This document shows positions 1 through 33,731 of a stretch of DNA of 33,731 nucleotides, one piece after another; position 1 is the first letter of the stretch; every line of letters starts with the position of its first letter. Source of the stretch: Planctomycetia bacterium (GTDB lineage Bacteria; Planctomycetota; PLA2; JAEUHO01); assembly GCA_016795345.1 (NCBI GenBank), contig JAEUHO010000202.1:1-33731 (forward strand), written 5' to 3'. Below the pieces are notes generated by a model. The model did not search any database and was not told the origin of the DNA. It worked only from the letters and a program-made list of their open reading frames with translations. Made by a program: the position numbers and the translations under genes.

Positions 1-566
1 ATCGCACCGAGATCCTCGAGGCGGCGCACCGCGCCGAGCGCCGTGGGATGCACGGTCTGCGCGGCGTTCGCGATCGCTCGGCCGGTCGCTTCGAGCAGCG
101 CCGGCTCGGCGACGAGCGCGAACAGCGCCCGCACCCCCGCCGCGCGGACCCCTCGCGCTCGCCGCGTGGGGGTGTACGGCGTGCGTCCCTCGACGCGGAG
201 CGCGATGTTCCTCCCGGCCCGCAGGAAGCAGTTGCCGGCGAGATCGACGTAGTTGAGCCCGTGCTCGGCGAAGAACGCCCCGAGGGGTCGGCCGACGTAG
301 GGAGCGAAGAGGATCCACCCGCGGGCGCGTGCGCCGAGGGTCGCCACGAGCGCCCGGGCGACCGCGGTGGCGAGGTGCGTGCGCTTGACCTCGACGTGGA
401 GCCCGACGGTCTGGCCGCGCAGACGGATCGCGATCCGCGCGTCGGCGTGCGCCGTCCCTGCCTTCGCGTCGCCGGCCGGTTCGAGCGCGGTGACCCGCGC
501 GTCGACGTCGCGGAGGACGACGGCGAGCCGGTCGAGGTAGGGGCCGAGGTCGTCGGGCGTTCGCAT
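1..566 (-). CDS. AbiEi-like type IV antitoxin / transcriptional regulator, 5' part
   Basis: The first 188 residues are visible; the 3' end lies beyond the left edge. Reading from the ATG at 566, the protein has a restriction-endonuclease-like N-terminal half. It includes a VEVK strand, then the block APYVGRPLGAFF followed by LNYVDLAGNCFLR and a VEGRTPY strand. That block is characteristic of proteins annotated as type IV toxin-antitoxin AbiEi-family antitoxins. A winged-helix-like stretch follows near the edge (ALFALV...GRAIANAAQTV...LGAVRRLEDLG). In the family the antitoxin represses its own operon and neutralises a nucleotidyltransferase toxin (AbiEii) encoded just downstream. That position is outside this window, so toxin pairing cannot be judged. 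A near-perfect palindrome sits 17 bp upstream of the start. It is divergent from the HNH-RuvB gene. The family call is from recalled motif similarity only; a stand-alone regulator of the same fold is possible. Confidence 0.68.
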   Translation of the reverse strand, partial: MRTPDDLGPYLDRLAVVLRDVDARVTALEPAGDAKAGTAHADARIAIRLRGQTVGLHVEVKRTHLATAVARALVATLGARARGWILFAPYVGRPLGAFFAEHGLNYVDLAGNCFLRAGRNIALRVEGRTPYTPTRRARGVRAAGVRALFALVAEPALLEATGRAIANAAQTVHPTALGAVRRLEDLGA

Positions 567-583
567 GGATAGGAGTTTGCCAT

Positions 584-600
584 GGATGTTAGTAATATCC
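584..600. promoter_or_regulatory. 17-bp palindrome, putative autoregulatory operator
   Basis: The sequence is GGATGTTAGTAATATCC. Its pattern GGAT-n-TTA-n-TAA-n-ATCC is a perfect dyad except at the three n positions. It is strikingly AT-rich for this genome. On the minus strand it contains TAACAT, a TANNNT-type -10, so a protein bound here would block the AbiEi-like gene. AbiEi antitoxins are known to bind inverted repeats in their own promoters; the link here is inference. Confidence 0.55.
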
Positions 601-746
601 AATAGCCTTGGCGCCTGCACCGGCCGAGTCGTGCCGCGGCAGGAGTGGGGGCGGCAGGGGGAGGGACCCGTGCCGAACCGCTCCCCATCGCGACTCGCAG
701 GTCGCCCAGGGGACCGTCCTCGACCCGCCCTGTCGGTGGCCCCATG

Positions 747-752
747 TAGGAT
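747..752 (+). promoter_or_regulatory. -10 element of the HNH-RuvB gene
   Basis: TAGGAT fits the TANNNT pattern seen throughout the window. It would place transcription start near 759 and give a leader of about 30 nt carrying the GGAG at 779-782. It overlaps the edge of the direct-repeat box at 755-769. No clear -35 was seen. Confidence 0.45.
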
Positions 753-754
753 AC

Positions 755-769
755 GAACAACATACGAAC
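755..769 (+). promoter_or_regulatory. GAAC-N7-GAAC direct repeat, putative LexA (SOS) box
   Basis: The sequence GAACAACATACGAAC has two GAAC half-sites 11 bp apart centre to centre, within a longer direct repeat of ATACGAAC (751-758 and 762-769). GAAC-N7-GAAC (GTTC-N7-GTTC) is the LexA-binding motif of alphaproteobacteria. The site lies across the predicted transcription start, where a repressor would act. The same architecture occurs upstream of uvrA at 19548-19562. That this organism's LexA uses this motif is inference. Confidence 0.55.
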
Positions 770-790
770 GGACGCTTCGGAGCCCTCGCC

Positions 791-3214
791 ATGTCCCACG
801 CCCTCGCGGATCCCGCCCCGGACACCGCGGTCCCCGTCCTGGGGGAGGCGCGGCCCCCGTCGGCCGACCCCACCGAGATGCGGCCCGGGCTGACGGCGGA
901 AGAGGTGTGCCGGCGGCTGGCACGGGCGGCCCGGCACGAAGAGACCGGCCGGCGCGTGCTCGCCTTCTACCTGGTCGAGATGGACCAGCGGCGGCTCTAC
1001 CAGGCGACCGGCCACGGCAGCACGGCGCACTACGCCGAGGCTCGGCTGGGGCTCGACCGGCGGCGGGTCGCGGAGCTGGTGCGGGTGGGCGCGAAGCTCC
1101 TCGAGCTGCGCGGGCTCGACCGCGCCTTCTGCGCGGGACGCCTGGGGTGGGCCAAGGTCTTGATCGTCGCCCGGATGGCGACGCCCGAACACGAGGCGGC
1201 CTGGCTCGAGCGCGCGCTCGCGCTCGACGCCCGGGCGCTGGCGCTGCTCGCGGCGCGATCGCGGGAGGGCGGCGCACCGCGGGCGCCGGGCGACGAGAAG
1301 GGCCTGCCCGAGATCCGGTTCCCTGTGAGCGCGTCCGTCGGGTCGCTCGTGTACGCGAAGCTCGAACAGGCGCAGCGTCGCCTCGGGGCCGAGCTCGGCC
1401 GCGAGGTGGACGTCGCGGGGCTGCTCGACACGCTCCTCGACCAGTTCCTCGCGACGCAGGCCGACGGCAGCGTCCCCGGCCGGACGCGCGTGGACGCCTC
1501 GGCCTTCCGCGTGCAGCTGGTCGAGACGGGGGAGCGCGGGGCCCCGCTGCTGGTCTCGACCGAGGACGGGCTGTTCCCGCTCGACGCGGGCGGCCCGGGC
1601 GGCGAAGGCGCGGCGTCCGAGGCGGTGCGCTGCGACGCCGGCGTGCGCAACCATCACGTCGCCGGTTCGCGCGACGCCGCGGGGGACGACCACGACCACC
1701 GCGCGCGCGACGTCAAGACGCCGCCGGGCATGCGTCGGAGCGTCCTGCGGCGCGACGGCCATCGCTGCCGCTCCTGCCGCTCGCGATGGTCGTTGATGGT
1801 GCACCACGTGGAGTTCCGCTCGCACGGCGGGCGCACGCTCCACGAGAACCTGATCACGCTCTGCTCGCGATGCCACGGGCTCGTCCACGCGGGGCTGCTC
1901 GTCATCGAGGGGACCTCGGCCGACGTCGTGCGGTTCGTGGACGCCGCGGGTCGCCCGCTCGCGGGGGCCGAGCAGGTCGGGGCCCTCGAGGCGTCCCGTC
2001 TCGCGACGTGGGGCGCAGAAGCGGTGGGCCTCGCGACGGTGAGCCTCCAGCCGCCGCCGGTCGCGCCGGACGCCCCCGAGGGCGCCGCGACGGTGACGCT
2101 GAGGTCGATGCCCGAAGAGGTGGACGCCTCGTGGTGGAGGCGGCACGCGCACCTCGTGCGCGAGCGCGGCGAGCACGGGACCCTGCGTTTCGAGGCGGGG
2201 ACGCCGATCGAGGCGCCCGCGCCCGACGTCGCGCCGCCCGCGCCCGTGGACACGGCCTTCGCCGGGCTCGTCGGTCAAGGGGAGCGTGTCGCGCGGCTCG
2301 CGCGGGTGGCCGAGGGCGTGCGCGCGCGGGGCAAGCGCTTCCCGCACGTGTTGCTCACGGGGCCCGCGGGCACCGGCAAGAGCACGTTGGCGCGCGGTAT
2401 CGCGGTGGCGACCGGCCGGCCGATCGCCGAGGTGTCGGCGCCGCTCGTCACCGACCGGGCGACCTGGGTGCGCCTGCTGGCGGGGCTCGCCGAGGGGAGC
2501 GTCCTGTTCCTCGACGAGGCGCACGCGCTGCCGCGCGCGCTGCTCGAGGTGCTGCTCGAGGCGATGGCGGAGCACCGGCTCTCGCTCGTGTTGTCGGACG
2601 GCGTGACGGCCCGGCGCATCGCGCTGAAGCTGCCTTCGTTCACGCTGGTGGCCGCGACGACCGACGACGGGGCGATCCCGCCGGCGCTGCGGAGCCGCTT
2701 CGGGCTGCGGGAGACCCTGGTGCACTACGACGCCGACGCGCTGGCCGCCGTCGTGCGGGACGCCGCGGCGCGCGAGGGCGCGGAGGCGACGCCGGAAGGC
2801 GCGCGGAGGCTCGCGGAGGCCGCTCGCGGCACGCCGCGGGAGGCGCTGCGGCTCCTCGAGCGGGCGCTCGACGACGCGGCCGCGGACGGGGCGATGCGGC
2901 TGGACGTCTCGGGCGTCGAGCGGACGCTCTCCGGGCTCGGGTACGACGCGAACGGCCTCGACGCGGGCGAGCAGCGGTACCTGGCGGTGCTGCGCGAGAG
3001 CCCGATGCCGGTCCCGCTGTCGCGCCTGGCGCGGGTGATGGGCACGACGCCTCGGTCGCTCGTCGAGCACGTCGAGCCGTGGCTGTTCCTGCGCGGGTTC
3101 GCGCGCATGACGCCCGGCGGGCGCACGACGGCGCCCCGCGTGCGGCTCATGGCCGCGCGTGGCGGTGCGCCGAACGTGCGGCACCTGGCGCCGCGCGCGT
3201 ACCACGCCACCTGA
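791..3214 (+). CDS. HNH endonuclease fused to RuvB-like Holliday-junction branch-migration ATPase
   Basis: 807 residues from the ATG at 791, chosen for the GGAG at 779-782; the frame stays open to 608 but upstream sequence looks non-coding. Residues about 30-170 are the helical N-terminal region typical of DUF222-type HNH proteins (MDQRRLYQATGHGSTAHYAE). The HNH zinc nuclease is at 314-366: C326-x2-C329, H338-H339, N353, C358-x2-C361-H362 and H366. A Pro/Ala-rich linker leads to a full RuvB module at about 487-800: Walker A GPAGTGKS (524-531), Walker B FLDEAH (573-578), sensor ATTDDG, SRFG, a GTPREALRLL segment like RuvB's GTPRIANRLL, and the C-terminal winged helix with EPWLFLRGF and RMTPGGR, close to RuvB's EPYLIQQGF and RTPRGR. 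RuvB drives branch migration at Holliday junctions, so joining it to a nuclease suggests junction or replication-fork processing. Its promoter carries a putative SOS box. It is unlikely to be the housekeeping ruvB, which is normally beside ruvA/ruvC. Confidence 0.88.
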   Translation: MSHALADPAPDTAVPVLGEARPPSADPTEMRPGLTAEEVCRRLARAARHEETGRRVLAFYLVEMDQRRLYQATGHGSTAHYAEARLGLDRRRVAELVRVGAKLLELRGLDRAFCAGRLGWAKVLIVARMATPEHEAAWLERALALDARALALLAARSREGGAPRAPGDEKGLPEIRFPVSASVGSLVYAKLEQAQRRLGAELGREVDVAGLLDTLLDQFLATQADGSVPGRTRVDASAFRVQLVETGERGAPLLVSTEDGLFPLDAGGPGGEGAASEAVRCDAGVRNHHVAGSRDAAGDDHDHRARDVKTPPGMRRSVLRRDGHRCRSCRSRWSLMVHHVEFRSHGGRTLHENLITLCSRCHGLVHAGLLVIEGTSADVVRFVDAAGRPLAGAEQVGALEASRLATWGAEAVGLATVSLQPPPVAPDAPEGAATVTLRSMPEEVDASWWRRHAHLVRERGEHGTLRFEAGTPIEAPAPDVAPPAPVDTAFAGLVGQGERVARLARVAEGVRARGKRFPHVLLTGPAGTGKSTLARGIAVATGRPIAEVSAPLVTDRATWVRLLAGLAEGSVLFLDEAHALPRALLEVLLEAMAEHRLSLVLSDGVTARRIALKLPSFTLVAATTDDGAIPPALRSRFGLRETLVHYDADALAAVVRDAAAREGAEATPEGARRLAEAARGTPREALRLLERALDDAAADGAMRLDVSGVERTLSGLGYDANGLDAGEQRYLAVLRESPMPVPLSRLARVMGTTPRSLVEHVEPWLFLRGFARMTPGGRTTAPRVRLMAARGGAPNVRHLAPRAYHAT

Positions 3215-3270
3215 CGCGCCGATCGCGGCGAAACTCGGCGTTTCGGACGAGGGCCGGGGGGAAGGTGCGT

Positions 3271-3291
3271 GCGGGGGTTCCGCGCCCCCGC
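3271..3291 (+). terminator. GC hairpin, possible terminator after HNH-RuvB
   Basis: GCGGGGG (3271-3277) pairs with CCCCCGC (3285-3291) across a 7-nt loop, 57 nt after the stop codon at 3214. There is no T-run, so Rho-independent termination is uncertain. A second, weaker inverted repeat, GAAACG/CGTTTC, follows at 3304-3309 and 3317-3322, about 85 nt before the lipoprotein start; it could be a regulatory site. Confidence 0.35.
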
Positions 3292-3394
3292 GGAGGCCTT
3301 CACGAAACGTCGCTTTCGTTTCACCGCCCGGTCGGCGACCATCCGCTCCTCCTCGGTCCTCGCAGGGTCGAGGGGGACACGTCAGGGTCGAACT

Positions 3395-3400
3395 GGGAGG
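3395..3400 (+). promoter_or_regulatory. Strong Shine-Dalgarno GGGAGG fixing the lipoprotein start
   Basis: GGGAGG is separated from the ATG at 3407 by 6 nt. It decides this start over the earlier in-frame start at 3269, which would bury the signal peptide 46 residues inside the protein. Confidence 0.7.
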
Positions 3401-3406
3401 GTGCTC

Positions 3407-4012
3407 ATGGCGCGCGCGGGTTGGATCGTGGCAGGGTGCATCTTGTTGTCCGGACTCGGCACGGCGTGCGGAGGCGGCGGGGGGGGCGGCGGCGATCCCG
3501 CGCCGCAGCCGGTGCTCGACCAGTCGTTCACGCCCGGCGACTTCTCCACGTCCGCGGGTGTGTCGTACGCGACGGCCTGGGCGCAGACCGTCGTGCCGGC
3601 CGTATCGGGGACGCTCGACTCGGTCGATCTTCTGCTCGTGGCACAGGGGCCGGACGATGTCATCCGCGTGGACGTGCGCGGCGTCTCGGGTTCGCCGCTC
3701 TCCGACGACGGCTCCGTGCTCGGCAGCGTGATCGTCGCGGCCGCCGACCTTCCGTTCGTGGACAACCTCGTCCTGTCCACGTTCGACTTCCGCTCCCAGG
3801 GGATCCCCGTGGTGGCGGGACAGACGCTCGCGATCGTCGTGACGAAACTCTCCGGCACACCCAACCCGGGTGACTCCGACGTGCTCCTCGTCGGGGAACT
3901 CGCGAACGGCTACGTCCCGGGAGGTGCATTCCAGCGCAACGGGGGCTCCGGCGTGCCGTTCGCCGGCATCGTGGGCGACTTCTACTTCGCCTTCCGCGTG
4001 GTCCCGGAGTAG
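3407..4012 (+). CDS. Secreted lipoprotein with choice-of-anchor-like beta-sandwich
   Basis: 201 residues. A type II signal peptide is clear: MARAGW, a hydrophobic core of about 13 residues, then LGTAC with the lipidated Cys at 21. An eight-glycine spacer follows, encoded across a run of eight G (3479-3486). The mature part starts LDQSFTPGDF and continues as short hydrophobic strands, with a central 'SVDLLLVAQGPDDVIRVDV' strand pair and a later VVAGQTLAIVV strand. The pattern resembles beta-sandwich domains of the choice-of-anchor R type found in exported proteins. It probably sits on the outer or cytoplasmic membrane with the sandwich outside the cytoplasm. No catalytic motif is visible. The next gene begins 39 nt downstream on the same strand and may be co-transcribed. 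Confidence 0.75.
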   Translation: MARAGWIVAGCILLSGLGTACGGGGGGGGDPAPQPVLDQSFTPGDFSTSAGVSYATAWAQTVVPAVSGTLDSVDLLLVAQGPDDVIRVDVRGVSGSPLSDDGSVLGSVIVAAADLPFVDNLVLSTFDFRSQGIPVVAGQTLAIVVTKLSGTPNPGDSDVLLVGELANGYVPGGAFQRNGGSGVPFAGIVGDFYFAFRVVPE

Positions 4013-4051
4013 CGCGCGCCGAGGGGGATGTCGGGCACACTGGGGGCCCTG

Positions 4052-6559
4052 ATGTCCTCGCCGCCGACACCGCCGACACCGCCGACCCCGCCGACCGCTC
4101 CGCCCGCTCGGCGCGTGCCCGGGCGCCGCGTCGTCGCGGCGATCGTCGCGCTCGCGATCGTCGTGTTCGTGATCGGGCGGCTCACCGCGACCCGCGGACC
4201 CGAGGGGGACGCAGCCGGCGATCCTCCGGACCGCGAGGCCCGGCCGCCGGCGTCCGGCGAGGAACGCGCGCCGGGCCTCGCGGTCCCCGCGCGGGGGATC
4301 GGGTCGCCGGACGGGACCGCGGTCGAGGACGGCGCGGTCGATCCCGACGACGTCGGGCCCGCCGTCCGCGTGCGGGGACGGGTCGTCGACGGGGCGCGGC
4401 GGCCGGTCGGGGACGCGGCCGTGCGGGTCGAGGTGAGCGGCGTCGGGCCGGTGGTGGTCCGCACCGGCGGCGACGGTCGATTCGACGCCGCGGTGAAGGA
4501 GGGCGGGCCCGCGCCGCTGCGGATCGCGGTGGCGGCCGAGTCCGGCGGGCGCGTCGCCGCGCGGACCGTCCCCACGCCGATCCGCGGGGAACGCCGGTTC
4601 GACGTCGGCGACCTCGTGCTGGCGGCGGGGGTGCGCGTGGCGGTGCGCGTCGTGGACGCGGGGCGGCCCGTGGGCGGCGCGTCGGTCCACCTCGCCGTCG
4701 CGAATCCGCGCGACGTGCGGCGATTCGACGCGGGGACGATGTCGGGACGGCCCAGGTTCGTCGGATGGGTGGCCCACGCGACGACGGACGCCGAAGGCCT
4801 CGCCGTGTTCCCGTCGGTGCCCGCGGGCGACGTCGCGGTGCTCGCGCGCGCGGACGGGCCTCGCCGCGGGCGGGTGGAGGCCGCCGCGGACGGCGACGTC
4901 GCGCTCGAGGTGCCGCTCGCGCGGGCACGCGACGTGCGCGTGACGGTGATCGATGCGGCGACGCGCGCGCCGCTCGCGGGGGTGCGCCTCGGCGTCGAGA
5001 CGTCGGCAACGGGCGAGTTCAGCGAGGACCCGTGGGACGACCCGTGGCCCGTCGCGCCGACGGGCCCGGACGGGACGACGACGCTTCCCGCGATGCCAGG
5101 GGGGACATCGGCGGCACTGACGGTCCTCGGCGACGGCTGGAACTGGCCGCCATGGCGGTCGCCGGTGCCGCTCCCACCCGACGTCGACACCCTGGAGATC
5201 GAAGTTCCGGCTGCCGTGCTCGAAGTGCGCCGCGAGGCCGTGTTCGAGGACGGACCGCCGCCGCCGGACCGGACGCCCGTGACGTTCGAGGCGTCGTGGG
5301 GCGGTTCCGTCCGTGGCTTCTGGGGCGACCATGGCGCGCCCGTCGCGAGCGGGCGCGTAGACGGTGGCGCGCTCGTGATCGGCGGGCTGCGGCACAGGCA
5401 CGATGCGATGTTCGGTCGCGCACGGCTGCCGGACGGGCGGACCGGCCGTCTGGACGCATCGCCCGTCGTGTTCCGCGGCGGACGCACCGTGCGCGTCACG
5501 GTGCACGAGGAAGACGGCGCCGCGGCCGCGGGCGTGCCGGTCGTCGTCGAGTCGTCCGGGCGGCGCGTGGCGTGGACGCGGACGGGCGCCGATGGCGTCG
5601 CGACGATCTCCGACGTGGGCGCGGGCGCACGGGCCGTCGTCGAATCCGGCGGCGCGTTGGTCGAGACGTGGCGGCACGGCGTGTTCGAGGAGGAACTGGT
5701 GGCGTCCCTCGACGGGACGCCTTCGCCGTCGGAGGTGGCGTTCGTGCTCCCCGGCTTCGTCGAAGCGCGGTTGACGGTGACGGTCGGCGGGCGGCCCGGG
5801 TTCCCGCCCGGTCTCGACGTCGTCGCCGGCCTCTCGCGCGTCACTGCCGACCGCGCCGACCTGCCCGACGCGACGTGGGACCCGGCGTCCGGCACCGTGC
5901 GGTTCCGCGTGCGGCGACCGACCGGAACGCGCCGCTTGTACGTGACCGGTGCCGCGCCGGGTCACGCGATCGCTGAGGCCACGTTCAGACCTGCCGACGC
6001 GCCGGGCGTGCTCGAGGCGAGGCTCGAGATGCGTCCGGCCGGCGGGCTCGATCTCGACGTCCTGGGACTCGGCATCCGCAGTCCAGAGTGGTTGCCGGAA
6101 CTGCAAGGAGACGACGGCGCCTTTCATCGCGACGTCGTCAGGATCCGCCCCGACGCCGACGCGGGGGCCATCCCGCGGGCGGACGACGTCGCGGCCGGCA
6201 CGTGGCGGCTGCGGGACGATTGGTCCGGTTGCGTCAGCGAGAGCGTGCGCGTGGAGGCCGGCGGGCGCGCGCGCCTGCGGCTCGATCTGCGGCATCTCCG
6301 TGACGTGCAGGTCGCGGTCGAACTCCCTCCCGGCGTGGAGGCGACCGACCTCGTCGTCCGGCGGGAGGCCGAGGGCCTCGTCCTCGTCGGGCAGGACCGT
6401 GAGATCCGCGGGCGGACGTCGTTCCGCCTCACCCTGCCCGGCGACCGGCCGGTGCGGCTGTGGGCCGAGCATCCGGCGTGCGTGACGACGCCCGGGGAAG
6501 GGGACGTGACCGTGACCGCGCCCGGGCCTCGCGTCGCCTTGCGGCTCCGGGCCCGCTGA
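4052..6559 (+). CDS. Membrane-anchored carboxypeptidase-regulatory-like beta-sandwich protein
   Basis: 835 residues from ATG 4052, preceded by GGGGG at 4042-4046; an in-frame ATG at 4028 is an alternative. The N-terminus is a TPP-repeat tail (from a 9-bp tandem repeat near 4063-4100) followed by basic residues and one membrane helix at about 27-44 (VVAAIVALAIVVFVIG), so the bulk should face the periplasm or exterior. The rest is a chain of immunoglobulin-like beta modules with the carboxypeptidase-regulatory signature: GRVVDGARRPVGDAAVRV with TGGDGRF, VRVVDAGRPVGGASVHL with TDAEGLAVFP, VTVIDAATRAPLAGVRL, and VTVHEEDGAAAAGVPVVV with TGADGVATI. No active-site motif is seen. The role is probably structural, adhesive or ligand-binding. 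It is similar in build, not closely in sequence, to the protein at 29353-32439. A copy of the 12-bp CGGGCCTCGCGT word lies near its 3' end (6523-6534). Confidence 0.78.
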   Translation: MSSPPTPPTPPTPPTAPPARRVPGRRVVAAIVALAIVVFVIGRLTATRGPEGDAAGDPPDREARPPASGEERAPGLAVPARGIGSPDGTAVEDGAVDPDDVGPAVRVRGRVVDGARRPVGDAAVRVEVSGVGPVVVRTGGDGRFDAAVKEGGPAPLRIAVAAESGGRVAARTVPTPIRGERRFDVGDLVLAAGVRVAVRVVDAGRPVGGASVHLAVANPRDVRRFDAGTMSGRPRFVGWVAHATTDAEGLAVFPSVPAGDVAVLARADGPRRGRVEAAADGDVALEVPLARARDVRVTVIDAATRAPLAGVRLGVETSATGEFSEDPWDDPWPVAPTGPDGTTTLPAMPGGTSAALTVLGDGWNWPPWRSPVPLPPDVDTLEIEVPAAVLEVRREAVFEDGPPPPDRTPVTFEASWGGSVRGFWGDHGAPVASGRVDGGALVIGGLRHRHDAMFGRARLPDGRTGRLDASPVVFRGGRTVRVTVHEEDGAAAAGVPVVVESSGRRVAWTRTGADGVATISDVGAGARAVVESGGALVETWRHGVFEEELVASLDGTPSPSEVAFVLPGFVEARLTVTVGGRPGFPPGLDVVAGLSRVTADRADLPDATWDPASGTVRFRVRRPTGTRRLYVTGAAPGHAIAEATFRPADAPGVLEARLEMRPAGGLDLDVLGLGIRSPEWLPELQGDDGAFHRDVVRIRPDADAGAIPRADDVAAGTWRLRDDWSGCVSESVRVEAGGRARLRLDLRHLRDVQVAVELPPGVEATDLVVRREAEGLVLVGQDREIRGRTSFRLTLPGDRPVRLWAEHPACVTTPGEGDVTVTAPGPRVALRLRAR

Positions 6560-6625
6560 CGGCGTCCGGGGCCGCGGCGCGCGAGGTGGTGTCCGGCCGA
6601 GCGTGGCGGCTCCGGGGGGGTGGCG

Positions 6626-6631
6626 TACGCT
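6626..6631 (+). promoter_or_regulatory. -10 element TACGCT for lysS (leaderless or nearly so)
   Basis: TANNNT hexamer ending 9 nt before the ATG at 6641, so transcription would start within about 3 nt of the start codon. No Shine-Dalgarno is present in the gap. Confidence 0.5.
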
Positions 6632-6640
6632 GGCCCCGCC

Positions 6641-8833
6641 ATGGCCAACGACCAACGCGAGGTCCGTCTCCAGAAGCTCGAAGCCCTGAGGACGGCCGGG
6701 ATCCGGCCCTACGCCGACCGTTACCCCACGTCCCACTCCCTCGACGCCGCCCGCAAGGAGGCCGAGACGACCGAGGGCACGAAGGTCCGCGTCGCCGGCC
6801 GCGTCATGACCGCGCGCGCGTTCGGCCAGCTGACGTTCGTCCACCTGCAGGACGCCTCGGGCCGCTGCCAGGTGGCGCTCGACGCCTCGGTGGTGGGGGC
6901 CGACGCGCTCGCGCGCTTCGACAAGCTCGTCGACCTCGGCGACTTCGTCGGCATCGAGGGCACGACCTGGAAGACGAAGAAGGGCGAGCCCACCGTCCGC
7001 GCGACGGGCTGGACCTTCCTCGCGAAGGCGCTGCGCCCGCTCCCCGAGAAGTGGCACGGCCTGTCCGACCGCGAGACGTGTTACCGCGAGCGGCACCTCG
7101 ACCTGCTCGTCAACCCGGAGACGCGCGCCCGCTTCAAGCTGCGCAGCCGCCTCGTCCGCGAGCTCCGCGCCTACCTCGACGCCCACGGCTTCGAGGAGGT
7201 CGAGACGCCCGTCCTGGCCGCCAAGGCCACCGGCGCGCTCGCGCGCCCCTTCCTCACGCACCACAACGCGCTGAACATCCAGTGCGCCCTCCGCATCGCG
7301 CCCGAGACCTGGCTCAAGAAGTGCGTCGCCGGCGGCATCGACCGCGTGTACGAGGTCGCCCGTTGCTTCCGCAACGAGGGCATGGACCCGTCGCACCTTC
7401 AGGACTTCACGATGTGCGAGTGGTACGCGGCGTACTGGGACTTCCGCGACAACATGGACTTCACGCAGGGGCTGATCCTGCACCTGATCGACCACGCGGT
7501 GGGCTCGCGCCGCATCCGCTGGGGCGCGAACGAGATCGACTTCACCCCGCCGTGGCCCCGCGTGAGCCTGCGCGACCTCGTGCTGAAGGACAGCGGCATC
7601 GACTACGACGCCTGCCCCGACGCCGCCTCGCTGCGCGCCGCCATCGCGCGCAAGGGCATCCGCCTCGACCGCGACGACCTCGACCAGCTCGGCCGCGGCA
7701 ACCTGATCGACGTCCTCTACAAGAAGGTCTCGCGCCCGAAGCTCGTGTCGCCCGTCTTCGTGACGGGGCACCCGCTCGACCTCTCGCCGCTCGCGCGCCG
7801 CAACGACGACGTCCCCTCGGTGGTCGACCGCTTCCAGCTGGTCGTCAACACGTGGGAGATCGTGAACGCGTACAGCGAGCTCGTCGACCCGGTGGACCAG
7901 CGCGGCCGCTTCGAGCAGCAGATGTCCGCCCGCGCCGCCGGCGACGACGAGGCCATGGAGATCGACGAGGACTACCTCGCCTGCATGGAGCACGGCATGC
8001 CGCCCATGTCGGGCTGGGGCATGGGCATCGACCGGTTCGTCTGCCTCGTGACGGGGCAGGAGAACCTGCGCGACGCGGTGCTCTTCCCGTTGATGCGCCC
8101 GCTCGACGCGTCGCCCGCGTCGTCCGCCGCTCCCGCCGCGCCCGCGGCGCCGGCGGTGCAGGGGGCCGTCGGGGGGACGGGACGCGAGGCCCGTGCGGGG
8201 GGCGAGGCCGCGACCTCCGAGGTGAAGCCCGAGTTCGCGTCGCTCCTCGGCCACCCCGTCGACGACGTCGCCGACGCCGGCATCCCGTGGACCCGCGCGC
8301 GCGCCCTGTTCGACGAGTGGGTCACCACGCCCAGCCTGCGCCGGCAGATGGAGCAGGCGAGCGCGGTGATGGGGGCGCTCGCGCGCCGGCTCGGCCGCAA
8401 CGAGGACGCGTGGCGCGTGATCGGCCTCCTGCACAACCTCGACTACGACCGCGTGAAGGACCCCGCGCAGCACTGCCTCGTCGCCGCGGCCACGCTGAAG
8501 GCCGAGGGGATGCATCCCGGCGCGATCCACGCCATCGCGGCCCACAACGACGACGGCCTCGCCCACACCGGCATCCGCTGCGTCAGCGTGCTCGACCACG
8601 CGGTCTCGTGCGCCGAGGCCGTGGTGGGCCTCGTCCACGCCACCGCGCAGGTGCTCCCGAGCAAGGACGTGAAGGACGTGAAGGCCTCGAGCGTCGTGAA
8701 GCGCTACAAGGACCCGAAGTTCGCCCCGACGATCGAGCGGCCGCTCATCGCGCGGTGCCAGGGCCTCGGGCTCTCGCTCGACGACTTCCTCGCGCTCGCG
8801 ACGGCCGCCGTCCAGGGCATGCCGACGGCCTGA
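6641..8833 (+). CDS. lysS: Class II lysyl-tRNA synthetase with C-terminal degenerate HD-hydrolase domain
   Basis: 730 residues from ATG 6641 (MANDQREVRLQKLEAL); an in-frame GTG at 6620 is less likely given the -10 at 6626. Residues 1-490 are a class II LysRS: an OB-fold anticodon-binding domain (VRVAGRV...GQLTFVHLQD), motif 1 (GFEEVETPVL), motif 2 with FRNEG (R244) and EFT-like DFTMCEW, and motif 3 GWGMGIDR with R465. It charges tRNA-Lys in the cytoplasm. An Ala/Gly-rich linker (about 491-545) holds a copy of the 12-bp word. Residues 548-730 resemble the HDIG/COG2316 predicted hydrolase, but the metal ligands are altered: the usual HD dyad is H598-N599 (GLLHNLDY), the first family His appears replaced, and the late DAL-type Asp appears to be Glu (CAEAVVGLV). 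The histidines in AQHCL and AIAAHND remain. The tail is therefore probably non-catalytic or modified. LysRS alone is usually about 500 residues. Confidence 0.92.
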   Translation: MANDQREVRLQKLEALRTAGIRPYADRYPTSHSLDAARKEAETTEGTKVRVAGRVMTARAFGQLTFVHLQDASGRCQVALDASVVGADALARFDKLVDLGDFVGIEGTTWKTKKGEPTVRATGWTFLAKALRPLPEKWHGLSDRETCYRERHLDLLVNPETRARFKLRSRLVRELRAYLDAHGFEEVETPVLAAKATGALARPFLTHHNALNIQCALRIAPETWLKKCVAGGIDRVYEVARCFRNEGMDPSHLQDFTMCEWYAAYWDFRDNMDFTQGLILHLIDHAVGSRRIRWGANEIDFTPPWPRVSLRDLVLKDSGIDYDACPDAASLRAAIARKGIRLDRDDLDQLGRGNLIDVLYKKVSRPKLVSPVFVTGHPLDLSPLARRNDDVPSVVDRFQLVVNTWEIVNAYSELVDPVDQRGRFEQQMSARAAGDDEAMEIDEDYLACMEHGMPPMSGWGMGIDRFVCLVTGQENLRDAVLFPLMRPLDASPASSAAPAAPAAPAVQGAVGGTGREARAGGEAATSEVKPEFASLLGHPVDDVADAGIPWTRARALFDEWVTTPSLRRQMEQASAVMGALARRLGRNEDAWRVIGLLHNLDYDRVKDPAQHCLVAAATLKAEGMHPGAIHAIAAHNDDGLAHTGIRCVSVLDHAVSCAEAVVGLVHATAQVLPSKDVKDVKASSVVKRYKDPKFAPTIERPLIARCQGLGLSLDDFLALATAAVQGMPTA

Positions 8834-8888
8834 CGCCGGGCCGCCCCGCCGTCTCGTCCCGCGCCCCGCCCCGCGCCCCGCCCGCGCG

Positions 8889-10418
8889 TCAGACGAGCGC
8901 GGGCGGCAGGACGATCGTCGGGATGCAGTCCGGGCAGATGCCGTGGGAGAGGTGCAGCCCCCCGCGGCTGGGCAGGCGGCTCGGGAGGTAGTGCCCCACG
9001 GGCAGCCACGTCCCGTTCGCCATGGCGACCCGCCGGCACCACGCGCAGACGCGCAGGTAGCGGCCGTCGCGGTCGAAGTCCGGCAGCGGGGCCCGCGGCC
9101 CGCCGAGCCGCCGCGCGAGGACCGACGCGACGCCGTCGAGCACGGCGGCCTGCTCCACCTGGAACCGCGCGCGCGACCGCTCGAGCGTCCGCCGGTCCTC
9201 GGGCTCGGCGACCGAGAGCTCGGGGACCATCCGGAGGGCGCGGTCGAGCTGCGCCATCCGCTCGAGGATCGCCGCGCCCGCGACGTCGTAGGCCCGCCGG
9301 AGCGCGTCCGGGTCGGCGGGGGGCGCCGCGAAGTGCGCGACCAGCTCGCGGGTGGCCCGCAGCACGCGCCCCGCGGCGCGCGTGCCCGCCGGCGGCTGCT
9401 CGAGGCGCGCGAGGAGCTCCGTCGCGACCGTCCGCTCGACGTCCGGCCGGCGCGCCGCCGGGGCCCACAGGAGCTCCGAGCGGAGCGCGTCGTCGGTGCG
9501 TCGGGCCCGGTCCGCCGTGATCGCGTCGAGCCGCGCGCGCGCGGCGTCGAGCCGGCCGGCGGCGAGCTCCACGCGGGCGAGCAGGCTCGGGATCCACTCG
9601 TGGGCCTGGCCGCCGATCGGCGCCCGCCGGCACCGGGCCTCGAGCTCGGCGCCGGCCCGATCCGCCGCCTCGACGTCGCCCTCGCGGACCGCGACCTCGG
9701 CGCGATGGGCCCACAGGACGAACCACAGCGGCTCGCCCGCGCGCTCGCCGACCTGCGCCATCGCCGCGGCGAACAACGCGAGCGCCGGGGCGTGCGCCTC
9801 CCACTCGTCGAGCTCCGCCAGGGTCTCGACGAGGCGGAACGCGGCCATCGCGCGGAAGTCGGCGCGGTCGCGCGCCTCGGCGAGGGCGAGCGTGCGGCGC
9901 GCGAGGATCAGCGTCTCGTAGTCGCGCCCCTGCCGGCGGTAGACCTCCGCGAGCGACGACGCGCAGCGCAGCTCGACGTCGGTCCCCGCGCCGCGGTGCC
10001 GCGCGAGGAGCGCGACGAGGAGCTCCTCCGCGCGTTCGTGGTCCTGCGCCTCGGCCACGCACTCCGCGGCGACGACCTCCGCGAGCGCGGCGAGCGCGGG
10101 GTCGCGCGACGCCGTCGCCCTCGCCGCGAGCCGGGCCACGATCGCGTCGCGGCGCCCGTCCTTCTCCCAGAGCAGGCGCAGCCGCGCGTCGGCGCGCGCG
10201 TCGTCGCGGCCGAGGTCGTCGGCGACGTCGTCGGCGAGCGCGCGGTAGACCTCGACGGCGTTGCGGCGCGCCGCGAGCGAGACCCGCGTCGCCGCGTCGG
10301 CGGCGTCGAGCCAGCGCGCGCGCTCGGCGGGCGAGCGGCGGCGCACGTCGGCGGCCCACGCGGCGTCGAACGCCGCGGTGGGGTGGGTCAGGAGCGCGGC
10401 GGCGTCGGGGGACGGCAT
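8889..10418 (-). CDS. Helical-repeat protein with C-terminal CxWC...HGICPxC motif (paralogue A)
   Basis: 509 residues from the ATG at 10418 (MPSPDAAALLTHPTAAFDAAWAA). Almost the whole protein is Ala/Leu/Arg-rich helical hairpins that read like tetratricopeptide-type repeats (SLAEVYRRQGRDYETLILARR, RVELAAGRLDAARARL). A helical pair, AQLDRALRMVPELS and LERSRARFQVEQAAVLDGVA, follows and looks like a coiled-coil linker. The end carries C458-A-W-C461 ... HYLP ... H492-G-I-C495-P-D-C498, a zinc-knuckle-like motif known from the C-termini of PAS/GAF signalling proteins and response regulators. No kinase, receiver or DNA-binding domain and no signal peptide is visible, so it should be cytosolic. It is the last of three tandem paralogues on this strand and is convergent with lysS (55 bp apart). 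Function is unknown; a sensory scaffold is a reasonable guess. Confidence 0.72.
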   Translation of the reverse strand: MPSPDAAALLTHPTAAFDAAWAADVRRRSPAERARWLDAADAATRVSLAARRNAVEVYRALADDVADDLGRDDARADARLRLLWEKDGRRDAIVARLAARATASRDPALAALAEVVAAECVAEAQDHERAEELLVALLARHRGAGTDVELRCASSLAEVYRRQGRDYETLILARRTLALAEARDRADFRAMAAFRLVETLAELDEWEAHAPALALFAAAMAQVGERAGEPLWFVLWAHRAEVAVREGDVEAADRAGAELEARCRRAPIGGQAHEWIPSLLARVELAAGRLDAARARLDAITADRARRTDDALRSELLWAPAARRPDVERTVATELLARLEQPPAGTRAAGRVLRATRELVAHFAAPPADPDALRRAYDVAGAAILERMAQLDRALRMVPELSVAEPEDRRTLERSRARFQVEQAAVLDGVASVLARRLGGPRAPLPDFDRDGRYLRVCAWCRRVAMANGTWLPVGHYLPSRLPSRGGLHLSHGICPDCIPTIVLPPALV

Positions 10419-10431
10419 GGGGGAGCCGGGG

Positions 10432-10437
10432 GTTGTA
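10432..10437 (-). promoter_or_regulatory. -10-like TACAAC for paralogue A, in a 10-mer shared with paralogue B
   Basis: On the minus strand the 10-mer CGGTACAACC (10431-10440) ends 12 nt before the ATG at 10418. The identical 10-mer precedes paralogue B at 12077-12086. It fits TANNN(T/C) and would give a very short leader. Confidence 0.4.
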
Positions 10438-10503
10438 CCGTTCGCGGTCGGCCGGGGCACGGCCCGTGTGGTCGGTCTGCGCGATCCGGCTGTCGGCGGC
10501 GGG

Positions 10504-10515
10504 CGGGCCTCGCGT
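10504..10515 (+). repeat. Intergenic copy of the 12-bp word CGGGCCTCGCGT
   Basis: Exact copy in the gap between paralogue B's stop (10537) and paralogue A's start (10418). The gap otherwise holds only paralogue A's promoter. Confidence 0.7.
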
Positions 10516-10536
10516 GCCCCGGGATCGTCGGATCGC

Positions 10537-12054
10537 TCACGATGGCGCCGGGCCGCGGCGGGGGAGGTGGGCCTGCTCGCGATGCAGACACTCGGGACAG
10601 ATCCCGTGCGTCAGCCGCAACGGCCCCTGCCGCGGGAGATAGTGCCCGACGGGCAGCCACGTCCCGTCCGCGACCGCCACGCGGCGGCACCACGCGCAGA
10701 CCGACACGAACGCGTCGGAGGCGTCGAACCGCGGGAGCAGGTCGGCGACCGCGTCGAGGTGGGTGCGGAAGAACTCGGCGACGCCGTCGAGCAGCCGGGC
10801 CTGTTCCTGCTGGAACCTCGCGCGGGAGGCGATGAGGAACGCGCGGTCCTCGGGCTCCGAGGTCGAGAGCTCCGGCAGGAGCCGCATGACGTGTTCGACC
10901 TCCTCGATGCGGCGGAGGATCGTGCGGCCCGCGGCGTCGAACGCGCGGCGGGCGAGGACGGGGTCCGGCGCGTGGACGGTGGCGACCTCGACGGCACGCG
11001 AGGCCCAGAGCAGCGCGCTGCCCGTGCCGAACGCCTCGCCGCGGGTCTCGACGACGTCGAGCATGCGGCGGGCCACGTCCCGCGCCTCGTCGAATTGGCG
11101 GGCGGCGAGCGCGTACTCGAGCTCGTACTGGGGGAGCGGGTCGACGCCCGCGCGCGCGGCGGGGCGCGCGCGGACGGCGTCGAGCAGGCGGCGCCCGTCG
11201 TCGAGGCGGCCCGTCTGGACGGCGATGGAGGCGCGGATCATGTCGAACCAGCGCGGGTCCGCGGGCTCGGGGGCGGGGAGGGCGACGAGGCGTTCGAGGT
11301 CGGCCACCGCGCGCTCGGCCGCGGCGAGGTCGCCGGTCCGCGCGGCGTGGCGGATGCGCTGGACGGTGAGTCGGCGGCGCAGCGGGATCTCGGTGTCGGG
11401 CGGGAGGGCCGCGAGGACGCGTTCCATCTCGTCGAGCGCGTCGCGGAACGCCGGCCACTCGCCGAGCCCGCCCAGGGCGTCGGCGACGCGGTACCACATG
11501 GCGGCGGTCTGCCGCGGGAGCGTCCCGGGCACGACGATCGCGAGGGCGCGGCGCGCGAGGAGCAGCACCTCGAAGTCGCGGGTGAGGCGCCGATAGGTCT
11601 CGGCGAGCGAGCCGCAGAGCCGCCGCTCGAACGCGGTCCCGCGGCCGCGCTCCGCCGCGAGCAGCGCGAGCAGCGCGCGCTCCGTCGTCGCGACGTCGGC
11701 CCGGTCCAACGCGCACTCGGCGGCGACGAGCAGCGAGGTCCGGGCGAGGTCCGGGTCGGGGGAGGTCGAGCACCGGCCCGCGATCGCGTCGATCGCGGCG
11801 TCGCGACGGTTCTCCCGGGCGAAGAGGAACAGGATCCGGGCGATCCAGTCCGGGTCGTCCAGGGGCGCGTCCGCGGCCAGGGCTCGGTAGACCTCCATGG
11901 CGCCGACGTGGAGGGACGGGTTCCCGGCGCGGGCGGCGTCCGCGGCGGCGAGCCAGGCGGCGCGATCCGCGGGGGGCGCGTCGCGGACCGCACGGGCCCA
12001 CGCGGTGTCGAACGGGGCGCCGGCGAGCGACGGACCGGGGGGGACCGGAGTCAT
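10537..12054 (-). CDS. Helical-repeat protein with C-terminal CxWC...HGICPxC motif (paralogue B)
   Basis: 505 residues from ATG 12054 (MTPVPPGPSLAGAPFDTAWARAV). It has the same plan as its two neighbours: an N-terminal FDTAWARAVRDAPPADRAAWL block, AMEVYRALA, VVAAECALDRADV-type helices, SLAETYRRLTRDFEVLLLARR, DPRWFDMIRASIAVQTGRLDDGRRLL, then a coiled-coil-like segment with PELSTSEPEDRAFLIASRARFQQEQARLLDGV. The end is VCAWCRRVAVADGTWLPVGHYLP ... THGICPECL, giving two Cys pairs for a metal site. The repeats are clearly homologous but well diverged from paralogues A and C, so the duplication is not recent. Only a weak ribosome site precedes the ATG. The -10-like TACAAC is at 12083-12078, and a dyad element at 12131-12160 lies further upstream. 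Function is unknown; no membrane segment or catalytic motif is seen. Confidence 0.72.
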   Translation of the reverse strand: MTPVPPGPSLAGAPFDTAWARAVRDAPPADRAAWLAAADAARAGNPSLHVGAMEVYRALAADAPLDDPDWIARILFLFARENRRDAAIDAIAGRCSTSPDPDLARTSLLVAAECALDRADVATTERALLALLAAERGRGTAFERRLCGSLAETYRRLTRDFEVLLLARRALAIVVPGTLPRQTAAMWYRVADALGGLGEWPAFRDALDEMERVLAALPPDTEIPLRRRLTVQRIRHAARTGDLAAAERAVADLERLVALPAPEPADPRWFDMIRASIAVQTGRLDDGRRLLDAVRARPAARAGVDPLPQYELEYALAARQFDEARDVARRMLDVVETRGEAFGTGSALLWASRAVEVATVHAPDPVLARRAFDAAGRTILRRIEEVEHVMRLLPELSTSEPEDRAFLIASRARFQQEQARLLDGVAEFFRTHLDAVADLLPRFDASDAFVSVCAWCRRVAVADGTWLPVGHYLPRQGPLRLTHGICPECLHREQAHLPRRGPAPS

Positions 12055-12077
12055 GAAGGACCCGTGAAGATGACCCG

Positions 12078-12083
12078 GTTGTA
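12078..12083 (-). promoter_or_regulatory. -10-like TACAAC for paralogue B
   Basis: Part of the same 10-mer CGGTACAACC (12077-12086) found before paralogue A. It would give a leader of about 17 nt before the ATG at 12054. Confidence 0.4.
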
Positions 12084-12130
12084 CCGCCGGGCCGGTGGGC
12101 CACGCCCGAATCTCCCGCGCCCGTCGCAAT

Positions 12131-12160
12131 CTGATTCAGACTCGATCGGTCCTGATTCAG
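12131..12160. promoter_or_regulatory. Dyad element with two CTGATTCAG palindromes
   Basis: Two exact 9-bp copies of CTGATTCAG (12131-12139 and 12152-12160), each itself a palindrome, are 21 bp apart, which is two helical turns. They flank a CGATCG core, so the whole 30 bp is an imperfect inverted repeat. It lies between paralogue C's 3' end (the stop codon at 12157-12159 is inside the second copy) and paralogue B's promoter. It could be an operator for paralogue B or a termination/processing hairpin for paralogue C. It has low GC compared with its surroundings. Confidence 0.45.
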
Positions 12161-13662
12161 GCCCGCGCTGCGGCGTGGTCCGCGCGAGCCGCGACGAGGC
12201 AGTCGGGGCAGATGCCGTGCGTGAGGCGGAGCGGCCCGGCGGGGGGGAGGTAGTGCCCCAGCGGGAGCCAGGGGCCCTCGGTGCGCGCCACCCGACGGCA
12301 CCAGGCGCAGACCCGGACGAAGCCGTCGGAGGACGTCAGCGACGACAACACGCGGCGGCCCTCGACGCCGGCGCGGGCGAGGGCGCCCGCCGCGCCGTCG
12401 AGGAGCACGCGTTGCTCGCGCACGAACCGCTGGCGGGACGCCGCGAGGAGGGCGCGGTCGGCCTCGGAGATGGCGGTCACCTCCGGGAGGCGGTGCACCG
12501 CCTCGTCGAGCTGCGCGATGCGGACGATCATGGCCGCGCCCGCGACGTCGTACGCGCGGGCGGCGAGCTCGGGGGAGGCGAGGGGGCCGGCGAACTGCGC
12601 CGCGAGGAACGCGGTGTACTGCAACGTGTACCCGGCGCCCATCGCGGCGAGGCCGTCGTGTTCGAGCACCTCGAGCATGCGCGTCGCGTACGCGCGGGCG
12701 GCGTCCGTCCGGCCGGCGGCCACGGCCCACTGCACCTCGAGCTCGCCGCCGACGATCACCGACAGCGGCGTCGTGGTCGCGGCCTCGCACCCGTCGAGGT
12801 GGCGGCGCGCCTCGTCGAGGTCGCCGGCGTTCAGCGCCACCTCGGCGCGCAGCGCGAGGAACCACCGCGGGTCGGCGGGGTCGGGGTCCGGCAGTGCGAG
12901 CAGGCCGTCGAGCTCCTCCAGCGCGCGGCGGGCCGCCCCGAGGTCGCCGCGCCGCACGGCCTGCAGCGTCCGGTGGTGGGCGCGCCGCCGCCGCAACACG
13001 ACGCCCTCGCCCGCGGGCAGGCGCGCGAGCGCCGCGTCGAACCGCTCGAGCGCGACGTCGCAGGCCTCCCACTCGCACAGCGTCTTCAGCGTGTCCACCA
13101 CCCGGAACGCGGCGAGGGCGCGCGCGGTGTCGGGGCCCGTGACGTCCGCGACCGCCACGGCGCGCCGCGCGAGCATCAGGCCCTCGTAGTCGCGGCCCTG
13201 CGCGCGATAGACCTGCGCCAGCGACGAGCAGATGCGCCCCTCGAGCACCGTCGTCCGGCCCCGCTCGACCGCGAGGGCCGCCGTCAGGCGCCGCTCCGCG
13301 TCGTCCCACGCGTCGCGGTCCGCGGCGCACTCGGCGACGACCACCGCGGCGTACCGGGCGAAGTCGCCCTCGGTCGCCGCGAACCGCGTCGCGAGCGCCT
13401 CGATCCGCGCGTCGCGCGTCGGGGCGAACCGGAACATGAACTCGGCGCGGGCCCGGTCGGCTTCGTCCGTCGTCGTGAGGTCCTCGGCGAGGGCGCGGTA
13501 GACCGCGACGGCGCGCTGACGGGGCGCGCCGGGGCCGGCCCGCAGGCCGTCCGCCGCGCGGAGCCACGCGGCGCGGGTGGCCGCGTCGTCGGCGCGGCGG
13601 GCCGCGGCCCAGGCGGCGTCGAGGGAGGTGAGGGGGGCGACGGCGAGGTCCGCGGGCTTCAT
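12157..13662 (-). CDS. Helical-repeat protein with C-terminal CxWC...HGICPxC motif (paralogue C)
   Basis: 501 residues from ATG 13662 (MKPADLAVAPLTSLDAAWAAAR), fixed by GGAGG four bases upstream. The frame stays open far upstream, but that part overlaps the genes on the other strand and is not protein-like. The architecture matches paralogues A and B: LDAAWAAARRADDAATRAAWL start, AVAVYRALAEDL, VVVAECAADRDAWDDAERRL, SSLAQVYRAQGRDYEGLMLARR, DPRWFLALRAEVALNAGDLDEARRHL, RAYDVAGAAMIVRIAQLDEAVHRLPEV, then VCAWCRRVARTEGPWLPLGHYLP and THGICPDCL. It is first in the transcriptional order of the three and diverges from the 169-residue membrane protein gene with a 55-bp shared promoter region. It is not part of a recognised pathway; a cytosolic sensory or scaffold role is inferred from the terminal motif. 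Confidence 0.72.
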   Translation of the reverse strand: MKPADLAVAPLTSLDAAWAAARRADDAATRAAWLRAADGLRAGPGAPRQRAVAVYRALAEDLTTTDEADRARAEFMFRFAPTRDARIEALATRFAATEGDFARYAAVVVAECAADRDAWDDAERRLTAALAVERGRTTVLEGRICSSLAQVYRAQGRDYEGLMLARRAVAVADVTGPDTARALAAFRVVDTLKTLCEWEACDVALERFDAALARLPAGEGVVLRRRRAHHRTLQAVRRGDLGAARRALEELDGLLALPDPDPADPRWFLALRAEVALNAGDLDEARRHLDGCEAATTTPLSVIVGGELEVQWAVAAGRTDAARAYATRMLEVLEHDGLAAMGAGYTLQYTAFLAAQFAGPLASPELAARAYDVAGAAMIVRIAQLDEAVHRLPEVTAISEADRALLAASRQRFVREQRVLLDGAAGALARAGVEGRRVLSSLTSSDGFVRVCAWCRRVARTEGPWLPLGHYLPPAGPLRLTHGICPDCLVAARADHAAARA

Positions 13663-13666
13663 GGGG

Positions 13667-13671
13667 CCTCC
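13667..13671 (-). promoter_or_regulatory. Shine-Dalgarno GGAGG of paralogue C
   Basis: GGAGG on the minus strand with a 4-nt gap to the ATG at 13662. It is the clearest translation signal among the three paralogues and decides this start. Confidence 0.65.
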
Positions 13672-13717
13672 ACCCACACGCCCCATCCTAGTACGATCGC
13701 GGCCGGAGGGCCCCGCC

Positions 13718-14227
13718 TTGGCGCTGCCGTCGTACCGCTTCCGCCTGCTCGTGGGCGGCATCCTCGCGTGCCTGGGCGCGTTCTGGACGGTCGTCTCGAT
13801 CCTCTTCTTCTTCACCCGCGACGTCCGCGACGCCGCGCCCGTGAACCTCGCGCTGGCGCTCCTCCTGTTCGCGCTCCCGGGCGCGGCCCTCTGGCTGTCG
13901 GGGCGGGCCCGGCGCACCCGCCACGAGGTCATGGCGAACGTCGCGTCCGTCGCGCGCGCCGCCGGTCGCGCCCGCGTCGAGGACGTCGCCCGCGCGGCCG
14001 ACGTGAGCCTCCCGCACACGCGCCGCGCGCTCCTCGACGCCGTGGCCGAGCGCGTGCTCGCGGGCCGCCTCGACCTCGCCACCGACACGTTCGTCCCCGC
14101 CACCGACGGCTCCGACGCGGCGCCGCAGGAGACGACGGTCGCGTGCGCCCGGTGCGGCGGCACGTCGGTCGTCGTCGTGACCGGCGGCGAGGCACGGGTC
14201 TGCCGGTACTGCGGCGCCTCGACCTGA
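13718..14227 (+). CDS. Small membrane protein with winged-helix-like and zinc-ribbon segments
   Basis: 169 residues from a TTG start at 13718, supported by GGAGGG at 13705-13710 with a 7-nt gap. There are two membrane helices (about 9-31 and 42-61). A predicted helix-turn-helix follows at about 70-126: MANVASVARAAGRARVEDVA, then ARAADVSLPHTRRALLDAV and a VLAGRLDL wing. The protein ends in a rubredoxin-like zinc ribbon, C143-x2-C146 ... C162-x2-C165 (CARCGG ... CRYCGA). A membrane-tethered winged helix plus zinc ribbon suggests a scaffold or regulator, but no family name can be given. A TACGAT -10-like element is at 13692-13697. It shares a 55-bp divergent promoter region with paralogue C, and is followed 83 nt later by the CPBP protease gene. 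Confidence 0.65.
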   Translation: MALPSYRFRLLVGGILACLGAFWTVVSILFFFTRDVRDAAPVNLALALLLFALPGAALWLSGRARRTRHEVMANVASVARAAGRARVEDVARAADVSLPHTRRALLDAVAERVLAGRLDLATDTFVPATDGSDAAPQETTVACARCGGTSVVVVTGGEARVCRYCGAST

Positions 14228-14298
14228 CCCGCGGCCCAGGCCCAGGCCCCGGCTCCGCGTCGCGGCCCCGGCGGGGGTCCGCCGCGCCCCGGTCCTGC

Positions 14299-14304
14299 TA
14301 CGCT
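14299..14304 (+). promoter_or_regulatory. -10 element TACGCT of a leaderless transcript (CPBP gene)
   Basis: The hexamer ends exactly 6 nt before the GTG at 14311, so +1 would be the first base of the start codon. No ribosome-binding sequence is present. Confidence 0.6.
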
Positions 14305-14310
14305 GCCCCC

Positions 14311-14973
14311 GTGGAGTCCCCCGCCTACCACGCCGCCCCGATGCCGACGCCCCCGGCGCCGCCGCCGGTCGCGCCGCCGCCCTCCCCGGCGCCGGCGCCG
14401 GCCCCCGCGCGCGCGGCCGAGCCGGGCCCGGGCCTCGTGCGCCTCGCGGCGGGCTTCTACGGGATCACGGTGCTGTTCGCCGTGGGGTACGCGCTCTTCT
14501 CCGGGACGATCCGCACCCTCTTCGGTACGCGAGGCCCGTCCGTCGGCCACCTCCTCGCGGCCGTCGGGATGGGGGCCCTCGTCGTCGGCGCGTCGCACCT
14601 CGCCGCGCGCGCGTCGCCGGTCGTGGACCGCGCGTGGAAGGCGCTCGCGGGGCTCCTCGGGCCCGTGGACACGCGGACGGCGCTCCTGCTGGCGCTCTTC
14701 TCCGGCGTCGCGGAGGAACTGCTGTTCCGCGGCGCGCTCTGGCCGCACCTCGGGCTCGCCGGCACGTCGCTGCTGTTCGGGCTCGTGCACGTGCTGCCGC
14801 GCCGATCCCTCGCCGTGTACCCGGTGTTCGCGGCGCTCGTGGGCCTGCTGTTCGGCCTCCTGCGCGAGGGGAGCGGCAGCGTGCTGCCGCCGATGATCGC
14901 GCACGTCGTCGTGAACGGCACGAACCTGCTCCTCCTCGCGCGGCGCCCGTCGGCGCCGACGCTCGCCCCGTGA
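14311..14973 (+). CDS. CPBP-family intramembrane metalloprotease (CAAX/Abi type)
   Basis: 220 residues from GTG 14311, chosen because a TACGCT -10 ends 6 nt before it. A Pro/Ala-rich cytoplasmic tail (1-40) precedes several membrane helices. The three CPBP motifs are present: AEELLFRG with E135, E136 and R140; FGLVHV with H160; and HVVVN with H198 and N202. These form the metal site of the Rce1-like intramembrane proteases. In bacteria the family is linked to peptide maturation, self-immunity and membrane stress; the substrate here is unknown. Its TGA overlaps the lpxB start as GTGA, so the two are translationally coupled, which hints at an envelope role. A copy of the 12-bp word (14527-14538) is read as T-R-G-P with a CGA codon. 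Confidence 0.83.
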   Translation: MESPAYHAAPMPTPPAPPPVAPPPSPAPAPAPARAAEPGPGLVRLAAGFYGITVLFAVGYALFSGTIRTLFGTRGPSVGHLLAAVGMGALVVGASHLAARASPVVDRAWKALAGLLGPVDTRTALLLALFSGVAEELLFRGALWPHLGLAGTSLLFGLVHVLPRRSLAVYPVFAALVGLLFGLLREGSGSVLPPMIAHVVVNGTNLLLLARRPSAPTLAP

Positions 14974-16313
14974 CGGGCGGCCCCGGGACGGGCGGCCCCG
15001 CGCCGCGGCCGCGGCTGCTCGACCACCTCGCGGTCCTCGGGCTGCTGCTGCGGACCGTCGCGGGGATCGTGCCGTTCGTGCTGCACCTGCTGGTCGCGCC
15101 GTTCACGACGCCGCGTGCCCGCCGCCGCCTCGCCGCGCAGCTCCGCGCGCCCGCGCCCGCGCCCGACGAGGCGCCCGCGCCCGACCCCGCGGCGTGGGCC
15201 GGCAAGACCGTCTTCGTCGTGGCGGGGGAGCCCTCGGGCGACCGGCTCGCGGCGCGCGTCGTCGCGGCGCTCAAGGCCCGCGCGCCGGGCCTGCGGGTGC
15301 GCGGCTACGGCGGGCCCGCGCTCGCGGCCGCGGGCGCCGACCTCGACCGCTCCATCGTCGAGCACGCGGTCGTGGGGTTCGCGGCCGTCGTCGCGTCGCT
15401 GCCGACGTGGTGGCGGCTCTGCGCCGAGACCCTCGCGCGGTTCCGCGAGGCGCCGCCCGACGTGTTGCTCACGGTGGACTTCCCGGGGCTCAACCTGAGG
15501 CTCGCGCGGTGGGCGCGCCGCCGCGGCATCCGCACCGTCCACCTCGTCGCGCCGCAGACGTGGGCCTGGGCGCCGTGGCGCACGGGCCGCCTGCGCCGCG
15601 CCGTGGACCGCCTCCTCGTCGCGTTCCCGTTCGAGGCCCCGTGGTTCCGCGCCGAGGGCCTCGACGCGCGGTACGTCGGCCACCCGTTGTTCGAGGCGCC
15701 GCTGCCGCCCTCCGCGTCGCCCGACGCGTTGCCCGACGCGCCGCTCGTCGAACTGCGGCCCGGCAGCCGTCGCCGCGAGGTGCGGCGCCAGGGGCCGACC
15801 GTGCTGGCCGCGGCCGCGCGGGCCTCGCGTGCCGTGCCCGCGGCCCGGTTCGTCGTGCGGCTCGCGTCGGAGCGCGCGCGCGCCGCGTTCGACGCCGCGA
15901 CGGGCGGCCCCGCGGCGCGGCCCGCCGGCGTCACGGTGCACGTGGGGCCCGGCGACCTCGGCGGGCCCGTCGCCGCCGCGCTGACGACGAGCGGCACGAG
16001 CACGGCGGAGCTGGCCGTCGCGCAGGTGCCGATGGTCGTGTTCTACCGGCTGCCGCTGCTGCTGCGGGCGCTGCGGCCCGCGTTCCTGCTGTCGCCGTGG
16101 TTCGCGATGGCGAACGTGCTCGCGGGCGAGCGCGTGGTGGAGGAGCGGCTCGTCGGCGCGTCCGACGGGCCGGCGCTCGGCGACGGGCTCGCGGCGCTGC
16201 TCACGGACCGCGCGCGGTGGACCGCGACGCGCGAGGCCCTCGGGCGCGTGCGCGCGCGCGTGACGCATCCCGACGTCGCCGACCGCGTGGCCCGGGCGGT
16301 CCTCGACGCGTAG
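14970..16313 (+). CDS. lpxB: Lipid-A-disaccharide synthase
   Basis: 447 residues from the GTG at 14970, which overlaps the CPBP stop codon by 4 nt. LpxB joins UDP-2,3-diacylglucosamine to lipid X to give the lipid A disaccharide on the inner face of the cytoplasmic membrane. Diagnostic motifs are GEPSGD (86-91), the LLTVDFPGLNLRLA strand-helix, APQTWAWAPWR (194-204), LVELRPGSRRREV, TSGTSTAELA and the FAMANVLAGERVVEERL segment near the end. The family is usually about 380 residues; the excess is an N-terminal extension with one hydrophobic helix (about 17-42, LAVLGLLLRTVAGIVPFVLHLLV) and a Pro/Ala linker, which may anchor the enzyme. It shows that this organism makes lipid A. It is convergent with uspA with only 10 bp between stops and no evident terminator. 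Confidence 0.93.
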   Translation: MTGGPGTGGPAPRPRLLDHLAVLGLLLRTVAGIVPFVLHLLVAPFTTPRARRRLAAQLRAPAPAPDEAPAPDPAAWAGKTVFVVAGEPSGDRLAARVVAALKARAPGLRVRGYGGPALAAAGADLDRSIVEHAVVGFAAVVASLPTWWRLCAETLARFREAPPDVLLTVDFPGLNLRLARWARRRGIRTVHLVAPQTWAWAPWRTGRLRRAVDRLLVAFPFEAPWFRAEGLDARYVGHPLFEAPLPPSASPDALPDAPLVELRPGSRRREVRRQGPTVLAAAARASRAVPAARFVVRLASERARAAFDAATGGPAARPAGVTVHVGPGDLGGPVAAALTTSGTSTAELAVAQVPMVVFYRLPLLLRALRPAFLLSPWFAMANVLAGERVVEERLVGASDGPALGDGLAALLTDRARWTATREALGRVRARVTHPDVADRVARAVLDA

Positions 16314-16323
16314 GGCGTGAGAT

Positions 16324-16782
16324 TCACGCCTTCGAGCGGACGATCAGGACCTCGCAGGGCGCGTGGCGCGCGACCTTCTCGGTGGTGGAGCCGAGGAGGA
16401 GGTGCATCACGCCGCTGCGGCCGTGGCTCGCGAGCACGACGAGGTCGGGTTTCCAGTCCTCGATGGCGTCGAGGAGGCCCGCGGCGGCGCCCGCGGCGAC
16501 GACGACCTTCGTGTCGACGTCGAGGCCCGCGAAGTGGGTGGCCTTGAGCTCCTCGAGCTTCGTCTGGCCGTACGCGACGGCCTCGCCGAGGATGTCGCCC
16601 TCGCCGCGGAACGAGACCGGCGCCGACGGCGCCATGGGCAGCGGCGGGAAGAACAGCTTCTCCACGACGAAGACGATGCGCACGCGCGCGCCGGCCGTCC
16701 GCGCCACCTCGGCCGCGCGGACGACGCCGCGGTGGGCGAAGCCGCTGAGGTCCGTCGTGACGAGGATCTTCTTCCAGGCCAT
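16324..16782 (-). CDS. Universal stress protein (UspA family)
   Basis: 152 residues from ATG 16782 (MAWKKILVTTDLSGFAHRGV). It is a single UspA domain: the first strand KKILVTTDLS with the conserved Asp, and the ATP-type phosphate-binding signature SHGRSGVMHLLLGST near the C-terminus, followed by VLIVRSKA. Proteins with the G-x2-G-x9-G-S/T pattern usually bind ATP and are induced under stress. The coding sequence is complete and of normal length. It has its own leaderless-type promoter (TAGACT at 16794-16789) in the 26-bp gap after uvrA, so it need not depend on read-through from uvrA, although some is possible. Confidence 0.92.
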   Translation of the reverse strand: MAWKKILVTTDLSGFAHRGVVRAAEVARTAGARVRIVFVVEKLFFPPLPMAPSAPVSFRGEGDILGEAVAYGQTKLEELKATHFAGLDVDTKVVVAAGAAAGLLDAIEDWKPDLVVLASHGRSGVMHLLLGSTTEKVARHAPCEVLIVRSKA

Positions 16783-16788
16783 GCCCCC

Positions 16789-16794
16789 AGTCTA
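16789..16794 (-). promoter_or_regulatory. -10 element TAGACT of a leaderless transcript (uspA)
   Basis: Minus-strand hexamer ending 6 nt before the ATG at 16782, so +1 is predicted at the start codon. It lies in the 26-bp gap between the uvrA stop and the uspA start. Confidence 0.6.
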
Positions 16795-16808
16795 GCCCGG
16801 CGGGCGGT

Positions 16809-19520
16809 TCAGCGCAGGGCCCGACCGGTGGCGGACGTCCGGTGGCGGGCCACGGCGGCCGGCGGGCCCTCGACGACGAGCCGGCCGCCCGCGGGGCCCG
16901 CGCCGGGGCCCAGGTCGACGACGTGGTCCGCGAGACGGATCAGGTCCGGATGGTGCTCGACGGCCACGACGGCGTCGCCGCCCTCGGTGAGGCGGAGCAG
17001 GACGCGAGCGAGGTGCGCGACGTCGGCGGGGTGGAGGCCCGCGCACGGCTCGTCGAGCAGGTAGAGCGTGCGCGCGCGGCCCGCGCGGCCGAGGGCGGCG
17101 GCGAGGCGCAGGCGGAGGGCCTCGCCGCCCGAGACGCGTTCGGTCGCCTCGCCGAGCGGGACGTAGCCGAGGCCCACGTCGGTCGCGGCGCGGAGCGGGC
17201 GGCCCACGCCCTCGAGGTCGCGGAAGACGTCGGCGGCGCGGCCGAGGGGGAGGTCGAGCACGTCGGCGAACGACAGGCCCTTCACGCGCACGTCGAGGAC
17301 GTCGCGGCGGAAGCGCCGGCCCTCGCAGACGTCGCACGGGGCCGCCAGCTCGGGCAGGTGGCGCAGGCGCACGGCGCGGCGGCCGAGCCCGCGGCACGCC
17401 TCGCAGCGGCCGCCGGGGACCGCCGTCGAGAAGCGCGCGGCGGTGAGGCCGCGCGCGCGCGCCTCGACGGTCGCGGCGAAGAGGTCGCGCAGGGGCGCGA
17501 GCACGCCGAGCACGCTGCCGGCGCTGGCCCGCGGGTGGCGCGAGGGCGCGCCCTCGGACACGCTCACGCGGTCGAAGCCGTCGAAGCCCTCGAGCGCGTC
17601 GAGGAGGTGCGAGGGGAAGGGGGCGCGCGCGAGCACGGCGCGCGCGGCGGGCGCGAGCACCTCGAGCACCAGCGTGCTCTTGCCCGCGCCGGAGACGCCC
17701 GTGACGCACGTGAGGCCCGGCGCGGCGAACGACGCCGTGACCCCCGCGAGCGTGCGGGCCTTCGCTCCGACGACGCGGATCGCGCCCGGGTGGCGGGGGG
17801 CCGCGCGCGGCGCCGCGGGCGGGCCGAGGAGCGCGCGCGCGATGGGGGCCGTGCCCGCCGCGAGCACCTCGGCGGCCGGGCCCTGCGCGAGGATGCGGCC
17901 GCCGTCGACGCCCGCGCCGGGGCCGAGCTCGACGACGTGGTCGGCGTCGCGCAGGACCGCGGGGTCGTGTTCGACGCAGACGACGGTGTTGCCCTCGGCG
18001 GTGAGCGCACGCAGGCGCGTGCGCAGGGCCCCGCGGTCGGCCGGGTGGAGGCCCATGGTGGGCTCGTCGAGGAGGAAGAGGAGGCCGCTCATGCGCGCGG
18101 CGCACGCGGCCGCGAGGCGCGCGCGGCGCAGCTCGCCGCCGGAGAGCGCGGCGGCGGGGCGGCCGAGGTCGACGTAGCCGAGGCCGACGTCGCCGAGGAA
18201 ACGCAGCCGCGCGACGAGGTCGTCGCGGACCGGGCGCGCGAGCGCGCCCTCGGCGCCGCGGAGCACGAGGCCCGCGAGGCGCGGGGCCGCGTCGGCGACG
18301 GAGCCCGCGAGGAGGTCGGGGAGCGTCGTGCCCTCGACGCGGGCGGCGGCGGGGAACGGCGCGAGGCGGCGGCCCACGCACGCGTCGCAGGCCCGCTCGG
18401 TCGCGAACGGGGCCCAGCGGTCGCGCGCCTCGAGCCGCGCGAGGAGGCCGGGCTTCTTCGCGTCGCCGAGGAGGCGGCGGCGGGCGGGCTCGGGGAGCGC
18501 GGCCACGCGGTCGCGGCCCTCGAGCGACGCGGCGGCCATGGCGCGCGCGAAGGCCTTGGCGGCGTCGGCGCGGTCGGCCTTCGCGATGGCGGCGAGCACG
18601 CGCGCGCGGGCGCGCGAGAGGCGTTCGTCGCGCGGGAGCACGCGTTCGGGGTCGAGCCGCGGCACCGACCCGAGGCCCTGGCAGGTGGGGCAGGCGCCCG
18701 CGGGCCCGTTGGCCGAGAAGAGGCCCGGCGCCAGCGGGGGGTACGCGAGGCCGCACGTCGCGCAGAAGGGCCGGTCGGCGAAGGCGATCTCCTCCGCTCC
18801 CCCTGCGGCTCCCGGCGCGCCCGCGGGCGGTTCGACGAGCGCGGTGAGGACGCCGCCGCCCGTGCGGAAGCCCTGGTCCACGCTGTCGGCGAACCGGACG
18901 CGGGCGTCGGGGCGCACGACGAGGCGGTCGACGACGACCTCGACGCGCGCGTCGGGCGCGGCCTCGGGCGCGGGGGTCTCGTCGAGGCGGGCGAGCACGC
19001 CCGCGACGCGGACGCGGACGTACCCGTCGCGACGCGCGGCGGCGAGCGCGTCGGGGCCCGTGCCGCGCGGCGCGAGCAGGACGACGCGCGTGCCCGTCGG
19101 GCGCGCGAGCAGCGTCTCGATCACCTTCTCGGGCGCGACGGCGGCGACGGCGCGGCCGCAGGCCGGGCAGTGGGGGACCGCGGTGCGCGCCCAGAGCGTG
19201 CGCAGGCCGTCGAGGACGTCGGCGACCGAGGCGAGGGTCTCGCGGGGCCCGGGGGCGCGGCCGTCGAAGCCCGCGAGGACCGCCGGCGGCAGGCCGTCCA
19301 CGCGGTCCACGTCGGGTCGGACGAGGCCCTCGGCGGCGCCCGCGCGCTCGAGGGTGCCGAGGAACCGGCGGCACGACTCGGCGCCCAGCGTGTCGAGGAC
19401 GAGCGACGACTTCCCCGAGCCGCTGACCCCGCAGACCACCGTCCACGCGTCGCGCGGGAGGTCGAGGTCGAGGTTCCGGAGGTGGTGGGTCCGCGCGCCG
19501 CGGACCTGGATGGAGGGCAC
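16809..19520 (-). CDS. uvrA: Divergent excinuclease ABC subunit A (UvrA)
   Basis: 903 residues from GTG 19520 (PSIQVRGARTHHLRNLDLDLP), with a -10 ending 6 nt upstream. UvrA is the ATP-dependent DNA-damage sensor of nucleotide excision repair. Seen in order: Walker A GVSGSGKS (31-38), the first zinc cluster (CPAC), a region fitting the UvrB-interaction domain (YVRVRVAGVLARLDE ... VEVVVDRLVV), the CATCGLAYPPLAPGLFSANGPAGACPTC zinc module, ABC signature LSGGELRR with FLLDEPTMGLHP, second Walker A GVSGAGKS (K614), the CEAC/CDVC zinc module, signature VSGGEALR and LLDEPCAGLHP. Both signatures depart from the usual LSGGEAQR, and the usual SPIGRTPRSNPATY stretch is replaced by APSRHPRASAGSV, so this may be a second, specialised UvrA. 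A putative SOS box covers its -35 region (19548-19562). Confidence 0.85.
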   Translation of the reverse strand: MPSIQVRGARTHHLRNLDLDLPRDAWTVVCGVSGSGKSSLVLDTLGAESCRRFLGTLERAGAAEGLVRPDVDRVDGLPPAVLAGFDGRAPGPRETLASVADVLDGLRTLWARTAVPHCPACGRAVAAVAPEKVIETLLARPTGTRVVLLAPRGTGPDALAAARRDGYVRVRVAGVLARLDETPAPEAAPDARVEVVVDRLVVRPDARVRFADSVDQGFRTGGGVLTALVEPPAGAPGAAGGAEEIAFADRPFCATCGLAYPPLAPGLFSANGPAGACPTCQGLGSVPRLDPERVLPRDERLSRARARVLAAIAKADRADAAKAFARAMAAASLEGRDRVAALPEPARRRLLGDAKKPGLLARLEARDRWAPFATERACDACVGRRLAPFPAAARVEGTTLPDLLAGSVADAAPRLAGLVLRGAEGALARPVRDDLVARLRFLGDVGLGYVDLGRPAAALSGGELRRARLAAACAARMSGLLFLLDEPTMGLHPADRGALRTRLRALTAEGNTVVCVEHDPAVLRDADHVVELGPGAGVDGGRILAQGPAAEVLAAGTAPIARALLGPPAAPRAAPRHPGAIRVVGAKARTLAGVTASFAAPGLTCVTGVSGAGKSTLVLEVLAPAARAVLARAPFPSHLLDALEGFDGFDRVSVSEGAPSRHPRASAGSVLGVLAPLRDLFAATVEARARGLTAARFSTAVPGGRCEACRGLGRRAVRLRHLPELAAPCDVCEGRRFRRDVLDVRVKGLSFADVLDLPLGRAADVFRDLEGVGRPLRAATDVGLGYVPLGEATERVSGGEALRLRLAAALGRAGRARTLYLLDEPCAGLHPADVAHLARVLLRLTEGGDAVVAVEHHPDLIRLADHVVDLGPGAGPAGGRLVVEGPPAAVARHRTSATGRALR

Positions 19521-19526
19521 GGCCCG

Positions 19527-19532
19527 ACGATA
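19527..19532 (-). promoter_or_regulatory. -10 element TATCGT of a leaderless transcript (uvrA)
   Basis: Minus-strand hexamer ending 6 nt before the GTG at 19520. With the GAAC-N7-GAAC box at -28 to -42 this makes a compact, repressible promoter. Confidence 0.6.
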
Positions 19533-19547
19533 GCTCTGCGGTGCCTG

Positions 19548-19562
19548 GAACTCCGGATGAAC
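19548..19562. promoter_or_regulatory. GAAC-N7-GAAC direct repeat upstream of uvrA, putative LexA box
   Basis: GAACTCCGGATGAAC; on the minus strand it reads GTTC-N7-GTTC. Relative to the predicted uvrA start at 19520 it spans -28 to -42, over the -35 region. uvrA is a classical SOS gene, and the same spacing occurs before the HNH-RuvB gene at 755-769. Confidence 0.6.
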
Positions 19563-19624
19563 TCGGGCCAACCGACGGAGAGCGGGTCGATTGGGAGAGG
19601 GCCTGTGGAACCTCATGTGGTCGC

Positions 19625-19653
19625 TTGACTGTCCGTTGCGACGCGCCTACCAT
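19625..19653 (+). promoter_or_regulatory. Consensus-type sigma-70 promoter of the low-GC gene
   Basis: -35 TTGACT (19625-19630), 17-bp spacer, -10 TACCAT (19648-19653). Predicted start near 19660. A GGAG Shine-Dalgarno at 19670-19673 lies 7 nt before the ATG at 19681. It is the only promoter in the window with a recognisable -35 box, in keeping with a foreign origin. Confidence 0.6.
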
Positions 19654-19680
19654 CGGGACTTGGCTGCATGGAGCGCCGAA

Positions 19681-20817
19681 ATGGAAGTTGATCCGTCTAT
19701 CTTTATCGGTCTCGGCACGTTTGTTGCTGGCGGCGTGGCGAACGCATGGTGGAGTCGCGCTCGCCCGTTGATTCATCCGGTCGGTTGCTCGACGTCGACG
19801 CCCCCCAGAACCGTTGACGTTCCCGAGTCGCTTGAGTCGCTGGCTCGAGAGTCCGGGCTCGTGCCGGTGCTGCGGGCCGGATCGACGAAACTCGCGATCG
19901 CGAGCCGTGCGTATGGTCTTGCGTCCGAGGTTCTTGGGCAGTTGGAGTCCGCCGTCGATGAACTCCCCGGGATGATCTCTGCGTTCAAGAGTGCTGTATC
20001 GGATCAGGATCAGGTAGCTGCACTCGAGGCGGTGCTCACAAGCGCCATTATGTCCCGCGCGCTTGCTGATGCTTTCGGCCGGCAGCGGTTGACGCTCCGC
20101 CGCGATCCGATCGCGGGGCCGCAGAAGGTCGAAACCGTTAAGAGTCCGGACGGGCCCGGCTTCACAATCTACTTCCGGGACGGTTACACGACAATTGGCG
20201 ATGAGTACTCCAAAGGCTCCGTTGCCAACGCGACCGACAGGCGAATCGAGCCCTTCGTACGCGCGATTTCCGTCTTGGACCGGGAGTTGATTCTGGAGGT
20301 CTTAGACTGGCTGCGCAACGACCTTCCTAAGCAGAAGGTCAACTGTGCGAAGGTGACCAAGAGCATTGGGGATCTCGTGCAGGAGAAGGAACAGTGGACT
20401 CTTGTGCTGGATGTTGCCAACTTCGGCGTCGCGCCGCTTTTGATCTGGCCAAACGCCGAACTTGAGGTGACGCATCGTTCGACTGGCGCTCGATTTCCCA
20501 TGGATGCTCGGGTTGCGCTGGAGACTCCAGGCAAGCCGGGCGCTCGGGACCTAGTCGGTCCCCAAGTTCTGACCAGCGGCGGGAAGGTCCGGCTTTGGGC
20601 CATCTCAAACAAGGCGCAGGACGAGTTGGCGGACGGCAAGTCGATTCGTACGAGTTTTGAGTTGGGTACCGGCACGGTCCGGTGCCGGCTCCGACTGACT
20701 CGTCGTGGACTCTTGTGGCGGCGCTGGAAGTGGTCGGAGAAGTTTGGGTTTCGATCGACAGACGCCCCACCCCAGGACGACTCTCGTGCTGGTGCTGCGG
20801 GCGCCGGCGACGCCTAG
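19681..20817 (+). CDS. Orphan membrane-associated protein of lower GC, probably acquired
   Basis: 378 residues from ATG 19681 (MEVDPSIFIGLGTFVAGGVANAWW), set by a sigma-70 promoter and a GGAG 7 nt upstream; upstream in-frame starts are less well placed. One N-terminal hydrophobic helix (about 6-22) may anchor it. A helical middle follows (SLESLARESGLVPVL ... AISVLDRELILEVLDWLRNDL). The C-terminal half looks like a beta-sandwich (QWTLVLDVANFGVAPLLIWPNAELEVTHRSTG). It ends RRWKWSEKFGFRS plus an Asp/Ala tail. I recognise no family and see no catalytic motif. Base composition and codon use differ plainly from every neighbour, with many A/T third positions (CTT, GTT, TCT, AAG/AAC mixtures), which suggests horizontal transfer. 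It is inserted between the uvrA promoter and DUF5063, abutting the latter with 2 nt between stop and start. Confidence 0.7.
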   Translation: MEVDPSIFIGLGTFVAGGVANAWWSRARPLIHPVGCSTSTPPRTVDVPESLESLARESGLVPVLRAGSTKLAIASRAYGLASEVLGQLESAVDELPGMISAFKSAVSDQDQVAALEAVLTSAIMSRALADAFGRQRLTLRRDPIAGPQKVETVKSPDGPGFTIYFRDGYTTIGDEYSKGSVANATDRRIEPFVRAISVLDRELILEVLDWLRNDLPKQKVNCAKVTKSIGDLVQEKEQWTLVLDVANFGVAPLLIWPNAELEVTHRSTGARFPMDARVALETPGKPGARDLVGPQVLTSGGKVRLWAISNKAQDELADGKSIRTSFELGTGTVRCRLRLTRRGLLWRRWKWSEKFGFRSTDAPPQDDSRAGAAGAGDA

Positions 20818-20819
20818 CG

Positions 20820-21356
20820 GTGCACCACCGCCCAGTGCTCGACGATTCGGCTCCTCGGGCCGTCGCCGCCTTCGCCGAGGCCGCGCGCGCGTTCGCCGCG
20901 TCGGTGGACGCGGCCACGCCCGCGGGGTGGCTCCCGTTCGTGGGGCACGCGGCGCGCCACCTCGCGCGGCTGTACCTCCTCGGGATCGACCTGCCGACGT
21001 CCGAGCCCGAGGGCGAGACGTACGCGAGGCCCGCCTCGCCCGAGGTCGCGCTGCGCGCGGTGCTCGCCGAACGCGACGCCTACCACGGGATGTTCGAGCC
21101 CTACGAGGACGCGCCGGCGGAGGCCCGGTCGCTCGCGCGCGACCTCGCGACGGTCCACGTGGACGTGGGCGAGGGGCTCGCCGCGTTCGACGCGGGCGAC
21201 GTGGGGGCCGCCGCGTGGGCCTGGCGGATGGCGCTCCGCGGCCGCGCGGGCGAGCACGCCGCGCACGCGCTGCGCGCGCTCCACGCGGTCCTCTTCGACG
21301 AGTGCTCGCCCGCCTACGCCGACGTCGAGGACCCGACGGGGCTGTCCGGGGTGTGA
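20820..21356 (+). CDS. DUF5063 domain protein
   Basis: 178 residues from GTG 20820; GTG 20835 is an equally possible start, and no ribosome site decides between them. The helical protein matches the DUF5063 pattern: an N-terminal FAEAARAFAASVDAATP helix, RHLARLYLLGIDLP, then MFEPYEDAPAEARSLARDLATVHVDVGEGLAAF and the closing DVGAAAWAWRMALRGRAGEHAAHALRALHAVLFD. The family is cytosolic, small and uncharacterised; the WAWRMALRGRAGEHA segment is its hallmark. The gene is high-GC like the chromosome, while the gene just upstream is not, so its original promoter may have been displaced. A copy of the 12-bp word (21022-21033) is read with an AGG codon. It converges on pepN. Confidence 0.75.
   Translation: MHHRPVLDDSAPRAVAAFAEAARAFAASVDAATPAGWLPFVGHAARHLARLYLLGIDLPTSEPEGETYARPASPEVALRAVLAERDAYHGMFEPYEDAPAEARSLARDLATVHVDVGEGLAAFDAGDVGAAAWAWRMALRGRAGEHAAHALRALHAVLFDECSPAYADVEDPTGLSGV
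21022..21033 (-). repeat. Copy of the 12-bp word inside DUF5063
   Basis: ACGCGAGGCCCG on the plus strand. It is read Y-A-R-P and forces an AGG arginine codon, which looks rare here; this argues that the DNA word, not the protein, is being kept. Confidence 0.7.
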
Positions 21357-21357
21357 G

Positions 21358-21378
21358 GCGGGCGGGGCCTTCGCCCGC
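21358..21378. terminator. GC hairpin between convergent DUF5063 and pepN
   Basis: GCGGGCG (21358-21364) pairs with CGCCCGC (21372-21378) around a 7-nt loop, starting 2 nt after the DUF5063 stop and about 36 nt past the pepN stop. It is followed by three tandem GGCGGCGCG-type units. A bidirectional terminator is likely, although no T-run is present. Confidence 0.5.
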
Positions 21379-21413
21379 GCCGCCGGGGCGGCGCGGGCGG
21401 CGCGGGCGGCGCG

Positions 21414-23999
21414 TCAGACCGTCGCGCCGCGGACGTTGAGCGCGCGCTCGATCTCGGCCTGGCGCTCGAGGAGGCCGCGGCGGACGTGGGCGGGGAGGTC
21501 CTGGCGGGAGGCGAGGAACGCCTTCGACTGCTCGAGCGTGGAGCGCTCGACGAGGAGGCCCGGGAAGAGGTTCATGACGAACGCCTGGCCGAAGTGGAGG
21601 TCCTTCTCGGCCGCGACCGCGCCCACCTCGTCGAAGAACCGCGCCGCGAACGGGCGCAGCAGCTCGCGCTGGTGGGGCCAGTAGAACGCGCCCATGCCCT
21701 CGCGGAGCAGGTCGAGGCGGTCGCCCGCGTCGCCCTTGAACCGCACCCAGACCTCGGACTTCGAGGCCGCGTCGGGCGACGCCACGCGGGCGCGGAAGGC
21801 CGCGCGCTCGGCGCGCTCGCTGCGGTCGGAGAGCTTCTCGCGCTCGAGCACCGCCGCCGCCTTCGGGTGCCCGAAGGCCGACAGGCGCGTCACGAGGCCC
21901 CAGCGGCGCTCGGGGTCGAGCACGAGGCCGGCCACGTTCTCCTGGCCGTCGAGGAACGCGAGCAGCCGGTCGAGGGCCGCCGGCGTCTCCGACGTCGACG
22001 ACATCACGTCGAACCAGACCTTTTGGAGGTCGGTCCCGGCGGGGGCGAGCGGCAGGTGCTGCGCGGCGAGCGCGCGCACCGCCTCGACCGCCGGGCCGCG
22101 CTGGGCGTCGGTCAGGTAGAGGTCGAGGACCGAGCGCACGTTGCGGTGCAGCGCCGAGAGGAGCTTGTCGTTCGTCTCGCGGCCGGCCTTCGCGAGGAAG
22201 AGGTCGACGTAGGCCATGGGGGCGGCCTGCGCGTCGCGCACCATCATGTAGACGGTGGACCACACCTCGGTCCGCAGGAACGAGGTGGGCAGCCGCTCGA
22301 GGTTCTCGGTGGCGTACCGCAGCGAGGCGGGGTCGAGGTAGGCCTTCGCGTAGGCGTGGTCCTCGTGGTTCACGAGGAGGAACGCCGGCGACTCGACGCC
22401 GACGAGGCCGTCCGCGCGGCCCTCGTCGCCCTCGACCGTCACGTCGGCCGTGCGCGAGAGGAACGGGTCGCCGCCGGGCCCGAGGGCGAACGCGGCCACC
22501 TTCACGCGGTGGGGGCGCAGCACGCCGTCGCCGTTGCCCGGCGTCTGCGTGATCCGCACCTCGCGGACCTTGCCGTCCTCGACGCGGACGTGGGGCACGA
22601 GCCCGTTCACGCCCGACGTGCGCAGCCACGTCTTCGACCAGTCGCCGAGGTCCTTGCCCGCCGCCTCGCCGATCGCGGCGAGGAAGTCGGCGAGGCGGGC
22701 GTTGCCGTGCGCGTTCGCGCGGAGGTACGCCGCCACGCCCGCGCGGAACGCGCCCTCGCCCACGTAGAACGAGAGCTGCTTGAGCACCGACGCGCCCTTG
22801 CCGTAGGTGATGCCGTCGAAGTTCGTGAACGCGTCCACCGTGTCCGCGACCTCGGTCGCGATGGGGTGCGTCGTCGGCAGCTCGTCCTGCCAGTACGCCC
22901 AGCGCTTCTCCTCCTGGCGGAACGCCTCGAAGCCGTCGGTGAAGCGCGTCGCCTTCACCATCGCCAGCGTCGCGAGGTAGGTGGCGAACGACTCGTTGAG
23001 CCAGAGGTCGTCCCACCACTCCATCGTCACGAGGTCGCCGAACCACATGTGCGCCATCTCGTGCAGCACGGTCACGGCGCGGTTGCGGCGCTCGCGCTCG
23101 GTGGCGGCGTGGCGGAACAGGAGGCGGTCGCTGTGCACGACGCACGCGACGTTCTCCATGGCGCCCATGTTGTAGTCCGGCACGAACACCTGGTCGTACT
23201 TGCCGTACGGGTAGGGGATGCCGAAGTACGCCTCGAAGAAGTCGAAGCCCTGCCGCGTCAGCTCGAACACCTCGTCCTGGTCGGCGTACGCCGCCATGGA
23301 CTGGCGCACGAGGATCCGCGACGGGATGCGGGCCTGCGGGTCCTCGAACACCTTGTAGGGGCCCGCGCAGACCGCGATGACGTAGGTCGAGAACCGCGCC
23401 GTGCGCGCGAAGCGGTGCCGCGCGCGGCCCTCGCCGGCGTCCTCGCGCGCCGTCGCCGCGCCGTTCGCCACGACCACCCAGTCCGCGGGCGCCGTGACCG
23501 TCACGGCGTAGGTCGCCTTGAGGTCGGGCTGGTCGAAGCAGGGGAAGAAGCGGTTCGCGTTGAACGGCTCGCAGTCGCTGAAGACGTACTCGAGGCCGTC
23601 CGCCGGGTCCGTGGCCTTGTGGAGGCCCGAGCCGTCCTTGTCGAACGGGTTCTCGAACTCGATCACCACCGTGTTGCGGCCCTTGACGAGCGCCGCCGCC
23701 GGCAGCGCGACGCGGAACTTCCGGATCTCGAGGACCGCCTCCTCGCCGTTCACCGTGGCCGACAGCAGGCGCTTGCCCTGGAAGTCGAGGAACAGCCCCT
23801 CGGGCGCGCCGACGAGGTCGAAGTCCACCGTCACCTTGCCGCGGTACGTCGGGGACTTCGCCTTGAGGTCGAGGTCGAGCGCGTAGTCCACCCGGCCGAC
23901 CTGCGCCTTGCGCTTGCGCGCCTCGACCTTCGTGAGGTGGGCGCGACCGTGCGCGGGGCCGAGGGTGGGAGACGACGAGGCGGCGTGGAGATGGCACAT
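21414..23999 (-). CDS. pepN: M1-family aminopeptidase N
   Basis: 861 residues from ATG 23999 (MCHLHAASSSPT); the frame is open further upstream through repeat-rich non-coding DNA. It is a zinc aminopeptidase removing N-terminal residues from peptides in the cytoplasm. Order of domains: an N-terminal beta-sandwich (VDYALDLDLKAKSPTYRG, DFDLVGAPEGLFLDFQG), the substrate-binding GAMEN motif (G279-N283), the zinc site HEMAH (H313, E314, H317) with E336 in LNESFATYL 18 residues on, and a long C-terminal helical arch. The length and the NVACVVHSDRLLFR and HMWFGDLVTMEWWDDLW blocks match the PepN type common in actinobacteria (TIGR02412-like). There is no signal peptide. A TACAGT -10-like element at 24077-24072 would give a leader of about 65 nt. 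Confidence 0.92.
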   Translation of the reverse strand: MCHLHAASSSPTLGPAHGRAHLTKVEARKRKAQVGRVDYALDLDLKAKSPTYRGKVTVDFDLVGAPEGLFLDFQGKRLLSATVNGEEAVLEIRKFRVALPAAALVKGRNTVVIEFENPFDKDGSGLHKATDPADGLEYVFSDCEPFNANRFFPCFDQPDLKATYAVTVTAPADWVVVANGAATAREDAGEGRARHRFARTARFSTYVIAVCAGPYKVFEDPQARIPSRILVRQSMAAYADQDEVFELTRQGFDFFEAYFGIPYPYGKYDQVFVPDYNMGAMENVACVVHSDRLLFRHAATERERRNRAVTVLHEMAHMWFGDLVTMEWWDDLWLNESFATYLATLAMVKATRFTDGFEAFRQEEKRWAYWQDELPTTHPIATEVADTVDAFTNFDGITYGKGASVLKQLSFYVGEGAFRAGVAAYLRANAHGNARLADFLAAIGEAAGKDLGDWSKTWLRTSGVNGLVPHVRVEDGKVREVRITQTPGNGDGVLRPHRVKVAAFALGPGGDPFLSRTADVTVEGDEGRADGLVGVESPAFLLVNHEDHAYAKAYLDPASLRYATENLERLPTSFLRTEVWSTVYMMVRDAQAAPMAYVDLFLAKAGRETNDKLLSALHRNVRSVLDLYLTDAQRGPAVEAVRALAAQHLPLAPAGTDLQKVWFDVMSSTSETPAALDRLLAFLDGQENVAGLVLDPERRWGLVTRLSAFGHPKAAAVLEREKLSDRSERAERAAFRARVASPDAASKSEVWVRFKGDAGDRLDLLREGMGAFYWPHQRELLRPFAARFFDEVGAVAAEKDLHFGQAFVMNLFPGLLVERSTLEQSKAFLASRQDLPAHVRRGLLERQAEIERALNVRGATV

Positions 24000-24071
24000 G
24001 GCGGGAAGCGTCGGATCCGGGGGGGGAGGGCCATGGGGGAGAGATCCGCCGCGGCCCGGGCGAAGCGCCCG

Positions 24072-24077
24072 ACTGTA
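24072..24077 (-). promoter_or_regulatory. -10-like TACAGT upstream of pepN
   Basis: The best TANNNT hexamer in the 197-bp gap (24000-24196) between pepN and the Rsm22-like gene. The predicted start near 24065 gives a leader of about 65 nt, longer than elsewhere in the window. No Shine-Dalgarno is visible before 23999. Confidence 0.35.
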
Positions 24078-24113
24078 CCCGCGCGCCGGGCCCGACCCGA
24101 GGGGGCGCCGCAT

Positions 24114-24161
24114 CGGGCCGGGCCTCGCGTACCCCCGCCCCGGGCCGGGCCTCGCGTACCC
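24114..24161. repeat. Two perfect 21-bp direct repeats carrying the 12-bp word
   Basis: Copies at 24114-24134 and 24141-24161 (27-bp period, 6-bp spacer). Each contains CGGGCCTCGCGT (24119-24130 and 24146-24157) followed by ACCC. Further CGTACCC-type units flank them at about 24074 and 24172. They fill the gap upstream of pepN and downstream of the Rsm22-like gene. Confidence 0.8.
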
Positions 24162-24196
24162 GCAGGTCGCTCGACGTACCCCCGGGCTCCCCCGTG

Positions 24197-25402
24197 TCAG
24201 GTCGGGCGCCAGGCGGTCCGGACGGCGTCGGGGCCCGGGAGCCGCGACCAGCCGGGCTCGCCGAGCGGGCGGCAGTCGAGGATCTCGACGTGGTCGCCGC
24301 GCTCGATGGCGCGCACGCGGGTCTCGTCGTCGTCGGAGAGGGTGCGCTCGAGGAGGTCGAACGTGGGGCGGGCCCCGGTCGTGTCCAGGGACGTGAAGGC
24401 CCGGCGGCCCTTGAGGCGGCCGAAGGGCGACGTGACGCGGACGCGGCGGGGCGTCTCGGGCCAGGGGGGCGCGGGCGTCGGCGAGAGCGCGACGAAGGAG
24501 AACGTCAGCTCGTCGAGGGAGCGGCGCAGGATGCGGTTGACGCGCTTCACGCTCTCGGGGAGCGCCCAGCGGCGGACCTCGTGGTCGACGAAGCGGGGGT
24601 CGGGGTGGGGCGCGGCGATGCGGCCGTGGAGGTCCGGCGCGAGGACCGCGAGCGTGCCGGCCTCGGCGAGCGGCGCCGCGAGCGTGCGCAGGCGCGTGGC
24701 GGTCGCGTGGAGCGCGGGCTCGACGACGAGCAGCACGCCCGTCGGCGCGAGGCGCGTCGCGAGCGCGGCGAGCCACGCGCGGGCGGCGGCGTCGTCGCCG
24801 GGCGGGAAGGCCTCGTTCAGCGCGAAGGAGACGACGATCAGGTCGAACGGGCCGGCGGCGGCGGCGGGCAGCGCGTCGAGGCGGACGAGGTCGCCGACGA
24901 CGGGCACGACGTCGAGGCCGACGAGGTCGGCGGACGACGCGACCTGCGCCGTGAGGGCCGCGAGCGCGGCCGCGGAGCGGTCCACCGCGACGAGGCGGAC
25001 GGAGGTCGCGCCGAAGCGCGCGCGGAGGAGGTGGGCCGACGCGAGGCCCGCCGTGCCGAGGCCCGCGCCGAGGTCGAGGACGCGCACGCGGCCGTCCGCG
25101 CCGAGCGCGCGCGGGCGCGGCTCGAGGGCCTCGGCGAGGGCGAGGCGCGTGCGGACCCAGGTCTGCGGCGCGAAGTAGAGGCCGTAGGCGAAGCGCATCA
25201 TCGCGTCGGCCGCGTAGTCGGGGAAGACGTCCGGGCGGCGGACGGTGAAGAGGTCGGAGAGGGCGCGCGCGGCCGGGATCACGCGGTCGATGGCCTCGCC
25301 CTCGGTGGAGCGCGGGGCGAGGGCATGGACGGCCTCGACGACGCCGCGCTCGAGGGCGGGCGGGTAGACGAGGACGGACGCGGGGTCGGTCGGGGCCTTC
25401 AT
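24197..25402 (-). CDS. Rsm22-like methyltransferase, iron-sulphur ligands apparently missing
   Basis: 401 residues from ATG 25402 (MKAPTDPASVLVYPP), with a -10 ending 8 nt upstream. It has a class I SAM-dependent fold: motif I VLDLGAGLGTAGLASA, an acidic strand VRLVAVDRS, motif DLIVVSFALNEAF and the following GVLLVVEPAL. The helical N-terminus (FPDYAADAMMRFAYGLYFAPQTW) and the later block LDELTFSFVALSP fit the bacterial Rsm22/METTL17 family, which acts on or assembles with small-subunit rRNA. That family normally has a Cys cluster (CPHD..CP...WCHF) for an Fe-S centre; here the equivalent stretch (APHPDPRFVDHEVRRWALP) has no cysteine. The family assignment is therefore moderate; a generic methyltransferase is the alternative. 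It is divergent from the MFS gene. Confidence 0.68.
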   Translation of the reverse strand: MKAPTDPASVLVYPPALERGVVEAVHALAPRSTEGEAIDRVIPAARALSDLFTVRRPDVFPDYAADAMMRFAYGLYFAPQTWVRTRLALAEALEPRPRALGADGRVRVLDLGAGLGTAGLASAHLLRARFGATSVRLVAVDRSAAALAALTAQVASSADLVGLDVVPVVGDLVRLDALPAAAAGPFDLIVVSFALNEAFPPGDDAAARAWLAALATRLAPTGVLLVVEPALHATATRLRTLAAPLAEAGTLAVLAPDLHGRIAAPHPDPRFVDHEVRRWALPESVKRVNRILRRSLDELTFSFVALSPTPAPPWPETPRRVRVTSPFGRLKGRRAFTSLDTTGARPTFDLLERTLSDDDETRVRAIERGDHVEILDCRPLGEPGWSRLPGPDAVRTAWRPT

Positions 25403-25410
25403 CGGCCCGC

Positions 25411-25416
25411 AGGGTA
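25411..25416 (-). promoter_or_regulatory. -10 element TACCCT, leaderless type (Rsm22-like gene)
   Basis: Minus-strand hexamer ending 8 nt before the ATG at 25402. No Shine-Dalgarno in the gap. Confidence 0.5.
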
Positions 25417-25517
25417 CGCAACGGGGCGCTCCGACGCGCCTGCGGGTCGTGGTGCCCGCGAGCGGTAGGATCGCCGCGCGCGGGCGACCCGGCCCGCCGC
25501 CCTGCCGCCGGAGCCCC

Positions 25518-26720
25518 GTGCGCGACCGCCGCCTCCTCTACGTCGCCGTCGCCGCGCGCGGGCTCTCCATCGGGCTCGTCGGGGTGCTGCTCGCGTTCCA
25601 CCTCTCGAGCCGCGGCTTCGCGGAGGCCGACGTCGCGTGGGCGGTCTCCGCCGGGCTGTGGGGGATGGCGGCGTCCACGGCGGCGGTCGGCGCGTTCGCC
25701 GACCGCGTGGGCCGGCGGCGGTCCCTCGTCGCGCTCGCCCTCCTCTCGGCGCTGGGCGTCGTCGCGGCCACGTTCGCGCCCGACACGACGCTGCTGGTCG
25801 CGGGCGCGTTCGTCGGCATGCTCAACGGCGCCGGCCGCGACCGCGGCGGGCTGCCGTCGCTCGAGCAGCCGCTGCTCGCGTCCACCGTGGACGATGCGGG
25901 GCGCACGAAGGCCTTTGCGTACTACAACCTCACGGACGACGCGTGCCTCGCCGCCGGCCCGCTGCTGCTCGGGCTCCTCGGCCGCGTGGCCCCGGACCTC
26001 GTGCGCACGCCGCGCGCGATGACGACCGGCCTCCTCGTCGCGGCGGGGCTGATGGTCGTGGCGGCGGGGTGTTACGCGCGGCTCTCGCCCGCGGTCGCGG
26101 GCGCGCCGCGGCCGGCGCCCGTCCGGCTGTCGCCGGAGACGCGCCGGCGCGTGTGGCGGCTGTCGGCGCTCTTCGCGCTCGACGGCTTCGGGGGCGGGCT
26201 CGTGGTCGTGTCGCTGCTCGCGGTGGTGTTCCGCGACCGGTTCGGCACGTCCGCCGACGTCTTCGCGCTGCTCGTCTTCGGCTCGCGCATCCTCAACGCG
26301 CTGTCGCACCTCGGCGCCGCGTGGCTCGCGAAGCGCATCGGCCTCGTGAACACCATGGTCTTCACGCACGCCCCGTCGAGCGTGCTGCTGTTCACGGTGT
26401 CGATCGCGCCGTCGTTCCCCGTCGCGGCGGTGCTGTACCTGCTCCGCGAGGGCCTCGTCGAGATGGACGTGCCGACGCGCACCTCCTACCTCATGGCGAT
26501 CGTGCGGCCCGAGGAGCGCACGCGCGTCGCGGCGATCACGAACCTCGTGCGCATGGCGTCGTGGGCCGCCGCGGCGTGGGTCGCCGGGCTCGTCATGCGC
26601 GACGTCTCGGTGCCGCTGCCGATCGCGATCGCCGCGGGCTGCAAGCTGCTCTACGACGGGCTCCTGTACGTGGCGTTCAAGCGCCTGAAGCCGCCCGAGG
26701 AGGGCGGCGCGCCCGCGTGA
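25518..26720 (+). CDS. Major facilitator superfamily transporter
   Basis: 400 residues from GTG 25518 (VRDRRLLYVAVAARGLSIGLVG), chosen for GGAG at 25510-25513; an in-frame ATG lies at 25449. There are about twelve hydrophobic helices with the MFS loop 2-3 motif ADRVGRRRSL near residue 70 and a long central loop (SPAVAGAPRPAPVRLSPETRRRVW) between the two six-helix halves. The middle of the first half contains GMLNGAGRDRGGLPSLEQPLLA and KAFAYYNLTDD, and the second half REGLVEMDVPTRTSYLMAIVRPEERTRVA. This pattern is seen in MFS proteins of unknown substrate in planctomycetes and thermophiles. Substrate not predictable. A TAGGAT -10-like element is at 25466-25471. The sigma-factor fusion follows 72 nt downstream. 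Confidence 0.88.
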   Translation: MRDRRLLYVAVAARGLSIGLVGVLLAFHLSSRGFAEADVAWAVSAGLWGMAASTAAVGAFADRVGRRRSLVALALLSALGVVAATFAPDTTLLVAGAFVGMLNGAGRDRGGLPSLEQPLLASTVDDAGRTKAFAYYNLTDDACLAAGPLLLGLLGRVAPDLVRTPRAMTTGLLVAAGLMVVAAGCYARLSPAVAGAPRPAPVRLSPETRRRVWRLSALFALDGFGGGLVVVSLLAVVFRDRFGTSADVFALLVFGSRILNALSHLGAAWLAKRIGLVNTMVFTHAPSSVLLFTVSIAPSFPVAAVLYLLREGLVEMDVPTRTSYLMAIVRPEERTRVAAITNLVRMASWAAAAWVAGLVMRDVSVPLPIAIAAGCKLLYDGLLYVAFKRLKPPEEGGAPA

Positions 26721-26792
26721 CGGTGCCGCCGGGGGGCGCTCCGTCGGCCGGGCCCGCAACGCGCCGGGCCTCCCGTGCGAAAGCAGGGTGAA

Positions 26793-29246
26793 ATGAGCCC
26801 CGTGACCGACCGCCCCTCCGATCCCCGCCCCGCCCCGCACCCGGAGGCCCGTCCCGGCCCGAACCCGGACGCGCTCTGGGCGCGCTACCGCGCCGGCGGC
26901 GATCCCGCGCACCTCGGCGCGTTCTTCGACGCGACCGCGCCGTCGCTCTTCCGCATCGCGCTCTCGCTCGTGCACGACGCGACCGCGGCCGAGGACGCGG
27001 TGCAGGAGACCTACCTCGCGGCCCTCGAGCACGCGGACCGCCACGACGCCGAACGGCCCGTGATGCCGTGGTTCGTCGGGATCCTGCGCGTGATGGTCAA
27101 GCGCTCGCGCCGCGACGTCACGCGCACGCCCGACCCGGTCCGCCTCGCCGCGGTGAAGGCGGCCACCGCCGCCGACGACCTCGGCGGCGAGGGCGAGGAC
27201 GCCGAGCGGATCCGCCGCGCGATCGACGCGCTCGACGAGCCGTACCGCAGCGTCGCCGTGCTCCGGTGGCGTTACGGCCTCGAGCCGGCCGAGATCGCCG
27301 ACGTGCGGAGCGAGAACCCGGGCACCACGCGTTCGTTGCTCTCGCGCGCGCTCGCGCAGCTGCGCGAGGCCCTCCGCGGCGCGCCCGCGTTCTTCCGGCC
27401 GCCCCGGGGCGCGCGCGCCCTCGACGCGGTGCGCGCCGCCGTGCTCGCGAGGGGGGCCGCCCTGCGGCCGGCCGCCGCGGCCGCGGGGGTGGGGGCGGGC
27501 GTGTTCGGGCTCTCGGTCCTCGCGAAGGCGGGGATCGCCGCGGCCGTCGTCGCCGCGGTGGCGGTCGGGGTCGTGGTGACGCGAGGCCCGGGCGCTCCCG
27601 ACCGCTCCGCGTCGTCGTCGGCCGCCGCGCCCGCGGCGCCTGCCGCCCCGACGGCCGGCCCGTTGGCCGGCTCGGTGGCCGGCCCGGCGTCCACCCCGCC
27701 GGCCGGGCCCGCGACGGTGCCGCCGGTCGAGCCGCCGGATTCGCCGCCGGTCCCTCCGCTCGACCCGCCGCCGACCGACGCGCTCCCGCCCGCGCCGCCC
27801 GACCCCGTCCCGCCCGCGCCGACGCCGCCCGCGACCCTGCCGCCGGACGGGCCCGTCGACGATGCCGCGCGTCCGCCGCTCGTCGAGCCGGAGCGCCCGC
27901 GCGCGGAGGACCCGGCGCCGCTGCCGCCGCCGAAGCTGACCCCCGAGGACCCGATGCCGCCCGCCTCGCCCGCCGCGCCGGCCGCGCCCGCCCAGGCCGC
28001 GCCGCCGCCGGCCGACGCCGACCCGCACGGCGTCGGTTCGGTGCTCGGGAAGCGCATCAACGGGGCGATCGACCGCGGCGTCGCGTACCTCCGCTCGACC
28101 CAGCTGCCCGACGGCTCGTGGGGCGTCGTCGAGGGCAACGCGGCCTACGACGGCAAGCCCGCGGCCGGCGGCGCGTACACGCACCCGGCCGGGCCCACGG
28201 CGCTCGCGCTCTACGCGCTGCTCAAGAGCGAGGTGCCCCTCGACGACCCGCAGGTGCGGCGCGGGTTCGCGTTCCTGCGCACGCGGCACCGCGTGCCCGG
28301 CGGCGCGTACGAGCTGTCGGCGCTGCTGCTCGCGCTCACCGCGACGGCGGCGCCCGTCGACAAGCAGGGCGCGCGCGACGACGAGCCGACGTCGCGCCTG
28401 CGGTTCCCGGCCGGCGAGTGGCGCGCGTGGGCCATGCGCGTCCACGAGGAGCTCCTCGACCGCCGGGCTCGCGCGAAGACGCAGGGCTGGCGGTACCAGC
28501 TCGAGAACGACGTGAAGAGCGCGCCCGCGGGCGGCAACGAGGACCTCTCGAGCACCCAGCTCGCCGCGCTGGCCCTCGCCGCGGCGGAGCGCTGCGGGAT
28601 CAAGACCGACAGCCGCGTGTGGAGCGACATCATCGCCTTCACGCTGCGCCAGCAGGAGCCGACGGGCCCGGCGCACCCGCGCGCCGTGGTCGTCGGCACC
28701 GCGGGCGGGACCGGCGTCGCCGACCACGCGCGCGGCTTCGCGTACATCCGCTCGGACCGCCTCGACCCCGACGAGGGCGCGGCCACGGGCGGCATGACCG
28801 CGTGCGGCATCGCGACGCTGCAGCTCGCCCGGTACGTCCTCGCGCAGCGCCAGGACAAGGGCCTCGCCCGCGACGCGGCCACGATCCAGCAGGCGATCTG
28901 GGACGGCCTCGCGTGGCTCGACCTCCACTGGTCGCCGTACAAGAACCCGCAGAAGCGCGCGATCAACGTCTACCACGTCTACTACCTGTACTGCATGGAG
29001 CGCGCGTTCGACCTGCTGGGCAACCACCGGCTCGGCCCCCACTTCTGGTACCCCGAGATGGCCGAGCAGCTGCTGGCGCGCCAGGGCAAGACCGGGTTCT
29101 GGGACAGCGCCTCGACGCACAAGCCGCGCGGCGTCCTCGACACGGCGTTCGCGCTCCTCTTCCTGCGGCGCTCGACGCGGATCATCCAGTTCCCGTCGCT
29201 GACCGACCCGAGCGACACGCCCCCGGCCGACCAGCGCGGGAAGTGA
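26793..29246 (+). CDS. ECF-type sigma factor fused via a membrane helix to a prenyltransferase/squalene-cyclase-like toroid
   Basis: 817 residues from ATG 26793 (MSPVTDRPSDPR). Residues 37-105 are sigma region 2 (LFRIALSLVHDATAAEDAVQETYLAALEHAD), and 138-195 region 4 (IDALDEPYRSVAVLRWRYGLEPAEIADVRS...TTRSLLSRALAQLREAL). One membrane helix spans about 243-263 (VLAKAGIAAAVVAAVAVGVVV). A Pro/Ala-rich spacer of about 145 residues follows. The C-terminal 400 residues (from about 414) resemble prenyltransferase/squalene-oxidase repeats: IDRGVAYLRSTQLPDGSWG, GPTALALYALLKS, SSTQLAALALAAAERCGI, GGMTACGIATLQLARYVL, DTAFALLFLRRST. The sigma part would face the cytoplasm and the toroid the periplasm. Planctomycete ECF factors with C-terminal membrane and sensor domains are known; this toroid version suggests direct envelope-to-promoter sensing. 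It is possibly co-transcribed with the genes on either side. Confidence 0.85.
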   Translation: MSPVTDRPSDPRPAPHPEARPGPNPDALWARYRAGGDPAHLGAFFDATAPSLFRIALSLVHDATAAEDAVQETYLAALEHADRHDAERPVMPWFVGILRVMVKRSRRDVTRTPDPVRLAAVKAATAADDLGGEGEDAERIRRAIDALDEPYRSVAVLRWRYGLEPAEIADVRSENPGTTRSLLSRALAQLREALRGAPAFFRPPRGARALDAVRAAVLARGAALRPAAAAAGVGAGVFGLSVLAKAGIAAAVVAAVAVGVVVTRGPGAPDRSASSSAAAPAAPAAPTAGPLAGSVAGPASTPPAGPATVPPVEPPDSPPVPPLDPPPTDALPPAPPDPVPPAPTPPATLPPDGPVDDAARPPLVEPERPRAEDPAPLPPPKLTPEDPMPPASPAAPAAPAQAAPPPADADPHGVGSVLGKRINGAIDRGVAYLRSTQLPDGSWGVVEGNAAYDGKPAAGGAYTHPAGPTALALYALLKSEVPLDDPQVRRGFAFLRTRHRVPGGAYELSALLLALTATAAPVDKQGARDDEPTSRLRFPAGEWRAWAMRVHEELLDRRARAKTQGWRYQLENDVKSAPAGGNEDLSSTQLAALALAAAERCGIKTDSRVWSDIIAFTLRQQEPTGPAHPRAVVVGTAGGTGVADHARGFAYIRSDRLDPDEGAATGGMTACGIATLQLARYVLAQRQDKGLARDAATIQQAIWDGLAWLDLHWSPYKNPQKRAINVYHVYYLYCMERAFDLLGNHRLGPHFWYPEMAEQLLARQGKTGFWDSASTHKPRGVLDTAFALLFLRRSTRIIQFPSLTDPSDTPPADQRGK

Positions 29247-29316
29247 CGCGGCGGGGCACGCGACCGCGGGTCACGGGACCGCGGGGCCCGGCGGCCGCGA
29301 CCGACGCACGGCGTGA

Positions 29317-29344
29317 TACGTTCACCGCCGTCCGCGCGGGGAGG
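29317..29344 (+). promoter_or_regulatory. -10-like TACGTT and Shine-Dalgarno GGGGAGG of the 29353 gene
   Basis: TACGTT at 29317-29322 predicts a start near 29329. GGGGAGG (29338-29344) lies 8 nt before the ATG at 29353 and 5 nt before an overlapping GTG at 29350. This leadered gene contrasts with the leaderless ones. Confidence 0.5.
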
Positions 29345-29352
29345 TCGTCGTG

Positions 29353-32300
29353 ATGGCCCGGAGGGCGCTGCTCGTCGCCGTGTTGCTCGCCGCGGTCGCC
29401 GCGGTCCTGTGGCAGACGGGGGTGTTCGGCACCGCCGCCGAGCCGGTCGCCGAGGTCGGCGACGACGGGGCCGCGGCGGACGCCGTCGCCGCGCCGGGCG
29501 CCGGCGAGGCCTCGGCGCTGGCGGCGGGGCGCGTCGGGCCGCGCGCGACCACCGGCGGAAAGGTCATCGCGCGCACGCCGCCGCCCGCGACGGGGGCGCC
29601 GCGGGTCACGGGGCGCGTGGTGGACGCGACGGGCGCCGCGGTCGCCGGCGCGCGCGTCGTGACGATGTCGGAGCAGGTCACGCGGGCGCTCACGCTCGAG
29701 GACCTCGGCGCCGAGGGTGTGGCGGCGTTCGACGCGGTCACCGGCGCGGACGGGCGGTTCGTCGTCGGCGTCGCGCCGGACGCGCCGAGCCACGCGCTCG
29801 TGGCGCTGACGACCGCGCTCGCGATGGCCTACCTGCCGGGTGTCCGCGCGGGCGACGACGTGACGGTGACGGTGGACGCGGCGGGCGAGGTCACGGGGGT
29901 CGTCACGGACCTCCAGGGCGAGCCGGTGGCCGGCGCGACGGTGACGTGGGTCACGTTCCTCGACGCGTGGATGGTCGAGACCGTCGCCACGACCGGCGCG
30001 GGCGGGGCGTACCGGCTGGCGCCCGTGCCGTCGATGCGCGCGCGCGGCGCGCGGGGCACGCTGGTGACCGCGGTGCACGTGGCGGCGGAGGGCTTCGCGC
30101 CGCTCACCGTCGCGCCCACCCCGCCCGAGCCCGGGCGGACGCGGGAGCAGCCGCTGGTGTTGACCCGCGGGCAGACCGTCGTCGGGAAGGTCGTGGACGG
30201 CGAGACCGACGCGCCCGTCGCGGGCGCGCGCGTGGTCGCGTGGGCGGCGGAGGGGTGGGCGGCGGTGCAGCGCCCGTTCCCCGCGGGGTCCTCGGCCCTG
30301 GCGTCGAAGTGGGCCTCGCCCCGTCTGGGCGAGGCGGTCACCGATGCCCAAGGGGCGTTCCGGATCGAGCGCGTGCCGAGCCGCGGGTTCCACCCGTCCT
30401 ACTCGCAGCAATGGGGCGAGGACGGTCCGCAGGTGGGGTTCGTCACCGCGGTGCTCGAGGGCGCGTGCGCGACGACCGACGACCTCGGGCTCCGCGACGA
30501 GGGCGCGACGCAGGAGGTGGTGGTGAAGGTGTTCGGCGCGACGACCCTGACCGGCCGCGTCGTGGGGGCCGACGGCAAGCCGATGGCGAAGGTCGCGGTC
30601 GACGCCGTGACGCCCGGCCGCGATGCCGGGTGGCTCCCCGCCGCGCTCCTCGGCGCCGAAGGGCCGCCCGCGATCCCGACGACGGGCGACGACGGGGTGT
30701 ACCGGCTCGTGCGCGTGCCGGTCTCGCGGACGAAGGACGACGACGTGAAGGTCGTGGGCCGGGTGATCGTGCGTTCGCCGGCCTTCGGGCGGCGATGGAG
30801 CGAGGACGGCGACGGCACCGTCACCGTCAAGGCGCGGGCCGGCGCGCCGGTGGTCGTGCCGGAACTCGTCGTGAAGCCGCCCGAGGGGGCGACGTCGCTG
30901 TCCGCGCGCGTGCGCGTGCTCCGGCCGGACGGCACGCCCGTCTGGGGGGCGATGGTCGGCCCGGTCGAGCGGATGCGCGGGACGAACGAGCGGACGGACC
31001 GCGAGGGCGTCGTCGTCGTCATGTTCGCCTCGCCGCCGCAGCGGCCGATCACCGGCCCGCAGGCGGTGCGCGCGACGCTCTCGGGGTTCGCGCCCACCGA
31101 GGGGAGCGTCACGCCGACGGCGGACGGGACCGCCGAGCTCACGATCACGCTCGCGGTGGGGCGGACGCTCACCGGGCGGGTCCTCACGGCGGACCGCGCG
31201 CCCGCGAAGGACGTCGCCGTGCAGGTCGGCGACGGCGCCGTGCCGATCGCCCAGGTGTTCCCGGAGCCGCCGGCCGCGCGCGGCGCCATCGTCCCGGCCG
31301 CGGCGCTGCCCCGGACGCGCGCGCGGTTCTGGGGCTCCGCCCTGACGGACGAGGAGGGCCGGTTCACGATCCGCGACCTGCCCGGCGGCGCGTGCCACCT
31401 GCTCGCGCAGGGGCCGCCCCCGGCGGGCGCGCCCGCGGCCCGCCCGCGCGTCACGCTCTCGGACGTGCCGACCGACGCCGCGGACGTCGAGGTCGTCCTC
31501 CCCGCCGGCGTCGCCGCGCCGACGGGCGGCCTCGCGGGGAACGTGCGCGACCAGGTCTCCGGGCGGCCCCTCGTGCGGATGACGGTGGCGGTCAGGATGG
31601 ACGCGACCGTCGTCGCCGCGGCGGGGTCCGGCGAGGAGGAGGTGGACATGCCGCAGCCGCGGGGCAGCGGCGGCATCCGGTCCCTCGGGCGGTTCGAGTT
31701 CACGAGCGTCCCGGCCGGGACGGTGACCCTCGTCGTGACGTCGCCGCAGTACGCGCCGACGACGGTGTCGGTCGTGGTGCGCGCGGGCGAGACGACCTCC
31801 GTGCCGACGATCGAGCTCTCGCGCGGGATCACCGTCCGCGGGCGCGTGCGCGCGCCCGACCTCGGCGCGGCCGGCGGCGCCCGCCACCTCGCGTTCGCGC
31901 CGCTCGACGGGGGCGCCGGCGGCGGGTGGCGGTCGGTCGAGGTGGCGCCGGACGGCGGCTACCAGCAGAGCGGCTTCGTGCCCGGCCGCTACCGCGTCAC
32001 GTCGTGGGTGGAAGGCGCGCGGCACGACGCGCCGGTCACCGTGCCGGCCGAAGGCACGGTGCTCGTCGTGCCCGAGGGGACGACGACGGTCGGCTTCGAC
32101 CCGACGCTGGTCGTCGCGGGGACCCTCCGGCTGTCGTGCCTCGATCCGCGGTTCCCGCCCCAGGGGGCCGTCGATCCCGGCGCCGCCGCGGACGAGTCGC
32201 GGCGTTTCGCCGCCGCGTGCCGCGTCGTCGTCACGGACGGCGCCGGCACGGTGGTTGCCGAGCAGACGGGCGGCTTCGCCCGCGGCCAGCCCGGGCCCAT

Positions 32301-32439
32301 CGGGTGGCTGCCGCTCGTGCCCGGCACGTACAAGGTGCGCGTCGAGCTGCCGGGCGAACCGGCGAAGGAGTCGTCGGTCGAGGTCGGCGAGCGACAGACG
32401 GTCGAGCTCGCGATCGGGGGCGCCACGCCGCCGAAGTGA
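29353..32439 (+). CDS. Large exported/membrane-anchored carboxypeptidase-regulatory-like repeat protein
   Basis: 1028 residues from ATG 29353; GTG 29350 would add one residue. An N-terminal hydrophobic helix (ALLVAVLLAAVAAVLWQTGV) acts as signal anchor. About seven carboxypeptidase-regulatory-like beta-sandwich modules follow, each opening with a G-x-V strand and a proline turn: GRVVDATGAAVAGARVV, GVVTDLQGEPVAGATVT, GKVVDGETDAPVAGARVV, GRVVGADGKPMAKVAV, GRVLTADRAPAKDVAV, GNVRDQVSGRPLVRMTV and GRVRAPDLG. Most have a companion TxxDGxF/Y strand. The end, GTYKVRVELPGEPAKESSVEVGERQTVELAI, is also a beta module. No enzyme motif is seen. It is probably a surface or periplasmic structural or binding protein. 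It lies 106 nt after the transmembrane sigma factor and may be one of its targets or partners; that is inference. Confidence 0.82.
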   Translation: MARRALLVAVLLAAVAAVLWQTGVFGTAAEPVAEVGDDGAAADAVAAPGAGEASALAAGRVGPRATTGGKVIARTPPPATGAPRVTGRVVDATGAAVAGARVVTMSEQVTRALTLEDLGAEGVAAFDAVTGADGRFVVGVAPDAPSHALVALTTALAMAYLPGVRAGDDVTVTVDAAGEVTGVVTDLQGEPVAGATVTWVTFLDAWMVETVATTGAGGAYRLAPVPSMRARGARGTLVTAVHVAAEGFAPLTVAPTPPEPGRTREQPLVLTRGQTVVGKVVDGETDAPVAGARVVAWAAEGWAAVQRPFPAGSSALASKWASPRLGEAVTDAQGAFRIERVPSRGFHPSYSQQWGEDGPQVGFVTAVLEGACATTDDLGLRDEGATQEVVVKVFGATTLTGRVVGADGKPMAKVAVDAVTPGRDAGWLPAALLGAEGPPAIPTTGDDGVYRLVRVPVSRTKDDDVKVVGRVIVRSPAFGRRWSEDGDGTVTVKARAGAPVVVPELVVKPPEGATSLSARVRVLRPDGTPVWGAMVGPVERMRGTNERTDREGVVVVMFASPPQRPITGPQAVRATLSGFAPTEGSVTPTADGTAELTITLAVGRTLTGRVLTADRAPAKDVAVQVGDGAVPIAQVFPEPPAARGAIVPAAALPRTRARFWGSALTDEEGRFTIRDLPGGACHLLAQGPPPAGAPAARPRVTLSDVPTDAADVEVVLPAGVAAPTGGLAGNVRDQVSGRPLVRMTVAVRMDATVVAAAGSGEEEVDMPQPRGSGGIRSLGRFEFTSVPAGTVTLVVTSPQYAPTTVSVVVRAGETTSVPTIELSRGITVRGRVRAPDLGAAGGARHLAFAPLDGGAGGGWRSVEVAPDGGYQQSGFVPGRYRVTSWVEGARHDAPVTVPAEGTVLVVPEGTTTVGFDPTLVVAGTLRLSCLDPRFPPQGAVDPGAAADESRRFAAACRVVVTDGAGTVVAEQTGGFARGQPGPIGWLPLVPGTYKVRVELPGEPAKESSVEVGERQTVELAIGGATPPK

Positions 32440-32458
32440 GCGTCGTCGCGCGGGCGAG

Positions 32459-32470
32459 CGGGCCTCGCGT
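32459..32470 (+). repeat. Intergenic copy of the 12-bp word CGGGCCTCGCGT
   Basis: Exact copy in the 49-bp gap between the convergent stops at 32439 and 32489. No terminator hairpin of note was seen there. Confidence 0.7.
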
Positions 32471-32488
32471 CCCGGGGCGGGGGGTGCG

Positions 32489-33466
32489 TCAGGCGCGCAG
32501 GAACGCGCGGAGGTCGCGCTCGAGGAAGTGCACGCGCGCGCGCGCGACGTCGAGGGTGCGGCGCGCGCGTGCGGTGCGGCCGCGGGCCGCGCGGGCCGCG
32601 GCGGCGACGGGCGCGCGGACGATCTCCCAGAGCGAGCGGGCGACGACGCCGGTCTTGAAGGCGACGGCGAACGCGGCGTAGGCCGCGGGGGCCATGCGCT
32701 TGCGCTGGAAGCGGAGGATCCCCTGGAGGAGCGGGAGGCGCGTCTCGCCGCCCGCGATCGACGCGGACGCGCCGCCGTGGTGGACGACGGCGGGGGCGTC
32801 CGCGACGAAGTGGACCGCGGCGCCGGCGCGGGCGGCGCGCCAGCAGAGGTCCACGTCCTCGACGTAGAACGGGTAGAGGGGGTCGAAGCCGCGCAGGCGC
32901 TCGAGGACGTCGCGGCGGACGACCATGGCCGCGCCGGCGACGGCGTCGACGGGGCCGGTGGTGGCGGCGAAGCCCTCGTCGCGTTGGCGACGCGAGGCCC
33001 GGCGGCCGACGTGGAGCCAGGCGAGCGGCGTGTACTGGTGGAGGAGCGCGGCGGCGGTGGGGAAGCCCCAGACCGCGCGCTGCGGCGCGCCGTCGGTGCC
33101 GACGAGCGGGGGCGACGCGACGCCGACCTCGGGGTGCGCGTCGAGGTAGCGGAGCACGTGGGCGAGCGCGCCGGGCCCCGCCTCGGTGTCGCTGTTGAGG
33201 AAGACGACGGCGCGGCCCTCGACGTGGGGGAGCGCGGCGGCGTTGCCGCGGGCGAAGCCGAGGTTCGTCGCGTTGCGCACGAGCACCACGTCGGGGTGCT
33301 CGGCCGCGACGGCGTCGGCGGAGCCGTCGGCGCTGGCGTTGTCCACGCAGACGACCCGCGCGACGAACGGCGCGCAGGCCGCCGGGACCGCGGCCAGCGC
33401 GCGGAGCGTGAGCGCCCGGGTGTTCCACGACAGGACGACGACGGTGAGGTCGGCGGGGGCGGCCAC
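32489..33466 (-). CDS. Family 2 glycosyltransferase (rhamnosyltransferase-like)
   Basis: 325 residues from GTG 33466 (AAPADLTVVVLSWNTRALTLRAL), placed by a -10 ending 7 nt upstream. It is a GT-A fold of the GT2 family: VVVLSWN, VCVDNASADGSADAV, NLGFARGNAAALP, and FLNSDTEAG, the metal/nucleotide-sugar site with NSD in place of the usual NPD. Then AGAAMVVRRDVLERLRGFDPLYPFYVEDVDLCWRAARAG, the acceptor loop with the catalytic EDVD. The C-terminal part is basic and helical (RFQRKRMAPAAYAAFAVAFKTGVVARSLWEIV), perhaps resting on the membrane. It is expected to add a sugar to a surface polysaccharide on the cytoplasmic side; donor and acceptor cannot be told. It is divergent from the gene at 33513, with overlapping promoters. 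Confidence 0.88.
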   Translation of the reverse strand: MAAPADLTVVVLSWNTRALTLRALAAVPAACAPFVARVVCVDNASADGSADAVAAEHPDVVLVRNATNLGFARGNAAALPHVEGRAVVFLNSDTEAGPGALAHVLRYLDAHPEVGVASPPLVGTDGAPQRAVWGFPTAAALLHQYTPLAWLHVGRRASRRQRDEGFAATTGPVDAVAGAAMVVRRDVLERLRGFDPLYPFYVEDVDLCWRAARAGAAVHFVADAPAVVHHGGASASIAGGETRLPLLQGILRFQRKRMAPAAYAAFAVAFKTGVVARSLWEIVRAPVAAAARAARGRTARARRTLDVARARVHFLERDLRAFLRA

Positions 33467-33473
33467 GGCCGCG

Positions 33474-33479
33474 AGCCTA
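33474..33479 (-). promoter_or_regulatory. -10 element TAGGCT, leaderless type (glycosyltransferase)
   Basis: Minus-strand hexamer ending 7 nt before the GTG at 33466. It lies back to back with the -10 of the divergent gene, 19 bp apart. Confidence 0.55.
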
Positions 33480-33498
33480 CCCGCAACGCGCCGGGCGG

Positions 33499-33504
33499 TA
33501 CGAT
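33499..33504 (+). promoter_or_regulatory. -10 element TACGAT, leaderless type (gene at 33513)
   Basis: Hexamer ending 8 nt before the GTG at 33513. No Shine-Dalgarno in the gap. Confidence 0.55.
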
Positions 33505-33512
33505 CCCGCGCC

Positions 33513-33731
33513 GTGCCCGACCCGCGCCCCCTCGACGGCCGTGCCCCCGCCCCGTCGCGCGCGCGTGCCGTCGCGACCGCGTGGGTCGCGGCGCTCGCCG
33601 TCGTCGGGCTGGCGGCGCTCGCCGAGCGCACGTGGCTCGGGAGCGACCTGCCGCTCGCCGCCGCGCCGCCGCCGCCCCCGTCGGCGGACGCGCCGCGCGC
33701 GCGGCCGTCGAGCCCGTTCCTGCTGGTGGTG
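33513..33731 (+). CDS. Membrane or exported protein, 5' part only
   Basis: 73 residues from GTG 33513 (PDPRPLDGRAPAPSRARAVATAW) before the right edge. A basic N-terminus is followed by one hydrophobic helix (about 21-39, VATAWVAALAVVGLAALAE), then a Pro/Ala-rich spacer and, at the very end, RPSSPFLLVV. That last strand could open a sulfatase/phosphatase-type alkaline-phosphatase fold, where the first strand is similar (LLVVIDT), but too little is visible to assign it. The start is set by the TACGAT -10 ending 8 nt upstream. Confidence 0.6.
   Translation, partial: MPDPRPLDGRAPAPSRARAVATAWVAALAVVGLAALAERTWLGSDLPLAAAPPPPPSADAPRARPSSPFLLVV

Follow-up and report, generated by a model that had tools for sequence, protein, structure and literature searches.

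What would a planctomycete do with a RuvB-type motor that is built into the same polypeptide as a nuclease? This question is raised by the gene at positions 791-3214 of the window, that is, of the whole stretch of 33,731 nucleotides that was analysed. A first-pass annotation had described the gene as an HNH endonuclease joined to a complete RuvB motor, and had proposed that its product could act either as a one-protein RuvB plus resolvase-like machine or as a mobile or defence nuclease.

Architecture of the fused protein

The presence of both parts in one polypeptide was borne out. Translation of the forward strand gave a single open frame of 807 aa, and Pfam recognised in it an HNH domain (aa 326-367, E=1.9e-8), RuvB_N (aa 490-642, E=2.1e-32), the RuvB lid (aa 646-717, E=7e-9) and RuvB_C (aa 721-780, E=6e-7), all of them exceeding their own gathering score. 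With GC fractions of 0.80, 0.56 and 0.96 at the three codon positions, the frame has the profile typical of genes in GC-rich DNA. From the N to the C terminus, the protein consists of a helical domain, a less ordered stretch, the HNH domain, a linker with the conserved element WWRRHA and the RuvB-derived module. The features are as follows.

731-752, forward strand: PafBC/RecA-NDp-type promoter, TGTCGGTG-N8-TAGGAT, 38 bp upstream of the start codon
791-3214, forward strand: fusion gene, HNH nuclease plus RuvB-derived AAA+ motor, 807 aa, no internal stop
887-1258, forward strand: helical N-terminal domain, aa 33-156 (AlphaFold pLDDT about 86-96; Foldseek 6s6h)
1724-1942, forward strand: HNH nuclease domain with zinc-binding cysteines, aa 312-384 (PF01844, E=1.9e-8)
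2108-2200, forward strand: WWRRHA-containing linker element, about aa 440-470 (alignment of the fusions; similar to the C terminus of an unfused relative)
2258-3136, forward strand: RuvB-derived AAA+ module with P-loop domain, lid and winged helix, aa 490-782 (Pfam, NCBIfam, PDB chains, Foldseek)
2360-2383, forward strand: Walker A GPAGTGKS, aa 524-531 (lysine kept in 17 of 17 readable fused rows)
2576-2629, forward strand: presensor-1 beta-hairpin with which RuvB docks to RuvA, retained in the window copy, aa 596-613

The zinc and catalytic positions of the HNH domain (C326, C329, H338, H339, C358, C361, H362 and H366) were unchanged across 19 homologues, in agreement with the first-pass annotation, which had all of them present. 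Its assignment of the nuclease to the DUF222 type found no support in Pfam: at an E value of 0.5 none of 14 members of the fusion family matched Pfam DUF222 (PF02720), and one distant relative of the family gave a weak match (E=0.002) that is below the cut-off. The solved folds nearest to the HNH domain in Foldseek were Cas5-HNH, EcoKMcrA and TagI. The zinc-braced HNH fold is similar in all of them, whereas the fusion carries no recognised modified-base reader or Cascade partner and has a RuvB-type motor. No Pfam family was found for the N-terminal domain, and the search for a solved homologue by sequence gave HNH matches only. The modelled fold of this domain weakly resembles the DNA-binding domain of ParB/Spo0J/Noc (best match 6s6h, TMt 0.65, E=0.055 in Foldseek), and for this reason it is plausible that the N-terminal domain binds DNA.

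Kept and lost features of the RuvB-derived motor

The NCBIfam RuvB equivalog matched aa 490-782 at 220 bits, with a cut-off of 282 (another such match gave 189 against 299), so the module is RuvB-derived and yet not a typical RuvB. PDB chains of RuvB matched it at E values down to 5e-45. The full-length AlphaFold model was confident over the motor (pLDDT mostly >90), and its comparison with RuvB structures by Foldseek gave E values down to 3e-28 and TM values of 0.8-0.88 on the target, while clamp loaders trailed at 4e-12. A generic clamp-loader AAA, which the first-pass annotation had named as the alternative to RuvB, is therefore the poorer match. In addition, the Walker A lysine, the Walker B DE, the sensor 1 threonine, the arginine finger and the sensor 2 arginine were unchanged in all readable fused rows.

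Comparison of the fusion with RuvB (NF000868; PF05496, PF17864, PF05491) thus revealed a likeness in fold, domain order and winged helix as well as in the Walker A and B motifs, sensor 1, arginine finger and sensor 2. However, the fusion differs in the attached nuclease and in its score below the equivalog cut-off, and the family differs in a hairpin that has been deleted in some members and in the loss of the AM-E-D signature and most DNA-contact arginines. The presensor-1 hairpin of RuvB binds domain III of RuvA and is thought to relay activation by RuvA (PMC9477746). It was missing in 6 of 18 rows of the fused family, in both f1 and f71, and in none of 37 housekeeping rows. The window copy retains it, and its RuvA-contact positions are occupied by hydrophobic residues. 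As for the grip on DNA, the arginines contacting the dsDNA backbone were defined in Thermus thermophilus RuvB (PMC10272136). The DEIH-R arginine was lost in 15 of 17 fused rows, and winged-helix position 297, which is K or R in all 37 housekeeping rows, was V, M, I or T in every one of the 16 fused rows readable there; the AM-E-D signature was degenerate in the fused group. In the window copy Arg21, the AM-E-D signature, the DEIH-R arginine and the winged-helix Arg297 and Arg300 are all altered, the residues at DEIH-R and at winged-helix positions 297, 300 and 302 being A, M, G and R, of which the last one alone is retained.

The first-pass annotation had called the motor complete and had credited it with every RuvB landmark. 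Both statements held for the ATPase core and its motifs; they did not hold for the docking hairpin across the family or for the DNA-contact residues, in the window copy as well as in its relatives. The winged-helix ending RMTPGGR that it had listed among the landmarks is indeed there, but it is a deviation of the window copy, several relatives carrying MTPRGR or TPRGR. Judged by its residues, the fused motor is a changed RuvB, in which the ATPase engine is kept while the docking and DNA-grip features are drifting. With the DNA-contact arginines lost, the module could be an ATP switch or an oligomeriser only and no longer translocate on DNA.

Since the window copy has its hairpin, binding of RuvA by this copy is possible, and the module together with the housekeeping RuvA might then be a true Holliday-junction branch-migration motor in which the HNH domain replaces RuvC. 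This is the resolvase-like machine that had been proposed, and the RuvB fold, the intact ATPase core and the hydrophobic RuvA-contact positions of the hairpin are all in its favour. However, the same genome has ordinary ruvA, ruvB and ruvC elsewhere, one third of the family rows are without the hairpin, and the DNA-contact arginines and the AM-E-D signature are degenerate. Such a machine, which we regard as quite unlikely, is possible for the hairpin-keeping window copy and fails to explain the family as a whole. The separate ruvA, ruvB and ruvC also indicate that the fusion is an addition, and they uphold the earlier suggestion that it supplements the housekeeping RuvB.

Distribution, probable origin and genomic setting

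The fusion is not a joining confined to a single genome, a case that the first-pass annotation had considered. It was found in at least 12 Planctomycetota genomes belonging to five families, often as 2-3 diverged copies per genome; most of the genomes compared are fragmented MAGs and several copies are cut by contig ends. In the window's own family, full or contig-broken fusions were present in G003 (three copies), G005 and G006 (three copies), and fragments in G008 and G009, whose main halves stop at contig edges and were not counted as losses. A short piece with stops (G009:C236) looks like a decayed copy. No fusion was found in G001, which is of the same genus. A search of 392 Planctomycetota genomes with a profile of the nuclease half gave matches in 25, and the fusion was detected in four families besides the window's own: f9 (G108, two copies), f71 (G138, G180 and G204), f19 (G184, G128 and G171) and f37 (G091). 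Sampling in depth covered Planctomycetota, and no myxobacterial fusion turned up in the limited sampling of that phylum; a scan of all species genomes with a single peptide pattern returned Planctomycetota solely. No published HNH-RuvB fusion was found in the open-access literature.

Related nucleases without RuvB were identified in G072 and at L122. These, and a paralogue on contig C343 of the window's own genome, are homologous to the fusion over the N-terminal domain and the HNH domain and lack the RuvB module. Just before its end, the L122 protein has a stretch similar to the WW linker; this suggests an addition of RuvB to the end of a nuclease that was already complete. A maximum-likelihood tree placed 16 fused modules on one side of a 100/100 branch and 33 housekeeping RuvBs on the other, as is consistent with the fused motor having arisen once; long branches of some fused rows make the branching order within the fused group unsure. 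In close pairs where dS was unsaturated, dN/dS was 0.10-0.26, with similar purifying selection on both halves.

These data leave a negligible probability to an assembly chimera or a pseudogene-like joining. The source is a 614-contig MAG, and on one relative's contig (G005:C387) RuvB sequence does give way to unrelated repeats, but the same fusion occurs in independently assembled genomes of five families, the motors form a single group in the tree and selection is matched in both halves. The G005 contig (L007) is itself a probable chimera, the RuvB sequence continuing directly into surface-protein repeats, and the RuvB end missing from it was located, with an overlapping peptide, at L038 (G005:C923).

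The distribution of the fusion is patchy, the copies inside one genome are strongly diverged, and no genomic site was found to be shared between genera. Such patchiness is unlike that of a core repair enzyme. The presence of an HNH domain, and of several copies per genome at unrelated sites with no location common to genera, could also be accounted for by a selfish or homing nuclease that copies itself through damage-repair recombination. However, the strong divergence of copies within one genome and the purifying selection on both halves speak against it, and neither terminal features nor a clean insertion site were identified. The fusion was not found in phages, plasmids or IMG/VR viral contigs either, all of which gave separate HNH or AAA matches only; this rules against a phage, plasmid or viral origin. 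We consider a homing nuclease very unlikely. An empty-site comparison with the same-genus G001 gave no clean insertion boundary: lysS was present there, but the DNA upstream of it was unmatched.

A patchy, multi-copy and fast-evolving family whose HNH domain is nearest to Cas5-HNH, EcoKMcrA and TagI might also be an anti-invader nuclease, i.e., a damage-induced, ATP-dependent and restriction-like enzyme against foreign or modified DNA, and another site of the same promoter in this genome adjoins a DNA methyltransferase-like gene. However, defence models gave no full-length match to the fusion, only partial HNH or P-loop ones, and the neighbours of the fusions, those in G003 and G006 included, were unrelated genes with no partner or defence island seen. 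On this balance we hold the anti-invader role to be unlikely, and for the mobile or defence nuclease of the first-pass annotation no positive evidence was obtained. With regard to other neighbours, a divergent ORF at 3-566 on the reverse strand of the window (MRTPDDLG...NYVDLAGNCFL) has no Pfam family and was discarded as a conserved neighbour, since no match to it was found next to the other fusions. Directly upstream of one G006 copy there is a gene for a second HNH protein (HNH_2), which looks unrelated (L040:3638-4705, reverse strand).

Promoter, possible damage regulon and proposed role

At 731-752, TGTCGGTG-N8-TAGGAT exactly matches the motif reported for PafBC in mycobacteria, TGTCGG-10N-TA-3N-T (PMC8151990), which supports the DNA-damage-type promoter noted by the first-pass annotation. 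Searching this genome for TGTCNNTG-N8-TANNNT gave 7 sites, and the reversed control gave 0. The seven promoters are near-identical, of the form TGTCGGTG-N8-TAGnnT, and comprise the window site and those on contigs C51, C312, C343, C455, C488 and C496 of the same genome (G000; L108-L113). The C343 site precedes the unfused HNH nuclease mentioned above, which is homologous to the nuclease half of the fusion (hhalign probability 98.3, E=1.9e-14) and so has the same promoter, and the C51 site precedes a frame-broken relative of that nuclease. The remaining sites include one before a transposase-like ORF and one before an ORF that adjoins a DNA methyltransferase-like gene. At the C455 site (L111), the promoter is followed by a 262-aa ORF without Pfam family, with a DNA cytosine-methyltransferase-like ORF on the opposite strand; both are possibly a restriction-modification pair. 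In the relative G006, a promoter of the same type (TGTCGGTGGCCCAGGCTAGCAT) was located 114 bp upstream of ssb (L196, G006:C112, 1501-1522).

The core TGTC-N12-TA-N3-T was found within 120 bp upstream of 8 of 18 family genes, f19 and f71 members included, one of the 18 (G005b) being cut by a contig end ahead of its RuvB part. This core is a loosened form of the published motif, chosen once the sequences had been inspected, and for this reason the spacing and strand controls matter: over the 18 genes, the mean for dinucleotide shuffles was 0.03, no other spacing gave more than 1 and the opposite strand gave none. The core was absent from the examined upstream stretch of the other 10 genes, and recA of this genome has no close match to a PafBC-type promoter. 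The genome does encode a PafB-like WYL regulator (6sj9, E=5.9e-37). In Mycobacterium tuberculosis, mitomycin C induces five putative HNH endonucleases through a route reported as RecA-dependent (PMC8151990). The likeness to the fusion lies in the promoter motif of the mycobacterial PafBC regulon and in the response of HNH genes to mitomycin C; the mycobacterial nucleases have no RuvB fusion. Induction of the fusion gene by DNA damage is well motivated on these grounds, which also suggest a small PafBC-type regulon in this planctomycete, outside Actinobacteria.

Right after the promoter there is a direct repeat, GAAC-N7-GAAC (755-769), which resembles the alphaproteobacterial LexA box and has a partial form after the C488 promoter (L112). 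Among the 18 genes, its complement is upstream of G005a (L007, upstream of 2743) and before no other. The reading as a LexA-type box was rejected, because with 55 sites genome-wide the repeat is too frequent to inform.

Taken as a whole, we give an even chance to the fusion being an endonuclease that is inducible by DNA damage, processes DNA at the expense of ATP and uses a repurposed RuvB motor. The intact HNH and ATPase residues, the conservation over five families, the single motor group and the purifying selection argue for this reading. So do the promoter match and its enrichment, the PafB-like regulator, the same promoter before an unfused nuclease and ssb, and the loss of the RuvA-docking hairpin in fused rows and in no housekeeping one. 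Against it stand the family genes without the promoter core, recA without a close match, the patchy distribution, the loss of DNA-contact arginines and the hairpin retained in the window copy. As a DNA-processing endonuclease of this kind, the protein would bind DNA through its N-terminal helical domain and nick or cut it with the HNH domain, while the RuvB-derived module, probably a hexamer around duplex DNA, would move or clamp the DNA and couple cutting to ATP use. Branched or stalled-fork DNA arising after damage would be the likely substrates. The ring may be translocating, clamping or merely organising the nuclease; the loss of DNA-contact arginines leaves the last one possible.

Such an enzyme probably had a single origin in Planctomycetota, where an older HNH nuclease that stood alone would have gained a RuvB copy at its end; the fusion would then have been retained as one polypeptide while its motor drifted from RuvA dependence. 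RuvB normally depends on RuvA for loading and activation. In the fusion, the attached nuclease and the probable DNA-binding domain may replace RuvA as the targeting part. Only tentatively do we extend this to a new class of damage-induced motor-nuclease with a RuvB motor freed from RuvA, in which the fused N-terminal DNA-binding and HNH parts would take over loading and targeting, and a hexamer of the single polypeptide would both translocate and cut.

The HNH-RuvB fusion looks like an apparently undescribed tool for processing damaged DNA. RuvB modules that repeatedly lose the RuvA dock, while keeping the ATPase core and an attached nuclease, are a natural test of what the RuvB ring does alone. 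The PafBC pathway was worked out in Actinobacteria, and the promoters described here point to a damage regulon of this type in Planctomycetota. They would also link the DNA damage response with HNH nucleases whose role is unknown.
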